NCBI RefSeq assembly: GCF_019977235.1
Contig: NZ_AP024646.1
Span: forward strand, 3,162,001 to 3,226,000
DNA from: Arthrobacter sp. StoSoilB5
Lineage (GTDB): Bacteria; Actinomycetota; Actinomycetes; Actinomycetales; Micrococcaceae
Length of the DNA: 64,000 bases
Direction: 5' to 3'
Shown here: one piece after another, positions 1-64,000 of the stretch
Position numbering within the stretch: the first letter of the stretch is position 1
How the letters are laid out: every line of letters starts with the position of its first letter
Program-made: the position numbers and the translations under genes
Notes under the pieces: model-generated
What the model was told of the DNA's origin: nothing
Databases searched by the model: none
Seen by the model: only the letters and a program-made list of their open reading frames with translations

Positions 1-996
1 CACAGCGTTTACGAGGTGGGCCACCGCCTCACGGACAGGTTCGACGACGTCCTGCCGGAGGAGCGCGGAACGCGCACTCCACGGGTGTTTATCACCGGCG
101 ACGCTTGCCACACGCACAGTGCGAAGGCCGGCCAGGGAATGAACGTCTCGATGCAGGACGGTTTCAACATCGGCTGGAAGCTCGGGCACGTCCTGGAAGG
201 CCGCAGTCCGGAGAGCCTGCTGGACACTTACTCGGCCGAACGCCAGGTGGTGGCAAAGAACCTCATCGACTTTGACAAGCAGTGGTCCACGCTCATGGCC
301 AAGAAGCCCGAGGAGTTCGACGACCCCACGGAGCTTGAGAACTTCTACACCAGCACCGCGGAGTTCCCTGCAGGCTTCATGACCCAGTACGCACCCTCCA
401 TCCTGGTGGCCGAGCCCAACCACCAGGATTTGGCCACTGGCTTCCCAATCGGCAAACGGTTCAAATCCGCCCCTGTCCTGCGGGTCTGCGATACAAACCC
501 GATGCACCTAGGCCACCATGCGAAGGCGGACGGCCGTTGGCGCATCTACGTGTTCGCCGATGCCGCACATGCCGGCGCCCCGGGCCCTGTCGCGGACTTC
601 GCCGAGTGGATCTTGAACTCCCCGGACTCTCCGTTGGCCGCAACGCCGTCGGACGCTGATCGCGACGCTTGGTTCGACGTAAAGGTGATCTATCAGCAGG
701 ACCACACGAACGTGGACATCAATGCCGTTCCGGCCGCCTTCAAACCGACCGTTGGACCATTCAAGCTCACCTACCTCGAGAAGGTCTTCGGCACGGACCC
801 GAACGCTGACATCTTCGAGATGCGCGGCCTGAGCCGCGACGGTGTGGTGGTGGTGGTACGTCCGGACCAGTACGTGGCAAACGTGCTCCCACTGACCGCG
901 ACGGCGGAGCTCGGCGCGTTCTTTGCGACCCTGCATTCCGGCCAGCGGGACAAGGCCACCACAAGCGGAGCAGACCTGGTCAGCCACCAGGCGTAA
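1..996 (+). CDS. FAD-dependent aromatic-ring monooxygenase, C-terminal part (5' end outside window)
   Basis: The frame is open from base 1 and stops at 994-996, so 331 C-terminal residues are visible and the start lies off the window. Seen: the second FAD-binding motif of the p-hydroxybenzoate hydroxylase fold (GDACHTHSAKAGQGMN, near residue 30), followed by a D..N helix. The remaining 200 residues fit the thioredoxin-like C-terminal dimerisation domain of phenol 2-monooxygenase and 3-hydroxybenzoate 4-monooxygenase. Such cytosolic flavoproteins use NADPH and O2 to hydroxylate a phenolic ring before ring cleavage. The substrate cannot be told from this part. No catabolic partner is visible downstream; the next gene is an MFS transporter 165 bases away. 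Confidence 0.88.
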   Translation, partial: HSVYEVGHRLTDRFDDVLPEERGTRTPRVFITGDACHTHSAKAGQGMNVSMQDGFNIGWKLGHVLEGRSPESLLDTYSAERQVVAKNLIDFDKQWSTLMAKKPEEFDDPTELENFYTSTAEFPAGFMTQYAPSILVAEPNHQDLATGFPIGKRFKSAPVLRVCDTNPMHLGHHAKADGRWRIYVFADAAHAGAPGPVADFAEWILNSPDSPLAATPSDADRDAWFDVKVIYQQDHTNVDINAVPAAFKPTVGPFKLTYLEKVFGTDPNADIFEMRGLSRDGVVVVVRPDQYVANVLPLTATAELGAFFATLHSGQRDKATTSGADLVSHQA

Positions 997-1161
997 GGAC
1001 TGGACGCAGCTGCCGGGGGCCGGGCCAGGCTCCCGGCAGCGCAACCGCCACGCCGCCCACGCCGCAGCGCTCGCAATCTGTTCCCCCGGGATCTGGCGGA
1101 GGCCGGGCAACCGGACGAGAATGAGCGTGTGGTCACCCCTCGCAGCACTGGCGGCGACACC

Positions 1162-2418
1162 ATGAACGACGCCGCCAGGAAGATTCAACGCGTCTATCTC
1201 ACGCTGACGCTGGGCAACACAGTGGCCGCTTCCTTCATCTGGGGAATCAACACGCTTTTCCTGCTGGATGCAGGCTTGAGCAACCTTGAAGCCTTCGCGG
1301 CCAACGCTTTCTTCACAGTGGGGATGGTCCTTTTTGAGGTGCCTACTGGCGTCATCGCGGACGGCTGGGGTCGCCGTGCTTCCTTCCTACTTGGCACCAT
1401 CACGCTGGCGGCCTCTACATACTTGTACTTTGTGCTGTGGCAGATCTCCGCACCGTTTTGGATGTGGGCAGTTGTCTCAGTGCTCCTTGGCCTCGGCTTC
1501 ACGTTCTTCTCCGGAGCTGTGGAGGCCTGGCTTGTGGACGCCTTGCGCTTCTCAGGGTATGAAGGTGGCCTTGAGACTGTTCTGGGTCGCGGCCAGATGG
1601 TGCAGGGTGTGGCTATGCTGCTGGGCTCGGTGGCAGGTGGGGTGATCGCCCAAGCCACCAACCTTGGTGTGCCGTTCCTCTTGCGGGTTTTCGTTCTGGT
1701 TGCCATGTTCGCCGTGGCGTTTGGGTTAATGCACGACGTCGGATTCTCACCTGAGCGCTCCACCCACCCTCTCCGTGCCACTCGTGCAGTGCTCTCGGCC
1801 TCGATCGAAAATGGCCTGAAAAACCCGCCGGTCCGGTACGTGATGCTGGCCGCTCCCTTTAGTGCCGGCGTCGGGATCTATGTTTTCTACGCCCTGCAGC
1901 CTTACCTCCTGGACCTGTTTGGCGACCCCCATGCCTATTCCATTGCGGGCCTCGCCGCCGCAATCGTGGCCGGCTCGCAAATCCTGGGCGGCTGGCTGGC
2001 ACCACATGCCCGGCGCTTGTTCCATAAACGAACGTCGGTACTGGTACTCGGAGGCCTGGTGGGATTCGTGATCTTGCTGGTCCTCGGCTTCACGCGCGTC
2101 TTCTGGGTGGCGCTGGTGCTGCTGGCGCTGTGGGCTGTGGTCGGCTCTGCGGCAACTCCCGTCCGGCAGGCGTACATCAATGACATGATCCCCTCGAAGC
2201 AGCGCGCCACGGTCCTGAGCTTCGATTCGCTCATGGGATCCAGCGGTGGAGTGGTGGTTCAGCCACTTCTAGGCCGTGGCGCTGACCTATACGGCTATCC
2301 GGCCTCGCTGGCCATGGCAGGTATCATCGAGCTCATTTCAGTACCATTCCTGCTGGCCAGCCGTAAGCAGGGCTCATCCGCAGACCGGGCCACCACCGAG
2401 GCCGCCGAGTCGCCTTGA
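1162..2418 (+). CDS. MFS transporter
   Basis: A 418-residue membrane protein with about 12 hydrophobic segments. The MFS motif A region (GVIADGWGRRASF) lies between TM2 and TM3, and EAWLVDALR follows TM4. It is probably a proton-driven exporter or permease; the substrate is unknown. I chose ATG 1162 because it opens directly into the N-terminal helix MNDAARKIQRVY. An in-frame GTG at 1129 would add 11 residues without membrane character. The Shine-Dalgarno match is weak at either start. It follows the monooxygenase on the same strand, so a role in aromatic uptake is possible but unproven. Confidence 0.85.
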   Translation: MNDAARKIQRVYLTLTLGNTVAASFIWGINTLFLLDAGLSNLEAFAANAFFTVGMVLFEVPTGVIADGWGRRASFLLGTITLAASTYLYFVLWQISAPFWMWAVVSVLLGLGFTFFSGAVEAWLVDALRFSGYEGGLETVLGRGQMVQGVAMLLGSVAGGVIAQATNLGVPFLLRVFVLVAMFAVAFGLMHDVGFSPERSTHPLRATRAVLSASIENGLKNPPVRYVMLAAPFSAGVGIYVFYALQPYLLDLFGDPHAYSIAGLAAAIVAGSQILGGWLAPHARRLFHKRTSVLVLGGLVGFVILLVLGFTRVFWVALVLLALWAVVGSAATPVRQAYINDMIPSKQRATVLSFDSLMGSSGGVVVQPLLGRGADLYGYPASLAMAGIIELISVPFLLASRKQGSSADRATTEAAESP

Positions 2419-2474
2419 ACGGGCAGCGACGTGAAAGAGTGGTTGAAACCAGATACTGAAAGCGTGGACAAGCA

Positions 2475-2732
2475 ATGATCTCCCTACGGCAGGATTCCCA
2501 AGGCTTCATCCGGATGAGCAGGCATTTTCCCGCCAGCGCCTCCGTGTCCGTCACGTTTACCGACGGCACGCAGGAGGTTTTCACGGGCCGGCGGCTCAAC
2601 GAAATCTTCGACGACGCCCTGGCTGCATTCCGGGCTGGAAACAACCTCGACGCCAAGGGCTTCGAAAGGGGGCCGAAAAAGAAAGTCCAGCAGGGCATCG
2701 AGTTCGTACCCATCAGCCCCGACAAGGCATGA
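2475..2732 (+). CDS. Small hypothetical protein
   Basis: An 85-residue protein I do not recognise. It has a short beta-rich centre (SVTFTDGTQEVFTGR), a helical stretch, and a basic tail with GPKKKVQQG. There is no signal peptide or membrane segment. It lies 56 bases after the MFS gene on the same strand and converges on the DksA-like gene. An internal ATG at 2514 is an alternative start giving 72 residues. No good ribosome site marks either start, so the gene itself is moderately supported by codon usage and lack of a better reading frame. Confidence 0.5.
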   Translation: MISLRQDSQGFIRMSRHFPASASVSVTFTDGTQEVFTGRRLNEIFDDALAAFRAGNNLDAKGFERGPKKKVQQGIEFVPISPDKA

Positions 2733-2750
2733 GTCGCGCCTGTCCGGGTT

Positions 2751-3104
2751 TTACTGTGGGCCGGACGCGTGATTGACGCAATAGGGCGTCCACGGCCTTG
2801 CTTCGAGTCGCCCTTCCGGAATGGCGATGCCACAAACCGCACATATGCCGAAAGTTCCATCAGAAATCCGCTGCAATGCGGCCTCAATCTGCTCGAGGCT
2901 TACACGGCTCTGGTCAAGCAGCGCGGAGGCCTGTGAGAGCTCGAAGGCGATGGTTGTGCCTTCAGGATCGTGTTCGTCGTCGACATTCGAGTCCTGGCGG
3001 GCAAGGCTGACTGAGGTGATGTCGCTACGCAGCGCCTTCAGCAGGGCAAGCTTCCGGCCTCGCTCCTCCTCCAGCAATATCCGGAACCGTTCGACGTCGA
3101 TCAT
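2751..3104 (-). CDS. TraR/DksA-type zinc-finger protein
   Basis: A 117-residue protein with a charged, probably coiled-coil N-terminus (residues 1-80) and a C-terminal zinc finger starting CAVC and continuing to YCVNH. This is the layout of the TraR/DksA C4-finger family, with the last ligand pair reading C..H rather than CxxC. DksA-type proteins bind RNA polymerase through the secondary channel; actinobacterial versions are poorly characterised. The start is ATG 3104. A TAGGCT hexamer lies 7 bases upstream, suggesting leaderless translation. Confidence 0.82.
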   Translation of the reverse strand: MIDVERFRILLEEERGRKLALLKALRSDITSVSLARQDSNVDDEHDPEGTTIAFELSQASALLDQSRVSLEQIEAALQRISDGTFGICAVCGIAIPEGRLEARPWTPYCVNHASGPQ

Positions 3105-3111
3105 GTGAGTA

Positions 3112-3117
3112 AGCCTA
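3112..3117 (-). promoter_or_regulatory. Putative -10 of leaderless DksA-like gene
   Basis: On the minus strand TAGGCT (TANNNT) ends 7 bases before the ATG at 3104, which puts the expected transcription start at or next to the start codon. No -35 hexamer is obvious. Confidence 0.45.
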
Positions 3118-3180
3118 CTAATGGCCCTGCCCAGTCCTCCGGTCTGGACAGGTCAAGCGGCGTGGTGCCCTAATAACGTC

Positions 3181-3600
3181 ATGGGAACCTACGAGCGCCA
3201 TCCTGGTGTAGATAGTTACATAGAGGCCCTCCCGGACTGGCAAAGAGCAGTCTGTGAGGAGCTGCGGGATCTGATCCACGAGGCAGAACCGGAGATTGTG
3301 GAGACTATCAAGAGGCGCGTTCAGCCCTACTTTGTCCTGGATGGAAACGTCTGTGCCTTGCTCGCGGCGAGGAACCACGTCAATCTCTTTCTCTACGACG
3401 GCGCTATCGTTCCTGACCCCGCCGGGATCATCACAGCCGGACACGATAACAAGACCGGCCGAATGATCAGCTTTTACATCAATGACGCAGTACCAACGGA
3501 ACCACTCATCGAGATGCTGCGAAAGATTGCCGACAACAATCGTGCAGGTGGGTGGCGCAAGATCAAAGCAGGTTTTCAGGAGTCTTCTGACTCACTGTGA
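3181..3600 (+). CDS. DUF1801 (YdhG-like) domain protein
   Basis: A 139-residue protein of the DUF1801 family. It opens with VDSYIEALPDWQRAVCEELR and has a central two-strand stretch VNLFLYDGA, followed by the conserved GRMISFYINDAVP block. The fold is small and cytosolic and the biochemical function is unknown. ATG 3181 was chosen because the family begins there; upstream in-frame codons back to 3121 add 20 unrelated residues. It is divergent from the DksA-like gene and converges on the DHFR-like gene. Confidence 0.75.
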   Translation: MGTYERHPGVDSYIEALPDWQRAVCEELRDLIHEAEPEIVETIKRRVQPYFVLDGNVCALLAARNHVNLFLYDGAIVPDPAGIITAGHDNKTGRMISFYINDAVPTEPLIEMLRKIADNNRAGGWRKIKAGFQESSDSL

Positions 3601-3619
3601 GAGCTGACCTCTCGGTACA

Positions 3620-4249
3620 CTACTTCCGGGCAGGTGGACCGCTGATCAGCGTCGGTATGTACTCCAGCAGCTGTAGTTGACCATCGAAAGTCCTGCTGTT
3701 CACCAGTTCAAGGGAGACATCAGGATAGCCGTCATAAATCCGCTCCCTGCCTGTGCGGCCTGTGATCACCGGAAAAACGACGATCCGGTATCGGTCAACG
3801 AGACCGGCACTCAACAACGAGCGGCAAAGGCTAAGGCTTCCCAGTGTGGTCAGGGTACCGGTCCGGGTCCGCTTCAGCTCCTTGACAGCTTCCACAGCAT
3901 CCCCGCTTACCAGCTCGGAATTCGGCCAAGCCAGAGGTTCTTGCAGAGTGGACGAGAAAACGACCTTTGGCAGTGCCGCGAGCCCGGTCAAGGCCGCTCC
4001 CTCTTCCTCGGAGAACCCGGAGTCTTCGCCCGCGGCCTGCTCCGACATGCTTGACATCACCCGGTAGGTGTTGGCCCCCATAAGTGTCGTGAAATCCTTC
4101 TTCCCTTCTTCCTCGAGCCAGGCAAGGTATTCCGGGGATTCAAGTCCCCACCAACCGGGCCACCCCTCCGCTGAGGCATACCCATCCAGGGATATGATCA
4201 AGTCCACCATCAACTTCGCTGATGTCGCTTCTTTACTTGACTCGCCCAC
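3620..4249 (-). CDS. Dihydrofolate reductase-family protein (RibD C-terminal fold)
   Basis: A 209-residue protein with the RibD C-terminal/DHFR-like fold: LIISLDGYASAEGWPGWWG near residues 16-34, TTLMGANTYRVMSS near 55, and a C-terminal GSLSLCRSLLSAGLVDRYRI block. Proteins of this type are NADPH-dependent reductases of mostly unknown substrate; it is not the canonical FolA. The GTG start at 4249 is preceded by GAGGAG with good spacing. It lies 68 bases downstream of the SDR gene on the same strand and may be the third gene of that unit. Confidence 0.82.
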   Translation of the reverse strand: MGESSKEATSAKLMVDLIISLDGYASAEGWPGWWGLESPEYLAWLEEEGKKDFTTLMGANTYRVMSSMSEQAAGEDSGFSEEEGAALTGLAALPKVVFSSTLQEPLAWPNSELVSGDAVEAVKELKRTRTGTLTTLGSLSLCRSLLSAGLVDRYRIVVFPVITGRTGRERIYDGYPDVSLELVNSRTFDGQLQLLEYIPTLISGPPARK

Positions 4250-4317
4250 GGCTGCTCCTCACGGGATTTCGGGTTGTGCCTAGCATTGTCCTCCCGAAGG
4301 CCGGTTTGCACCACGAC

Positions 4318-5199
4318 TCACGTGCTCCTGATCTGGTCCAAACTCGCACGCAGTCCGATCACGGGAATTTCAGGGAAGGCGGCTCGTTCCACAGCTGGAT
4401 CGAAGGCCGCCGCGCCTGATTCCATCCAAAGAGCCGCCCTCGCCATCCGGGCCATAAACGGCGAAATCGGACGTGCAACGGCGGCCATCACCTGCAAGGC
4501 GGCCACTGGTATCCGCTGGATGGAGCCCTTTCCAGCGTCCGCGAGGATAGCTTCCGCGAGCGTGTTGAAGGGGTGCGTTTCGGACCCCCACTCAATGGTC
4601 CTGCCACGCAATGAAGGGCTGGAAAGAGCCAACAAAGCAGCGGCAGCAGCGTCCGCCGTCGACGTAAATGTCACAGGTGCCCGTCCTGAGCCGAAGACAA
4701 GCACCCTGGCCTTCGTATGGAGGGGCTGGCTCATTGAATCGAGGAACTGCTCAAGGTTCGCTCCCATTCGGATCGCCGTCCATGCCATGCCCGAGGCCTT
4801 CAACGCCTCCTCCGCTGCGTATTTCATGCGCAGGAAATCCAGAGGGGCATCGGGAGCTGCCCCATGCATCGACATCATGACCATCTGCTCCACGCCCGCC
4901 CGGGATGCGGCATCGATGAGCCGAAGTGCGCCGTCGCGGTCCACACTTCGTGGGTTGCCGTCCCTTTTCAGCCCAAAGCCCGACGCCGCGAACACCACTT
5001 GGCTGCATCCGGCAACGGCCCGCCGGCAGTCCGCGCCTGAGGCGAGGGTCCCGCGGACAAGCTCGACGCCGTCGATCGGCTTCCGGGGGAACGGCTGGGA
5101 TTCGCCCCTGGCCAGGACCCGCACGGAAGCGCTGCGGCGAACCAGCTCCGCGGTAAGCCGCGAGCCCAAGCGGCCCGTGCCGCCCACTACGAGGATCAT
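4318..5199 (-). CDS. NAD(P)-binding SDR/NmrA-like protein
   Basis: A 293-residue atypical short-chain dehydrogenase. The N-terminal nucleotide motif is VVGGTGRLGSRL (residues 4-15), the family's GGTGxxG variant. A strand-helix MVMMSMHGAAPD region follows mid-protein. The classical YxxxK is not evident, which fits NmrA-like or NAD(P)H-sensor members. Its ATG overlaps the stop of the upstream SnoaL-like gene by ATGA, so the two are translationally coupled. The divergent TetR gene is the likely regulator. Confidence 0.87.
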   Translation of the reverse strand: MILVVGGTGRLGSRLTAELVRRSASVRVLARGESQPFPRKPIDGVELVRGTLASGADCRRAVAGCSQVVFAASGFGLKRDGNPRSVDRDGALRLIDAASRAGVEQMVMMSMHGAAPDAPLDFLRMKYAAEEALKASGMAWTAIRMGANLEQFLDSMSQPLHTKARVLVFGSGRAPVTFTSTADAAAAALLALSSPSLRGRTIEWGSETHPFNTLAEAILADAGKGSIQRIPVAALQVMAAVARPISPFMARMARAALWMESGAAAFDPAVERAAFPEIPVIGLRASLDQIRST

Positions 5200-5669
5200 G
5201 ACCCCTGCGATGTCGGAAGTACCATCCCAGCCTGAAGACCCGCGCCCGCAGTGGCCTGGACGGCGTCGTCGATGTCACCTGAAGAACGTTCCACAGGTTC
5301 GAGATAGAAATGTACGGAGGCGATCCGCTCCTGGCGCACAGTAAAAATCGCAACACCGGCAAGTTCCACCGCCGTACCATCACGTCTTGTGCCCCGGGCG
5401 CCCCACTCAACCCAAACGGTTCCGTGCCTGCCTTCAGTGGCGTCGGCGATTGCCGGTGTGAGGTCAGGAATACCAGCAAAAAGGCTGGTCCAGTTGGCGC
5501 GGACCTGCGCGCTGCCGGTGAAATTCCGTTCGGGATGAATCGGCGTGATGTTGAGATAGTCGTCGGCGAATTCGGCGACTAAGGCCTCAAGGTCGTGGCG
5601 TCCGGAAGCGGCGAACATCCGGCGAACGGGTCCTTCCGGAAGACGCTCAAGGCCCTCCACGGTTGCCAT
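5196..5669 (-). CDS. SnoaL/NTF2-like protein
   Basis: A 157-residue alpha+beta-barrel protein with the NTF2-like pattern: helix, DLEALVAEFADDYLNITP, then strands ending in HFYLEPVE. Members act as small-molecule isomerases, cyclases or binding proteins. A clean AAGGAG site lies just upstream of ATG 5669. It is the first gene of a unit with the SDR (ATGA overlap) and sits divergently from a TetR gene. A 22-base palindrome between them is the probable operator. Confidence 0.8.
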   Translation of the reverse strand: MATVEGLERLPEGPVRRMFAASGRHDLEALVAEFADDYLNITPIHPERNFTGSAQVRANWTSLFAGIPDLTPAIADATEGRHGTVWVEWGARGTRRDGTAVELAGVAIFTVRQERIASVHFYLEPVERSSGDIDDAVQATAGAGLQAGMVLPTSQGS

Positions 5670-5730
5670 GGTGGCTCCTTGGTGCCCTGCAATTCTCCCT
5701 TCAGGGGCGGGCAGGGCTGGTATCTTGAAT

Positions 5731-5752
5731 TCAATACAGTTCTCTGTATTGA
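5731..5752. promoter_or_regulatory. Perfect palindromic operator between TetR gene and SnoaL-SDR unit
   Basis: Arms TCAATACAG and CTGTATTGA are exact reverse complements (9 bp) around the 4-base spacer TTCT. The site lies in the 99-base divergent intergenic region, 16 bases before the tetR start and 61 bases before the SnoaL-like start. This is typical for TetR autoregulation plus control of the divergent genes. Confidence 0.75.
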
Positions 5753-5768
5753 TTGGAGTCTAGAAGTC

Positions 5769-6431
5769 ATGGCAACCGGAATCAAGAGTCCCGATGGAAC
5801 ATCCCGGAGTCAACGCACCTACGATGCCAGCCGTCGCCGCCAAGCAGCCGAGGCATCCCGGCGCACCATCCTGGCGCGCGCCCGGGAACTATTTCTCCTG
5901 CAGGGGTTCGGCGCAACCACCATCTCCGAAATTGCCGCTGCGTCCGGAGTATCGGCGGAGTCCATCTACAAGAACTTCGGCGGCAAAGCCGGCCTCGTCC
6001 GGGCTCTCCACGAGCAGAGCCTCCTTGGCAAGGGCGGCACGCCAGCCGAACAGCGCTCAGACCTCGCACAAGTAAGGGCAGACGACCCGCGGGAACTGAT
6101 GGAGCAGTTCGGTCTGTTCACAGCGGAAATCAGCCCCCTTGCGGCACCGATCAGCCTGCTCATCCGTGACGCCGCCGCAACAGGCGATGCCGACATGGCC
6201 AGCCTCCTGAAGGATGTCGACGTCGCCCGCCATCGGCGGATGCTGCACAACGCGCGTCAACTGACGGCCCGCGGCCTGCTCCGCCCCGGCATGTCCCCAG
6301 ACGAGGCCGCCGACATCATGTTTGCGTGCACCACCCCCGAACTGTTCGAGAGCCTCGTCGTGAAACGAGGGTGGAAGGCAGAGCAGTACGGGCGGTTCAT
6401 CGCCGCAACGCTGACTGCAAACCTGCTCTGA
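5769..6431 (+). CDS. TetR/AcrR-family transcriptional regulator
   Basis: A 220-residue protein with an N-terminal helix-turn-helix (about residues 35-75: TILARARELFLLQGFGA, then SEIAAASGVSAESIYKNFGG). The ligand-binding domain is all-helical. ATG 5769 is chosen since it gives the usual short basic N-terminus and lies just past the palindrome at 5731-5752; the frame is open upstream to 5595, but that would run through the operator. Probable function: repression of itself and of the divergent SnoaL-SDR genes. The ligand is unknown. Confidence 0.88.
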   Translation: MATGIKSPDGTSRSQRTYDASRRRQAAEASRRTILARARELFLLQGFGATTISEIAAASGVSAESIYKNFGGKAGLVRALHEQSLLGKGGTPAEQRSDLAQVRADDPRELMEQFGLFTAEISPLAAPISLLIRDAAATGDADMASLLKDVDVARHRRMLHNARQLTARGLLRPGMSPDEAADIMFACTTPELFESLVVKRGWKAEQYGRFIAATLTANLL

Positions 6432-6493
6432 CACGTCGTGCCGTCGCACCGCTCCGCTGGGAAGACCCGCCCCTGACGTGCAACGCTAGTTCC

Positions 6494-6913
6494 ATGGACC
6501 TGGAAATCTCGCCCTCCCTCATGATTCCGGCTTCGGAACTCGGCTGGCGGTTCTCCCGTTCATCAGGACCGGGCGGTCAACACGTCAACACGACTGACAG
6601 CAGGGCTGAGCTCTCATGGAACGTAGCCACTTCGGAGGCGTTGACAGAAAGCCAACGGGAGATCTTGCTGCGCCGACTGGAAAAACGACTCGTCGATGGA
6701 GTCATCACTGTTACATCCTCCGAGCAGCGCTCGCAGTTACGAAACCGCGAGAGCGCCCTGGCTAAGCTCGCTGACATTGTGGTGGCGGGCCTTGCCACAA
6801 GGACTGCGCGCAGGGCAACGAAACCCACGCGGGGGTCCGCCCAGCGGCATCGCGCAGCAAAAGTACAGAGAGCGGCAACCAAACAGCAACGACGGCGGCC
6901 CTCGCCTGAGTGA
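6494..6913 (+). CDS. arfB: ArfB-type ribosome-rescue peptidyl-tRNA hydrolase (RF-1 domain)
   Basis: A 139-residue protein with the release-factor catalytic loop GPGGQHVN at residues 26-33, containing the GGQ tripeptide. It has a basic C-terminal tail rich in Arg/Lys (residues 95-139). It lacks the codon-recognition domains of RF1/RF2. This matches ArfB/YaeJ, which inserts its tail into the mRNA channel of stalled ribosomes and hydrolyses the peptidyl-tRNA. ATG 6494 starts the family-type N-terminus MDLEISPSLMIP. It is monocistronic or read with tetR, 62 bases upstream. Confidence 0.86.
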   Translation: MDLEISPSLMIPASELGWRFSRSSGPGGQHVNTTDSRAELSWNVATSEALTESQREILLRRLEKRLVDGVITVTSSEQRSQLRNRESALAKLADIVVAGLATRTARRATKPTRGSAQRHRAAKVQRAATKQQRRRPSPE

Positions 6914-7002
6914 CGAGCGCCTGAATGACGAGACCGGACCAACCGGGGCTTTAGGGAGCGCACCCCCTTTTGGCAACTGGCTGGGGATGGCAGCATACAG
7001 TC

Positions 7003-7404
7003 ATGTCATCCATCAAGCGCATCCGCCCCGAGGGACTTGTCTCCAGCCCGGCCTTCAGCCACGTAGCCATCGTCCCTCCAAACGCCACCACCATCTATGT
7101 CGGCGGCCAGAACTCGGTCGACAGCGGCGGTTCGCTCGTCGGCGAGGGTGACGTGGGAGTGCAATCTGCCCGCGCCCTGGCCAACGCAAAGACCGCGCTG
7201 GCGGCTGCTGGCGCAACCCTCAACGACGTTGTGCAGTGGACGGTTCTCTTCGTGGACGGTGCCGACCTCGCCGCAGGTTATGGGGCCATTGCGTCCGACC
7301 TCGCCGCAGACGAGCCGCCCCTCGTGACAGCAGCGTTTGTCTCCCGTTTGGGCGTTCCCGGGGCGCTGGTGGAGATCAGTGCGGTAGCCGCCGTCGAGCG
7401 GTAA
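7003..7404 (+). CDS. RidA (YjgF/UK114) family protein
   Basis: A 133-residue RidA-fold protein. RidA proteins form trimers and hydrolyse reactive enamines/imines released by PLP enzymes. Seen: IYVGGQNSVD near residue 30, an ANAKTALAAAGATLNDVVQW helix, and the C-terminal VEISAVAAVER. The conserved Arg of true RidA appears to be missing in the usual place, where SRLGVPGALVEI replaces the canonical VARLPxGxxVEI. It may therefore belong to a Rid subfamily other than the archetypal deaminase. ATG 7003 fits the family length. It lies 150 bases upstream of the homoserine dehydrogenase on the same strand. Confidence 0.82.
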   Translation: MSSIKRIRPEGLVSSPAFSHVAIVPPNATTIYVGGQNSVDSGGSLVGEGDVGVQSARALANAKTALAAAGATLNDVVQWTVLFVDGADLAAGYGAIASDLAADEPPLVTAAFVSRLGVPGALVEISAVAAVER

Positions 7405-7554
7405 ACGGGCGGCGGCCGCACCACGGGCGTTTGAGCATGGTTGGCAGCGTTTTTGGGCGTTTCGTCATCCTTGGCGGGCGATTCGCTTCTAGGGAACTGA
7501 CACTCCGGGAACCGAGGCTTAAAGGACAGCACCACCGCCTACCAAGGAGATCCC

Positions 7555-8601
7555 GTGACTACCTACAACCTGGCCCTCATCGGTTTCGGAGGCGTCAACC
7601 GCGCCTTGGCCGAACTCATCCGGGACGAACCCCAGCGATTTGCCTCACTCGGATTCGAACTCCGCGTCGTGGCCATCACCGATCTTGCCTTCGGTTCCCT
7701 CGTCCAGGGAGACGGCATCGATCTGGCCGCTATCCTTGCGATGCCGCGGGGATCCTCCTTCGAGGGTCTCCCCGGCGGAAGCCCGGATCCCCGCAACGAA
7801 GACGTCATCAAGAACAGCCCCGCCGATATCGTCGTCGAAGCCACCTTCACCAGCCCCATTGACGGCGAGCCCGCCGTTTCGCACGTCAAATGGGCCATCG
7901 AATCCGGCAAGCATGTGGTGACAACCAACAAGGGTCCCGTGGCGTTGCACGGCCAGGAACTGAGCAAACTAGCTGCAAACAACGGCGTCCGCTTCGAGTA
8001 CGAGGGCGCTGTCATGAGCGGCACACCCGTGATCCGCTTGGCGCACAAGATGCTCGGAGGTCTGGAGCTGAACGCCGTTCAAGGGATCCTGAACGGAACC
8101 AGCAACTACGTCCTCGGGCGGATGGAAGCCGGGCTACGCCTGGACGAAGCCATCTCCGAAGCCCAGGATCTCGGATATGCCGAAGCAGATCCGACGGCAG
8201 ACATCGGCGGTTCGGACGTCCGGTTGAAGGTCGCCATCCTGGCCAACGAACTGCTCGGCGCCGACATCCGCCCCAGCGACGTGGAAACCACCGGCATCCA
8301 GGGCATCAAGAGCGAGGACGTGGCCCAAGCCCTGGCAAGCGGCCTTCATTGGAAGCTGATTGGCGAAGCCCGCCGCGAAGAAAACGGCCGCATCGTCGCT
8401 ACCGTCCAGCCCGTAGCCCTCCCCGCCGATCACCCGCTGGCAGGCATTTCCGGTGCCACCAACGCCGTGTCCTTCACCACCGACCTGCTCGGCGCCGTGA
8501 CCGTCTCCGGCCCGGGAGCCGGACGCGTGGAAACCGCCTACGCCCTCATCTCCGACATCATTGCTGTCAACGAATTCGTCAAAGGAGCCGTCCGTGCCTG
8601 A
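7555..8601 (+). CDS. Homoserine dehydrogenase family protein (short, no ACT domain)
   Basis: A 348-residue enzyme. The NAD(P)-binding motif GFGGVNRAL is at residues 9-17, then VVEATFTSP and the KGPVALHG loop. The catalytic domain signature NGTSNYVLGRM lies near residue 180. The regulatory ACT domain of biosynthetic Hom (about 430 aa) is absent. The family interconverts L-homoserine and L-aspartate 4-semialdehyde. GTG 7555 follows AAGGAG. Its end overlaps an aldehyde dehydrogenase start by 8 bases. That pairing suggests a catabolic direction, homoserine to aspartate semialdehyde to aspartate. This is inference. Confidence 0.87.
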   Translation: MTTYNLALIGFGGVNRALAELIRDEPQRFASLGFELRVVAITDLAFGSLVQGDGIDLAAILAMPRGSSFEGLPGGSPDPRNEDVIKNSPADIVVEATFTSPIDGEPAVSHVKWAIESGKHVVTTNKGPVALHGQELSKLAANNGVRFEYEGAVMSGTPVIRLAHKMLGGLELNAVQGILNGTSNYVLGRMEAGLRLDEAISEAQDLGYAEADPTADIGGSDVRLKVAILANELLGADIRPSDVETTGIQGIKSEDVAQALASGLHWKLIGEARREENGRIVATVQPVALPADHPLAGISGATNAVSFTTDLLGAVTVSGPGAGRVETAYALISDIIAVNEFVKGAVRA

Positions 8602-10009
8602 GACAGCCATTGCCGACGCCACAACGGCAGCAGCTACCAGCGACCTGGTGGTGTACGACAAGTTTGAGGGTACGGTTCTGGCCACCCTGCCCCAGTGCAG
8701 TGAGGCGGACGTACGTTTGGAAATTATCCGCACCGCTGCCGCCGCTCCTGCTGCAGCGGCCATGCCCCGCCATGAGCGGGGACGGATTCTGGATACCGCA
8801 GCCGAGATGCTTCAGCAACGGTCGCAGAAAGTGGCGGACTTGATCGTCGCCGAGGCCGGGAAGACCATCAAGCAGGCGCTCAAAGAGGTCTCCCGTGCGG
8901 TGAACACGCTCAAACTGTCTGCGGCGGAAACGCGCCGAAACGTTGGCGAAGTCGTCCCGTTCGACTCCTTCGCCGGCTCCGAAAACCGCCAGGGATGGTT
9001 CACCCGTGAGCCATTAGGGCTCATCGCCGCCATTACTCCTTACAACGACGCGTTGAACCTGGTAGCGCACAAGCTCGGGCCGGCGATAGCGGGAGGAAAC
9101 ACAGTCATCCTCAAGCCATCCCAGCTGACACCCTTGACGGCCATGCTTCTCGTGGATCTCCTCCGCGAGGCAGGCCTGCCCGCGGAGTTCGTCACTGTGG
9201 TCCTGGGCGACCGCACCATCGCGCAAACCGTTATCTCCTCCACCTTGGTCCGGATGGTCTCCTTCACGGGAGGATTCGCCACCGGCCGGGCCATCGCCGC
9301 GAACGCGGGCATAAAGCGCCTGTCCATGGAACTTGGCGGCAACGCGCCCGTCATCGTCTTCGACGACGCGGACCTTCCTGCCGCCGTCGAGGCCAGTGTC
9401 TCTGGTTCCTTCTGGGCTGCTGGGCAGAACTGCATCGGCGCGCAGCGGATCCTCGTCCAGCGGGCAATTTTTGATACCTTCCTGGACGCCTTTGTTACCC
9501 AAACAGCCGCCCTGAGGACGGGAGATCCGCGCAAGGAACAGACCGACGTCGGACCCATGATCAGCGCCGCATCCGCCGAAGAAGCCAAGCGCAAGATCGA
9601 TGAGGCAGTGTCGGCCGGGGCGCAACTGCTCACCGGCGGCACCCTGGATGGCCCGCTCCTGACACCAGCTGTCCTGACCGGAGTCCCCCGCAGCTGCGAG
9701 GCGTGGAGCGAAGAATTGTTTGCACCCGTGGTCCTGGTGGAGCCGTTCGATTCGACTGAGGAAGCCATCGAACTGGCCAACGACAGCGAGTACGCCTTGC
9801 AGGCCGGCGTGTTCACCAAGGACCTAAACCGCGCCTTGCAGACCGCCAAGGCCATCGACGCCGGCGGAGTGATGATCAACGATTCGTCCGACTACCGTCT
9901 CGATGCCATGCCGTTCGGTGGCTCGAAGTACGGCAGCATGGGCCGGGAAGGTGTCCGCTTCGCCTACGAGGAAATGACGCAGCCCAAAGTCATAGCGATC
10001 ACCTCATGA
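8594..10009 (+). CDS. NAD(P)-dependent aldehyde dehydrogenase
   Basis: A 471-residue ALDH. Seen: the cofactor motif ITPYNDALNL near residue 146 (ITPxN), catalytic Glu246 in MELGG, catalytic Cys280 in GQNCIGAQR, and a C-terminal MPFGGSKYGSMGREG motif. It oxidises an aldehyde to the acid. GTG 8594 sits 6 bases after AAAGGAG and lies inside the end of the homoserine dehydrogenase gene, so the two are translationally coupled. Aspartate 4-semialdehyde is a reasonable substrate guess from context; sequence alone does not fix it. It converges on an Lrp-type regulator. Confidence 0.92.
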   Translation: MPETAIADATTAAATSDLVVYDKFEGTVLATLPQCSEADVRLEIIRTAAAAPAAAAMPRHERGRILDTAAEMLQQRSQKVADLIVAEAGKTIKQALKEVSRAVNTLKLSAAETRRNVGEVVPFDSFAGSENRQGWFTREPLGLIAAITPYNDALNLVAHKLGPAIAGGNTVILKPSQLTPLTAMLLVDLLREAGLPAEFVTVVLGDRTIAQTVISSTLVRMVSFTGGFATGRAIAANAGIKRLSMELGGNAPVIVFDDADLPAAVEASVSGSFWAAGQNCIGAQRILVQRAIFDTFLDAFVTQTAALRTGDPRKEQTDVGPMISAASAEEAKRKIDEAVSAGAQLLTGGTLDGPLLTPAVLTGVPRSCEAWSEELFAPVVLVEPFDSTEEAIELANDSEYALQAGVFTKDLNRALQTAKAIDAGGVMINDSSDYRLDAMPFGGSKYGSMGREGVRFAYEEMTQPKVIAITS

Positions 10010-10028
10010 TCACAGGCGTCATGCTGCC

Positions 10029-10484
10029 TCAGCGAGGCGCCTGCCTGTCGATGACGGTGGAGAGGGACAAGGCGGTGGTGATATCGCGGACTCCGGGAAA
10101 CTCCGAGACTTGCCGCCAGATTTCCTGGATTCTTGCGGCGTCGGGAGCCTCAACCCTAACGACGATATCCAGTTCGCCGCTGACTACATCGCAGGTGGCT
10201 ATTTCAGGGATTGCCTTTAATCCGGCGATCACGTCGCCGCCCCGCATCCTGTCGTGCCGTTGGATCAAGAGCACCGCATTGACGGTGGGCGCCCCCTCTC
10301 CAGCTGATTCCTTGATGGTGTACCCGTGGATAAACCCGTCCCGTTCAAGCCGCTCAATCCGTTGCCGCACCGCGTTGCGTGAGAGCAACACCTTCTCGCC
10401 TAGCTGGGCAAGGCTGATGCGCGCATTACGCCTCAGCTGGGCCAGAATCTGCGCGTCGATCTCATCACGTGGACTCTTCGGCAC
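10029..10484 (-). CDS. Lrp/AsnC-family transcriptional regulator
   Basis: A 151-residue regulator. The N-terminal winged helix-turn-helix has DEIDAQILAQLRRNARISL and GEKVLLSRNAVRQRIERLE. The C-terminal RAM (ligand-binding) domain is at about residues 75-140. GTG 10484 is chosen because AGGAG lies 6 bases upstream; an earlier ATG at 10517 would add 11 residues. Lrp/AsnC proteins form octamers that sense amino acids. It is the last gene of a probable dapA-like/MFS/lrp operon and ends 19 bases from the convergent aldehyde dehydrogenase. Confidence 0.87.
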   Translation of the reverse strand: MPKSPRDEIDAQILAQLRRNARISLAQLGEKVLLSRNAVRQRIERLERDGFIHGYTIKESAGEGAPTVNAVLLIQRHDRMRGGDVIAGLKAIPEIATCDVVSGELDIVVRVEAPDAARIQEIWRQVSEFPGVRDITTALSLSTVIDRQAPR

Positions 10485-10541
10485 GGACGCTCCTGTCTGG
10501 GGGATGTGGACACACAAAGATATCCCATTGCTCTGATGCTT

Positions 10542-11774
10542 CTAGCCTCGGCGCGTGGTGGACCTTTCACGACGGCGGTCAAGCAGGGAAGCGCCCACGG
10601 TCACAGCAACAAGGGCTGCCGCGAAAAGCAAGGGCAGCTGGGTCATGGGCAGGGCCATGGCCCCTGCCAACGCTGTGCCGGCAGAACCAGCAGTTATCTT
10701 CAAAGCACCGATCCAAACGAAGACCTGGCCGCGCGCGCCCGCTGGCGCATACTCGCTGCGCGCGGCCAATGTTGCGGCGAAAAAGAAGGAGTTGAGCATT
10801 CCGGCGAATGAGTACACAATCATCGCTACCGGGAACTGTCCGGCAAACGCCGCCCCACACAACGCCATCCCAACAGCAGCACCCAACCAGGTCATGAGGT
10901 GGTCCGCATCGCTCCGTAGCGGCCGGATCATGACGCCGGCAGATCCGAGGAGTCCGCCGAGACCATATACAGCGGTCAGGACGCCTGCAGCGGCTGGCTC
11001 CACCCGCATTCCTGCAGCCGAAGCCACCGCGCTGATGGGCAGCGCCGCGACCGATAGGGCGATGACGACCGTCATGTAGAGCGTGCGGCGCAAGGGTCCG
11101 GTTGAAAGCATCATCAGCAATGTACGGGCCGCGCGGGGCACCTCCGACGGGGCCGGCCCTGGAGGCGAAGGGGGCAAAACCCTGACGACGGCGGCGGCCA
11201 CAAACGTCAATCCGGCAAGGATCAATGCCGCTACAGCCGGATTCGCCCAGGCCGAGACCGCTGCGACCAGAGTGGGCCCAATCGTTCCGCTGATGCCATA
11301 CGTTGCTACATCCCATCCGTGTGCGCGTCGCTGGCTGGTTCTGCTTCCTCCGGCGATTGCCGAGAGCCGGCTACTGATGCCGCCGGTCAGTAGTGGACCG
11401 ACCAGCCCGGATGCTATCAGCAGCAAACCCGGCACGATTGGCGGAGTCACCGGATACAGCAGGACAGCTGCGGCGAGGGTGGCACCGTGCATCAGGCACG
11501 CCCAAGCGATGACTGTCCTTCCGTCCCGGGCTGTGTCGAGGGTTCGGGCAACGAATGGACCGAAGAGGTGCGGGGCCGTGATGCATGCACCCAGTATTCC
11601 GGCCAGCCAACCGGGCGCCCCGCTGGTTGTCACCAGCAGGACAATGGCGACAACCGCGCCTCCGTCGGCGCTCCGGGCCAGGGTGGCTGCAACGACATAG
11701 CGGGCCAACCCGCTCCGCGATGTCTGCCCGCCGGTAGTTGCGCGGCTGCCTTTGCGCCCGTCGAGGAGGCTCAT
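10542..11774 (-). CDS. MFS transporter
   Basis: A 410-residue protein with about 12 TM segments. Its ATG 11774 overlaps the stop codon of the upstream dapA-like gene (ATGA), so this start is preferred over the in-frame GTG at 11789. The conserved motif A is weak (VARTLDTARDGR after TM2), as in drug-exporter-like MFS branches. The substrate is unknown. The coupling to a DapA-like aldolase and an Lrp regulator suggests transport of an amino-acid-related compound. Confidence 0.83.
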   Translation of the reverse strand: MSLLDGRKGSRATTGGQTSRSGLARYVVAATLARSADGGAVVAIVLLVTTSGAPGWLAGILGACITAPHLFGPFVARTLDTARDGRTVIAWACLMHGATLAAAVLLYPVTPPIVPGLLLIASGLVGPLLTGGISSRLSAIAGGSRTSQRRAHGWDVATYGISGTIGPTLVAAVSAWANPAVAALILAGLTFVAAAVVRVLPPSPPGPAPSEVPRAARTLLMMLSTGPLRRTLYMTVVIALSVAALPISAVASAAGMRVEPAAAGVLTAVYGLGGLLGSAGVMIRPLRSDADHLMTWLGAAVGMALCGAAFAGQFPVAMIVYSFAGMLNSFFFAATLAARSEYAPAGARGQVFVWIGALKITAGSAGTALAGAMALPMTQLPLLFAAALVAVTVGASLLDRRRERSTTRRG

Positions 11775-12658
11775 GCCTCCAAGCCACACTGACGGACGAC
11801 CGCGGCAACCCTGTTCCTGCCCTCGCTATCCAAGCCTTGCAAGGGCAACGGCAAAGCTGAGGATGGAATGAGTCCCAGATCCTCAGCCAGTGCTGCCGTG
11901 ACGCGGAGGCTGCCGTAGGTTCGGAACAGGGACCAGATAGGTTCCAGCGCGGCTGAAGCTGCGATCGCATCGTCCCTCCGACCAGCCAAAGCGTGATCAA
12001 CGATTTCCCTGGCCTGGCGGGGAAGGATCCCGCCGATCACCGAGTACCAGAGATCGCAACCAGCAAGCAGTGCTTCGGCGGCAATCCAATCCCCGCTGAT
12101 TCCCACAGATATTTGTTGGGGCAAAGCTGCACGGAGCTTGCCGAGCCTGGTGGCAATGTCAGTGGCAGATGGCGGCGGAATCTTGATGGATGCGATTCCT
12201 GGGATCCGGGCGATCCTGGCGTGCAGCTCGTCCGAGAACGTGAAGCCCGTGGTGACGGGGTTGTCATACACAATGACCGGGACGTATGACGCCGACGCAA
12301 CGTCTTCAAACAGCCCAAAAACCTCTGCCTCCGAGAGGCGTTGGTAGGACACCGGGGCCAAGAGCAATGCCGAAGCGCCAGCGGTCTGTGCATCACCAGC
12401 AAGCAGGAGGACCTCGCGCGTGCGCACTGATCCCACGCCGGCCAGAATGGGCACTCCACGCGCAGCTTCCACGGACGCTTCAAGGACCATGCGCCGTTCT
12501 TCGCGGGAGAGGTAGGCGTAGTTTCCCGTCGAACCGAGGACACCGAGTGAATCCGCACCTGACTGTGCCGCGCGGGCCACCAGCCGGACCACGGCGTCCA
12601 GATCGACACGGTCGCCGCTCATAGGTGTCAGGGGGAATGCGCTAAGGCCGTTGAACAC
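11771..12658 (-). CDS. DapA-like pyruvate-dependent aldolase (DHDPS/NAL superfamily)
   Basis: A 295-residue TIM-barrel protein. Catalytic Tyr131 is in VYDNP and the Schiff-base Lys159 in SIKIPPP. The N-terminal substrate loop reads GSTGNYAYL instead of the GTTGE of true dihydrodipicolinate synthase. Members condense or cleave 2-oxo acids with pyruvate. The changed loop and the accessory setting argue against DapA itself. GTG 12658 (VFNGLSAFPLTPM) matches family N-termini. It is the first gene of an operon with MFS and Lrp and is divergent from a MocR regulator. Confidence 0.83.
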   Translation of the reverse strand: MFNGLSAFPLTPMSGDRVDLDAVVRLVARAAQSGADSLGVLGSTGNYAYLSREERRMVLEASVEAARGVPILAGVGSVRTREVLLLAGDAQTAGASALLLAPVSYQRLSEAEVFGLFEDVASASYVPVIVYDNPVTTGFTFSDELHARIARIPGIASIKIPPPSATDIATRLGKLRAALPQQISVGISGDWIAAEALLAGCDLWYSVIGGILPRQAREIVDHALAGRRDDAIAASAALEPIWSLFRTYGSLRVTAALAEDLGLIPSSALPLPLQGLDSEGRNRVAAVVRQCGLEA

Positions 12659-12676
12659 TTCAGTCCTGCTTTCTTG

Positions 12677-12704
12677 TGGCTGTGACCGGATGCGAACACA
12701 GCCA
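12677..12704. promoter_or_regulatory. Inverted repeat in dapA-like/mocR divergent region
   Basis: TGGCTGTG (12677-12684) and CACAGCCA (12697-12704) are exact reverse complements separated by 12 bases. They lie 19 bases upstream of the dapA-like start. A second, shorter pair AGGTGA/TCACCT lies between this and mocR. These are candidate sites for the divergent MocR protein. Confidence 0.45.
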
Positions 12705-12781
12705 TAGGTGACTGCATGTCTTATGCTGCCAATCACCTTGGTCCTACACTAGATCCAAGAATCAACAACTCCGGAGGTCCA

Positions 12782-14179
12782 ATGAGCGAGGCCGAAATAC
12801 CCATCGAGCTCGACAGGACAAGTCCGGCCTCCCTGTCCGCCCAAGTTGCAAGCCAGCTCCGCTCTGCCATCCTCAGCGGACTCCTGCAAGCCGAGCACAC
12901 GCTTCCCGCTACGCGCCGGCTCGCGACGGAATTAGGGGTCTCCCGCGGCGTAGTGGTGCGCGCCTTCGAGCAACTCTCTGGAGAAGGTTTCCTGGAAAGC
13001 CTCGGTACTGGCGGGACCAAAGTGGCGGTGCGGCCGGACATTCAACAAGGCCCGATTGAGGAGAGGGCGAATAGCAGCACCCCTGTCCACGCCGAGGTGA
13101 TTGACCTGACCCCCGGCCGCCCCTCGGGGTCGCCGTTCCAAGACAGGGAGTGGCGAAACGCGTGGAAAAGAGCTCTGGCGGAGCAAGGAAACACGCATCT
13201 GCCACCAGCCCTTGGAACGTTGGCCCTGCGGGAAGCCGTGGCCAGTCACCTCGCGGTCTCCAGGGGTCTGGCCGTAGAACCCGAGGACGTCATCATTACG
13301 GGAGGTACCAGTGATGCACTGCATCTGGTGGTAGCCATGCTTCGCGGCAGGAGGAACAATCCGCGCATCCTGGTCGAGGACCCCGGCTACCCCACGGCGC
13401 GTCGTGTCATGACCGCTGCCGGCGCCCAAATTCAGCTGCTTCCCGTGGACGAGGACGGTCTGAAGAGTTCCCAACTCGCCGGGCTCAAGGTCATTCCCGA
13501 TGCTGTCCTCATCACACCAAGCCACCAGTACCCCCTGGGCGGCAGGATGGCAGTCCAGGAACGGCTTGGCCTTCTGAAATGGGCTGACCGCCATGGCGTG
13601 CTGGTGCTGGAGGATGACTACGACAGCGAATTCCGCCACAGCAGAATGCCCCTGCCGGCCATTGCGTCCCTGCCCGCACAGGCCGACGTCGTTCTTTTGG
13701 GAACGTTCTCCAAAAACCTGAGTCCTTGGCTGCGCTGCGGATACCTGGCAGTCCGGGGCGATGCCGGCCGACGCCTCAAGGCCGCGCGTGTTGCCCTGGA
13801 CACTCCCGTGGCAGGGATCCTGCAGTCAGCACTTGCCTATTACCTTCAGGGCGGCGGCCTCTCCCGCCACATCGCCCGGGCCCGGCGGGAATATTCGCAC
13901 CGCCGTTCCCTGCTCATTGAGCGCTTGGGCTCACGGACAGATGTGGAGCTTGCAGCCCTGGACGGCGGATTGCATGCAGTGATCCGCTTCGACCAGCCTG
14001 ACGCGGCGGAGGTCGCTGCGAAAGCACTGGAACGTGGCGTGCGGGTCATCCCCCTGGCGGGATATTACGCCGAGCGCACGCCAGAGAACGGCTTGGTCAT
14101 CGGGTACGGCGCCGTGACCGATCTCCAGCTGTCCAAGGCCCTCACCGTCCTTGGAACCCTGCTCAGCGAGCAGCCATAA
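12782..14179 (+). CDS. MocR/PdxR-family regulator (GntR HTH fused to aminotransferase domain)
   Basis: A 465-residue fusion. Residues 15-85 form a GntR winged helix (LSAQVASQLRSAILSG, LPATRRLATELGVSRG). Residues 110-465 form a fold-type I aminotransferase domain. The PLP lysine is Lys311 in GTFSKNLSP; the PGYP loop and SHQYPLG are also present. MocR proteins use PLP or PLP-adducts as effectors and usually control adjacent divergent genes. The ATG at 12782 follows GGAGG at 6-base spacing. The likely target is the divergent dapA-like operon. Confidence 0.9.
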   Translation: MSEAEIPIELDRTSPASLSAQVASQLRSAILSGLLQAEHTLPATRRLATELGVSRGVVVRAFEQLSGEGFLESLGTGGTKVAVRPDIQQGPIEERANSSTPVHAEVIDLTPGRPSGSPFQDREWRNAWKRALAEQGNTHLPPALGTLALREAVASHLAVSRGLAVEPEDVIITGGTSDALHLVVAMLRGRRNNPRILVEDPGYPTARRVMTAAGAQIQLLPVDEDGLKSSQLAGLKVIPDAVLITPSHQYPLGGRMAVQERLGLLKWADRHGVLVLEDDYDSEFRHSRMPLPAIASLPAQADVVLLGTFSKNLSPWLRCGYLAVRGDAGRRLKAARVALDTPVAGILQSALAYYLQGGGLSRHIARARREYSHRRSLLIERLGSRTDVELAALDGGLHAVIRFDQPDAAEVAAKALERGVRVIPLAGYYAERTPENGLVIGYGAVTDLQLSKALTVLGTLLSEQP

Positions 14180-14223
14180 GCGCATGTCACTGGCCCCAAA
14201 ACAAGTGAGGTGTAAGGACGCAT

Positions 14224-15972
14224 TTACCGCCGCGGAATGTTGCGCAGGTTGCTCCGGGCCATGCTCACAGCTTCACCAGCCCCGCGGTTCAAGACCACTT
14301 TGGACATGGCGGTTGCGAAGCCGATGACTTGTTGCCCGGAAATCTTCGGCGGGATGGACAACGCATTGGGATCGGTGATGAGCTCCACCAGCGAAGGACC
14401 GGGATGGGCGAACGCTTCCCGGTACGCCGCCTCAATCTTGGCTGGATCCGTGACCCGCACGGCATGGAAGCCCGAGGCCTTGGCAACGGCTGCGTAGTTG
14501 GCGTCCGGCACATCAACGCCGAAGTCGGGGAGCCCGTCCACCAACATCTCCAGCTTGACCATGCCCAACGTGGAGTTGTTGAAGACCACCACATTGACGG
14601 GGAGTTGATGTGCGGCCACCGTGATGAGCTCACCAAGCAACATGGACAGGCCCCCGTCACCCGAGACAGAAACCACCTGGCGCCCTGGATATGCAACCTG
14701 TGCACCTATCGCGTGAGGAAGGGCGTTGGCCATTGACCCGTGAAGGAAGGAACCAATCAGCCTTCGGGTGCCCAGTGGGTTGATGTAGCGCGCTGTCCAT
14801 ACATTGCACATTCCGGTATCCGCGGTGAAGATGGCATCATCGGCGGCTACTTGGTCCAGCAAGGAAGCCGCATACTCAGGATGAATGGGCTGCTTCTTTT
14901 CGACCTTCCTTGTGTACGCGCCCACGGCCTTGTTCATTAGGCGGTCGTGCTTCTTCAGCATCTGGTCCAGGAACCGGCGGCTCTTCTTCGGCTTCACCAA
15001 CGGCAGAAGGGCGGCCAAGGTAGGCAGGACGTCGCCATGAACGGCAATGTCGACGTCGGTCCTCCTCCCCAGCCGCTGGGCGGCCCGGTCAACCTGGGCC
15101 GTCCGGGTGTCGGGCAGGAACTGGTCGTAGGGGAAATCGGTGCCCAGCAGGACCAGCAGGTCTGCGTCTTCGATGCCCTCCGCCGCAGCCCCGTAACCCA
15201 GGAGGCCGGTCATGCCGATGTCGAACGGGTTGTCGAACTGGACGAAGTCCTTACCTCGCAACGAATGGCCAATCGGAGCGTTGACCAGTTCTGCCAAAGC
15301 AATGAGCTCCCTGTGGGCCCCCTCGACGCCCGCCCCCGCGAAAATGGCGACCTTACCGGCGTCGTTAATCGCCTCAGCCAGTTCCTGGACGCTCGACTGG
15401 TCCGGGACCAGGCGGGCAGGCCGGAAAATGGCTGGCAACGGCGTCGGAGCGGTAGCCTCAAGTCCGGCGATGTCACCGGGAAGTGTCACGACGGCGACTC
15501 CCCCAAGGGCTACAGCGTTCTGGATGGCGCTGTGCATCACGCGAGGCGCCTGCTCGGCGGTGCTGACCAGTTCCGAATACACCGAGCATTCAGTGAAGAT
15601 CCGGTCGGGATGTGTTTCCTGGAAGAATCCGCTGCCGATCTGCTTGCTGGGGATATGCGAGGCGATGGCAAGTACGGGCGCACCCGTGCGATTGGCGTCG
15701 TAGAGTCCGTTGATCAAGTGGAGGTTGCCAGGGCCGCACGAGCCGGCACAGACAGCAAGCTTGCCGGTCAGTTGCGCCTCAGCTGAAGCGGCAAAAGCGG
15801 CCGCCTCCTCATGGCGTACATGGATCCAATCGATGCCACCTTTGGCCGAACCTCCCGTTTGACGGACAGCGTCCACTATCGGATTGAGGCTGTCGCCGAC
15901 GATTCCGTAGATCCGCTGCACCCCGGCAGCCTGGAGTTGTTCAATGAGCTGTGTAGCAAGTTCCTTGGCCAT
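14224..15972 (-). CDS. poxB: Pyruvate dehydrogenase (quinone) / pyruvate oxidase
   Basis: A 582-residue thiamine-diphosphate enzyme. The PYR domain has the catalytic Glu in HVRHEEAAAF (residues 52-61). A central FAD/NAD-like domain follows, and the ThDP motif SGDGGLSML...NN sits at about residues 430-460. In PoxB-type enzymes the C-terminal helix contacts the membrane to pass electrons to quinone and releases acetate. Here the C-terminus is basic (MARSNLRNIPRR). GGGAG lies some 10 bases before ATG 15972. It converges on mocR. Confidence 0.9.
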   Translation of the reverse strand: MAKELATQLIEQLQAAGVQRIYGIVGDSLNPIVDAVRQTGGSAKGGIDWIHVRHEEAAAFAASAEAQLTGKLAVCAGSCGPGNLHLINGLYDANRTGAPVLAIASHIPSKQIGSGFFQETHPDRIFTECSVYSELVSTAEQAPRVMHSAIQNAVALGGVAVVTLPGDIAGLEATAPTPLPAIFRPARLVPDQSSVQELAEAINDAGKVAIFAGAGVEGAHRELIALAELVNAPIGHSLRGKDFVQFDNPFDIGMTGLLGYGAAAEGIEDADLLVLLGTDFPYDQFLPDTRTAQVDRAAQRLGRRTDVDIAVHGDVLPTLAALLPLVKPKKSRRFLDQMLKKHDRLMNKAVGAYTRKVEKKQPIHPEYAASLLDQVAADDAIFTADTGMCNVWTARYINPLGTRRLIGSFLHGSMANALPHAIGAQVAYPGRQVVSVSGDGGLSMLLGELITVAAHQLPVNVVVFNNSTLGMVKLEMLVDGLPDFGVDVPDANYAAVAKASGFHAVRVTDPAKIEAAYREAFAHPGPSLVELITDPNALSIPPKISGQQVIGFATAMSKVVLNRGAGEAVSMARSNLRNIPRR

Positions 15973-16062
15973 GGTGTGCAGACTCCCGCGATTGTGGTGG
16001 TGGGCTGACAGGGCAAATATAGTCGGCCTGGCCTTGGTCTGGCTGGGACAGCCGATCGTTGC

Positions 16063-16068
16063 TAGCGT
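16063..16068 (+). promoter_or_regulatory. Putative -10 of leaderless LigD-polymerase-domain gene
   Basis: TAGCGT (TANNNT) is followed by exactly 6 bases and then ATG 16075. There is no Shine-Dalgarno sequence in the gap. Confidence 0.55.
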
Positions 16069-16074
16069 GGCGGC

Positions 16075-17319
16075 ATGAACCCGTCGAAGACTCCGGCAGA
16101 GATCCTGGACATAGGTGGGGCCGAGGTTCGCGTCTCGAATCCGGACAAAGTGGTTTTCCCCGAACCCGGACTGACCAAGCTGGACTTGGTCCGCTACTAT
16201 CTCTCAGTTGCCGAAGGTGCGCTGCGGGGCGCGGGCGGCCGCCCCATGGTGCTCAAGCGCTTCCCCAAAGGCATCGAAGCCGAGCCGTTCTTTCAGAAGC
16301 GCGTTCCGGAAAACCACCCGGACTTCATTGATACCGCAACATTGCACTACTCGTCGGGGACGTCAGCAGAAGAGACTGTCATCCGGGACGCAGCCGGTTT
16401 AGCGTGGGTGGTGAATCTTGGCTGCCTCGATCTCAACCCCCACCCCGTGCGTGCCGAGGATCTGGATCATCCCGACGAACTCCGGATCGACCTCGATCCC
16501 ATGCCCGGCGTTCACTGGTCACAGATCGTCGACGTCGCCTACGTCGCGCGCGAGGTGCTTGACGACGTCGGACTGGTGGGATGGCCGAAGACCAGCGGTT
16601 CACGCGGGCTCCACATCCTGGTGCGCATTGCCCCGGAATGGTCGTATAGCCAGCTGCGGCTCGCCGCCGAAACCCTTGCCCGTGAGGTGGAGAACCGGGC
16701 ACCAGGGCTCGCCACCGCGCGGTGGTGGAAGGAAGAACGCGGCGAGAGCGTCTTCGTCGACTTCAACCAGAATGCCAAAGACCGGACCGTTGCATCGGCA
16801 TACTCAATCAGGCCCCGGCCCGACGCCCGGGTCTCAACTCCCCTGACGTGGGCCGAGGTCACTTCCTCACGGCCTGAACTATTCACCGTCCTGACCGTGC
16901 CCGAGCGCTGCGCTGACCTGGGCGACCCCCACGCCGGCATCGATGATGCCATTGGCTCCCTCGACGGCCTCCTGGCTTTGGCAAAAGAACTGGGTCCCGC
17001 CGAGAAAGCACCTCGGGCTGGCGACGGCTCGGGCCGCCGGGTCTCGACGATGCCACTCATTGAGGTTGCCCGCACCAAGACCAAGCCTGAGGCGGTTGCT
17101 GCACTGGATGAGTGGAAGGCCAGGCATGCGGACGTTGTCGCGGGCCTTCACCCGGCGGATGTGCTCATCGATGGGATGCGCGGATCGAGTTCGCTCTGGT
17201 ACAGGGTCCGGGTGAACCTGCAGCACATCGCCGAAGCCAAGCGTCCGCCACAGGAAGAGCTCATCGCCGACTATGACCCGTGGGCCGGCAAGGACTGGGC
17301 AGGGCGTCCGGGATCCTGA
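16075..17319 (+). CDS. Stand-alone LigD-type primase-polymerase (PolDom)
   Basis: A 414-residue archaeo-eukaryotic-primase-like protein matching the LigD polymerase domain. Motif I has the catalytic pair in DLDP (139-142), SGSRGLH (174-180) holds the motif II Ser/His, and the third acid is Asp229 in VFVDFNQNAKD. The NPDKVVFPE N-terminal signature is at residues 22-30. In NHEJ these polymerases fill gaps with NTPs at DNA ends. The nuclease and ligase domains of full LigD are absent, and no ku gene is adjacent. Residues 320-414 form a C-terminal extension ending in EELIADYDPW. Confidence 0.88.
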   Translation: MNPSKTPAEILDIGGAEVRVSNPDKVVFPEPGLTKLDLVRYYLSVAEGALRGAGGRPMVLKRFPKGIEAEPFFQKRVPENHPDFIDTATLHYSSGTSAEETVIRDAAGLAWVVNLGCLDLNPHPVRAEDLDHPDELRIDLDPMPGVHWSQIVDVAYVAREVLDDVGLVGWPKTSGSRGLHILVRIAPEWSYSQLRLAAETLAREVENRAPGLATARWWKEERGESVFVDFNQNAKDRTVASAYSIRPRPDARVSTPLTWAEVTSSRPELFTVLTVPERCADLGDPHAGIDDAIGSLDGLLALAKELGPAEKAPRAGDGSGRRVSTMPLIEVARTKTKPEAVAALDEWKARHADVVAGLHPADVLIDGMRGSSSLWYRVRVNLQHIAEAKRPPQEELIADYDPWAGKDWAGRPGS

Positions 17320-17371
17320 TTTACGTTTGGCCGACGTCAATGCCTGTCCACTCATGACTGTTGGGGCAGAG

Positions 17372-17749
17372 TCAGTCGCCTGCTGTCCGGATACGGCTGA
17401 CCAAGCCTACGGTGTTGGCCTCGCTGTCCTCAATGAATGCCATCCATTCCTCCGAATCTGCAGGTCCAAGGAGGTCGTCCTCATGGGTGAAGATCAGGTG
17501 TGGCTCCGAAACGATCCTGACACCTTTGCTGCGCAATGCCGCCACTGTTCCGTGAAGGTCTCCCACCTCGAAATAGAGAAGGGATGACGGCGCACCTTTC
17601 TCCAGCAGAAGCCGCACGCCGCCCACATCAAAGAAAAGCAGACCGGGAGGGTCATACAAGGCCTTGGGCTCGGTCCCCAGCAACGCGGCGTAAAAGGCAG
17701 CCGCCCTCTTCAGGTCTTCGGCATGCTGGGCTACCTGAACGAATCGCAT
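17372..17749 (-). CDS. VOC-family (glyoxalase/bleomycin-resistance fold) protein
   Basis: A 125-residue protein with paired beta-alpha-beta-beta-beta units: MRFVQVAQHAEDLKRAAAFY, FFDVGGVRLLLE, then VGDLHGTVAALRSKGVRI and EEWMAFIEDSEANTVGL. These are metal-dependent dioxygenases, isomerases or binding proteins; the substrate is unknown. ATG 17749 is favoured over upstream starts because a perfect AGGAGG lies 7 bases before it. It converges on the LigD-like gene. Confidence 0.83.
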   Translation of the reverse strand: MRFVQVAQHAEDLKRAAAFYAALLGTEPKALYDPPGLLFFDVGGVRLLLEKGAPSSLLYFEVGDLHGTVAALRSKGVRIVSEPHLIFTHEDDLLGPADSEEWMAFIEDSEANTVGLVSRIRTAGD

Positions 17750-17868
17750 CGTTTCCTCCTGAACTGGGCGCGTCTTTGGGTTACTGCCAGTCATCGTGGC
17801 CGCTCTCCAATCCAAGCGCAAGGGAGAAACTGCGCGCCGTCAACTTCGCGCCAGCACTGCAGCCCCGA

Positions 17869-17874
17869 TACTGT
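17869..17874 (+). promoter_or_regulatory. Putative -10 of leaderless DUF3054 gene
   Basis: TACTGT (TANNNT) is followed by 6 bases and then ATG 17881, with no ribosome-binding site in between. Confidence 0.55.
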
Positions 17875-17880
17875 CAGAAC

Positions 17881-18270
17881 ATGCCGTCATCGTTGAGATC
17901 CTGGATTCCTGCTGCCGCCGCAGACCTCGTGCTGATTCTTGTCTTCGCCGCGATCGGCCGCGACGCCCATGCCCGGGGAGACATCATCACCGGCGCATTC
18001 ATCACCGCGTGGCCCTTTCTCGCAGGTGCCAGCGCAGCCTGGGTGGTCATGCGGGTTTGGCGTGCACCGTATGCCGTTTGGCCTTCGGGCGTGTGTGTCT
18101 GGATCGGTGCCGTCCTGATCGGCATGTTGCTCAGGGCCGTGACAGGTCAGACGGTGGTACTGCCGTTTGTCATCGTGGCACTTATCAGCCTGGGCATTTT
18201 CCTGCTCGGCTTCCGCGCCCTTCTCGCGTTAATTCTGCGTACGTCACGAAAGCAGCAACGCAAGGCCTGA
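17881..18270 (+). CDS. DUF3054 membrane protein
   Basis: A 129-residue integral membrane protein with about four TM helices: LVLILVFAAIG, FITAWPFLAGASAAW, VWIGAVLIGMLL and FVIVALISLGIFLLG. A short basic tail follows. The pattern is that of actinobacterial DUF3054, function unknown. The frame is open upstream to 17536, but ATG 17881 gives the family start and lies 6 bases after a TACTGT hexamer. It is followed by a lone RAM-domain gene 72 bases downstream. Confidence 0.8.
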   Translation: MPSSLRSWIPAAAADLVLILVFAAIGRDAHARGDIITGAFITAWPFLAGASAAWVVMRVWRAPYAVWPSGVCVWIGAVLIGMLLRAVTGQTVVLPFVIVALISLGIFLLGFRALLALILRTSRKQQRKA

Positions 18271-18342
18271 ACAGGTCCACGACATCTCCCATGCACTAGG
18301 CTGGAGAGCGTCCGCAACGATGCTTTTCCGGAAGGGCCCCAC

Positions 18343-18621
18343 GTGATCACTGCTTTCGTCCTGATCAAGACCGATGCCTCGCGCATTCCGGAAACCGCCG
18401 AGCAGATTTCGGCCATCCAGGGCATCAGCGAGGTCTACTCCGTCACTGGAGAATGGGACCTGATTGCCGTGGCGAGAGTCTCAAAGCATGAAGACCTTGC
18501 GGACGTCATCGCTGATCGCTTGTCGAAGGTCGATTCGGTGGTCCACACCACTACGCACATAGCGTTCCGTGCCTACTCGCAGCACGACCTCGACGCCGCC
18601 TTTGCCCTGGGATTCGAATAG
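18343..18621 (+). CDS. Stand-alone Lrp/AsnC ligand-binding (RAM) domain protein
   Basis: A 92-residue protein made only of the RAM domain: TAFVLIKTDASRIPETAEQI, VTGEWDLIAVARV and VHTTTHIAFRAYS. There is no helix-turn-helix. Stand-alone RAM proteins bind amino acids and can hetero-assemble with, or compete with, full Lrp proteins. GTG 18343 has GGAAGG about 8 bases upstream. It converges on trpD (15-base gap), so a link to aromatic amino acids is only positional. Confidence 0.83.
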   Translation: MITAFVLIKTDASRIPETAEQISAIQGISEVYSVTGEWDLIAVARVSKHEDLADVIADRLSKVDSVVHTTTHIAFRAYSQHDLDAAFALGFE

Positions 18622-18636
18622 GGCCGGGACCCTGGG

Positions 18637-19704
18637 CTAGCCGTTCGAGGCCTGGCTGAGGGCAATCCACTTTGCCAGAACGCCGGCAGCCTTCCCTGAA
18701 TCCACGGATTCCGCTGCCCGTGCGAACGCCAGTCGCATACGGTCCAAAAGGTCGCCTTCGGCGTTCAGATCAACGGACACCAAGCCAGCGGCAGCATTCA
18801 AGAGAACAGCATCGCGTACAGGACCTGTCTTGCCGTCAAGGACCTCGCGGACAACTACTGCATTTGCGGCGGCGTCGCCGCCTCGCAAATCGGCCACGGT
18901 GGATGGCTTGATACCAAGCTCCGCGGGTGAGAACACCTGCTCCGTGACAGTTCCGTTCCTGATCTCCCAGACGGTTGATGGTCCCGTGGGCGTCAATTCA
19001 TCCAGCCCGTCGTCACCGCGGAACACCAGGCCGCGGCTGCCGCGCCGGGCAAGGACGCCGGCAACCAGGGGCGCCATCCGAGCGTTGGCGACACCAACAG
19101 CAGAAGCCTGCACATGGGCTGGATTGGTCATGGGGCCGAGGAAGTTAAAGGCCGTGGGTACTGCCAGTTCCCGGCGAGGTACTGCAGTGTGACGGAACGA
19201 GGGATGAAAAACCTGCGCAAAGCAGAATGTGATTCCTGCCTCCTCCGCGTTCCGCGCAACCTGGTCAATCGAAAGGTCCAAGCGGACACCCAGGGCTTCG
19301 AGCACATCAGCAGAACCGGAGGTGGACGACGCCGCACGGTTTCCGTGCTTGACAACTTTGGCACCGGCTCCGGCGGCAACAAGGGCTGCCATCGTGGAGA
19401 TGTTGACAGTGTTCAGTCTGTCACCGCCCGTTCCCACGATGTCCAGCTTTTCACCCGAGATCTCTATCGGGTTGGCATTCTGAACCATGGCCTCCACGAG
19501 ACCGGCCAGTTCTTCCACTGTTTCGCCCTTGGCGCGCAGGGCAACCAGGAAACCCGCGATCTGCGCAGGAGTCGCTTCGCCGGCCATGATCGTGTTCATG
19601 GCCCACTCAGTATTGCCCACTGCAAGGTCGTCGCCGTTGATCAGTGCTGAGATGAGCCCTGGCCAGGTATTGCTGGCTGCAGGTGCCGATGCCGGAGAAG
19701 TCAC
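18637..19704 (-). CDS. trpD: Anthranilate phosphoribosyltransferase
   Basis: A 355-residue enzyme transferring phosphoribosyl from PRPP to anthranilate, the second committed step of tryptophan synthesis. Seen: the PRPP-binding [14 protein letters not shown] (residues 91-104), [12 protein letters not shown] (118-129), and the C-terminal region with RGGDAAANA. The length is typical. No other trp gene is nearby, as often in actinobacteria. It is divergent from ctaE. GTG 19704 lies 6 bases after TAGCAT, so it is probably leaderless. Confidence 0.95.
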
Positions 19705-19710
19705 CCCTTG

Positions 19711-19716
19711 ATGCTA
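19711..19716 (-). promoter_or_regulatory. Putative -10 of leaderless trpD
   Basis: On the minus strand TAGCAT is followed by CAAGGG (6 bases) and GTG 19704. The AAGGG is too close to act as a Shine-Dalgarno site, so a leaderless start is favoured. Confidence 0.55.
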
Positions 19717-19782
19717 TCGACCGAGCTACACCGATGACCAATGTGAACCGGACCGGGAACTTTTCCGCGCGATTTCGCGTCT

Positions 19783-19794
19783 TTGTAGAAAAAG
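19783..19794. repeat. 12-base motif upstream of ctaE, inverted copy at 20505-20516
   Basis: TTGTAGAAAAAG here is the exact reverse complement of CTTTTTCTACAA at 20505-20516 in the ctaE-qcrC gap. The two copies flank ctaE, each roughly 60-70 bases upstream of a respiratory gene. Confidence 0.5.
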
Positions 19795-19840
19795 TCTCCC
19801 GAATCGGTGGTTTGCATTGGGAACTCTGGACTTTTACAGA

Positions 19841-19846
19841 CATAAT
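19841..19846 (+). promoter_or_regulatory. Putative -10 of leaderless ctaE-qcrCAB
   Basis: CATAAT is followed by 6 bases and GTG 19853. A TTGGGA hexamer 18 bases upstream (19817-19822) could be the -35. The first base departs from TANNNT. Confidence 0.5.
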
Positions 19847-19852
19847 GTCCTT

Positions 19853-20491
19853 GTGACATCTGCGACCCATGCCCCCAGTACCCCGGCGCACCCGACGCTG
19901 AACCGCCCCAATCTGGTTTCTGTTGGAACCGTTGTTTGGCTGTCCAGTGAGTTGATGTTCTTCGCCGGCCTCTTTGCCATGTACTTCACCCTGCGTTCCA
20001 CATCGGGATTGATGTGGGCCGAGGAGTCGGCCAAGCTCAACTTCCCGTTTGCGCTCGTCAACACCATCGTCCTTGTGGCCAGTTCCTTTACTTGCCAGAT
20101 GGGCGTTTTCGCTGCTGAGCGGCTTGAACCGCGCCGCACCGGCGGACGCCTGCAGTTCACCCGCTGGGGCATGAGCGAATGGTTCGTTCTCACCTTCATC
20201 ATGGGTGCCTTCTTCGTAGCCGGACAGACCACGGAATACGCCATGCTCGTCTCCGAGCATGTTTCCCTGTCATCCAATGCCTACGGTTCCGCCTTCTACA
20301 TGACCACAGGCTTCCACGGCCTTCACGTCATCGGCGGTTTGATCGCGTTCCTGTTCATTATTGGCCGCGCGTTTGCAGCCAAGAAGTTTGGGCACTTTGA
20401 AGCGACATCCGCGATCGTCACCTCGTACTACTGGCACTTCGTTGACGTCGTCTGGATTGGCCTCTTCCTGGTCATCTACGTCCTCAAGTAG
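19853..20491 (+). CDS. ctaE: Cytochrome c oxidase (aa3) subunit III
   Basis: A 212-residue membrane protein with five TM segments, typical of the short actinobacterial subunit III. Seen: [21 protein letters not shown] (TM1), the Glu-containing TM with [12 protein letters not shown], and a C-terminal [14 protein letters not shown]. It stabilises the core of the haem-copper oxidase. GTG 19853 gives a family-type start; an upstream TTG at 19817 would run through the probable promoter. It heads the ctaE-qcrC-qcrA-qcrB cluster, separated from subunits II/I/IV (25.6-28.6 kb). Confidence 0.94.
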
Positions 20492-20504
20492 CCCGGCTTT
20501 GACT

Positions 20505-20516
20505 CTTTTTCTACAA
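20505..20516. repeat. Inverted copy of the 12-base ctaE-upstream motif
   Basis: CTTTTTCTACAA lies in the 87-base gap between ctaE and qcrC, 63 bases before the qcrC start. It is the exact reverse complement of 19783-19794. Confidence 0.5.
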
Positions 20517-20578
20517 GAGGCAGAATTTCAAGAAGCGGCTCGCGGAGCCGACGCAGGATCGAATAAAGGAACCACCAC

Positions 20579-21367
20579 GTGAAGGCACTCTCGCAGAAGC
20601 GACGTCACCCACTGGCAGCCATTGCGCTGCTGCTGATGGGCCTCCTCCTCACTGGTGGGCTGTACGCCGTTGCCACATCTGTCAACCAGGCCAAAGCCGA
20701 CACCACCAGCTACAGCGCAAGTGACGTAGAAGAAGGCGGCAAATTGTTTGCTGCCAACTGCGCCACCTGCCACGGCATGGGTGCAAGCGGATCCAAGGAC
20801 GGCCCCTCGCTGGTCGGCGTAGGTGCCGCAGCAGTTGACTTCCAGGTTGGCACCGGACGCATGCCCATGCAGATGAATGGCCCACAGGCCCAGAAGAAGC
20901 CCGTCCAATTCAACGAAGAGCAGACCAGCCAGCTGTCCGCTTACGTTGCATCGCTCGGCGCAGGCCCTGCAATTCCGGAAGAACACCTCCTTGACGAAAA
21001 GGGAGATGCAGCCAACGGTGGCGAGCTCTTCCGAGTCAACTGCGCCATGTGCCACAACGCGGCAGCAGCCGGTGGCGCCCTGACCCGCGGCAAGTTCGCT
21101 CCGGCGCTGGCCGATGTCACTGGCAAGCACATCTACGAAGCCATGGCCACGGGTCCGCAGAACATGCCTGTGTTCAACGACTCGAACGTCTCCCCTGAAG
21201 GTAAGCGCGACATCATCACCTTCCTCAAGACCATCGAAGCCAACGGCTCGCCAGGCGGTGCCGATCTCGGCTCCCTTGGCCCCGTGTCAGAGGGTCTCTT
21301 CGTCTGGATTGCCGGATTGGGCGTCATCATCGCTTTCACCATCTGGCTGACGTCACGCACGTCATAG
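20579..21367 (+). CDS. qcrC: Diheme cytochrome c subunit of the bcc complex
   Basis: A 262-residue protein with an N-terminal TM anchor (residues 11-30), two c-type haem sites CATCH (61-65) and CAMCH (155-159), and a C-terminal TM (about 238-258). The diheme form is typical of actinobacteria, where it replaces a free cytochrome c and wires the bcc complex directly to the aa3 oxidase. GTG 20579 follows AAAGGA at 8-base spacing. Confidence 0.95.
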   Translation: MKALSQKRRHPLAAIALLLMGLLLTGGLYAVATSVNQAKADTTSYSASDVEEGGKLFAANCATCHGMGASGSKDGPSLVGVGAAAVDFQVGTGRMPMQMNGPQAQKKPVQFNEEQTSQLSAYVASLGAGPAIPEEHLLDEKGDAANGGELFRVNCAMCHNAAAAGGALTRGKFAPALADVTGKHIYEAMATGPQNMPVFNDSNVSPEGKRDIITFLKTIEANGSPGGADLGSLGPVSEGLFVWIAGLGVIIAFTIWLTSRTS

Positions 21368-21466
21368 TCCGGACGAGACAACAAACTTCTGCTGCATGGT
21401 CAGCAGTTTCGAACTGAAAATTAACTCGGCTCAGGCCGAGACAACGAGAGAAGGATGAGGCGAATT

Positions 21467-22537
21467 ATGGGCAACCATAGTGACGGCAGTCCGAACCACT
21501 CGGGCACCGTAGCTACGGCTGGTCAGAATGAGGTGGAGAAGTTCCAGGATCCTGGACTCCCTCCGCATCGTTTGCGCCTGGCTGACACGGACCCGGTAGC
21601 CGCAAAGCGAGCCGAACGTCAGGTAGCCATTTTGTTTGGCACCTCCGTCATTGGCACGCTGATCTTCCTGGTGGCGTACTTCGCCATCGATCTGGGCGAC
21701 GATTCGACGATTGCAACCATCCGTACCCAAAACCTGCTCCTGGGCCTAGGTACGGCGTTCGCGATGCTTGGCATCGGCACCGGTATCGTGCACTGGGCCA
21801 AGGCCCTGATGCCCGATCACGAAGTGTCGGAAGAGCGCCACGCTATCCGTCATGAGGAAGATCGCCAGGCTGCCGTGCGTATCGTCGACGACATCGTCGA
21901 GGAAACCGGCATTAAGCGCCGCCCGCTGATCCGCAACACCCTTCTTGGCGCCGTTGCCCTTGCTCCGCTCCCTGCCCTCGCCATCTTCGGCGACTTGGGA
22001 CCGCGTCCGGATGACAAGCTCGCACACACCATGTGGGCTCCCGAAGGCGGCAAGCTCAAGCGACTGACCCGCGACCCCGATGGCACTCCCATCAAGGCTT
22101 CGGATGTCACCATCGGCTCGGCTTTCCACGTCATTCCCGAGGGACTCAACGAACTTCACGAGGGCAAGCTGAACGAAAAGGCCAAGGCCGTCGTTCTGCT
22201 GATGCGCCTCGATCCGAACTCGCTGAACCCGTCCGAGGGCCGCGAGAACTGGAGCTACAACGGCATTGTTGCCTACTCCAAGATCTGCACGCACGTTGGT
22301 TGCCCGGTTGCTCTTTACGAGCAGCAGACACACCACCTCCTGTGCCCGTGCCACCAGTCCACGTTCGACCTCACGCAGGAATGCAAGGTCATCTTTGGAC
22401 CGGCAAGCCGTCCGCTCCCCCAGCTGCCCATCGCAGTTGACGCAGAGGGCTACCTCGTCGCTACCAGCGACTTCAAAGAACCTGTAGGACCGAGTTACTG
22501 GGAGCGTGACGAGCATGAGCGCCTCATCAACAGCTGA
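21467..22537 (+). CDS. qcrA: Rieske iron-sulfur subunit of the bcc complex
   Basis: A 356-residue actinobacterial Rieske protein. Three N-terminal TM segments lie in the first 200 residues. The 2Fe-2S ligand loops are CTHVGC (274-279) and CPCHQS (293-298). The protein takes electrons from menaquinol at QcrB and passes them to QcrC. I prefer ATG 21467 (GAGG 6 bases before); ATG 21455 would add four residues. The end overlaps qcrB by 23 bases, implying translational coupling. Confidence 0.94.
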   Translation: MGNHSDGSPNHSGTVATAGQNEVEKFQDPGLPPHRLRLADTDPVAAKRAERQVAILFGTSVIGTLIFLVAYFAIDLGDDSTIATIRTQNLLLGLGTAFAMLGIGTGIVHWAKALMPDHEVSEERHAIRHEEDRQAAVRIVDDIVEETGIKRRPLIRNTLLGAVALAPLPALAIFGDLGPRPDDKLAHTMWAPEGGKLKRLTRDPDGTPIKASDVTIGSAFHVIPEGLNELHEGKLNEKAKAVVLLMRLDPNSLNPSEGRENWSYNGIVAYSKICTHVGCPVALYEQQTHHLLCPCHQSTFDLTQECKVIFGPASRPLPQLPIAVDAEGYLVATSDFKEPVGPSYWERDEHERLINS

Positions 22538-24188
22538 AGCCCCCTTCGTAGCGAAGACCAAAGTTGGCCGTTTCACTGACTTCGTAGACGAGCGTGTAGG
22601 CGGCTCCGGCATCCTGCGCGAGTTCGGCCGCAAGGTCTTCCCTGACCACTGGTCATTCATGTTCGGTGAGGTGGCGCTGTACTCCTTCGTCATCCTCCTG
22701 ATGTCGGGTACGTTCCTGACCTTCTTCTTCGACCCGTCCATGGCTGAAACCCACTACCAGGGTTCTTACACGCCGTTGTACAACGTCGAAATGTCGGTGG
22801 CTTACAGCTCATCCCTGAACATCTCCTTCGATGTTCGTGGTGGCCTCTTCATGCGCCAGGTGCACCACTGGGCGGCGCTGCTGTTCGTGGCTTCGCTTGG
22901 CGTCCACATGCTGCGCGTCTTCTTCACCGGCGCGTTCCGCAAGCCGCGTGAGATGAACTGGGTGGTGGGTGGCGTCCTGCTGATCCTGGCAATGGCTGCC
23001 GGCTTCACCGGCTACTCGCTCCCCGATGACCTGCTTTCCGGCAACGGTCTGCGCATCATCGATGGCGTTATCAAGTCCATCCCGGTCATTGGTACCTACA
23101 TCTCGTTCTTCCTCTTCGGCGGAGAATTCCCGGGCACTGCGATCATTGGTCGCCTCTACGTGCTTCATATCCTTCTGGTCCCTGCCCTGATTCTGCTGAT
23201 GATCGTTATTCACCTGTTCATGGTGGTTGTTCACAAGCACACGCAGTACCCCGGCCCAGGACGCAACGACGGCAACGTCGTCGGCTACCCCCTTGGCCCG
23301 GTTTACGCTGCCAAGGCTGGCGGGTTCTTCTTCATCGTCTTCGGCGTGCTGGCCCTCATGGCAGCTGCCTTTACGATCAACCCGATCTGGAACTACGGTC
23401 CCTACGACCCCTCCCCGGTTTCCGCAGGTACCCAGCCTGACTGGTACATCGGATTCGTTGACGGTGCACTTCGCCTCATGCCTGGTGTCGTCAACAACTT
23501 CCACTTTGAGTACATCGTCTTCGGACACACGCTGACCCTGAACGTCCTGCTCCCGGCACTGGTGCCCGCCGGCATCATCTTCACCGTGCTGTTCATGTAC
23601 CCGTGGATTGAACGCTGGGTCACCAAGGACAACCGTGAGCACCACGTCCTTGACCGTCCCCGCAACGCACCTACCCGTACCGCGATCGGTGTTGCCGGTT
23701 TCACTTGGTACTGCGTCATGTGGGCTGCAGCAGGTTCGGACCTCATCGCAACGCATTTCCACGTATCCCTGAACGATGTCACGTACTGGCTGCGCACTCT
23801 GTTCTTCATTGGCCCTGTCATTGCTTTCATCGTGACCAAGCGAATCGCACTGGCTCTGCAGCGTAAGGACCGGGAGATCGCGCTCCACGGACGTGAGACC
23901 GGCCGCATCGTACGACTCCCCCACGGTGAGTTCATCGAAGTACACGCTCCGTTGGACGAGTACAAGCGCTACAAGCTCGTTGGGTTCGAATCTCCGGTTC
24001 CGTTGCCGGCCACGCCGAACGAACATGGTGTTGTGACCCGCAAGGAAAAGCGCCGTGCAGCGCTTTCCAAGTGGTTCTTCGAAGACCGTGTTGCTCCGGC
24101 GACGCCTGCGGAACTCGAAGCCGCCCACGCGCATGGCCACCACGAGGCCATCGAAGCTGGCGAAGACCAGAAGAGTCTTAGCCACTAG
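22515..24188 (+). CDS. qcrB: Cytochrome b subunit of the bcc complex
   Basis: A 557-residue membrane protein with the cytochrome b fold. The haem-ligand helices contain HHWAALLFVASLGVHML and HILLVPALILLMIVIHLFMVVVH (two His each, about 13-14 residues apart). The quinone-site loop reads DPSP in place of the mitochondrial PEWY. A long hydrophilic C-terminal tail (about 120 residues) is typical of actinobacteria. ATG 22515 is preferred; GTG 22506 is a near alternative. The gene ends just before a strong terminator. Confidence 0.95.
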   Translation: MSASSTAEAPFVAKTKVGRFTDFVDERVGGSGILREFGRKVFPDHWSFMFGEVALYSFVILLMSGTFLTFFFDPSMAETHYQGSYTPLYNVEMSVAYSSSLNISFDVRGGLFMRQVHHWAALLFVASLGVHMLRVFFTGAFRKPREMNWVVGGVLLILAMAAGFTGYSLPDDLLSGNGLRIIDGVIKSIPVIGTYISFFLFGGEFPGTAIIGRLYVLHILLVPALILLMIVIHLFMVVVHKHTQYPGPGRNDGNVVGYPLGPVYAAKAGGFFFIVFGVLALMAAAFTINPIWNYGPYDPSPVSAGTQPDWYIGFVDGALRLMPGVVNNFHFEYIVFGHTLTLNVLLPALVPAGIIFTVLFMYPWIERWVTKDNREHHVLDRPRNAPTRTAIGVAGFTWYCVMWAAAGSDLIATHFHVSLNDVTYWLRTLFFIGPVIAFIVTKRIALALQRKDREIALHGRETGRIVRLPHGEFIEVHAPLDEYKRYKLVGFESPVPLPATPNEHGVVTRKEKRRAALSKWFFEDRVAPATPAELEAAHAHGHHEAIEAGEDQKSLSH

Positions 24189-24201
24189 TTCCTGTTTGAA
24201 G

Positions 24202-24246
24202 ACACGGAAGGGCCCGATCCATATGGATCGGGCCCTTCCGTGTTTT
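24202..24246 (+). terminator. Strong intrinsic terminator after qcrB
   Basis: The perfect 18-bp stem (24203-24220 with 24225-24242) has the 4-base loop ATAT and is followed by TTTT. An extra A-T pair can extend it. It separates the qcr cluster from the convergent gntR gene and could work in both directions. Confidence 0.93.
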
Positions 24247-24288
24247 CACTTGCTACTTGTGAGTGGTCACTAGGGACCACTGCCTGCA

Positions 24289-25077
24289 CTATTGAGTCCG
24301 GTAGCCGGAGGAATAGTTGCGTGTGGGCCGAACGCCTGGTCGCTGCAGCGGAACCCAGAGCTTATAGCGGTCTGCTCGATAGTACGAAACCGAGTAGTCC
24401 ACCATTGCCCGGGCCACGAAGGCGTGACGCTGGATCTTCAGCAGGGGTGAGCCTACGTCCACGTTCAACAGCCTTGCAGTTGACGGGGAAGCGGCGGTGG
24501 CCTCGATCATGTCCTCCCCCCATTCCATGACCAGGCCATAGCGTTCGCTCAGGACGTTGTAGAGCGAAGTGGGCGGTGCCTCGTCCAATAGCCCAGGGAC
24601 GCGGTGTGCCGGAATGAAGTTCTCGTCGACACTCATTGGTTCGTTGTCGGCCAACAGCAAGCGCCTGAAACGGACCAACGGCGTACCTTCTTCCAGCTGA
24701 AGCTCCCGCGCCAAAAAGGCGCTGGCAGCAATCTGTTCAAAGCTCAGCACTTTGGCAGCCGGGACCATCCCTCGGCGTTGCATCTCCTCGCTATAGGAGG
24801 TCAACTTCACTTGGAGGTCAAGCTTGGGCTTCTTCACGAACGTACCTAGTCCAACCACACGCTCGATGACTTCTTCACCCACCAGGGCGTCAATGGCCTG
24901 GCGTACGGTCATCCTGGCAAGGCCAAACCTTAACGAGAGATCCCGTTCGGACGGCAGCGAGGAACCAGGCGGACATGATTGGGCAATGAAACTCCTCAGT
25001 ATCTCCCGGAGCTGGATATAAATGGGAGTGCTGCTGGTCCGGTCAATTTCACCGGCGATACTCGCGGCTTCAGGCAT
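24289..25077 (-). CDS. GntR/HutC-family regulator with UTRA domain, DasR/NagR-like
   Basis: A 262-residue regulator. The winged helix (residues 18-85) has LREILRSFIAQSCPPGSSLPSE and MTVRQAIDALVGEEVIER. The UTRA effector domain (about 95-240) has LVRFRRLLLADNEPMSVDENF. DasR and NagR of this family sense GlcN-6-P/GlcNAc-6-P and bind dre sites. It is divergent from ptsH (HPr), and the intergenic region holds the dre-like core GGTCTAGACC. In Streptomyces DasR controls PTS genes including ptsH, so a DasR-type role is a strong inference. Confidence 0.88.
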   Translation of the reverse strand: MPEAASIAGEIDRTSSTPIYIQLREILRSFIAQSCPPGSSLPSERDLSLRFGLARMTVRQAIDALVGEEVIERVVGLGTFVKKPKLDLQVKLTSYSEEMQRRGMVPAAKVLSFEQIAASAFLARELQLEEGTPLVRFRRLLLADNEPMSVDENFIPAHRVPGLLDEAPPTSLYNVLSERYGLVMEWGEDMIEATAASPSTARLLNVDVGSPLLKIQRHAFVARAMVDYSVSYYRADRYKLWVPLQRPGVRPTRNYSSGYRTQ

Positions 25078-25133
25078 GACAAGTGCCCAACATCAAATGA
25101 ATCATGCATTAAGGGTAGATCAGTCCGGGCACA

Positions 25134-25143
25134 GGTCTAGACC
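25134..25143. promoter_or_regulatory. dre-like operator between gntR and ptsH
   Basis: GGTCTAGACC is a perfect 10-base palindrome matching the core of the DasR response element (consensus core TGGTCTAGACCA, one flank mismatch here). It lies 56 bases upstream of gntR and 99 bases upstream of the ptsH start. Confidence 0.72.
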
Positions 25144-25242
25144 AGCTGCAGTGCGCGATATGGAGAGCTGGCCTGGAGGCGGCTACGCTTGTATGGATCA
25201 AATTTCACGGACGGCTATTCCGTCTTAGCAAAGGAGCTGGGC

Positions 25243-25536
25243 TTGCCGGAGCAGAAATCCTTCGTCGCAGCAGAAATTGGCTTGCATGCGCGTGCAGCAG
25301 CGGTATTTGTCCGGGCAGTAACCGAGACAGGCCTGCCCGTAACAATACGGAAGCAGGATGGCCTTCCGGTCGACGCACGCTCGCTTCTGGAAGTCATGAC
25401 GGAAGATTTTGGCCACGGCTGCGAGGTGTTCCTTGAGGTGGCACTGGATGCCCTCCAGGAGGGCCAAAATGTCTCCGACGCCGACGATGCCCTCGTGGGA
25501 CTTTCTGCTGTGCTGGAGGGCACTCAGGCCCCTTGA
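25243..25536 (+). CDS. ptsH: Phosphocarrier protein HPr
   Basis: A 97-residue PTS phosphocarrier. The phosphorylated residue is His15 in GLHARAA (residues 13-19), exactly at the canonical position. The regulatory-serine segment ARSLLEVM is also present. HPr passes phosphate from enzyme I to sugar-specific EIIA. I chose TTG 25243 because AAAGGAG lies 6 bases before it and it places the active His at position 15; the frame is open further upstream from 25189. No ptsI or EII gene is in the window. Control by the divergent GntR protein is likely. Confidence 0.9.
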   Translation: MPEQKSFVAAEIGLHARAAAVFVRAVTETGLPVTIRKQDGLPVDARSLLEVMTEDFGHGCEVFLEVALDALQEGQNVSDADDALVGLSAVLEGTQAP

Positions 25537-25552
25537 AACCCCAACCACGAGA

Positions 25553-25580
25553 ACGGGCCCCACCAGAAGGTGGGGCCCGT
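25553..25580. terminator. Bidirectional hairpin between ptsH and ctaF
   Basis: A perfect 12-bp stem (25553-25564 with 25569-25580) has an AGAA loop and sits between convergent genes. There is no T-run on the plus side, so intrinsic termination would be weaker than after qcrB. Confidence 0.7.
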
Positions 25581-25600
25581 CGTCGTTATGCTGTTTGCTG

Positions 25601-26002
25601 CTAGTGGGCGTGGTCGCCGCGGCTGTATTCGAAGACCCAGCCGACCAGTGCCACAACGGCAAGGCCACCCGCGATAAAAGTGATCCAGAAACCCACCGCA
25701 AGGCCCAGGAAGCCGCTTGCGCATGCAATGCCGAGAACCAGCGGCCACCAGCTCCAAGGGCTGAAGTGCCCCTGCTCGCCCGCACCCTCGTGAATTTCAG
25801 CATCAGGGCGGTCTTCCGGACGCATGCCAATCCGCTTGCCAGTGAAGCCCAGGTAGGCGCCGATCATGCCCACGAGACCGCCAACCAGGAGAATGCCCAG
25901 AACGCCGACCCACTCATGCCATTCCGTCAGGAAGCCGTAGGCGATGGCGACAGGGATGAAGAAGAATGCTCCTGCTCCAAAGAGCCACGATTCAATTTTC
26001 AC
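25601..26002 (-). CDS. ctaF: Cytochrome c oxidase subunit IV (actinobacterial CtaF)
   Basis: A 133-residue membrane protein with four TM segments: two N-terminal ([38 protein letters not shown]) and two C-terminal ([37 protein letters not shown]). It is the actinobacteria-specific accessory subunit of the aa3 oxidase. The GTG start at 26002 overlaps the ctaD stop (GTGA), so expression is coupled to ctaD. Confidence 0.92.
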
Positions 26003-27720
26003 TTGCGGACGTCCTTCTGGTCAGCGTTACCGAGCAGCACTGCTGCCGGGTCCGGGGACTGGGCAGTGTGGACCTGGGCCAACTCCGGGTGGTGAAGGTC
26101 CAGTGCCGGGCGCTCAGAGCGGATACGGGGCAGGGAAGTGAAGTTGTGGCGCGGCGGTGGGCAGGACGTTGCCCACTCCAGTGACGCACCGAAGCCCCAA
26201 GGGTCATCAACTTCTACCTTCTTGTTGCTACGCCAGGTGATGTAGACATTCCAGAAGAAGGGCAGGAGGGACGCACCCAGGACGAAGGACGAAATCGTGG
26301 AGAACTGGTTCATCCAGGTGAAGTTGTCCTGCGGCATGTAGTCGGCGTAGCGGCGGGGCATACCTTCAACACCCAGCCAGTGCTGGATCAGGAAGGTTCC
26401 GTGGAAGCCAAGGAAAAGCAGCCAGAAGTGAATCTTGCCCAGGCGTTCGTTGAGCATCTTGCCGGTCCACTTGGGCCACCAGAAGTAGAAGCCCGCGAAC
26501 ATGGCGAACACCACGGTGCCGAAGACGACGTAGTGGAAGTGGGCCACAACGAAGTACGAGTCCGAGACGTGGAAGTCCAGCGGCGGCGACGCCAGGATAA
26601 TACCGGTGAGGCCACCGAACAGGAAGGTCACCAGGAAGCCGATGCTCCACAGCATCGGAGTCTCGAAGGTGATGGAACCCTGCCAGAGAGTACCGATCCA
26701 GTTGAAGAACTTTACGCCTGTGGGCACCGCGATCAACATGGTCATGAAGGCGAAGAACGGGAGCAGCACGGAACCAGTCACGTACATGTGGTGAGCCCAC
26801 ACGGTGACGGAAAGTGCGGCAATAGCGATGGTTGCGTAGACAAGGCCCTTGTAACCAAAGATCGGCTTCCGGCTGAAGACAGGGAAGATCTCAGAAACGA
26901 TGCCGAAGAACGGCAGGGCGATGATGTAAACCTCAGGGTGGCCGAAGAACCAGAACAGGTGCTGCCAGAGTACTGCGCCGCCGTTTTCGGGGTCGAAGAT
27001 GTGGGCACCAAATTTGCGGTCCGCACCGAGGGCGAACAGGGCAGCGGCCAGCGGGGGGAACGCCATCAGGACGAGGATGGACGTCACCAGGGCATTCCAG
27101 GTGAAGATCGGCATGCGCCACATGGTCATGCCAGGGGCACGCATGCAGATGATCGTGGTGATGAAGTTGACGGCACCAAGGATGGTACCGAAGCCCGACA
27201 GTGCGAGGCCGAAGACCCACAGGTCACCGCCGACGCCGGGCGTAAAGGTGGTGTTCGACAGCGGCGCATACGCGAACCAGCCGAACGATGCAGCACCCTG
27301 CGGCGTGATAAAGCCGGACACAGCAATGGTGGAGCCGAAGAGGAAGAACCAGAAGGCCAGCGCGTTCAATCGCGGGAAGGCGACGTCGGGGGCGCCAATC
27401 TGCAGTGGCATGATGACGTTCGTGAAGCCCGCAAACAGCGGTGTCGCGAACATCAGCAGCATCACGGTGCCGTGCATCGTGAACATCTGGTTGTACTGTT
27501 CCTTGGTCTGCAGGATCTGCATACCCGGTTCGAACAGTTCGGCACGGATCAGCAGCGCCATGACGCCGCCGAGGCAGAAGAACACAAAGGACGCGATGAG
27601 GTACATGTACCCGATGGTCTTGTGGTCCGTGGAGGTGATCCAGTTGACGACGATGCGTCCCTTGGATTTAGGAACTACGGGAGCCTCTAGGGTCCCGGCG
27701 GATTGAGTGTAAGTAGCCAC
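25999..27720 (-). CDS. ctaD: Cytochrome c oxidase subunit I
   Basis: A 573-residue haem-copper oxidase core with 12 TM segments. Seen: the haem a His in [25 protein letters not shown] (CuB His and the cross-linked His-Tyr motif), [10 protein letters not shown] (two CuB His) and [11 protein letters not shown] (haem a3/a His pair). It carries out O2 reduction and proton pumping. It lies 10 bases downstream of ctaC and overlaps ctaF. Confidence 0.97.
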
Positions 27721-27730
27721 GTCGCTCCCC

Positions 27731-28603
27731 TTACTTGGTTTCGATCAGGTCCGGGTTGCGGTCGTATTCCGCACCGAGCAGGCCCGTGTTGCCGTCCTGG
27801 CGAAGCTTGTCCATGTGGGCCTGGAATTCAGACTCGGAGACAACCTTGACGCGGAACAGCATTTCGGAGTGGTATTCACCGCAGAGTTCGGCGCACTTGC
27901 CATCGAAAGTGCCCTCCTTGGTGGGAGTGAACCTGATGTAGTTGGTCTTGCCGGGGATCATGTCCCGCTTCTGCAGGAAGGCCGGAACCCAGAAAGAGTG
28001 GATGACATCGCGGGAGTTCAGCTCCAGGTCAACCGACTTGCCAACGGGCAAGTACAGCGTGGGGAGCAGGTCCTTGTTGACCTCGTTGCCGGTCAGGTGG
28101 GCCTGAACGCCGGCCTCGTGGAGGTCCTCGCTGACGACCTCGCCCTTTTTGTAGTTGAAGTCCCAGGCCCACTGCTTGCCGCGGACGTCAACGACGACGT
28201 CTGCCGGCTGTGAGCGGTCATCGATCGCCCGCTGGTCCTGGTCGGTGAAGTAGAAGAACACCAGCACCATGAACAGCGGAATGGTCAAGTAGAAGACCTC
28301 AAGCGGCAGGTTGTAGCTGAGCTGCTTGGGGAATCCCGTGGTGCCCTTGCGGCGGCGGTAAGCGATGATGCACCAGACCAGAAGGCCCCACGTGATGATA
28401 CCGACTGCCAAGGCGGCGATCCATGAGTTGACCCAGAGGTCCATGATCCGGTCAGTGTGGTTGGTCGTGCCGCGCTCTGTTGGCAGCCAACCCTTCTCTA
28501 CCTCTGGTGAACATCCGGTCAAAACCAACGCGCCGGCTAGTGCCAAGCCAGTGATCGAGGTGATCTTTATGCGTCGGCTGCCGGTTCGGTTCTGCGAACT
28601 CAC
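27731..28603 (-). CDS. ctaC: Cytochrome c oxidase subunit II (lipoprotein, CuA)
   Basis: A 290-residue subunit. The N-terminal signal ends in the lipobox LTGC (Cys31), and two TM helices follow. The CuA domain shows HSFWVPAFL and the [12 protein letters not shown] binding cluster (two Cys, His, Met). It accepts electrons from the QcrC haems. GTG 28603 is chosen because the lipoprotein signal then has normal length and GAAGG lies about 7 bases upstream; the frame is open to 28714. Confidence 0.94.
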
Positions 28604-28688
28604 AGACGGCCCTTCCTCTTGTTGCTGTCTCCCGGCAGGCCAAAGGCCACCGGGCACACTAAAAGTTTTACTACCCGATGTAGAGCTT

Positions 28689-28704
28689 ACCGCTATGAAG
28701 CGGT
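28689..28704. repeat. Small palindrome upstream of ctaC
   Basis: ACCGCT (28689-28694) and AGCGGT (28699-28704) are exact reverse complements with a 4-base spacer. They lie about 86 bases before ctaC and could be an operator. This is a low-confidence call on symmetry alone. Confidence 0.3.
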
Positions 28705-28713
28705 TTTCGCGCA

Positions 28714-28770
28714 CATGTCGGCCCCGTGGCTCCGAATGCGTTGGAACGCATCCAGACGGGCGCCGACATG
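28714..28770 (-). terminator. Nested hairpin downstream of erpA
   Basis: The outer arms CATGTCGGC (28714-28722) and GCCGACATG (28762-28770) enclose a second hairpin, ATGCGTT (28736-28742) with AACGCAT (28745-28751). The structure starts 15 bases after the erpA stop. It has no T-run, so a factor-dependent or structural role is also possible. Confidence 0.45.
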
Positions 28771-28785
28771 CGGCGATAGCTCACG

Positions 28786-29175
28786 TCAGTGGAACGAATC
28801 GCCGCAAGCGCAAGACCCGCCGGCGTTCGGGTTATCAATGGTGAAGCCCTGCTTCGAGATGGTGTCCTCGAAGTCAATGCTGGCGCCGCTAAGGTACGGG
28901 ACGCTCATCTTGTCCACGACGACCTCAACGCCGTCGTAGTCACGAACGGCGTCTCCATCCAGCAGGCGCTCGTCAAAGTAGAGCTGGTAGATCAAGCCGG
29001 AGCAGCCGCCCGGCTGGACTGCAACGCGCAGCCGCAGATCGGTGCGCCCTTCCTGTTCGAGGAGGCTACGGACCTTGCCTGCTGCGACATCGGTCAGATT
29101 GACCTCGTGCGTGGGAAGCTCCTCGTCCGGGACGAGCTGTGCTCCGGTGCTGTTTTCGTTGGTTGCAGTGCTCAT
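28786..29175 (-). CDS. erpA: Iron-sulfur cluster insertion protein ErpA (A-type carrier)
   Basis: A 129-residue A-type Fe-S carrier. The conserved ligand cysteines are Cys58 in QPGGCSG and Cys122/Cys124 in SCACGDSFH. Such proteins receive a cluster from the SUF machinery and deliver it to apo-enzymes. ATG 29175 has GAAGG about 11 bases upstream. It lies upstream of ctaC on the same strand, but a nested hairpin separates the two. Confidence 0.93.
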   Translation of the reverse strand: MSTATNENSTGAQLVPDEELPTHEVNLTDVAAGKVRSLLEQEGRTDLRLRVAVQPGGCSGLIYQLYFDERLLDGDAVRDYDGVEVVVDKMSVPYLSGASIDFEDTISKQGFTIDNPNAGGSCACGDSFH

Positions 29176-29384
29176 TGGCCTACCTTCTTATGACGCTCCT
29201 GGCGGCGGCGCCGGAACGCTGCCTGCCCTTACCCAATTACGTGCGGGTTATAGCTCCATGCTACGTCGCGCAGACGCTGAGCTATAACTTCTGACGTAAC
29301 CACGGACCGCATTGACTTGTTCCCGGCGTGTCCGCGTCCCGGAAGGGCACCCGAACAAACGGCCCGGGAACACGGCAACGCTAC

Positions 29385-30857
29385 TTAGCGGTCCAGGCCC
29401 TCAGCGTTAAGCTGCGCCAGCATGAGCGCCTCTGCCAGCACTGCATGGCGGAAATCGCCGATGTGCAATGATTCGTTGGCGCTGTGCGCGCGGGAATCGG
29501 GATCTTCCACCCCCGTGACCAGAATCTGGACATCGGGATATGCCTCGGTCAGGTCGGCAATAAACGGGATGGAACCGCCGATTCCCATTTCCACTGGCTG
29601 GACTCCCCATGCCTCGCCCAGGGCCCAGAGTGCCACCCTGGCAGCTGCTGATGAGGTGTCGGTCGAGAAGGCGTTGCCCCGCTCCCCCGGCGTGAAGGTC
29701 ACTTTGGCCCCGAAAGGCGCGTGGGACTCCACGTGGTTCCTCAAAGCCTCCATTGCGGCTTCCGGATCCTGCCCGGGGGCCAGACGCATGCTGAACTTGG
29801 CCCGGGCTGCGGGAATGAGCGTATTTGAGGCAACGTCAACTGCGGGAACATCCATGCCGATGATGGATAACGCGGGCTTGGTCCACAAACGCGAACTGAT
29901 TGTCCCGCTCCCGGCGAGCTTGACGCCGTCGAGCACTGAAGCGTCGGCGCGGTATTCAGCCTCCGTCAGGTCAACCGCAACGTCGTCATTCCGAACGAGG
30001 CCAGCCACGGCGACATTTCCTTCGTCGTCGTGCAGGGTAGCGATAAGACGTGACAGCAGTGTAGGGGCGTCCAGCACCGGGCCGCCGAACATTCCCGAAT
30101 GCACCGCATGTTCCAGCACGCGGACTTCGAAAGTGCCATCCACGAGCCCTCGGAGGCTTGTGGTCAGTGCAGGAAGGCCAACCTTCCAGTTGCTGGAGTC
30201 CGCCACGACGATTACATCGGACCGGAGAAGTTCGCGGTGTTCCTCGAGGAACGTCCGGAAGGTGGGCGAGCCCGCTTCTTCCTCGCCCTCGAAGAAGAAA
30301 GTCACACCAAGGCCAAACGCATCCCCCAGAACACTCATCACAGCACTGTATGCAGCCAGGTGGGCCATGATGCCGGCTTTGTCGTCAGCAGCGCCACGGC
30401 CATACAGGCGGCCTTCCCGCTCTTCCGCAATGAAGGGCTCGGAGGTCCAAAGGGCCCGGTCGCCCGGGGGCTGCACGTCGTGGTGTGCGTACAAGAGAAT
30501 GGTCGGCTTTCCGTCGCGGGCAGGACGGCGGGCGACGACGGCGGGGCCGCCGGGCGTTCCATCCGATTTGTCACAGCGCAGAATCCGGACATCATCCATG
30601 CCGGTGGCCTTTACCAAAGATGCGACAGCTTCGGCGCTGCGATCCAGTTCGGCGGGGTCAAAGCTGGGCCACGCGATTCCCGGGATACCCACGAGGTCCT
30701 TGAGCGTGCTGAGAGTGGCGCTAAAGGATTCATCGACTGCGTGGGCCAAAGCGGCCACGGCTTCGTTGCCGATGACCTGGTTCGACGACGATCCCTCCGT
30801 GCTGTGGCCGGAGTTCCGTTGCTGGTTCTGCGGGATCCCCGCATGTGCTGATGTCAT
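29385..30857 (-). CDS. M20-family dipeptidase/carboxypeptidase
   Basis: A 490-residue metallopeptidase with two-zinc ligand motifs: LYAHHDVQPPGD (His, Asp), GAADDKAGIMAH (bridging Asp), FFFEGEEEAGSP (Glu pair) and VADSSNW. A lid domain lies in the middle. The protein is cytosolic and hydrolyses dipeptides or N-acyl amino acids. ATG 30857 is preferred over 30863 because TAAAGT lies exactly 6 bases before it (leaderless). The gene is divergent from the DUF3043 gene. Confidence 0.91.
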   Translation of the reverse strand: MTSAHAGIPQNQQRNSGHSTEGSSSNQVIGNEAVAALAHAVDESFSATLSTLKDLVGIPGIAWPSFDPAELDRSAEAVASLVKATGMDDVRILRCDKSDGTPGGPAVVARRPARDGKPTILLYAHHDVQPPGDRALWTSEPFIAEEREGRLYGRGAADDKAGIMAHLAAYSAVMSVLGDAFGLGVTFFFEGEEEAGSPTFRTFLEEHRELLRSDVIVVADSSNWKVGLPALTTSLRGLVDGTFEVRVLEHAVHSGMFGGPVLDAPTLLSRLIATLHDDEGNVAVAGLVRNDDVAVDLTEAEYRADASVLDGVKLAGSGTISSRLWTKPALSIIGMDVPAVDVASNTLIPAARAKFSMRLAPGQDPEAAMEALRNHVESHAPFGAKVTFTPGERGNAFSTDTSSAAARVALWALGEAWGVQPVEMGIGGSIPFIADLTEAYPDVQILVTGVEDPDSRAHSANESLHIGDFRHAVLAEALMLAQLNAEGLDR

Positions 30858-30863
30858 GCCCAA

Positions 30864-30869
30864 ACTTTA
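30864..30869 (-). promoter_or_regulatory. Putative -10 of leaderless M20 peptidase gene
   Basis: On the minus strand TAAAGT is followed by TTGGGC (6 bases) and ATG 30857. Confidence 0.55.
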
Positions 30870-30963
30870 CCGCTGACCACGGGGCGACAAGGGACGGCGC
30901 GGCAGGCTCCCACGCGCCAAACGTACCGCGGGGTCACGTAACCTGCGCCACCTCCCTGCGGGG

Positions 30964-30969
30964 TATTCT
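30964..30969 (+). promoter_or_regulatory. Putative -10 of leaderless DUF3043 gene
   Basis: TATTCT is followed by GTATGG (6 bases) and GTG 30976. The ATG within the gap is out of frame. Confidence 0.58.
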
Positions 30970-30975
30970 GTATGG

Positions 30976-31569
30976 GTGTTCGGACGCAAAAAGGAAGAGC
31001 CCAGCGCTCAAGCAGTAGTAGACCAGGCCCACGCCGCCGCCCAGGAACCGGGTGCCGGAAAGGGCGCCCCTACGCCCAAGCGGAAGGCCCAGGAGGCAGC
31101 CCGCAAGCGCCCGTTGGTGCCCAATGACCGTAAAGCTTCCAAGGAGGCCGAGCGCGTCGCGATTCAGGACCAGCGGCAGAAGATGCGCCAGGCATTGGAC
31201 ACGGGGGACGAAAAGTACCTCCCGCTGAGGGACAAGGGTCCCCAGAAACGCTTCGTTCGGGACTATGTAGACGCACGGTTCAGCCTTGGTGAATACCTGA
31301 TGTTCGGGGCCCTGCTCTTCGTGGTGGTCTCGCTGATCATCCCGTCCAACAGTGCGCAGATTACTTATGTCCTGGTGGGATTCTGGATCATGTTCCTTGC
31401 CGTCTTCATCGATGCTTTCATCCTTTCACGCAAGCTCCGCAAGCGCCTGGGCGAGAAGTTCGGCGAAGTCGAGCGCGGTTCAGTCTGGTACGGATGCATG
31501 CGCGCCCTGCAGTTCCGCAAGCTCCGCCTCCCCAAGCCACAGGTCAAGCGCGGCCAGTACCCGGCCTAG
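30976..31569 (+). CDS. DUF3043 membrane protein
   Basis: A 197-residue actinobacteria-restricted protein. A long charged N-terminal region (residues 1-90) starts MFGRKKEEPSAQ and is rich in Lys/Arg/Ala. The conserved RDYVDARFSLGEY follows near residue 92, then two TM helices (about 107-125 and 131-150) and a basic C-terminal tail. The function is unknown. The GTG start follows a TATTCT hexamer by 6 bases. It converges on pyrD across a hairpin terminator. Confidence 0.88.
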   Translation: MFGRKKEEPSAQAVVDQAHAAAQEPGAGKGAPTPKRKAQEAARKRPLVPNDRKASKEAERVAIQDQRQKMRQALDTGDEKYLPLRDKGPQKRFVRDYVDARFSLGEYLMFGALLFVVVSLIIPSNSAQITYVLVGFWIMFLAVFIDAFILSRKLRKRLGEKFGEVERGSVWYGCMRALQFRKLRLPKPQVKRGQYPA

Positions 31570-31603
31570 CGGTACCCCTAACCGCCGACCAACCTACTTA
31601 CAC

Positions 31604-31634
31604 GAAGACCCCGGACCAATGGTCCGGGGTCTTC
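31604..31634. terminator. Bidirectional terminator between DUF3043 gene and pyrD
   Basis: A perfect 14-bp stem (31604-31617 with 31621-31634) has an AAT loop. On the plus side it is followed by TTCTTG, and on the minus side by GTGTAAG. It lies between convergent genes. Confidence 0.82.
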
Positions 31635-31655
31635 TTCTTGATTCGGGACGGAAGC

Positions 31656-32741
31656 CTATACCGAGCGGGAGCCGCGCTTCTGGATCTTCACGAGGCCTTT
31701 GTTGATGCGTGACGCCCAGAACGGACCCTCGTAAAGGAACGCGGTGTAGCCCTGCACCAGGGTTGCCCCTGCGTCCAAACGGTCCTGAACATCCTGGGCT
31801 GACTCCACTCCCCCCACGGCAATCAGCACGAGCTGATCTCCCACTGCTTCCTTAAGTCGTCGCAGGACTTCCAATGATCGCTGCTTCAACGGGGCACCTG
31901 AAAGCCCTCCGGCTCCCAGTGCTTCAACCTTGGCGGCGTCAGTGACGAGGCCCTCACGGGTAATGGTGGTATTGGTGGCGATTATGCCGTCGAGCTTGAG
32001 GTCAAGCGCAAGCCGGGCGACGTCGTCGATGTCCTCGTTACTGAGGTCAGGCGCGATCTTGACCAGTAGTGGAACATGGCGGCCAGCTGCCTCATCAGCT
32101 GCATCCCCCACTGCCCGGAGCAGCGGCCGAAGGGTTTCCACGTTCTGGAGGAGCCGCAGTCCTGGCGTGTTGGGCGAACTGACGTTGACAACCAGGTAGT
32201 CCGCAGCCGGTGCAAGGCTGCGTGCGCTAACCAAGTAGTCCTCTGTGGCCTCATCCAACTCAACAACTTTCGTCTTACCGATGTTGACGCCGATCACTGG
32301 ACGAACGTCGGCGTGCTTGCGCTGCAGTGCGGCTTTGGCGGACTTGAGCCGCGGAGCCACTGCAGCAGCTCCATCGTTGTTGAAGCCCATACGGTTGATA
32401 ACCGCACGGTCATCAATCAATCGGAACAGGCGTGGCTTCTCGTTGCCCGGCTGGGCCTGGCCTGTAATGGTTCCGACCTCCACATGGCCGAATCCCAGCT
32501 CTGCCAGCGCTTCAATCCCATGGCCTTCCTTATCGAAACCTGCCGCCAGGCCGAAGGGAGACGGGAATGTCAGGCCCAAGGCCTCGGTCCGGAGGGAAGC
32601 ATCCGGAGCTGTGATCCTGGCCAGAATCCGCCCTGCACCGGAGCGGTGGGCCGCCCGGATGGCCTGGAAGCCGATCTTATGGGCTTTCTCGGCATCCATC
32701 CAGGAGAAGGCGAGCTTGAAGAAGGTGGGGTAAACACGCAT
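31656..32741 (-). CDS. pyrD: Dihydroorotate dehydrogenase (quinone), class 2
   Basis: A 361-residue FMN enzyme of pyrimidine synthesis. An N-terminal amphipathic segment ([22 protein letters not shown]) docks to the membrane for menaquinone access, marking class 2. Motifs are [11 protein letters not shown] (FMN), [11 protein letters not shown] (catalytic Ser), [11 protein letters not shown] and [14 protein letters not shown] 32741 matches the family start and has AGGA 3-6 bases upstream. No other pyr gene is adjacent. Confidence 0.96.
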
Positions 32742-32797
32742 GGTCCTAGTTTTCCGGTTTACTGACAACTCACCAAACCCGTGACCATGCCGACAGC

Positions 32798-32803
32798 TAG
32801 CAT
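32798..32803 (+). promoter_or_regulatory. Putative -10 of leaderless FAD dehydrogenase gene
   Basis: TAGCAT is followed by GTACGC (6 bases) and ATG 32810. Confidence 0.57.
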
Positions 32804-32809
32804 GTACGC

Positions 32810-34489
32810 ATGCCCCTACCGGATCGTGACGCAAATCATGGGAATCGAATCCTCGCCGACATCATCGTTGTCGGTGCAGGCTTGTCCGGGCTGGTTGCAG
32901 CGGCAAGCGCATACGCGGCAGGCAAGAGCGTGGCAATCCTGGACCAGGAACCGGCGGCATCCCTGGGAGGGCAGGCGCATTGGTCCTTCGGGGGCCTGTT
33001 TATGGTGGACACCCCGGAGCAGCGCCGACTCGGTGTCAAGGACAGCGCTGAGTTGGCGCTCTCGGACTGGTTGGCGTCCGCCGGCTTTGATCAGCCTCAC
33101 GATGCGGTTGCGCGGCAGTGGGCAGAAGCGTACGTCCACTTCGCCTCGGGTGAGAAAAGGGCATGGTTGAAGAGCCTCGACGTCGGAATCTTCCCCCTCG
33201 TGCAATGGGCAGAACGCGGCGGTTACGGGCCCCAGGGACACGGAAACACGGTTCCCCGGTTCCACGTCACGTGGGGAACTGGTCCTGCCCTTGTGGAACC
33301 GTTTCTTGCGAAGGTGCAGGAAGGTGTCCAGGCCGGACGGGTAACGCTGCATTTCCGGCATAGGGCAACTTCACTGACGACGACGGCCGGCCGGGTCGTG
33401 GGCGTCTCAGGCCAGGTTCTGGAACCCTCGACGGCGGTGCGCGGCCAAGCTTCCTCACGCACCGCCGTCGGGGGTTTCGACGCGATGGCGGGCGCAGTCG
33501 TAGTGTCGACAGGCGGCATTGGCGGCAACCACGGTTCGGTTCGCCGGCAGTGGCCGGGCGATGATGCACCGGCATACATGCTCAGCGGCGTTCCTGCCTC
33601 AGTGGATGGTGATTTCCTCCCGGTTGCGGAATCCATCGGCGCAGCCTTGGTGAACGGTGACCGCATGTGGCACTACCCCGAGGGAATCCACAATTACGAT
33701 CCCATATGGCCCAAGCACGGCATCCGTATACTGCCAGGGCCCTCGTCCCTGTGGTTGGATGCCCTCGGGCAACAACTCCCGGCGCCGCTGTTCCCGGGTT
33801 TCGATTCCCTTGGCGCGCTTCGCCACATCGTGGCCACGGGTCACAGCTATTCGTGGTTCGTTTTGAACCGCACTATTGCACTGAAGGAGCTTGCGCTGTC
33901 CGGTTCCGAGCAGAATCCGGACCTCACGGGGAAGGACGTCTCACTGCTCGTCTCGCGCTTGAAGCCCGGTGGCGATACCCCAATACAACGTTTCCTGGAC
34001 AAAGGCATCGACTTCATCCAGGGCACGACGCCCCGGGACCTGGCCGCGAAAATGAACGGACTCACCGGGGATCAGCTGGTCAGCGCTGATCACCTGGACG
34101 CGTTGGTCCGGGCCCGCGACCTTCAAGTGGCGAGCGGGCTGGGTAAAGACCCTCAACTTGCCGCCATCCGGGCGGCCCGCCGTTTTGCCACTGACAAACT
34201 GATGAGGGTGGCTCCCCCACACCGGCTGGCAGATCCTGCCCACGGTCCCCTCATTGCCATCAGGCTCTCCGTCCTCACGAGGAAAAGCCTGGGAGGGCTG
34301 CAGACGGACCTTCGTTCCCGCGTCCTGGACCAAGACGGCCAGGTGATCCCTGGCCTCTATGCTGCGGGTGAAGCGGCCGGCTTCGGTGGAGGCGGCGTCC
34401 ACGGGTACAGGGCATTGGAGGGAACGTTCCTGGGTGGATGCCTTTTCACTGGCAGGGCTGCGGGACGCGATGCCGCAGCGAGTGTCTAA
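32810..34489 (+). CDS. FAD-binding dehydrogenase (fumarate reductase/KsdD flavoprotein superfamily)
   Basis: A 559-residue flavoprotein. The N-terminal Rossmann motif is VVGAGLSGLVAA (20-31), followed by EPAASLGGQAHWSFGG. A capping domain lies in the middle. The C-terminal FAD region has GLYAAGEAAGFGGGGVHGYRALEGTFLGG. The architecture matches fumarate-reductase-like and 3-ketosteroid-dehydrogenase-like enzymes; the substrate is unknown. Two alpha/beta hydrolases follow only 9 bases later, suggesting a joint pathway. The start is probably leaderless. Confidence 0.88.
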   Translation: MPLPDRDANHGNRILADIIVVGAGLSGLVAAASAYAAGKSVAILDQEPAASLGGQAHWSFGGLFMVDTPEQRRLGVKDSAELALSDWLASAGFDQPHDAVARQWAEAYVHFASGEKRAWLKSLDVGIFPLVQWAERGGYGPQGHGNTVPRFHVTWGTGPALVEPFLAKVQEGVQAGRVTLHFRHRATSLTTTAGRVVGVSGQVLEPSTAVRGQASSRTAVGGFDAMAGAVVVSTGGIGGNHGSVRRQWPGDDAPAYMLSGVPASVDGDFLPVAESIGAALVNGDRMWHYPEGIHNYDPIWPKHGIRILPGPSSLWLDALGQQLPAPLFPGFDSLGALRHIVATGHSYSWFVLNRTIALKELALSGSEQNPDLTGKDVSLLVSRLKPGGDTPIQRFLDKGIDFIQGTTPRDLAAKMNGLTGDQLVSADHLDALVRARDLQVASGLGKDPQLAAIRAARRFATDKLMRVAPPHRLADPAHGPLIAIRLSVLTRKSLGGLQTDLRSRVLDQDGQVIPGLYAAGEAAGFGGGGVHGYRALEGTFLGGCLFTGRAAGRDAAASV

Positions 34490-34492
34490 GCT
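34487..34492 (+). promoter_or_regulatory. Putative internal -10 overlapping the FAD dehydrogenase stop
   Basis: TAAGCT includes the TAA stop of the upstream gene and is followed by GAAGGC (6 bases) and ATG 34499. It could give the hydrolase pair its own leaderless transcript. GAAGG in the gap is too close for a standard ribosome site. Confidence 0.48.
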
Positions 34493-34498
34493 GAAGGC

Positions 34499-35506
34499 AT
34501 GGATTGGTCGACTGACATCCTGGGAATGGACTTCCAATCGCGTGTCCTGGACGCCGAAGGACCTGATGGTGTGCTGCGCCGGGCAACGTTGGTCCGTTAC
34601 CGACCGGAATCAATGACCCAGGAGGCCAGAGAAACACATGGTGCCTTGCTCTTCCTTCATGGCTGGAGCGACTACTTCTTCAATGTGGAGCTCGCCAGGT
34701 TTTGGGCAAGGAACGGCTATGAGTTCTATGCCTTGGACATGCACAACCATGGTCGAAGCCTGATATACGGTTCGCATGGTGGTTATGTGGCCAACCTTGG
34801 GGACTACGATGCCGAAATCAGTCGCGCCATCGAGGTCATCCGCAGCGACAGCCCTGCACATCGCAGGGACAACCTTGCCATGATGGGGCATTCCACCGGA
34901 GGCCTTATCGCGGCGCTGTGGACGAGCAAGCACGCGGGCCAAGTGCAACACCTGATACTGAACAGCCCTTGGCTCGAAATGCATGGCAACTCAATCGTTC
35001 GGCGCGCCGCCCAAGTGATGGTTGGACCTCTCGCAAAACTCCGGCCGGAGATGGTCCTGAGGCTCCCGGAGCGTGGATTCTACTTCCGAAGCATAAGCAA
35101 CACGGCCGAAGGAGAATGGCCGCTGGATGAAAAATACCGGCCTCCCCTGGCTTTTCCTGTCAGGGCGGGGTGGCTCAGAGCCGTTCTGGCCGGCCACTCG
35201 CAGGTTGCGCGTGGCCTGGACCTGGACATCCCGGTCCTGGTGCTCACGTCGGCTGCCAGTGCCAATGGAATGGTGTGGCAGGAGTCCATGCGGCGTTCGG
35301 ATGCGGTATTGGACGTTGGCATCATCGCACTGAGGGCCATGGCCTTGGGCCGCAGCGTGACGTTGGAGAGAGTGGACGGGGGCCTGCATGACGTCTTTCT
35401 GTCCGCACCCAACGTCCGGGCAGATGCCTACGCGAGGCTTTCACGTTGGATTCGCGGGTACATGGAAGATGGCTTGCCGCAGGAACGGCAGGAAGGGGAC
35501 GCATGA
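34499..35506 (+). CDS. Alpha/beta hydrolase (monoacylglycerol-lipase-like), paralog 1
   Basis: A 335-residue serine hydrolase. The oxyanion-hole segment is LFLHGWSDYF (about 52-61), the nucleophile elbow is GHSTGGL (near 127), and the C-terminal catalytic His is in GGLHDVFLS. No signal peptide is visible. It resembles lysophospholipase/monoacylglycerol lipase enzymes. It is a tandem paralog of the next gene (shared HGW.DYF, FYALD, GRSL and NSPWLE blocks) and overlaps it by ATGA. Confidence 0.87.
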   Translation: MDWSTDILGMDFQSRVLDAEGPDGVLRRATLVRYRPESMTQEARETHGALLFLHGWSDYFFNVELARFWARNGYEFYALDMHNHGRSLIYGSHGGYVANLGDYDAEISRAIEVIRSDSPAHRRDNLAMMGHSTGGLIAALWTSKHAGQVQHLILNSPWLEMHGNSIVRRAAQVMVGPLAKLRPEMVLRLPERGFYFRSISNTAEGEWPLDEKYRPPLAFPVRAGWLRAVLAGHSQVARGLDLDIPVLVLTSAASANGMVWQESMRRSDAVLDVGIIALRAMALGRSVTLERVDGGLHDVFLSAPNVRADAYARLSRWIRGYMEDGLPQERQEGDA

Positions 35507-36576
35507 CCACCACCGAAGAATCAGTATCACTGTGGCGACCGGACATCCTGGGCAGCGGGTATCAGTGCTTGGAACTCCCCTTGCCCCCTGACGACGAGGG
35601 CACCGTCAAAGCGACCCTCGTCAGGCATGCCCCACCAGTTACAGCCACAACTCCCCACGGCATCCTTGACTTTCTCTCCACCTTCACAAAAGGCAGGCGC
35701 CGGGCAGCTTCCACGGATCCAGCGGGGGCGCCACGCGTGGTTCTCTATCTTCACGGATGGGCTGACTATTTCCTCCAGACCGAACTCGCTGAGTACCTCA
35801 CTGCATCAGGCTTTCATTTCTACGCGCTGGACCTTCGGAAATTTGGGCGGAGCCTGTTGCCCGGTCAGACGCCCGGATATACAACCAACCTTGCTGTCTA
35901 CGACGAAGACATCGAGGCAGCCTTGCTGGAGGTCGAACGGGACGTTTTGGCAAGGACCAACAATCCAGCGCCGCCAACCATTCATGTGCTCGCACACTCT
36001 TTGGGCGGGCTGATTGCTTCCTTGTGGGCGGACCGCCACCCAGGCCGGATTGGGACACTGGTGCTGAACTCGCCTTGGCTTGAGCTCCAGGGCAGCAGCC
36101 TGGTTCGCAGCATCGCCATGCATCTGGTGGAGCCCTTCGCACGAACTGACCCTAAGCGTCCGTTCAGGTTCCCCGAGATGCCCGCGTACTGGGAGAGCGT
36201 CAGCAACCAAGCCCACGGCGAATGGGTGCTCGATTCGGTCTGGCGGCCGCGCGCCTCATTCCCCATTCGCGCCGGATGGACCAAGGCAGTGCTCGCCGGC
36301 CACAAAACGGTGGAGCGAAAACTCAACATCGATGCCCCGGTCCTGGTGCTTTTATCGGGCCGGACCAGGATCCAGGTCGAATGGACGGCAGACCTCATGA
36401 GGGCGGACGCCGTAATCGACGTCGAGGAGACATCGCGCCGTGCGTTGGGCCTGGGCCGGCGAACGGCTGTGTTCCGCTACCCAGGGGCACTCCACGACAT
36501 TTTCCTGTCCCGGAGGACAATTCGCCAACAGGCTTATCGTGATGTGTCGGTTTGGCTCTCGTCCTACCCGTATTGA
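35503..36576 (+). CDS. Alpha/beta hydrolase (monoacylglycerol-lipase-like), paralog 2
   Basis: A 357-residue serine hydrolase. It has LYLHGWADYF, nucleophile elbow AHSLGGL and catalytic His in GALHDIFLS. It carries an extra Pro/Thr/Arg-rich insertion before the core (about residues 48-80). ATG 35503 overlaps the preceding stop (ATGA) with AGGAAGGGG upstream. The shared blocks with paralog 1 indicate a local duplication. It converges on uppS with a gap of only 15 bases and no clear terminator. Confidence 0.87.
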   Translation: MTTTEESVSLWRPDILGSGYQCLELPLPPDDEGTVKATLVRHAPPVTATTPHGILDFLSTFTKGRRRAASTDPAGAPRVVLYLHGWADYFLQTELAEYLTASGFHFYALDLRKFGRSLLPGQTPGYTTNLAVYDEDIEAALLEVERDVLARTNNPAPPTIHVLAHSLGGLIASLWADRHPGRIGTLVLNSPWLELQGSSLVRSIAMHLVEPFARTDPKRPFRFPEMPAYWESVSNQAHGEWVLDSVWRPRASFPIRAGWTKAVLAGHKTVERKLNIDAPVLVLLSGRTRIQVEWTADLMRADAVIDVEETSRRALGLGRRTAVFRYPGALHDIFLSRRTIRQQAYRDVSVWLSSYPY

Positions 36577-36591
36577 TCCAGCATGCCCGTG

Positions 36592-37416
36592 CTAATTAGC
36601 GGCTGGCGCCGCGTCTACCGCTCCGCCATACCGGCGGTCCCGCCTAGCGTAAATCTCGACGGCGTCCCAAAGCGTCCGCCTGTCTACGTCCGGCCACAAC
36701 GTGTCCATGAAGACGAATTCAGCGTAGGCAGACTGCCACAGCAGGAAGTTTGACAACCTCTGCTCGCCGGAACTGCGCAGGAAGAGGTCTACGTCGGGCA
36801 AGTCGGGCTCATCCAGGTATTTCTGGATGGTCTTTTCGGTCACGGATCCCGGCTTGAGTCGCCCGGCGGCAACGTCCTCGGCAATGGCAGAGACGGCGTC
36901 GGCTATTTCAGCCCGGCCGCCGTAGTTAACACACATGGTCAAGGTGCAAGTGTCGTTGGCCTTGGTAAATTCCTCGGCCTCTTCAAGCTCACGGATAACC
37001 GAGCCCCAGAGCCTGGGCCGTCGCCCGGCCCAGCGGATCCTGACTCCCCATTCGTCGAGTTGGTTCCGTTGGCGACGTAGCACATCCTTGTTAAATCCCA
37101 TCAGGAAGCGGACTTCTTCTGGAGATCGTCGCCAGTTCTCCGTGGAAAACGCGTAGACGCTAACGTACTTGATGCCTAGCTCGATGGCTCCGGCCATCAC
37201 GTCCAGCAGTGCCGGTTCGCCGGCCTTGTGCCCTTCAATGCGGGGCAATCCCCGCTGGTTGGCCCAACGGCCATTGCCATCCATCACAATTGCCACGTGC
37301 TGTGGAATAAGTTCACTTGGAATGTTCGGCGGAACGGCACCTGAAGGGTGGCCATACGGGGCTACTACGGGCGAAGTCCTCGCGGGGGTCGTCTTGCTTT
37401 TCTTTCCAAGTGCCAC
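36592..37416 (-). CDS. uppS: Isoprenyl transferase (cis-polyprenyl diphosphate synthase)
   Basis: A 274-residue enzyme making the lipid carrier for peptidoglycan and polymer assembly. Seen: [12 protein letters not shown] with catalytic Asp46, STENWRR, and the C-terminal [21 protein letters not shown] 37416 lies 2 bases after the recO stop, with GGAG in the recO end serving as ribosome site. The ORF is open to 37470, but that overlaps recO. The recO-uppS pair is the same as in mycobacteria, where this locus encodes decaprenyl diphosphate synthase. Confidence 0.94.
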
Positions 37417-37418
37417 AG

Positions 37419-38174
37419 TCAGCTTCGCTCCACGTGTTTGAGTGATTTCAAGGCGCGTTCCAAATGCCATTGCAGGTAGCTGGCCACTAGCCCGGCCGCT
37501 TCGCGTCGATGCCGGGAATCCGAAGAGTCAGCAACGCCCCAATCCCCGGTCAGCAGGGCGCCAAGAAGTACCACAGTCTCCGGCGCGGGGGCGGGCGAAC
37601 CGGGCGGACGGCAATCGCCACACACCATGCCTCCAAGAGGTGCCGCGAAAGCTGTGTGGGGGCCAAGCCTGCCGCACCGTGCGCAGTCGGTAAAGCTAGG
37701 TGCCCACCCGCCGGTAGCCAGGGCACGCAAGAGATACGAATCCAGGATGAGTTCCGGAGGATGGTCCGAGCGGCTGAGCGCGGCCAACGCACCCACCAGG
37801 AGGTTGTACTGGGCTGTACCGGATTCGGCATCCGCGTCCGTGAGCTTCTCCGCGGTTTCGGTCATGGCAGCTGCCACCGTGAAACGGCCGTAGTCCGCCG
37901 CGATGCTGCTCCCGTATGACCCCTTGGCGACAGCCTGCGTGACGATATCCAGGGTGCGGCCGGAAATGAGCTGGAGGTCTGCCACCATGAAGGGCTCCAG
38001 CCGTGCACCGAACCGGCTGCTGGTCCGACGCACCCCTTTAGCCACTGCCCTGACCTGCCCGTGGTGTTTGGTCAGCAGGGTAATGATGCGGTCAGCCTCA
38101 CCCAGTTTGTGGGTACGGAGCACCACGGCATCGTCCCGGTAGGACCGTGCTGCAAACGATGAGGGATTGGCCAC
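37419..38174 (-). CDS. recO: DNA repair protein RecO
   Basis: A 251-residue recombination mediator of the RecFOR pathway. The N-terminal OB-fold has [20 protein letters not shown]. The C-terminal zinc site reads CARCGRLG...MVCGDC. It loads RecA onto SSB-coated gaps together with RecR. GTG 38174 gives a normal N-terminus. Alternative upstream starts exist at 38189 and 38204. It is followed at once by uppS. Confidence 0.93.
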
Positions 38175-38217
38175 AACTAATCTTCGCACTAAGCCGGCGG
38201 CCAAAGAGGTCCGCCGG

Positions 38218-38253
38218 ACCGTGTGGTGACGGCGATTCCCGTCACCACACGGT
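38218..38253. terminator. Hairpin between leuA and recO
   Basis: A perfect 15-bp stem (38218-38232 with 38239-38253) has a 6-base loop, 9 bases after the leuA stop (38262). There is no T-run on the minus side. Confidence 0.7.
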
Positions 38254-38261
38254 TCAGGCGT

Positions 38262-40025
<1,764 letters not shown>

Positions 40026-40030
40026 CTAAG

Positions 40031-40109
40031 TGAAAGCTTAGCCGGGCACAACGAAACTCCGCGGCGAGGATGGCCCAGCTTTTCAGATAGCTTTCAGGCC
40101 TCGCCGCGG
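40031..40109 (-). promoter_or_regulatory. leuA attenuator: two mutually exclusive hairpins
   Basis: In minus-strand order: L1 CCGCGGCGAGG (40109-40099), L2 TGAAAGCT (40096-40089), R1 CCTCGCCGCGG (40069-40059), R2 AGCTTTCA (40038-40031). L1 pairs perfectly with R1 (11 bp) and L2 with R2 (8 bp). The order L1-L2-R1-R2 means both cannot form as simple hairpins. L1 lies within the end of the leader-peptide coding sequence and L2 spans its stop codon, so ribosome position would decide between the pairings. Confidence 0.7.
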
Positions 40110-40138
40110 CAGCTAAGAAGAAGCATTCCCGCACGCAC
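40094..40138 (-). CDS. leuA leader peptide
   Basis: A 14-codon ORF reads VRAGMLLLSCRGEA and then TGA. Codons 6-8 are three consecutive CTT Leu. GTG 40138 lies exactly 6 bases after TACTGT, fitting a leaderless start; ATG 40126 would give a 10-residue version. The ORF ends 92 bases before leuA, right at the base of alternative hairpins. Leu-rich leader peptides upstream of leuA are known from other actinobacteria. Confidence 0.72.
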   Translation of the reverse strand: MRAGMLLLSCRGEA

Positions 40139-40144
40139 AAGTTC

Positions 40145-40150
40145 ACAGTA
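40145..40150 (-). promoter_or_regulatory. Putative -10 of the leuA leader transcript
   Basis: On the minus strand TACTGT is followed by GAACTT (6 bases) and GTG 40138, the leader-peptide start. A possible TTGCAA lies 20 bases upstream, longer than the usual spacing. Confidence 0.55.
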
Positions 40151-40252
40151 ACACGGTGCGTATGATGACATTGCAACACCTCATGCAACGTCCACTATGC
40201 AGACGCCGCGACGGTGGCAACGCCGGCTGCAGCGTCCATTCAAGGAGCAACA

Positions 40253-42205
40253 GTGCCACAGTCGGGGATCACTCTTTCCAACATAGATCACAGCGTCCGG
40301 CCGCAGGACGATCTCTACCAGCACGTCAACGGTGCATGGCTGAACAGCACGACGATCCCTGACGACCGCCCCCTGGAAGGCACATTCACCGCTTTGCGGG
40401 ACGAAGCAGAACTGGCCGTCAAGGCGATCATCGAGGAAGCGGCAAACAAGGGAGCCTCAGCCACCGGCGTCGAACAGAAGGTCGGCGGACTTTACGCCAG
40501 CTTCATGGACGAGGCCGCAGCGGAGGCGAAGGGGCTCGAGCCACTCCGGGGGCGTCTGGAAGAAGTCCGTTCAGTGGGTTCGGCCGAGGAATTCGCGGCG
40601 CTACTGGGCCGGCTGTTCCGGTGCGATGTGTCCGGCCTGTTCTCCATCTACCCGGCGCCGGACGCCGGAAACCCGGAGCGGATCCTGCTGTACATCGGGC
40701 AAGGCGGCCTGGGCCTCCCAGACGAGTCCTACTATCGCGATGAAAAGTTTGCCGCGATCGTGGTTGCCTACGGCGAATACATCGCCAAGTTGTTTAGCCT
40801 CGCCGGTGTTCCTGACGCAGAAGCCGCTGCTGGCCGCATTGTCGCCTTGGAAAAGGCCCTCGCATCCCACCACTGGGACAACGTCACCCTTCGTGACCCC
40901 CAAAAGACGTACAACCTCAAGACCGCGGAAGAAGCAGCGAAGCTGTTCCCCCTACTGGATACCTGGTTTGACGCCGGCCGTGTCGACGCCGGCAAGCGGA
41001 GCGAGATCGTGGTCAGCACACCGGACTTCTTTGCAGGCGCCGCTTCGCTGTTGGAATCGGAACCACTGGATGTCTGGAAGGAATGGCTGACCCTGAGGGT
41101 GCTCAGCTCCGCCGCGCCATACCTTTCCTCGGTGTTTGTGGACACGAACTTCGACTTCTACGGGACCACCCTCAGCGGCACCCCCCAGAACAAGGAGCGC
41201 TGGAAGCGCGGCGTTGCCGTCGTCGAAGCAGCACTCGGCGAGGCCGTGGGCCAAATTTACGTGGAGCGGCATTTTCCTGAAGGTCACAAGGCAAGGATGC
41301 AAACCCTCGTGGCCAATCTGATTGAGGCCTACCGGGACAGCATTTCTTCCCTTGAGTGGATGGGTGAGGATACAAAGGCCGAGGCCCTCAAGAAATTGGA
41401 TGCGTTCCGCCCCAAGATTGGTTTCCCTGAGAAATGGATCGACTACTCCGCCGTTGAGATCGACCCCAATGACCTTTTGGGCAACGTAGAACGGGCCCAT
41501 GACGCCGACGTCGACCGCCACCTGGACGAAATAGGCAAGCCCGTTGACTTGGACAAGTGGCTCATGACGCCACAGACCGTGAACGCGTACTATCACCCGA
41601 TGCTGAACGAAATCGTGTTCCCCGCCGCTATCCTCCAGCCACCCTTCTTCACGGCAGAGGCAGACGACGCCGTGAACTACGGTGGCATTGGTGCCGTGAT
41701 CGGCCATGAGATCGGCCATGGATTCGACGACCAGGGATCCCAATTCGACGGCAGCGGAGCACTCCGCAATTGGTGGACAGAAGAGGACAGGACGGCTTTT
41801 GAAGCCCGGACGGCAAAGTTGGTTGCCCAATACGATGCCCTATCGCCCTATGCGGCACCTGACCACAAGGTCAATGGGAAGCTGACGCTGGGTGAGAACA
41901 TCGGCGACCTCGGCGGGCTCACGATTGCGTACAAGGCCTACCTTCTCAGTCTCGACGGCGCCGAGCCTGAGGTCCTGGATGGTTTCACGGGCCAGCAGCG
42001 GTTCTTCATGTCATGGGCTGCCGGCTGGCGCCAGGTGATCCGGCCCGAGGAAGCGATCCGCAGGCTCGCCACCGATCCACACTCCCCCAACGAATTCCGC
42101 ACCAATGCCATTGCCCGCAACCTTGACGCCTTCCACGAAGCATTCCAGGTCAACGATCAAGACCGGATGTGGATGGAACCCGGGGACAGGGTCAGCATCT
42201 GGTAA
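40253..42205 (+). CDS. M13-family zinc metallopeptidase (neprilysin/PepO-like)
   Basis: A 650-residue peptidase. The zinc motif HEIGH is at 485-489, and the third ligand Glu548 is in GENIGDLGGL. The N-terminal family block is DDLYQHVNGAWL. No signal peptide is visible, as in many bacterial PepO/PepW enzymes that cleave oligopeptides. GTG 40253 is chosen because AAGGAG lies 5 bases before it; an earlier start at 40214 lacks this. It is divergent from leuA and ends before a hairpin terminator. Confidence 0.94.
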   Translation: MPQSGITLSNIDHSVRPQDDLYQHVNGAWLNSTTIPDDRPLEGTFTALRDEAELAVKAIIEEAANKGASATGVEQKVGGLYASFMDEAAAEAKGLEPLRGRLEEVRSVGSAEEFAALLGRLFRCDVSGLFSIYPAPDAGNPERILLYIGQGGLGLPDESYYRDEKFAAIVVAYGEYIAKLFSLAGVPDAEAAAGRIVALEKALASHHWDNVTLRDPQKTYNLKTAEEAAKLFPLLDTWFDAGRVDAGKRSEIVVSTPDFFAGAASLLESEPLDVWKEWLTLRVLSSAAPYLSSVFVDTNFDFYGTTLSGTPQNKERWKRGVAVVEAALGEAVGQIYVERHFPEGHKARMQTLVANLIEAYRDSISSLEWMGEDTKAEALKKLDAFRPKIGFPEKWIDYSAVEIDPNDLLGNVERAHDADVDRHLDEIGKPVDLDKWLMTPQTVNAYYHPMLNEIVFPAAILQPPFFTAEADDAVNYGGIGAVIGHEIGHGFDDQGSQFDGSGALRNWWTEEDRTAFEARTAKLVAQYDALSPYAAPDHKVNGKLTLGENIGDLGGLTIAYKAYLLSLDGAEPEVLDGFTGQQRFFMSWAAGWRQVIRPEEAIRRLATDPHSPNEFRTNAIARNLDAFHEAFQVNDQDRMWMEPGDRVSIW

Positions 42206-42215
42206 GGCCCCTACG

Positions 42216-42260
42216 ACGAATGGCCGGATCCCGTGGATGAATCGGGGTCCGGCCATTCGT
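42216..42260. terminator. Hairpin between M13 peptidase and LCP genes
   Basis: The left arm 42216-42232 and the right arm 42245-42260 pair over 16 bp with one bulged T. The plus side is followed by CTTTGG. It lies between convergent genes. Confidence 0.78.
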
Positions 42261-42300
42261 CTTTGGCTGCCTTTGCAGCCTGTTACCGCTGAGATGACTG

Positions 42301-43872
42301 TTATTGGGTGATGTAGAGCGGGTTCACCTGTTGACACACTGCTTCTTTGGCCGTCTGGTTGACTACATCGGGTGGAACCGAGGCCGCCCCATAGGCTGTC
42401 CCGGTGGCGAAGTCCGTGCCCACGTAGAGCTGTACGCCCGAAACCCGTGGGGATGGCTGAACCTGTGCCGCCGGGATGCCGAAGAGCGTGGCAATGTCCG
42501 TAGCAACGTCAGCGAAGTCCGGACCGTAGTAGACAACAGTCTTCTCCACGGGGTTTGCCAGATAGGAAACGGACTGCGCAAATCCATTGCCGGTCAAGGT
42601 CGCCAAAATCTCCTGCGCCCTGGTCCCAACTCCGCTGCCGTTGGCGACTGCCACCGGCTGGATGGCTTTGTTGTAGGCCGGAACTGCAGGAGCAACAGTG
42701 GTAGGGGCCGCCGAAGGTGTTCCTTCCGCAGGCCCTGTTGGGGCCGGACTAGACGTCGCCCCGGGATTTGTCAGGTCCAGATCGGCGCGAAGGGCTGCGA
42801 AGAGCTGTGATGCCTGGGGCTCAACGAGCTCCAACCGGTTGGGGTCCAATGCGGCAGGCTGGGTGGGGACGGCGACAAACGCGACCTTGGAGACATCAAT
42901 GTCCTTCAGCCTTCCACCAATCGTCAACAGTGATGGCACTGACGCCAGCCCCTCATCAACAGTGAGGTTTTGCGTCACGACGTCGGCGATCTGCAGGAGC
43001 CTTTGTGGATTGCCGAGCGTGCCGTCGGCCTTGAGCTTCCGCGTCAGGGACGAAAGAAACGCCTGCTGGCCCTTGATTCGGCCAAGGTCGCCACCGTCTC
43101 CGAAGGCATGCCTGGTACGCAGGAATGCCAGGGCCTGCTCGCCTTCCACCTGGGAATTGCCCTTCGGCAAACGAAGATGGGAGTCGGGATCAAAGACGGG
43201 ATCACTGACACAAACATCCACTCCGCCGACGGCCTTGGAGAGTTCCTTCACCGCATTGAAGTCGGCCATCATGAAGTGATCTATTTCCAGGCCGGTGAGT
43301 TTATTGATGGTGTCCACGGCGCAACCGATACCGGCTTCTGCCATGGCTTCGTTGATCATCACGCCGCTACGGGCGGGGAACGTCTGGTTGTTGGTGTGGT
43401 CCGTGCACTGGGGCACATCAACAAGGAGGTCACGCGGGAAACTCATGACGCTGACCCGTTTGTTGTCAGCGGAAATGTCCAGCAGCATCATGACGTCCGA
43501 GTGGCCATAGCCAGTGGAATCGTCCGCGTTGCCGTACTGCGAGTTTTTCCCATCGCGGGTGTCCGAGCCGAGGATAAGGATCTGCAGCCGGTCCGATTTG
43601 TCATTCACCACGGCGTCGGTGGCATCACGCGTTTCGCCCGCGGATAGCGGGGCCTTGGTGATGTTGGTCTGTAGCCGGATAAACCAGAAGGCTGCAAAAG
43701 CAACGCCGGCAACGAGAGCCACCGACACGACGCCGGTAACAATCTTTAGCCACAACGGGAGCCCCTTGGGCGCGTTCATGTGGCGCGGAGTTCCCTCGGG
43801 GTCCTCCCCATGGCGCGCCGCATCGGGAGCAGCGGTGCCGGGGCCCGGCGGGCGGGCGTCACGACGTCGCAC
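42301..43872 (-). CDS. LytR-CpsA-Psr (LCP) family cell-wall glycopolymer ligase
   Basis: A 523-residue membrane-anchored protein. After a short cytoplasmic part comes one TM (LWLKIVTGVVSVALVAGVAFAAF is in this region, about residues 40-62). The extracellular LCP domain has LILGSDTRDG, SDVMMLLDI, MSFPRDLLVDVP and FLRTRHAFGDGGDLGR. A Pro/Ala/Thr-rich linker then leads to a LytR_C domain with ANGSGVGTRAQEIL. LCP proteins attach teichoic acid or arabinogalactan-type polymers to peptidoglycan. GTG 43872 is preferred, with GGAAAGG about 9 bases upstream. Confidence 0.92.
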   Translation of the reverse strand: MRRRDARPPGPGTAAPDAARHGEDPEGTPRHMNAPKGLPLWLKIVTGVVSVALVAGVAFAAFWFIRLQTNITKAPLSAGETRDATDAVVNDKSDRLQILILGSDTRDGKNSQYGNADDSTGYGHSDVMMLLDISADNKRVSVMSFPRDLLVDVPQCTDHTNNQTFPARSGVMINEAMAEAGIGCAVDTINKLTGLEIDHFMMADFNAVKELSKAVGGVDVCVSDPVFDPDSHLRLPKGNSQVEGEQALAFLRTRHAFGDGGDLGRIKGQQAFLSSLTRKLKADGTLGNPQRLLQIADVVTQNLTVDEGLASVPSLLTIGGRLKDIDVSKVAFVAVPTQPAALDPNRLELVEPQASQLFAALRADLDLTNPGATSSPAPTGPAEGTPSAAPTTVAPAVPAYNKAIQPVAVANGSGVGTRAQEILATLTGNGFAQSVSYLANPVEKTVVYYGPDFADVATDIATLFGIPAAQVQPSPRVSGVQLYVGTDFATGTAYGAASVPPDVVNQTAKEAVCQQVNPLYITQ

Positions 43873-43976
43873 TATTCGGTTACCTTTCCTCAAACACGTG
43901 GATCCCCGCAATCATAGTGGCCGATTCTGGGAAGTTCCTTATCGAGCCCAAGCCACGCCGTTGCCGTGACGCCGGG

Positions 43977-44939
43977 TCAGAAGCCGAGTTTTACCAATTG
44001 CTTGGGATCCCGCTGCCAGTCTTTGGCAACCTTGACATGCAAATCCAGGTAGATCCTGGTTCCCAGGAGCGTCTCGATTCCCTTACGCGCATTGGTTCCG
44101 ACTTCACGCAGCCTGCTCCCACCCTTGCCGATGATGATTGCTTTTTGGGAAGGACGCTCCACGTAAAGATTGACCCGGACGTCCAGCAACGGATTCTCTT
44201 CGGTGCGGCCTTCGCGTGGCACGATTTCCTCGACAACAACGGCCAGGGAGTGGGGAAGTTCATCCCGGACACCTTCGAGGGCAGCTTCGCGGATGAGTTC
44301 GGCAATCATGACGGCCTCGGGCTCGTCGGTCAGCTCGCCGTCCGGATAAAGCGGCGGCGACGACGGCATATGCCCAATAAGTACGTCCGCAACAGTGGAC
44401 ACCTGGAAACCATCGGCTGCAGAAACGGGGACGATATCCGCCCAGCCCTGGTCCCCGAGGACTTCCCGGCCCAATGCGGCAACAGCGAGCAGCTGCTCCG
44501 TGAGAGCCTGGCGGTCCACGAGGTCGGTCTTGGTCACAATGGCAACAATGGGCTTGCGGCCCACGGCAGCCAACTGAGCGGCGATGTACTTGTCGCCGGG
44601 ACCGATTTTCTCATTGGCCGGCAAGCAGAAGCCAATAGCGTCCACCTCGGACAAGGTGTCGGCAACGAGGTCGTTGAGCCGCTTTCCCAAGAGAGTGCGG
44701 GGCCGGTGGAGGCCGGGAGTATCAACCAGGATCAGTTGTGCGTCCTCGCGGTGGACGATGCCGCGAATCGTGTGGCGCGTGGTCTGCGGTTTGGCCGATG
44801 TAATGGCCACCTTCTGGCCCACCAAGGCATTTGTCAGCGTGGACTTACCCGCGTTCGGGCGGCCAACAAGGACCGAGAATCCGGCGTGGAAGCCACCGAA
44901 ATCGTCATCGGCGTCGAACTTTTTATTTTGCTTGCTCAC
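43977..44939 (-). CDS. era: GTPase Era
   Basis: A 320-residue GTPase for 30S subunit maturation. G1 is GRPNAGKST (26-34), G3 DTPGLHRP and G4 TKTD. The C-terminal KH domain has IIIGKGGSRLREVG. GTG 44939 has GGGAG at 6-base spacing and overlaps the end of the corC-like gene by 17 bases; the frame is open to 45053, but this start matches family length. It is the last gene of the phoH-ybeY-corC-era chain. Confidence 0.95.
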   Translation of the reverse strand: MSKQNKKFDADDDFGGFHAGFSVLVGRPNAGKSTLTNALVGQKVAITSAKPQTTRHTIRGIVHREDAQLILVDTPGLHRPRTLLGKRLNDLVADTLSEVDAIGFCLPANEKIGPGDKYIAAQLAAVGRKPIVAIVTKTDLVDRQALTEQLLAVAALGREVLGDQGWADIVPVSAADGFQVSTVADVLIGHMPSSPPLYPDGELTDEPEAVMIAELIREAALEGVRDELPHSLAVVVEEIVPREGRTEENPLLDVRVNLYVERPSQKAIIIGKGGSRLREVGTNARKGIETLLGTRIYLDLHVKVAKDWQRDPKQLVKLGF

Positions 44940-46254
44940 GTGGAACTCCCTGTTGCGTTGTGTCGGCCTCATCGAGAAGGTCTTCAAAGTCAGTGTCTTC
45001 CTTTGGCATGGCAGCCGCAATGATGTGGCTGACCCGGTTTCGGCGACCCTCAAGCCTATCTGCCTTTAGCGACACACCGTTCACTTCAACGGAGCTTCCG
45101 ACGATGGGGACCTGGCCGAGCGCCTTGGCAAGGAGGCCTCCGACGGTATCCACTTCGTCGTCGTCGAGGTCGATATCGAACAGCTCCCCCAGGTCATCGA
45201 TGCTCATGCGGGCGCTGACACGGTAGCTTCCATCGCCGAGGTCCACCGCCTCTTCCGCCGCGGCGTCATACTCATCAACGATCTCGCCCACGATTTCCTC
45301 GATGAGGTCCTCCAGGGTGACAAGGCCGGCGGTGCCGCCATACTCGTCAATGACAATGGCCACATGCGTGGATTCCTTCTGCAGTTCCTTCAAGAGGTCG
45401 CTCACAGGCTTGGATTCCGGCACGTATCTAACCTCCCGGGCGAGCGAATCGACGTCGTGCTGTTGCAGTCCGGGTTCGCCGCGATGCATCGCCGCGGCAA
45501 CGTCCTTGAGGTAGAGAATGCCGCGGATCTGGTCCGTATTCTCGCCAATGACCGGGATACGGGAATAGCCGGAACGGAGGAAAAGCGCCATGGCAGCTTC
45601 GAGGTCCGAACCCGCTCCAATGCTGACGATGTCCGTACGGGGAACCATGACCGAGCGAACCAAGGTATCGCCGAAGTCGAAGACTGAGTGGATGAGCTCT
45701 GCCTCGTTGTCTTCGATCATGTCCGATTCCGCCGCGCGATCCACGAACTCACGGAATTCTTCCTCGCTGACGAACGCGTCATCACCACCGGGGGCGCCGG
45801 GAGCGACCGCGCTCCCCAACGCGACCAGCCAGCCGGGAATCGGCCCAAGGACCCAGCACAAGAACCTGATCAGCGGGGCCGTAAACCTGACAACGGGACC
45901 GGAATGGGCGCGGCCCAACTGCCGCGGCGAGACGCCAACCAAAACGAATCCGATGACTGCCATGATGCCTGTCGCCGCCAGGCCTGCAAGCCATACGTTG
46001 TCCAGCAAACTATGCATGACGACAGCGACGGCCACTGCGGCTGCCATCTCGAACCACACGCGCCAGAACCTCAGGGCCCGCATATGTGCGATGGGGTTCT
46101 TGAGGATGCTCCCCAAGGCCCTGCCCTTGCTGCGGACCACTGATTGTTCAGCTTCGTGCCGCGGCAGGAAATTGAACGCAGCCTCAGCTGCGGTCAGCAA
46201 GGCGACGAAGCTGAGAAAAACCAGCGCCATGCCGACCAGGATGAGCGAGGTCAC
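44923..46254 (-). CDS. CorC/HlyC-type transporter-associated protein (DUF21-CBS-CorC_HlyC)
   Basis: A 443-residue membrane protein. The DUF21 domain has about four TMs (residues 1-150). Two CBS domains follow (about 205-330: RSVMVPRTDIVSI, VIGENTDQIRGILYLKD, VAIVIDEYGGTAGLVTLEDLIEEI). A C-terminal transporter-associated domain is at 345-425. The family is implicated in Mg/Co efflux. GTG 46254 overlaps the ybeY stop (GTGA). Confidence 0.92.
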   Translation of the reverse strand: MTSLILVGMALVFLSFVALLTAAEAAFNFLPRHEAEQSVVRSKGRALGSILKNPIAHMRALRFWRVWFEMAAAVAVAVVMHSLLDNVWLAGLAATGIMAVIGFVLVGVSPRQLGRAHSGPVVRFTAPLIRFLCWVLGPIPGWLVALGSAVAPGAPGGDDAFVSEEEFREFVDRAAESDMIEDNEAELIHSVFDFGDTLVRSVMVPRTDIVSIGAGSDLEAAMALFLRSGYSRIPVIGENTDQIRGILYLKDVAAAMHRGEPGLQQHDVDSLAREVRYVPESKPVSDLLKELQKESTHVAIVIDEYGGTAGLVTLEDLIEEIVGEIVDEYDAAAEEAVDLGDGSYRVSARMSIDDLGELFDIDLDDDEVDTVGGLLAKALGQVPIVGSSVEVNGVSLKADRLEGRRNRVSHIIAAAMPKEDTDFEDLLDEADTTQQGVPREQAK

Positions 46255-46724
46255 TGCATGGTCTCCATGGGGGCATCCTTGCCCAGGAACTCAGACAGCA
46301 ACTCACGCTGCAAACCGAACATTTCTTCCTTTTCCTCCGGTTCAGCATGGTCGAAACCGAGCAGGTGGAGGATGCCGTGCGTAGCGAGCAACAGCATCTC
46401 ATCCTGGGTGGTGTGTCCGGCGTTCCGCGCCTGCACCTGGGCCACTTGGGGACATATGGCGATGTCTCCAAGCATTCCCTGCGGCGTGGGCTTGTCAGGA
46501 GTGCCCGGCGTCAGCTCGTCCATGGGCACCGAGAGCACATCCGTGGCTCCGGGTTCGTCCATGAGTTCAATGTGCAGCTTCTCCATGGCGGGTTCATCCA
46601 CCAGCAGGATGGACAGCTCAGCCTGCGGATGGATGTAGAGGCGCTCAAAAATGAACCGCGACAATGTGACCAGCTGGGCTTCGTCCACCTCCACACCGGA
46701 TTCGTTATTGATTTCAATGCTCAT
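46251..46724 (-). CDS. ybeY: Endoribonuclease YbeY (rRNA maturation factor)
   Basis: A 157-residue zinc metalloprotein. The ligand triad is His116, His120 and His126 in HGILHLLGFDH. The conserved block TDVLSVPMDE is near residue 61 and GDIAIC near 86. It participates in 16S rRNA 3' processing and ribosome quality control. It overlaps phoH by ATGA upstream and the corC-like gene by GTGA downstream, so the chain is translationally coupled. Confidence 0.95.
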   Translation of the reverse strand: MSIEINNESGVEVDEAQLVTLSRFIFERLYIHPQAELSILLVDEPAMEKLHIELMDEPGATDVLSVPMDELTPGTPDKPTPQGMLGDIAICPQVAQVQARNAGHTTQDEMLLLATHGILHLLGFDHAEPEEKEEMFGLQRELLSEFLGKDAPMETMQ

Positions 46725-47806
46725 TTTCGTTCTCCACGTTTGTGATGTGTGCCTGCGGCCCCATCTGTACGATGAGCCTCATCCCACTTGCTATAGGCCG
46801 AAACAATGTCCCCGACCAGACGGTGCCGAACGACGTCAGCGGCCTCAAGGATGGAGAAATTGACGTCATCGATCCCAGTGAGGATTTCCCGTACTATCCG
46901 GAGTCCGGAGGTGGAGCCAAAAGGCAGGTCGATCTGCGTAACGTCGCCGGTAACAACCATCTTGGAACCGAATCCGAGGCGGGTCAGGAACATCTTCATC
47001 TGTTCAGGAGTGGTGTTCTGGGCCTCGTCCAGGATGATGAACGCGTCATTGAGCGTCCGTCCACGCATGTACGCCAAGGGTGCGACTTCAATGGTGCCCG
47101 CAGCCATCAGCCGTGGAATGGACTCCGGGTCCATCATGTCGTGCAAAGCGTCGTAAAGCGGCCGCAGGTAGGGATCGATCTTGTCGCTCAGCGTTCCCGG
47201 CAGGAAGCCCAGCCGCTCCCCCGCCTCAACAGCCGGGCGGGTCAGGATGATCCGGCTGACTTCCTTCAGCTGGAGCGCTTGAACGGCCTTGGCCATGGCG
47301 AGGTAGGTCTTGCCGGTACCTGCCGGGCCAATGCCGAAGATCACGGTGTTCGCATCTATGGCATCCACATAGTTCTTCTGGTTCAGCGTCTTGGGCCGGA
47401 TGGTCTTGCCCCGGCTGGAGAGAATGTTGTGGGTAAGGACATCCACAGGATTCTGGACGGACTGCGTCCTCAACAAGGAAACGAGCTGCTGCAGGACGTC
47501 AGGAGTCACCACTGTGCCCCTGGCCACGAGTCCCCGGACCTCCTCGAGGAGGCGCATGATGCGCGGTATGACCGTGGAGGGACCGGACATGGACAATTCA
47601 TTGCCGCGAACGTGGAAGTTGACGTCGGGAAACTGCTCCTCGATGTAGCGCAAGGCTTCGTCATGGCTGCCCAATGAGTGAACCATCTGATCGGAGTTGT
47701 CGAACGTGACGATTTCCGTGCGCGTGCCCGGTAAGGTGTGCGGGAACTCGGTGGTGGCTGGGTTCCCGTTTCCGGTCCGCAACCGCCCATTCAGGGATTC
47801 ACTCAT
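46721..47806 (-). CDS. phoH: PhoH-like ATPase
   Basis: A 361-residue P-loop protein. An N-terminal KH-like region (residues 30-100) precedes the PhoH ATPase domain: Walker A GPAGTGKTYLA near 157-167, Walker B FIILDEAQN, and the TGDVTQIDLP sensor. It is often encoded next to ybeY and linked to RNA metabolism. GGAGGAG lies about 22 bases upstream of ATG 47806, further than usual, with a small GC-rich hairpin in between. Confidence 0.93.
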   Translation of the reverse strand: MSESLNGRLRTGNGNPATTEFPHTLPGTRTEIVTFDNSDQMVHSLGSHDEALRYIEEQFPDVNFHVRGNELSMSGPSTVIPRIMRLLEEVRGLVARGTVVTPDVLQQLVSLLRTQSVQNPVDVLTHNILSSRGKTIRPKTLNQKNYVDAIDANTVIFGIGPAGTGKTYLAMAKAVQALQLKEVSRIILTRPAVEAGERLGFLPGTLSDKIDPYLRPLYDALHDMMDPESIPRLMAAGTIEVAPLAYMRGRTLNDAFIILDEAQNTTPEQMKMFLTRLGFGSKMVVTGDVTQIDLPFGSTSGLRIVREILTGIDDVNFSILEAADVVRHRLVGDIVSAYSKWDEAHRTDGAAGTHHKRGERK

Positions 47807-48039
47807 AGTGGTGGCCGTGCGGCCTCTTCTCCTCCGGTCGGAATACAGTTAGTCCATCGTTTCGACAACGGGACTGGCTTAACCGCCAGGCCATATGCCG
47901 GAATGCCTTCAATCCTACGCCAGCCCGGCACGCCCAGGGCGTACGCGCGTGCTTCGTCCACTTGCACACTCCGCCGGCGGACGACATTTTGTCTCAACTC
48001 GGCATCAAGCGGGTATCAATCCTGTTTCAGTTACTGCCA

Positions 48040-49101
48040 GTGCCCGCAAACCCGGCCAGCCGCCGTCGACGATATGCCAAGCTGGCAGGGCGGGTAGAAA
48101 GAATACGCGCATTCGAAAAGGGCTGGCGACACCGCCGGCCGCAAGGCAAGGAACACCCCATCACGCAGTCAGCAAGCCACCAGCCCGGCGGGCGAAAGCG
48201 GAACAAATCCGTCGTCGCAGCGCCTGCGATGCTTGCTGTCCTGCTGCTGACCGGGTGCATCGCCAACGGCGGATCCACCCAGGCCACCTCCAGCCCGCCG
48301 CCGGTCAGCCTCCAGGAGGCGCCCGCCAGCAACGCTCCCCTGGAGACCACCCAAGCATCAACAAAGATCCCGGTGTACTGGATTGGTCGGAGCAAGGACG
48401 ATGTCTACCTGTACCGCGAATTCAGGGACATCCGGGGCGATGGAAACCCAGTAACCACGGCGCTGCGGATCATGATGGCCGAAAAGCCGTTGGACCACGA
48501 CTTTTTTACGCCCTGGCAGGATCCAGGCAGCCTGGCAACATCCATTTCGGGCAAGAACGTCATCACTGTTGATATTTCGCGCGACGCCTTCAACTCCAAC
48601 CTTGACGCAGGCATGGCGCAAAGGGCGGTACAGCAGCTGGTCTACACAGCTACCGCGGCAGCCTCGTCATCGGGCCTGATCAACTCCGGCCAGCAAATCC
48701 AGGTGGTCATCCTGGTGGACGGCCATACGGACTTCATGGCCTTCGGCCAGGTGCGGCTTGGTCAGCCCATGGCCAGGGACGCCTCCTTGGTAGCGCCGCT
48801 GTGGATTATCGATCCGCAAGAGGACACCTCACTCCCCGCGGGTCCCGTCAAATTCAATGGCCGCAGTACTGACAGCTCCAAGCCCGTCAGCTGGCAGATC
48901 CTCCAGGACAATGGCAGCGGCGAAAAAACCAGCCTGCTCACCGGCCAGACGAAGGCCACAGGAGAGCCGGGACAATTCGGCGTGTTCTCCTTCAGCGCGA
49001 CCCTGAAGCCCGGGAAGTACGAATTGCGGGTGGCCCAGGTTCAGGACTCCGGGCAAGCAAACGCATCAACCACGGACACCCGGCTTTTCAGCGTCGGCTA
49101 A
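48040..49101 (+). CDS. GerMN-domain lipoprotein
   Basis: The mature part is clear. The lipobox LLTGC is encoded near 48244-48258, then comes a Thr/Ser/Pro-rich linker, a GerMN domain (IPVYWIGRSKDDVYLYREF to about 200 residues later) and a C-terminal Gmad2-type immunoglobulin-like domain (PVKFNGRSTD). The start is unclear. The frame is open from TTG 47962, and the next candidate is GTG 48040, both leaving a long Arg-rich stretch before the signal sequence. I list 48040 as a compromise (353 residues). It is divergent from phoH. Confidence 0.75.
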   Translation: MPANPASRRRRYAKLAGRVERIRAFEKGWRHRRPQGKEHPITQSASHQPGGRKRNKSVVAAPAMLAVLLLTGCIANGGSTQATSSPPPVSLQEAPASNAPLETTQASTKIPVYWIGRSKDDVYLYREFRDIRGDGNPVTTALRIMMAEKPLDHDFFTPWQDPGSLATSISGKNVITVDISRDAFNSNLDAGMAQRAVQQLVYTATAAASSSGLINSGQQIQVVILVDGHTDFMAFGQVRLGQPMARDASLVAPLWIIDPQEDTSLPAGPVKFNGRSTDSSKPVSWQILQDNGSGEKTSLLTGQTKATGEPGQFGVFSFSATLKPGKYELRVAQVQDSGQANASTTDTRLFSVG

Positions 49102-49147
49102 GATCAGCGGCGGGCGTCGGCCAGGGGCGCCTGTAGGCCGAAACAGC

Positions 49148-49921
49148 CTACCAGCGGCCCAGGACGTCAGAGGCGAGTACGACGGCGGCAGGTCCCGCCG
49201 TCGAGGACCTCAGGACATGATGTCCCAACAAAGCCGTGACCGCTCCAGCGTCACTGAGGCGCGTCACCTCGCGCGGCGAGATGCCACCCTCGGGGCCGAC
49301 AATCAGGAGGACCTCACGGGGTGAATCCAGCCCGGTGCCCTTCGTCTCCACCAGCGCTTCAAGCACTGCCCGTAGGGGTCTCTTTGCGTCCTCGTGAAGG
49401 ATTACGGCCAAGTCTGCCGAAGCAACAGCCTTTGCCAACGCCCCGGAATCCAGGATGGGACGCACCTCGGGTATCCATGCCCTGCGGGCCTGCTTGGCCG
49501 CGGCAGTGACCACTGACTGCCACTTCGCGTGGGCCTTGGCAGCGCGATCGCCCTTCCAACGGACAATGGATCGTTCAGCCTGCCAAGGGATCACGGCATC
49601 AATGCCCAGCTCTGTGGCTGTTTCAATAGCCAGCTCGTCACGGTCACCCTTGGCCAATGCTTGAACAAGTACCAGACGCACGTCAGGCTGCTCTTCGAAA
49701 ACTACCTCGGATGCCTTGACGGACAAGCTTCCGGGACCAACCTCTGCCACTGTGCCCGTGAGGCGGGCCCCTGCGCCATCGGCAATGTCCACGGCTTCAC
49801 CCACCGTGAGCCTCTTCACCGTTACGGCATGCCTGGCTTCTGCACCGTCAATGGCGAACAAAGCGCCCGGCTCAACGCCATCCAGGCTCCCGGCGGGCGC
49901 GAAGAAAACGGGGTTGCTCAC
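49148..49921 (-). CDS. rsmE: 16S rRNA (uracil1498-N3)-methyltransferase
   Basis: A 257-residue SPOUT-class SAM methyltransferase. The N-terminal PUA-like domain has ARHAVTVKRL. The C-terminal knot has LIVGPEGGISPREV and LGHHVLRSSTA. It methylates U1498 of 16S rRNA. GTG 49921 lies 2 bases after the dnaJ stop. The hrcA-dnaJ-rsmE order matches mycobacteria. Confidence 0.95.
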   Translation of the reverse strand: MSNPVFFAPAGSLDGVEPGALFAIDGAEARHAVTVKRLTVGEAVDIADGAGARLTGTVAEVGPGSLSVKASEVVFEEQPDVRLVLVQALAKGDRDELAIETATELGIDAVIPWQAERSIVRWKGDRAAKAHAKWQSVVTAAAKQARRAWIPEVRPILDSGALAKAVASADLAVILHEDAKRPLRAVLEALVETKGTGLDSPREVLLIVGPEGGISPREVTRLSDAGAVTALLGHHVLRSSTAGPAAVVLASDVLGRW

Positions 49922-49923
49922 CG

Positions 49924-51051
49924 CTACAGGTTACCGAGCTTGTCCCGCAGCTTGGCGAACATGCCGCCGCTGGCCACGAGCTTGCCTTCGCTGAACTGCT
50001 CTCCGCGCAACTTGGCAAGCTGCTGCAACAGCTCTTCCTGTGCCGGATCCAGCTTGACCGGTGTCTCAACGTGCAGGTGCACCTTGAGATCGCCGCGGCC
50101 GTAGCCCCTGAGGTGGGTAACGCCCAAACCGCGAAGAGTGATGACCTCGCCGGACTGGGTGCCGGCCTTGACATCGATCTCCTGGGGCCCGTCAAAGGTT
50201 TCCAGGGTCAGTTCCGTGCCCAAGGCGGCTGCGGTCATCGGAACGCTCAGAGTTGCGTGCAGATCGTCGCCTTCACGGATATACGTGGAGTCATTGTTGA
50301 CGCGGATCTCTACGTAAAGATCGCCCGCAGGTCCGCCAGCCGGTCCCGCCTCGCCCTGCCCGGAGAGCTGGATGCGGGTACCCGTGGCAACACCGGCAGG
50401 GACCTTGATGGTGAGGGAACGGCGGCTGCGGATGCGCCCCTGCCCGTTGCACTCGTTGCAGGGATCCTTGATGACCGTACCGAAGCCCTCGCAGGAACCA
50501 CACGGCGCCGTGGTCATGACCTGGCCCAGGATGGAACGAACAGCCCGCTGGACCTGGCCGCTGCCGCCACAAATGTCACAACGCTCCGGGTGCGTGCCAG
50601 GCCGGCAGCAGCTGCCATCACACGTGGGGCAGACAACGGCCGTATCAACTTCGAGCTTCTTGTTGACACCGAACACGGCGTCTTTGAGGTCGATGCGGAC
50701 GCTGATGAGTGCATCCTGGCCCCTGCGTACGCGGGAGGCCGGACCCGCGTGTCCGCCGCCACCGCCGAAGAAGGTATCGAAGATGTCCTGGAACGCAAAG
50801 CCTTGGCCAGAGTAACCGCCACCAAAGCCGTTGTCAGTGCCGTTCTCGTTACCGGTGGCATCGTAGACGCGGCGCTTTTGGGGGTCGGACAGCACTTCGT
50901 AGGCATGCGTCACGGCTTTGAACTGCTCCGCGACATCCTCACCAGGGTTGACGTCCGGGTGAAGCTTGCGCGCCAACTTGCGGTACGCCTTTTTGATCTC
51001 TTCCCCGGTGGCTTCCGGCGAGACTCCCAAAACGTCATAGTGGCTGCTCAA
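49924..51051 (-). CDS. dnaJ: Molecular chaperone DnaJ (DnaJ2-type)
   Basis: A 375-residue co-chaperone. The J domain (1-66) has HPD at 31-33. A Gly/Phe-rich linker (70-105) follows. The zinc cysteine pairs are 141/144, 158/161, 184/187 and 198/201. The C-terminal substrate domains and dimerisation region complete it. It stimulates DnaK ATPase. The first zinc repeat reads CPTCDGSC, with Cys where CxxCxGxG has Gly. It is 50 bases downstream of hrcA and shares its CIRCE-controlled promoter. Confidence 0.96.
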
Positions 51052-51101
51052 AGTCGGTATCTCTTCCTTGTTGTACTGCGATTCTTACCTCGGGGCTGGC
51101 G

Positions 51102-52109
51102 TCAGCCGCCGAGAATGCGGGAAAGGTAACGGGCCACGGCGCGCACGGCAGCCATGGTGGTGGGATAGTCCATCCGGGTTGGTCCGAGGATTCCCACCTT
51201 GGCGCCGGAGCCATACCCCGTTGCCACGACTGATGCCTCAGCCAGGCCGTCATAGGGATTCTCGCGCCCGATGCTCACTGACACCCCGCGAGGATCATCC
51301 CCCATGTCGGACAACAACCGGAGCATGACAACTTGTTCCTCAAGGGCCTCCAGCACTGGCCCAATACTCAACGGAAAGTCCACGTTGGAGCGCGCAAGGT
51401 TGGCTGTTCCGGCAAGGACGATGCGCTCTTCACGGCTGGTGTCACTCAGTGCCTGCAGACCATGGGCAAGATGCTGCGCGAGTCCCCGAAGGTCCGGCGG
51501 ACACAGCGCCACCACGGAAGGCAACACCTGCGGCAGCAAAGCCAGTTGGGTTCCCGCGATACTGCCAAGGAACCTGGAACGCAGAGACATCAGGGCCTCG
51601 TTGCTGACATCGGAGCCGGCCTCGATGACCTTCTGGCCAACGCTTCCCGTATCTGCGATGAGCACAACGAGCACCTGCTTTGGTGCCAGGAGCACAAACT
51701 CAACGTGGCGGACCAAGGCCCGGTTGGAGTGTGGGTACTGAACGACGGCGACCTGGTTGGTCAGTTGCGACAGCAGCCTGACTGTGCGCTCAAGGATGTC
51801 ATCGAGGTCGTCCGGCCCCTCCAGGAGCGAATGGATGGCTCGACGCTCCGCGGCGGACAACGGCTTGACCTGCGAGATTCGGTCCACGAACAGCCGATAG
51901 CCCTTGTCCGTGGGAATCCGGCCCGCGCTGGTGTGCGGCGCCGCGATGAGGCCCTCTTCTTCAAGTACGGCCATATCATTGCGGATGGTGGCGCTGGAAA
52001 CGCCGAGATGGTGCCGCTCCACAAGTGCCTTGGATCCAACAGGCTCGCGGGAATGCACATAATCCTCAACGATTGCGCGCAGCACCTCAAGCTTGCGTGG
52101 CTCACTCAT
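51102..52109 (-). CDS. hrcA: Heat-inducible transcription repressor HrcA
   Basis: A 335-residue repressor of class I heat-shock genes. The N-terminal winged helix has LEVLRAIVEDYVHSREPVGSKAL and SSATIRNDMAVLEEEGLI. The central GAF-like domain follows. ATG 52109 has AGGAGGTG at 5-base spacing, so it is favoured over the upstream 52151 start. A CIRCE element lies 45 bases upstream, so hrcA-dnaJ-rsmE is autoregulated. Confidence 0.96.
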   Translation of the reverse strand: MSEPRKLEVLRAIVEDYVHSREPVGSKALVERHHLGVSSATIRNDMAVLEEEGLIAAPHTSAGRIPTDKGYRLFVDRISQVKPLSAAERRAIHSLLEGPDDLDDILERTVRLLSQLTNQVAVVQYPHSNRALVRHVEFVLLAPKQVLVVLIADTGSVGQKVIEAGSDVSNEALMSLRSRFLGSIAGTQLALLPQVLPSVVALCPPDLRGLAQHLAHGLQALSDTSREERIVLAGTANLARSNVDFPLSIGPVLEALEEQVVMLRLLSDMGDDPRGVSVSIGRENPYDGLAEASVVATGYGSGAKVGILGPTRMDYPTTMAAVRAVARYLSRILGG

Positions 52110-52154
52110 TGCAACACCTCCTGACGACTGTCCGGGCCTACATCGGACCAATAC

Positions 52155-52181
52155 TTAGCACTCAACATGCCTAAGTGCTAA
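52155..52181. promoter_or_regulatory. CIRCE operator upstream of hrcA
   Basis: TTAGCACTC, 9 bases, then AAGTGCTAA. This matches the CIRCE consensus (TTAGCACTC-N9-GAGTGCTAA) with one mismatch in the plus-strand right arm. It is the binding site of HrcA. Confidence 0.93.
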
Positions 52182-52262
52182 CAAGTCTAGTATGAGCCAG
52201 GGCGTTGCTAGCATTGAAACCGCCCGCGGGAGTTATTCCCAGCACAACCAGCACAAAGGGGT

Positions 52263-53123
52263 ATGAAGTCCTTGGCTTTCGACACGTGGGGCCCGCAGGA
52301 TCTGTCCGCTCCTGCCAAACGCAAACTCCCCGAGGTAGCCGTCCAGCGCGGAATGGTCCTGGAAGATGTCCGGTCCGGCTGGGTGGGCGAGGTTACCCGG
52401 GTGGAGAAATCCGGGGGCATGCACATCGTCTCTCTGGAGGACAGGCGCGGCAAGACAAAGTCCTTCCAGCTTGGGTTTGGCTTCCTGCTTGAAGGCCAGG
52501 CCATTCGGCTCATGCCGCCTGCCGCAAAGACTCCGGCTACGCCTGTGCAAGCAGGACGGACTGCGTCTGGTTCCGTGAAGGTCACGGGCCAGCGTGCCCA
52601 GGTGGCCAAGGCGAGCCGCATCTGGGTAGAAGGCAAGCACGACGCCGAACTGGTGGAGAAAGTTTGGGGCGACGATCTCCGCATTGAGGGCATCGTGGTC
52701 GAGCCACTCCACGGCGTGGACGACCTCAAGTCGGCGATCGCCGCGTTCTCCCCCGGGCCGGGCCGCAGGCTCGGGATCCTGGTAGACCACCTCGTGGCGG
52801 GCTCAAAGGAATCGCGCATCGCCGAAGAAGCCATGACGGTGCCCGGAGCCGCCGGAAACGTCCTTATTGTCGGTCACCCCTATGTGGATGTCTGGCAAGC
52901 CATCCGGCCAAAAGTGCTGGGTATGGAGCGTTGGCCGGAAGTTCCACGAGGGACTGACTGGAAGACCGGGATTCTGGCCGCCTTCGGTTGGCCGCACGAA
53001 ACGGCTGAAGACATTGGCCTCGGCTGGCAACGCCTGCTCGGCGCGGTACGCAGCTATGCGGACCTGGAAGCCTCGCTCCTGGGAAGGGTGGAGGAAGTCA
53101 TCGACTTCCTCACTACGCCCTGA
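52263..53123 (+). CDS. DUF3097 protein
   Basis: A 286-residue actinobacterial conserved protein. It opens LAFDTWGPQDLSAPAK. A KOW/SH3-like strand set (RSGWVGEVTRVEKSGGMHIVSLEDRRG) is near residues 37-64. A Toprim-like stretch follows: RIWVEGKHDAELVEKVWGDD and LGILVDHLVAGSKE. The Glu and DxxxxxS pattern resembles Toprim nuclease/topoisomerase folds, but activity is unknown. AAAGGGG almost abuts ATG 52263. It is divergent from hrcA. Confidence 0.85.
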   Translation: MKSLAFDTWGPQDLSAPAKRKLPEVAVQRGMVLEDVRSGWVGEVTRVEKSGGMHIVSLEDRRGKTKSFQLGFGFLLEGQAIRLMPPAAKTPATPVQAGRTASGSVKVTGQRAQVAKASRIWVEGKHDAELVEKVWGDDLRIEGIVVEPLHGVDDLKSAIAAFSPGPGRRLGILVDHLVAGSKESRIAEEAMTVPGAAGNVLIVGHPYVDVWQAIRPKVLGMERWPEVPRGTDWKTGILAAFGWPHETAEDIGLGWQRLLGAVRSYADLEASLLGRVEEVIDFLTTP

Positions 53124-53257
53124 ATGCCAGTTCCTGATCTGCGCCCCTGAATACGCTTTCCTCAGGGACCCAACGGGGCGTTGGTCCCGGGATGACCCGG
53201 GACCCAGTATTCTGGGACAGCAACACCGCAGCATCTTTACAGCAAAGGGAAGACACC

Positions 53258-53671
53258 GTGGCAGAGAACGCTCCTGAAGAACCGGGCAGCGCCGCAGGCC
53301 AGCCCCAGTACCATGGCGCGCCTGCAAACGCACTCCCACTGACGGCAAGCGAAGACCGGCAGTGGGCCACATTGGCGCACTTCGGAGGAATTCTGGGATG
53401 CCTGCCGTCCCTGCTGATCTATCTGATTTTCCGTGATCGCGGGCCGTTTACGGCACAGGAGTCGAAGGAAGCACTGAACTTCACACTTCCGCCGACCATC
53501 GCGGCGGTGCTCGCAAATATCCTGGTCCTGCTTCCCGTGGTCGGCAATATCTTTGCAGTCATCGCCACGGGAATCTGGGTAGCTCTAACGTGCTTCTCAG
53601 TCTCGGCCGGTATTCGTGTCAACCACGGACAGCCCCACCGCTACAAGCTCAACCTGCGCTGGATCAAGTAG
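53258..53671 (+). CDS. DUF4870 membrane protein
   Basis: A 137-residue protein. A Pro/Ala-rich N-terminus is followed by the conserved DRQWATLAHFGGILGCLPSLLIYLIF, then FTAQESKEALNF and two TM helices near the end. This is DUF4870, function unknown. GTG 53258 has AAGGGAAG upstream; an earlier start at 53192 lacks a ribosome site. It converges on hemW. Confidence 0.86.
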   Translation: MAENAPEEPGSAAGQPQYHGAPANALPLTASEDRQWATLAHFGGILGCLPSLLIYLIFRDRGPFTAQESKEALNFTLPPTIAAVLANILVLLPVVGNIFAVIATGIWVALTCFSVSAGIRVNHGQPHRYKLNLRWIK

Positions 53672-53700
53672 CCCACAGGTTCTGCAGGCTACTGCCGCAT

Positions 53701-54930
53701 TCAGTCCGGCAGAATCCTTCGCACCACGGCGTCCGCCAGTAGTCGGCCCTTAAGCGTAAGAACAAGGCGGCCCTTGAAGGCCGCAACCGGATCCACCAGC
53801 TCTTCAGCGATAAGTCCCGCCATCGCATGGCGGCCAACTTTGTCCAACGCATCCACCGCTAGCCCGGTACCAAGCCGCGCCTCAAGCATGATGCGTTCGA
53901 CTTCCCGGGTTTCGGCGTCGAGGGTTTCCCGGCCAGCTGCCGGCGAGGCTCCTGCAGCAAGCCTGTTGGCATAAGCCGTTGGGTGCTTTACGTTCCACCA
54001 GCGGACCCCGCCCACGTGTGAGTGGGCGCCCGGACCGATCCCCCACCAGTCATCGCCCCGCCAATAGGCAAGGTTGTGACGGCAGGCTTGTTCAGGCGTC
54101 TTCGACCAGTTACTGACCTCGTACCATGTCAGGCCAGCTTCCGTAATCAGTTTGTCAGCGAGCTCATATTTGGCGGCGTGGTCGTCGTCGTCGATTCCGG
54201 GAACTTCGCCCCGCCGGATTTGGGCTGCGAGCTTTGTGCCGTCCTCCACGATCAGCGCATAGGCGCTGATGTGATCGGGTTCATAGGATAGGGCGGTCTC
54301 GAGGGACAGTTGCCAGTCCGCCATCGACTCGCCCGGCGTGCCGTAGATGAGGTCCAGGCTAACGGCGAGGCCAGCCTCCCGCGCCCACTGCACCACCAGC
54401 GGAACGCGACTCGGGGTATGGGTGCGGTCCAACACTTTAAGCACATGCGGGACCGCGGATTGCATGCCGAAGGAGACGCGCGTAAATCCGGCATCAGCCA
54501 GCACCTTGAGCGACGCGGGCGTTACGGAGTCGGGGTTGGCTTCGGTGGTCACCTCCGCGCCGGGCTCAAGCCCCCAATGCCCGACGGCGGCGCGCAGGAT
54601 CCGCGCCAGGTCCTCCGCAGGTAGCAACGTGGGTGTTCCGCCGCCGAAAAATACACTGCTCAGCGGCCGCTCCGGCAAGCCGGAAGCATCCAGGGCCGTT
54701 GCCGCAAAGTCCAGTTCCGTGACAGCCGTTTGGGCATAGGCATCCTGCGATGCACCACCGCCGAGCTCCGTGGCCGTATAAGTATTGAAGTCGCAGTAAC
54801 CGCACCTCACGGCGCAGAACGGGATGTGCACGTAGAGGCCGAACTTGCGATGCTCGACGCCGGTCAGCACCTGCGGGGGCAGTAAGCCATCCGCAGGTGC
54901 AGGGTCGCCCAAAGGAAGGACGCTGGGCAT
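53701..54930 (-). CDS. hemW: Radical SAM heme chaperone HemW
   Basis: A 409-residue radical-SAM protein. The cluster motif CxxxCxxC is at Cys39, Cys43 and Cys46 in FCAVRCGYCDF. SVFFGGGTPTLL and EANPDS follow, then the HemN-like C-terminal domain. Proteins once called HemN but lacking the N-terminal extension are heme chaperones. ATG 54930 directly abuts the lepA stop, so it is in the lepA operon. Confidence 0.92.
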   Translation of the reverse strand: MPSVLPLGDPAPADGLLPPQVLTGVEHRKFGLYVHIPFCAVRCGYCDFNTYTATELGGGASQDAYAQTAVTELDFAATALDASGLPERPLSSVFFGGGTPTLLPAEDLARILRAAVGHWGLEPGAEVTTEANPDSVTPASLKVLADAGFTRVSFGMQSAVPHVLKVLDRTHTPSRVPLVVQWAREAGLAVSLDLIYGTPGESMADWQLSLETALSYEPDHISAYALIVEDGTKLAAQIRRGEVPGIDDDDHAAKYELADKLITEAGLTWYEVSNWSKTPEQACRHNLAYWRGDDWWGIGPGAHSHVGGVRWWNVKHPTAYANRLAAGASPAAGRETLDAETREVERIMLEARLGTGLAVDALDKVGRHAMAGLIAEELVDPVAAFKGRLVLTLKGRLLADAVVRRILPD

Positions 54931-56784
54931 CTACTTCTTGGCCTTGTCCTTGGACTCGTCGGTGGTCAGTGCGGCAATGAAAGCCTCCTGAGGCACTTCA
55001 ACGCGACCAACCATCTTCATGCGCTTCTTGCCTTCCTTCTGCTTCTCAAGCAGTTTGCGCTTACGGGTGATGTCACCGCCGTAGCACTTGGCAAGAACGT
55101 CCTTGCGGATGGCCCGGATGCTTTCGCGGGCAATAATGCGCGATCCGATGGCCGCCTGGATGGGCACCTCAAACTGTTGACGCGGGATGAGCTCGCGCAG
55201 CTTGCCGGTCATCATGACACCGTAGGCGTAGGCCTTGTCCCGGTGGGTGATGGCACTGAAAGCATCCACTTGCTCACCCTGCAGAAGGATGTCCACCTTT
55301 ACGAGGTCGGCAACCTGTTCGCCGTCGGCTTTCCAGTCCAAGGATGCGTAGCCGCGCGTCTTGGACTTAAGGAGGTCGAAGAAATCGAATACAATTTCGG
55401 CCAACGGGATCCAGTAGCGCAGCTCTACGCGGTCTTCGGACAAGTAGTCCATGCCACGCATCTGGCCACGGCGGCTCTGGCAGAGCTCCATGATGGATCC
55501 AACGAACTCGTTGGGCGCCAGGATCGTAGCGGACACCATGGGCTCGCGGACCTCGGCGATCTTGCCCGTGGGGTACTCACTGGGGTTGGTCACATGGACA
55601 ACCTTCTTGTCCTCCAGCGTGACCTCGTACTCCACGTTGGGAGCTGTGGAGATGAGGTCGAGGTTGTACTCGCGCTCGAGGCGCTCACGGGTGATTTCCA
55701 GGTGCAGCAAACCCAGGAAGCCGACGCGGAAGCCAAAGCCCAGGGCAGCGGACGTCTCGGGCTCGTAGACCAGGGCGGCGTCGTTAAGCATCAGTTTCTC
55801 GAGGGCATCGCGGAGGACAGGGTAGTCAGTTCCATCAAGCGGGTACAGACCCGAGAACACCATGGGCTTCGCGTCGGCGTAGCCGCTGAGCGACTCCGAT
55901 GCCGGCTTGGCGAGGTTGGTTACGGTATCACCCACCTTGGACTGGCGAACATCCTTCACGCCGGTGATGAGGTATCCCACTTCACCGACGCCAAGGCCCT
56001 TGGACGGTGTGGGTTCCGGGGAACTGACGCCGATCTCGAGGAGCTCGTGCGTGGCACGTGTTGACATCATCTGGATACGTTCCCGCGGATGCAGCATGCC
56101 ATCCACCACACGAACATATGTGACCACGCCGCGGTAGGTGTCATAGACAGAGTCGAAGATCATGGCACGGGCCGGAGCATCGGGATTGCCAACGGGGGCC
56201 GGGAGGTCGCGGACGATTTTGTCCAGCAACGCTTCCACGCCTACTCCGGTCTTGCCTGAAACCTTGAGGACGTCTTCCGGGTCTCCACCAATCAGGTTGG
56301 CCAGTTCTGCCGCATACTTTTCAGGCTGGGCAGCCGGAAGGTCGATCTTGTTGAGTACCGGGATGATGGTGAGGTTGTTCTCCATCGCCAGGTAGAGGTT
56401 GGCAAGCGTCTGGGCTTCGATGCCCTGTGCTGCATCAACCAGGAGCACAGCGCCTTCACAGGCTGCCAGGGAGCGCGATACTTCATAGGTGAAGTCGACG
56501 TGGCCAGGAGTATCGATCATGTTCAGGGCGTAGCTGGTGCCATCGAGTTCCCACGGCATACGCACTGCCTGGGACTTGATGGTGATGCCGCGCTCACGTT
56601 CGATATCCATACGGTCCAGATACTGGGCCTTCATGTCGCGTTGTTGAACGACGCCGGTGTACTGCAGCATGCGGTCGGCCAGGGTGGACTTACCGTGGTC
56701 GATGTGGGCAATGATGCAGAAGTTCCGGATGATGGCCGGATCTGTTGCGGCGGGCACCGGTGCGGTGCGGGCCATGGGAGACAC
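54931..56784 (-). CDS. lepA: Elongation factor 4 (LepA)
   Basis: A 617-residue translational GTPase. G1 is AHIDHGKST (26-34), with switch [10 protein letters not shown] and G4 NKID. The LepA-specific C-terminal domain ends the protein (RKRLLEKQ-type basic block). It back-translocates or rescues stalled ribosomes. GTG 56784 follows AAGGAT at 5-base spacing; ATG 56775 is an alternative. Downstream it abuts hemW. Confidence 0.97.
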
Positions 56785-56974
56785 GCAGGATCCTTACTGT
56801 CGACACTCACACGGCAAACCCACCGGCTGGCAGTGGCCAGCCGGGACACGCCGCGTATCTGATCCTCTAGTCTCCCATGAACAAGCCGTTCGCCGTACAT
56901 TCCTTCCGGACTTGATGAAACGCCTGCCGGACTCGATGAACCTCCTGGCACCTTGGCTTGGCCAGCCATCGCGG

Positions 56975-56980
56975 TAGCGT
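56975..56980 (+). promoter_or_regulatory. Putative -10 of leaderless MazF/PemK-like gene
   Basis: TAGCGT is followed by 7 bases and ATG 56988, with no ribosome site in the gap. Confidence 0.48.
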
Positions 56981-56987
56981 TGTCCGC

Positions 56988-57524
56988 ATGGCTTTGGACT
57001 TGCGCCCACTGGGCAAACTCATCCTTCGATCCCTCAAGGCGCTCGGCGGCAGCAGTACCAGGAACTCGGCGACCGGTGGTCTCTCTGGGCAGCGAACCCG
57101 GCAACCCGCCGTCGGACATCAACAGGGCGCTTACCCCGGCGACTTCGTTGGCGCAGCAAAGCTGTACTACTCACCCAAACCGGACGGCCAGCCGGACCCT
57201 GGTGAAATTGTTTGGAGCTGGGTTCCCTTTGAAGAGGACTACTCGCGGGGCAAGGACCGGCCCGTGCTGCTGGTTGGAAGAGACGGGGCCTGGCTACTGG
57301 GCCTCATGCTGACGTCAAAGGACCACGACAACGGGACCCGGGCCGGCGATTACGTTGACATCGGAGCCGGCCCATGGGACCGGCAAGGCCGTCCCAGTGA
57401 AGTGAAGCTGGATCGGGTGATCCGCCTCAATCCCAAGGCGGTGCGGCGCGAAGGCGCGGTACTCGGCAAACCGCAGTTCCAAGAGGTTTCGCAGGCCCTG
57501 AAGGAGCGACACGGCTGGACTTAA
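56988..57524 (+). CDS. MazF/PemK-like protein
   Basis: A 178-residue protein. Residues 1-65 are a basic, low-complexity N-terminus. Residues 68-178 fit the PemK/MazF barrel: DPGEIVWSWVPFEEDYSRGKDRPVLLVG, then LGLMLTSKDHD and a KLDRVIRLNP strand. MazF enzymes cleave RNA. No antitoxin-sized ORF is adjacent on the same strand, so this may be a housekeeping homolog rather than a toxin. ATG 56988 follows TAGCGT by 7 bases. It lies between lepA (divergent) and rpsT. Confidence 0.75.
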   Translation: MALDLRPLGKLILRSLKALGGSSTRNSATGGLSGQRTRQPAVGHQQGAYPGDFVGAAKLYYSPKPDGQPDPGEIVWSWVPFEEDYSRGKDRPVLLVGRDGAWLLGLMLTSKDHDNGTRAGDYVDIGAGPWDRQGRPSEVKLDRVIRLNPKAVRREGAVLGKPQFQEVSQALKERHGWT

Positions 57525-57556
57525 TGCCTTGGTCGCCACCCTAATCAGCTTTCTGC

Positions 57557-57562
57557 TATCCT
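57557..57562 (+). promoter_or_regulatory. Putative extended -10 of rpsT
   Basis: TATCCT is preceded by TGC, an extended -10 (TGN). It would give a 5' leader of about 120 bases before rpsT. No strong -35 is visible. Confidence 0.5.
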
Positions 57563-57692
57563 TTATAGCTGTGTGTCCGTGCAGGTCGACGGCCACTCAT
57601 GGTTGGCTGCCATAGGCATCCCCACGCCGCTCAGTCGATGGCCAACCTGAAAACCCTCTAGACCATTTCCGCATTAAAAAGAGAGTTCATAC

Positions 57693-57953
57693 GTGGCTAA
57701 TATCAAGTCCCAGAAGAAGCGCATCCTCACCAACGAGAAGGCTCGTCTGCGTAACAACGCCGTCAAGTCCGAGCTGAAGACGGCCATCCGCGCCGTTGCC
57801 ACCGCCGTTGAGTCTGCTGACAAGGATGCTGCTGCAACTGCACTTGTTGCTGCCAGCCGCAAGCTGGACAAGGCTGTCAGCAAGGGCGTTATTCACAAGA
57901 ACAACGCTGCAAACCGCAAGTCGGCGATCTCCAAGAAGGTCAACGCACTCTAA
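57693..57953 (+). CDS. rpsT: 30S ribosomal protein bS20
   Basis: An 86-residue highly basic helical protein starting [21 protein letters not shown], the S20 signature that binds helices 9 and 44 of 16S rRNA. The GTG start at 57693 has AAAGAGAG upstream. The 5' leader may hold autoregulatory structure. It ends before a strong terminator and converges on holA. Confidence 0.97.
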
Positions 57954-57979
57954 GGTTTTTCCAGTTCGACTGAGCTGAT

Positions 57980-58014
57980 CAAGAGGCCGGCACCCCATGG
58001 GTGCCGGCCTCTTG
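57980..58014. terminator. Terminator between rpsT and holA
   Basis: A perfect 16-bp stem (57980-57995 with 57999-58014) has a 3-base loop and is followed by GGTTTAA on the plus side. It lies between convergent genes. Confidence 0.88.
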
Positions 58015-58017
58015 GGT

Positions 58018-59034
58018 TTAACCCCGCCGTGCGGACGTGGCAATAACTGTGACCGCGTGTTCCACGGCATACACGGGATCACGGGATAGGCCTTTGACCT
58101 GGGCGTCAGCCTCGGCGATAACCTGGATGGAGCGGATGAGGCCCTCCGGGGTCCATCGGCGGACGTCCCGCTGCGCCTGCTCCACGAGCCAAGGCTGCAT
58201 GCCCAGGCTCTTCGCGATGTGAGCCGACGAGCCATGCGCTCCAGCAACTTTGGCCAGAGTTCGCAGTTTTGCCGCCAAGGCGGCTACCAAGGGAACAGGA
58301 TCAACCCCAGTGGAGAGGGCATGCCGCAGCGTGGACAAAGCCACTGGTCCGTTGCCAGCCATGGCAGCATCGGCCACCTTGAATGCAGTGGCCTCCACGC
58401 GTCCGCCGTAGTACTTTTCCACGGTGGCTGCATCCACCGCCGTTGTAGCGTCCGCGATCAACTGATTGCAAGCGGCCGCAAGCTCGGACAAATTGGCTCC
58501 CACCGCATTGACGAGGGCCTGGACGGCTTCGCCTTCAATCCTGCGACCTCCGGCTTTGAATTCCGAGACAACAAACGCAGTTTTGTCCGCTTCCTTCTTA
58601 AGGGGCTGGCAATCGATCACGGGCCATCCAGCGGATTTCACGGCGTCCAGCAATTTTTTCCCCCGGACACCACCGGCGTGGCGCAGGACCAAAACCACAT
58701 CCTGCTCCGGATGGGACACGTAGGACAAAGAGTCAGCCAGGAACGCATCATTCATGGCTTCCAAGCCCTCTACTTCGATGAGCTTTCCCTCGCCGAACAG
58801 AGATGGGGTCACCGTCATCGCAAGCGAACCCGCCTCGTAGGAACCCGCGTTCAGCCTGCTCAGTTCAACATCCGGCGTCGCCGTCCGAACATGGGATCTG
58901 ATGCGGTCCATGGCCCGGATACCGAGGTACTCCTCCGGACCCGTGATCAACACCACGGCGGCCGGCGTCGCATCCCGCCAACTGACGTTGTTCGCAGCGA
59001 CGCTCTTGGCCCGGGTGTTTTGGGCAGCAGCCAC
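58018..59034 (-). CDS. holA: DNA polymerase III delta subunit (clamp loader)
   Basis: A 338-residue protein with HolA layout: VVLITGPEEYLGIRAMDRI (degenerate P-loop region, residues 27-45), VEGLEAMND, FKAGGRRIEGEAVQALVNAVGANLSELAAACNQL and a C-terminal helical collar domain. It opens the beta clamp. GTG 59034 has GGAAGG about 8 bases upstream. It is 78 bases downstream of comEC, the order seen in other actinobacteria. Confidence 0.92.
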   Translation of the reverse strand: MAAAQNTRAKSVAANNVSWRDATPAAVVLITGPEEYLGIRAMDRIRSHVRTATPDVELSRLNAGSYEAGSLAMTVTPSLFGEGKLIEVEGLEAMNDAFLADSLSYVSHPEQDVVLVLRHAGGVRGKKLLDAVKSAGWPVIDCQPLKKEADKTAFVVSEFKAGGRRIEGEAVQALVNAVGANLSELAAACNQLIADATTAVDAATVEKYYGGRVEATAFKVADAAMAGNGPVALSTLRHALSTGVDPVPLVAALAAKLRTLAKVAGAHGSSAHIAKSLGMQPWLVEQAQRDVRRWTPEGLIRSIQVIAEADAQVKGLSRDPVYAVEHAVTVIATSARRG

Positions 59035-59060
59035 AGATGGTTCCTTCCGGAGGTTTTTTT

Positions 59061-59077
59061 GCAGACTTCAAGTCTGC
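59061..59077. repeat. 8-bp palindrome with A/T-tract between comEC and holA
   Basis: GCAGACTT and AAGTCTGC flank a single base (59061-59077), with seven T on the plus-strand left side. On the transcribed (minus) strand the tract is A, so this is not an ordinary intrinsic terminator. It lies 27 bases before holA. Confidence 0.4.
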
Positions 59078-59112
59078 CATGCCTTGGCGGCGGGGACGCC
59101 CGATATGCCACG

Positions 59113-60705
59113 CTAGCGGCGTCGATCCAGCCGTCCCAACACAACAATCAAGCGGTGGTGAAGGACCACGATCCACCGGAGCACACCGCTTGGTTGCAGG
59201 GATGTCCAGACAATGAGCATGGTGACTGCCGAGGAAACGGCCATGGCAACGATGCCTGCCGGACCTTCGGCCCACGGGAGTGCCGCGCCCGGTAATCCGG
59301 CAAAGAACCGCGCTACGCCCGCCACACCAATCGCGCTGGCACCCGCCAGCGCAGTCGGAAGCGCCGCCGCCCAAGGATGGATCGCGGACAGCGGCACGGC
59401 AAGGCTCCCCAGAATTGTCACAGGAGCCACGAGGGGCCCGGCAATCACGTTGGCAATGAGCGCGTACGGCGAAAACTGGGGCTGGAGTGCCACGATCACC
59501 GGTCCACACAGCACTTGCGCAGACAATGGCACTGACACCCCCACCGCCAACCACCGGGGAATGGCGTCAGGAAACCACGACGCGATACGGCTGGCGAGCA
59601 ACACGATGCCCAGCGTGGCCAGGACCGAGAGGAGGAAACCAAAGCTGGTGGCAAGGGTCGGATCCAGCAGAAGAAGTACAACCGTGGCCAAACATAGGAA
59701 AGTCAGCGGCCTCCCCCGCAACCCGCCCGTCAACGCAGCCATCCCGACAAATCCCATGACCGCTGCCCGCAGGACGCTGGGCTCCGGTCCCACCAGCACT
59801 ACAAACGCAGCCAGCCCACACCCCGCGAAAGCGGCGGCGAAAGGACGAGCCAGTCTCAGGATCCTCGCAACCAGGATGAAGCCGCCCAATATGAGGCTGC
59901 AGTTCGCCCCACTCACAGCCGTCAGATGCACCATTCCGGTTGTCTTCATGTCAGCTTCCAGGCTCTCCGGAAGCTCGCTGGTGTCGCCAGTCACCATGCC
60001 TGGCAGCAGACCCGCAGCATCGGGAGGCAACCAACCTGCCGCATCGCGTAAGTGCTCGCGGAGCTTTGCGGCCGAGTCTTGCAGGTCGAAGACCGAACCC
60101 ATCACCACCGGCCTGGTGGTGGCTGTGAGAACCGCGGCTTCGGATTGTCCGGGCCGGATCTCCTTGAGGGTGCCGGTTGTTCTCAATAGCTGTCCCGGGC
60201 GAACGTCCCGCCACGCATCGTCCCCCATGACCACAAGGGAGGCAGAATCTCGAATGACGTTCCCTCCGGACGTAAGGTCCACCAAGCTGGCCGGAACCGA
60301 CCATCGTGTACCGCCGGAATGCCCGGGTTGGGGCGCCTCTGAAGGGCTGCCCGTGACCCGCACCTTAATGACCACACCGGCCTGGGTGCCGACGACGGCC
60401 GCGAGGGGACCTTGGTCTCGTTCTCCGGCAGCAAAAGCACAATGCCCAGCGGCCACAGCACCCAGCACACAGGCCAGGGCGAGAGTAGCCGGAACTGTCC
60501 TGGCCCGTGACGCCGTCGTTGCACGCAGGCGGGAATAAAGCAGCAGGGCGCTGCCAACACAGGCAAGGACTATGCCAATAGTGGCGGACCAGCCAGCGGC
60601 GAGAACACCACAGGCAAGGGCAGCGGCCCAGGTGACAAGCACGGCAGGGACCAGACGGAGATCCAGACGCCTCAGCAAGGGATTTCCCTCTGAATCCTCA
60701 GCCAC
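59113..60705 (-). CDS. comEC: ComEC/Rec2-type membrane channel protein, without beta-lactamase domain
   Basis: A 530-residue polytopic membrane protein. An N-terminal DUF4131/OB-like region (residues 1-200) is followed by the Competence domain with about eight TMs and HLTAVSGANCSLILGG, GPEPSVLRAAVMGFVGMAAL. ComEC forms the DNA-uptake channel. Full-length ComEC (usually 700-800 aa) ends with a metallo-beta-lactamase domain. This one stops after the last TM and a short basic tail. Its start overlaps comEA by 8 bases. Confidence 0.9.
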   Translation of the reverse strand: MAEDSEGNPLLRRLDLRLVPAVLVTWAAALACGVLAAGWSATIGIVLACVGSALLLYSRLRATTASRARTVPATLALACVLGAVAAGHCAFAAGERDQGPLAAVVGTQAGVVIKVRVTGSPSEAPQPGHSGGTRWSVPASLVDLTSGGNVIRDSASLVVMGDDAWRDVRPGQLLRTTGTLKEIRPGQSEAAVLTATTRPVVMGSVFDLQDSAAKLREHLRDAAGWLPPDAAGLLPGMVTGDTSELPESLEADMKTTGMVHLTAVSGANCSLILGGFILVARILRLARPFAAAFAGCGLAAFVVLVGPEPSVLRAAVMGFVGMAALTGGLRGRPLTFLCLATVVLLLLDPTLATSFGFLLSVLATLGIVLLASRIASWFPDAIPRWLAVGVSVPLSAQVLCGPVIVALQPQFSPYALIANVIAGPLVAPVTILGSLAVPLSAIHPWAAALPTALAGASAIGVAGVARFFAGLPGAALPWAEGPAGIVAMAVSSAVTMLIVWTSLQPSGVLRWIVVLHHRLIVVLGRLDRRR

Positions 60706-61546
60706 CCTGCACCGTCACCAAATCCTGGAGCGACTCCATGAGCTTGGGTCCGATGCCATCAATGGCGTCCAACTCTTCCACCGAGGCAAACGCTCCGTGT
60801 TCCTTGCGCCAGTCTATGATGCGTTGAGCCATCACCGGACCAACCCTGGGCAGTGTCCCGAGTTCTTCCACAGAAGCAGTGTTGATATTGACCTTGGCGC
60901 CTCCGGATCCCGGGCTGACCTGGGTTTCCGCCGACCCACCTGTGCCGTTCCCGGTCCCCGTTTCCTGCGCCGCCTCTCCCGCAGCCGGAACACGGATCTT
61001 TGCCCCGTCGGTGACTACTTCCGCGAGGTTGAGTCCATTTACATCAGCACTGGCGGTTGCCCCGCCTGCAGCATCAATCGCCTGAAAGACCCGGCTTCCT
61101 TCAGGAAGCGAAACGACACCGGGTTTCTGTACCGCGCCGGCAACGTGGACCAGGAGCATCTTCGTGTCTTGTGGCTGGGCCGGGGGGCGGGTCGAATCAG
61201 GCTCGCCGCCTTCGGACACCGTTCCGTCGGCCGATAGCGACTGGCTCAGGGGCTCGGTAGTGGGTTGTCCGTTAGCCGCCTGGAAAAGGAACCACGCTGC
61301 ACAGGCGGCACCAACAACGGAAACCGCAACAGCCACCCTCCAGGACGTCCGCCACCGAAGCCGCGCCGCCACCGTCTCTTGGGCGTAGAGGGGGTCCGAA
61401 ACCGAAGCCTCCGGCGGGGGCTCTTCCAACAGAGGCATGGCAAGCAAGGGAGCGGGATCGCCTGAAGGGTTCAGTCCCACCGCAAGCCGCCGTCTGGCGG
61501 CCAGCGCTGCGACGTCTGGGGACGCATCCCGATTCCAGCGTGGCAT
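60698..61546 (-). CDS. comEA: ComEA-like DNA-binding protein (SLBB + helix-hairpin-helix)
   Basis: A 282-residue protein. A cytoplasmic N-terminus (1-70) precedes one TM (about 72-92: VAVAVSVVGAACAAWFLF). The SLBB domain has LLVHVAGAVQKPGVVSLPEG. A Gly/Thr linker leads to two HhH motifs (VNINTASVEELGTLPRVG and VEELDAIDGIGPKLM). It binds incoming DNA at the cell surface and passes it to ComEC. ATG 61546 lies 6 bases after TAGGCT (leaderless). Confidence 0.93.
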   Translation of the reverse strand: MPRWNRDASPDVAALAARRRLAVGLNPSGDPAPLLAMPLLEEPPPEASVSDPLYAQETVAARLRWRTSWRVAVAVSVVGAACAAWFLFQAANGQPTTEPLSQSLSADGTVSEGGEPDSTRPPAQPQDTKMLLVHVAGAVQKPGVVSLPEGSRVFQAIDAAGGATASADVNGLNLAEVVTDGAKIRVPAAGEAAQETGTGNGTGGSAETQVSPGSGGAKVNINTASVEELGTLPRVGPVMAQRIIDWRKEHGAFASVEELDAIDGIGPKLMESLQDLVTVQGG

Positions 61547-61552
61547 GAATCG

Positions 61553-61558
61553 AGCCTA
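61553..61558 (-). promoter_or_regulatory. Putative -10 of leaderless comEA-comEC
   Basis: On the minus strand TAGGCT is followed by CGATTC (6 bases) and ATG 61546. Confidence 0.57.
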
Positions 61559-61608
61559 CGAAGGACGCGACGGGAGCGCAGTGGGCCACTTAGTCTATGT
61601 GGATAAGC

Positions 61609-62589
61609 TCAAGTGGGCGTGCTGCTCTCCCCCACGATGACCGCAAGGACTCCCAAACCTGCGTGCGCCGCGAGGACGGCGGGAAGGGCGCTGATCTGGG
61701 CGGGCGGACAGTCCGGGCATTTCTCCCGAAGGCGTGCGGCCAATGCTTCGGCCTCAAGCTGGTTACCAAAATGATGAACCGCCAACCGTTGCTGACCAGC
61801 AGGTCTGGAAGCGACATCAGCCGCCACGATCTCCTCAAGCCGGGCTATAGCGCGCACAGCGGAGCGGACCTTTTCCAACGGAACGATCCTGCCGCCGTCG
61901 ACCGCAAGTATTGGCTTAATGGCCAGCACCGTCCCCAGCAGCGATGCCGCCGCTCCAATGCGTCCCCCGCGCCTGAGCTGTTCCAGGCTCGGAACGTAGA
62001 AGTAGACCTTGGTACGTTCCATGCGCTTTTCCGCAAAAGCGCGAACTTCATCAGCGGGCAGGCCTGCGGCCGCGGCAACTACGGCGCTCTGCACTCCCAT
62101 ACCTTGCGCCATTCCGACGGTGCGTGAGTCCAGTACCTCCACCGGGATACCGACCCGGGCTGCAGCAAGACGCGCGGCATCGGCGGTTCCGGACAATTCG
62201 GAGGAAATATGGATGGACACCACAGCTTCGAACCCTCGGTTCTGGGCGGCACGGTAAGCCTGTTCAAACTGGCCGGGTGAGGGTCGGGATGTCTTTACGG
62301 ATGCACCCGACGCCAAGGCAACGGCCAACGTCTCGGTGATGTCGTCTTCGCCTTCACCGTAGATCTCGCTCCCCACCATGACTGGCATGGGAACCACGGC
62401 AAGACGGCCGTCCGCGGCAAAGGCCGCAACCCAGTCGGCTGGTAAGGCCGCTGCCGAATCCGTCACCACGGCGGTCTTTACGACGGCGGGAAGCGCCTCA
62501 TCGGCAATGGGAACCGGGAGCGCGGGCTGCCGGAGGCGGGACAGCCGTTCCTTGAGCCACATCCAGGCGGGTGGTTCTCGCTCGGGCAC
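61609..62589 (-). CDS. DegV-family fatty-acid-binding protein
   Basis: A 326-residue DegV protein. TAVVTDSAAALPADW is the N-terminal signature (near residue 40), TSRPSPGQF the phosphate/lipid loop, and IHISSELSGTADAAR follows. DegV proteins hold a fatty acid and in some bacteria feed FakA fatty-acid kinase. No fakA homolog is in the window. GTG 62589 has GGAGG 4 bases upstream; the frame is open to 62640. Confidence 0.9.
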   Translation of the reverse strand: MPEREPPAWMWLKERLSRLRQPALPVPIADEALPAVVKTAVVTDSAAALPADWVAAFAADGRLAVVPMPVMVGSEIYGEGEDDITETLAVALASGASVKTSRPSPGQFEQAYRAAQNRGFEAVVSIHISSELSGTADAARLAAARVGIPVEVLDSRTVGMAQGMGVQSAVVAAAAGLPADEVRAFAEKRMERTKVYFYVPSLEQLRRGGRIGAAASLLGTVLAIKPILAVDGGRIVPLEKVRSAVRAIARLEEIVAADVASRPAGQQRLAVHHFGNQLEAEALAARLREKCPDCPPAQISALPAVLAAHAGLGVLAVIVGESSTPT

Positions 62590-62610
62590 GCAACCTCCAA
62601 CAATGGTGAC

Positions 62611-62637
62611 CGGCCGCCGGCACAATGCCGGCGGCCG
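62611..62637 (-). terminator. GC-rich hairpin downstream of leuS
   Basis: A perfect 12-bp stem (62611-62622 with 62626-62637) has a CAA loop and starts 19 bases after the leuS stop. There is no T-run. Confidence 0.65.
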
Positions 62638-62656
62638 CAAAGTCCGTTATGCCTGG

Positions 62657-64000
62657 TTAGGCGGGGACGATGTTCACCAGTTTAGGCGCCCGCACGATCA
62701 CGGTGCGGATGCCACGGCCATCCATGGCACGCTGGACATTTTCGGATGCCAGTGCCAGTTCACGGAGTTCGTCCTCGCTGATGTCCGGCGATACTTCCAA
62801 CCGGTCGCGGACCTTGCCCTGGACCTGGACAACGGCGGTGACGGTGTCCTGGACGAGCAGGGCGTCGTCGTGCTTCGGCCAGCCGGCGTTGGCCACGGAG
62901 GCGGGGTGTCCCAGGGTGTTCCAGAGATCCTCTGCCGTGTAAGGGGCGAAAAGGCTCAAGATCACAGCAACGGCCTCAACGGCCTCACGCACGGCAGGGT
63001 CTGCTCCACCGGCTCCGGAGTCGATGGTCTTACGCGTAGCGTTGACCAACTCCATGAGGCGTGCCACCACGACATTGAATTTGTTGTTGTCCAACAGTTC
63101 GGCGGCATCAGCGATGGTCTTGTGGGTTACCGTGCGCAGTGCGCGGTCACCGGCGATGGCATCAGCTCCGGGTTCGCTGATGACGTCCTGGCCGAGGCGC
63201 CAGGCACGGGCCAGGAACTTGGCCGAACCAGACGGCGAGACGTCTGCCCAGTCAACATCGTCCTCAGGGGGCGAGGCGAAGACCATGGTCAGGCGAACGG
63301 CGTCGACGCCGAACTTGTCCAACTGCTCGCCAAGGTCCACACCATTGCCAAGGGACTTGCTCATGGCCTTGCCCCCATTGAGCACCTGACCCTGGTTGAG
63401 CAGTGCGCTAAAGGGCTCGCTGGCCTCGATCAGGCCGATGTCCTTGATGACCTTGGTAAAGAACCGGGCGTAGAGCAGGTGCAGGATGGCGTGCTCCACG
63501 CCGCCTACGTACTGCCCCACGGGCATCCAGTCATTAATCTTCGCCGGATCAAACGGGCCCTCGGTGTAGTGGGGCGAGACGAACCGCAGGAAGTACCAGG
63601 AAGAATCCACGAACGTATCCATGGTGTCCGTGTCGCGCTGCGCTGCCCGGCCGCAGTTGGGGCACTCGACGTTGACCCATTCGACGGCGGCGGCCAGCGG
63701 GGAGGTGCCCTTCGGCGCCAGTGCCTCGCCGCGCAGGTCTTCGGGCAGCTTCACGGGCAATTGGTCGTCGGGTACGGGCACTTCGCCGCATTCGGCGCAG
63801 TGAATGATCGGGATGGGCGTGCCCCAGAAGCGCTGGCGGCTGAGCAGCCAGTCGCGGAGCCGGAAGTTGACGAACTTCTCGCCGGTACCCAACTTCTCCA
63901 GGATCTCGATTGCGGCCGGGATGCCCTCGGACTTGGACAGTCCATCCAAGTCGCCGGAGTTCTTGAGCTTTCCTTCGCCGGCAGTGGCAACGCCGGTCTC
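62657..64000 (-). CDS. leuS: Leucyl-tRNA synthetase, C-terminal part (5' end outside window)
   Basis: The frame is open to the window edge, giving 447 C-terminal residues. Seen: [20 protein letters not shown], a zinc-like site ([11 protein letters not shown]), the class I KMSKS loop as [10 protein letters not shown], and the anticodon-binding and C-terminal domains. It charges tRNA-Leu. A start at 63949 is not real, since coding homology ([11 protein letters not shown]) continues upstream to 64000. Incidentally, leucyl-tRNA level is what the leuA leader would sense. Confidence 0.96.

Follow-up and report, generated by a model that had tools for sequence, protein, structure and literature searches.

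The window (the whole 64,000-nucleotide stretch of Arthrobacter sp. StoSoilB5 DNA that was analysed) carries leuA on its minus strand, preceded by a short leucine-rich leader ORF, two interleaved helices and a Shine-Dalgarno (SD)-like sequence. The features, in the order in which they are transcribed, are:

40145..40150, minus strand: -10 hexamer TACTGT, followed by a 6-nt gap and then the leader GTG
40094..40138, minus strand: leader ORF (leuL-like) of 14 codons, VRAGMLLLSCRGEA plus TGA, with its start GTG at 40138
40115..40123, minus strand: Leu codon run CTT CTT CTT
40099..40109, minus strand: 5' arm of helix A, CCGCGGCGAGG, within the leader ORF and 5 nt past the last Leu codon
40096-40094, minus strand: leader stop codon TGA
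40089..40096, minus strand: 5' arm of the 8-bp helix of the original prediction, TGAAAGCT, lineage-specific
40073..40080, minus strand: 5' arm of pseudoknot helix P2, AGCTGGGC, in the loop of helix A
40059..40069, minus strand: 3' arm of helix A, CCTCGCCGCGG, a perfect 11 bp with the 5' arm
40040..40047, minus strand: 3' arm of P2, GCCCGGCT, 8 pairs, one of them G-U
40031..40038, minus strand: partner of the 8-bp helix, AGCTTTCA, perfect in the window
40011..40020, minus strand: SD-like sequence of leuA, AGAGAAAAGG
38262..40001, minus strand: leuA, 2-isopropylmalate synthase, 579 aa, with its start ATG at 40001 (TIGR00970 of NCBIfam, 838 bits against a cut-off of 697.4)

The LeuA protein was 100% identical to LeuA of Arthrobacter sp. 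NtRootA1. On the plus strand, a divergent M13 family peptidase gene (PF05649, PF01431; 40214-42205) shares its intergenic region with the leuA promoter. Within the pseudoknot, 3 nt lie between the P2 5' arm and the helix A 3' arm, and 11 nt between the helix A 3' arm and the P2 3' arm.

The original prediction described a 14-codon ORF with three CTT codons whose GTG starts 6 bases after a TANNNT hexamer, and every letter of this description was correct (TACTGT, 40150-40145; GTG, 40138). The leader ORF is predicted to be leaderless, with the transcript starting at G 40138. The hexamer TACTGT has only the T, the A and the last T in common with TATAAT, and scanning 39900-40260 for the sigma-70 consensus gave no promoter-like site. 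A terminator scan of the same interval found no terminator-like site; the original prediction had noted no clear T-run after its second hairpin and had named termination and RBS access as candidate read-outs. Folded alone, the leader was not unusually stable (z -0.86), and stability was therefore not used as support. Rfam covariance models (T-box and others) gave no match at gathering score, and a comparison of the region with Rfam at E values up to 10 returned five chance-like matches, all far below their gathering scores.

The element in the window is a new example of the LEU element of Seliverstov et al. 2005 (PMC1262725), as described in the available portion of that paper, where the leader and the pseudoknot were already published. 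Shared with that description are the Leu-run leader ORF ahead of leuA, the pseudoknot, the actinobacterial host and the absence of other attenuator parts. Leu-run leader peptides at leuA are likewise described in the accessible text on Corynebacterium glutamicum (cg0303; PMC4046766) and C. diphtheriae (PMC5784534); the comparison covers the peptide, and in the latter case the authors could assign no start site.

Distribution of the element and the start of its leader

Upstream regions of leuA were collected into a set of 209; besides the window, it comprises 79 loci with upstream DNA from genome contigs and 129 loci from a class sample. The contig collection held 80 leuA loci, of which L041, with no upstream DNA, was excluded; L001 and L082 are the window itself and were left out. 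In the class sample, the leuA search matched 189 of 196 genomes, and the 129 loci used consisted of 29 delivered among the matches listed and 100 hand-picked for spread. The two collections may share some genomes.

A sequence profile built from 22 of the 209 regions detected the element at E < 1e-3 in 204 of them (misses: L043, L049, L052, L058 and L103). A separate parse, which looked for a Leu run and helix A, also succeeded in 204 of 209 regions (failures: L043, L052, L054, L058 and L099). The Leu-run leader ahead of leuA noted in the original prediction is supported. Because this parse requires at least two Leu codons and a spacing of 5 nt between the run and helix A, that distance is partly built in. 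L103 and L118 were parsed, but their sites are doubtful or wrong, and the tests on genus and family representatives exclude them; both still enter the leaderless-spacing counts and the first swap-test run.

A covariance model was used at wider taxonomic scales. In the window's own genome it gave one strong match, that of the window (8.3e-11), followed by weaker matches at E 0.117 to 0.371. Within the genus it matched 60 of 61 genomes at 0.01, the one miss being a genome that is 68% complete, and within the order 170 of 198 genomes at 1e-4. A draw from the phylum gave matches in 31 of 198 genomes at 0.01 and none in the other 167. Four weak matches in the genus (L259, L260, L262 and L263) were judged from their reading frames to be chance. 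Two genomes labelled as outside the window's class (G432 and G353) had strong LEU elements before leuA-like frames (L246 and L252), and the gene behind each is, from its reading frame, a putative leuA.

In 193 of the 204 parsed elements an ATG or GTG lies at most 27 nt upstream of the Leu run, and in 192 of these 193 a TANNNT hexamer ended 6-10 nt before this leader start (tested span, 4-10 nt). The gap was 6 nt in 105 cases, 7 in 37, 8 in 18, 9 in 19 and 10 in 13. When the position was shifted 40-130 nt upstream as a control (200 trials), the mean was 2.6 and the maximum 8 of 193. An SD-like motif preceded the leader start in just 4 of the 192. Among genus representatives, 59 of 62 had the TANNNT spacing, the exceptions being L129, L166 and L191. 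The -10 spacing and the missing SD support a leader start that is leaderless across the class, as the original prediction had proposed for the window; a 5' leader of a few bases is possible at gaps of 9 or 10.

A leaderless leuA leader has been on record since 2021, when leuL1 of Streptomyces lividans TK24, a 15-residue leader (MRFGLLLLSCRGEGL) ahead of leuA, was reported as such (PMC8079986, available text). The same peptide recurred letter for letter in at least two parsed elements (L183 and L201; every sixth row was inspected). Like leuL1, the window leader lies ahead of leuA without a typical Rho-independent terminator; unlike MRFGLLLLSCRGEGL, with its five leucines, VRAGMLLLSCRGEA has three, and it comes from a different genus. 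The leaderless start is published for leuL1, whereas in the window it is predicted from sequence.

Helix A, P2 and the 8-bp helix

Pairings were evaluated with a swap test, in which partners are exchanged between genomes and which asks whether a pairing has been kept by joint change, using one genome per genus or family (62 genus and 31 family representatives). At the genus level, 0 of 10,000 permutations equalled the real pairing of helix A (z -10.4) or of P2 (z -5.7); at the family level the counts were 0 for helix A and 28 of 10,000 for P2. In an alignment of 63 sequences, pairing was kept in 99.0% of helix A cells, and 7 of the 11 pairs of that helix had changed on both sides. P2 was paired in 77.8% of cells, with 5 of 7 pairs changed on both sides; the 77.8% is probably too low, because in some families MAFFT places the 3' arm of P2 wrongly. 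For the two helices combined, 12 of 18 pairs had changed on both sides. None of 500 shuffles reached any of the five measures, a count that, as the sequences are related, is not a probability, and sliding the partners of helix A or P2 by 1-3 columns lowered the scores.

By this comparative evidence, helix A, the 11-bp helix of the original prediction, is conserved and covarying across the class as well as perfect in the window, and the conserved helix interleaved with it is P2 (40080-40073 with 40047-40040). Given the order of their arms, helix A and P2 would therefore make up an H-type pseudoknot.

The original prediction had instead interleaved the 11-bp helix with the 8-bp helix and held that only one of the two can form. 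Arms interleaved as A-B-A'-B' have pseudoknot topology, so such helices can coexist and need not exclude each other. The 8-bp helix is perfect in the window, as claimed, and in 4 of 39 near relatives (L003, L004, L005 and L035); at the same site in the other near relatives the longest perfect helix was 7 bp in L034 and 2-6 bp elsewhere, and the 8-bp helix is broken in L002, a Paenarthrobacter. As a conserved part of the element it was rejected, its perfect form being absent from 35 of 39 near relatives, and the arm at 40089..40096 probably lies outside the conserved element. What had been observed in the window was in part confirmed, and its interpretation in part supported.

Leucine codons, the leuA Shine-Dalgarno region and control of leuA

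The LEU element published by Seliverstov et al. 2005 includes, in the available text, a base stem in which the Leu run pairs with the leuA SD (PMC1262725). For this pairing the swap test gave z -2.7, with 35 of 10,000 permutations in the 62 genera and 194 of 10,000 in the families. Two control pairings gave 1416 and 8215 of 10,000 at the genus level, and 4517 and 8628 at the family level. In the first run, which still included L103 and L118, the counts for the Leu run and the SD were 68 for the 63 genera and 492 for the 31 families, each out of 5000; restriction to the SD core gave 687 of 10,000. Predicted openness of the SD core was computed by nested folding, with no pseudoknot. Averaged over 63 sequences, it was 0.244 in the free leader and 0.320 when a stalled ribosome was placed on the last Leu codon; with the ribosome moved on to the stop it was 0.245 (differences across the 63, p 0.026 and 0.007). 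On stalling, openness rose by more than 0.05 in 27 of 63 sequences and fell in 18; it also changed, to 0.217 (p 0.044), when a control stretch was masked. For the window, nested folding gave a Leu run:SD pairing of 0.00 and an SD openness of 0.43 free, 0.40 stalled and 0.33 with a ribosome at the stop, that is, no opening on stalling. The swap tests thus suggest, with modest support, a base stem for the class, while the folding of the window leaves it unsupported in the window's genus; unlike in the published LEU element, as far as its available description goes (PMC1262725), the stem is weak in this genome.

Of 42 Micrococcaceae-side loci, 37 had GGCC in the 24 nt upstream of leuA (in the window, at 40020-40011), compared with 8 of 127 loci from other families. 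Pairing of this GGCC with the GGCC copies that lie within helix A and near it is a possible lineage-specific substitute for the base stem.

Leucine codon usage in the leaders differed from that of leuA itself. Across 76 loci, CTT made up 60.5% of Leu codons in leaders versus 4.4% in leuA, and CTG 14.2% versus 62.2%; the last leader Leu codon was CTT in 74 of the 76 loci, with 3.2 expected, and in 187 of the 204 parsed elements. Rare codons were scarce among the 681 leader Leu codons (CTA 12, TTG 4, TTA 0). With leuA codon usage pooled from the 76 loci (contig loci plus the window) and applied to the 62 genera, the real runs paired with the SD region at -8.97 and random synonymous runs of leuA usage at -8.79, and in 33 of the 62 genera the real run was the better one; runs made of rare Leu codons paired much worse (-4.37). 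Against the SD core alone, the values were -7.87 for real runs and -7.29 for leuA-usage runs (real better in 39 of 62), and all-CTC runs were as good (-7.98). The idea that codon choice follows from the strength of pairing with the SD region was not borne out, as leuA-usage runs pair nearly as well, and the preference for CTT is explained neither by pairing energy alone nor by rarity alone.

Comparison of sequences shows the layout of the element, its conservation, the leaderless spacing and both helices, A and P2; stalling, the direction of control and the read-out are inferences. Ribosome-mediated attenuation is plausible, and the LEU element is probably a leucine-responsive attenuator of this kind acting on leuA, its read-out most likely being access to the leuA ribosome-binding site. 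Transcription would start at the leader's own start codon, and a ribosome would load on the bare 5' end and translate VRAGMLLLSCRGEA, while the loop of helix A would pair with downstream sequence (P2) into the H-type pseudoknot. If Leu-tRNA were short, the ribosome would wait on the Leu run, against the intact pseudoknot. With the last Leu codon in the A site, the usual ribosome footprint would just touch helix A and cover the Leu run, and by that measure a stalled ribosome would leave the pseudoknot intact. If Leu-tRNA were plentiful, the ribosome would run through helix A, reach the stop, which lies immediately past the 5' arm of the helix, and leave, and the leader would refold. The Leu run, free of a ribosome, would then pair with the leuA SD region; a stalled ribosome would hide the Leu run, and the leuA ribosome-binding site would be freed. 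Because no terminator was seen, control of leuA translation is favoured, with moderate confidence, over early termination, and the leaderless start, the short distance from the Leu codons to the pseudoknot and the leuC and leuB copies described below together argue that translation of the leader matters.

Like classical transcription attenuators (trp, ilvB), the element has an amino-acid-rich leader peptide with RNA structures downstream; unlike them, it has no U-run terminator. According to its title, a 2020 study by Canestrari et al. reportedly found that mycobacterial polycysteine leaderless short ORFs act as attenuators. Those leaders, again going by the title, are leaderless and rich in the sensed amino acid, which is cysteine there and leucine here.

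Mutant data from Streptomyces coelicolor, as cited in the available text of PMC1262725, count against a ribosome-mediated attenuator: leader mutations are said there to have had some effect inconsistent with classical attenuation, and elsewhere in the same paper Leu-codon mutations are cited as without influence on regulation. The discussion of 2005, in the portion available, took up attenuation of the classical type, binding by a protein, and a stem formed at the ribosome-binding site (PMC1262725).

Stalling might instead decide whether RNA polymerase stops early in the leader, through Rho or another factor, which has to be invoked because no U-run terminator is present. Results from Mycobacterium tuberculosis speak for such transcription control, as far as the accessible text reports them: an RNA upstream of leuA, whose 13-codon ORF has 3 Leu codons, appeared on Northern blots as bands of 85, 65 and 45 nt, which its authors found to agree with an attenuator (PMC3526491), and the ilvB1 leader yields an abundant transcript of ~120 nt that ends inside the leader (PMC13236596). 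The Northern bands may, however, also be processing products. Furthermore, no terminator-like site was found in the window at 39900-40260, and among the 204 parsed elements a T-run of at least 4 lay within 12 nt of helix A in 9 and within 60 nt in 18, and one of at least 5 within 60 nt in 3, so that we consider control by early termination rather unlikely.

Seliverstov et al. preferred protein binding, with ML1624-like proteins carrying a helicase domain as candidates (PMC1262725, available text). The pseudoknot would then be the binding site of a regulatory protein and the leader peptide would be secondary, a view backed in the accessible part of that paper by a phylogenetic-pattern argument and by the cited S. 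coelicolor leader mutants, and consistent with the strong conservation of helix A. A pure protein site, however, has no need of a conserved Leu run, of a codon choice that places CTT last (187 of 204) or of a leaderless start, all of which are kept across the class and in 19 further copies of the element, and this makes it improbable. Least credible, to the point of being very improbable, are two mutually exclusive hairpins of 11 bp and 8 bp between which the ribosome chooses, as originally predicted, for although the window and 4 near relatives have the two in perfect form, the other 35 of 39 lack a perfect 8-bp helix and a different interleaved helix, P2, is conserved across the class.

LEU elements beyond the first leuA gene

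LEU elements were also found before other genes of the leucine pathway. Eight loci in eight genomes of one family, f4 (L274-L277 and L279-L282), had the element before leuC, which encodes the 3-isopropylmalate dehydratase large subunit, with a leaderless Leu leader, helix A and P2. A putative leuD-like sequence, recognised by reading, lay downstream at some of these f4 leuC loci. Two further genomes, from families f2 and f3 (L254 and L255), carried the element before leuB, with the leaders MRHALILRCRGGA and MARQLVILSSRGEFR, whose codons for branched-chain residues are mixed (LIL and LVIL). At both, a short ORF lies between the LEU-type element and leuB. Second leuA genes with a LEU element of their own were found at L256-L258, L278 and L284. 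L283 and L285, together with L246 and L252 from outside the class, complete the 19 further copies.

In all 19 further copies the leader start follows a TANNNT at 6-10 nt, and 5 nt separate a Leu codon from helix A, a distance that the parse again demands; in 16 of 19 the last Leu codon was CTT. When the swap test was applied to these copies by themselves, 0 of 10,000 permutations equalled the real pairing of helix A (z -6.2) or of P2 (z -4.0). In the scan of the order, all 13 genomes of family f4 among the matches listed had at least two model matches.

The LEU element at leuC and leuB has apparently been unreported until now. The available text of PMC1262725 has no mention of a leaderless start or of leuC and leuB copies, and a literature search for which most subscription papers were beyond reach found no LEU element at leuC or leuB, no class-wide leaderless test and no tested LEU-element mechanism.

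More tentatively, the LEU element could be a shared control part of the leucine regulon, covering leuA, second leuA genes, leuC (in one family) and leuB (in two families), each copy with a leaderless leucine-rich leader and with a pseudoknot that begins 5 nt past the last Leu codon, in which the sensor codons double as the anti-Shine-Dalgarno strand and attenuation is translational, without a terminator. We regard this as possible rather than probable. If it were true, a ribosome stalled for leucine would free the downstream ribosome-binding site directly, and the codon choice, with the last codon nearly always CTT, would be set by base pairing plus decoding. The leuC and leuB copies are natural variants with which the mechanism could be tested directly.

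A partial match to the model was seen at L261, around positions 200-260 (E 8.2e-4). The frame ahead of its helix, VLAVVVTRRSGV followed by a stop, has a run of GTA valine codons instead of leucine codons, and the 176-aa frame downstream had a sub-threshold LeuA_dimer match (23.2 bits against a cut-off of 24.9).
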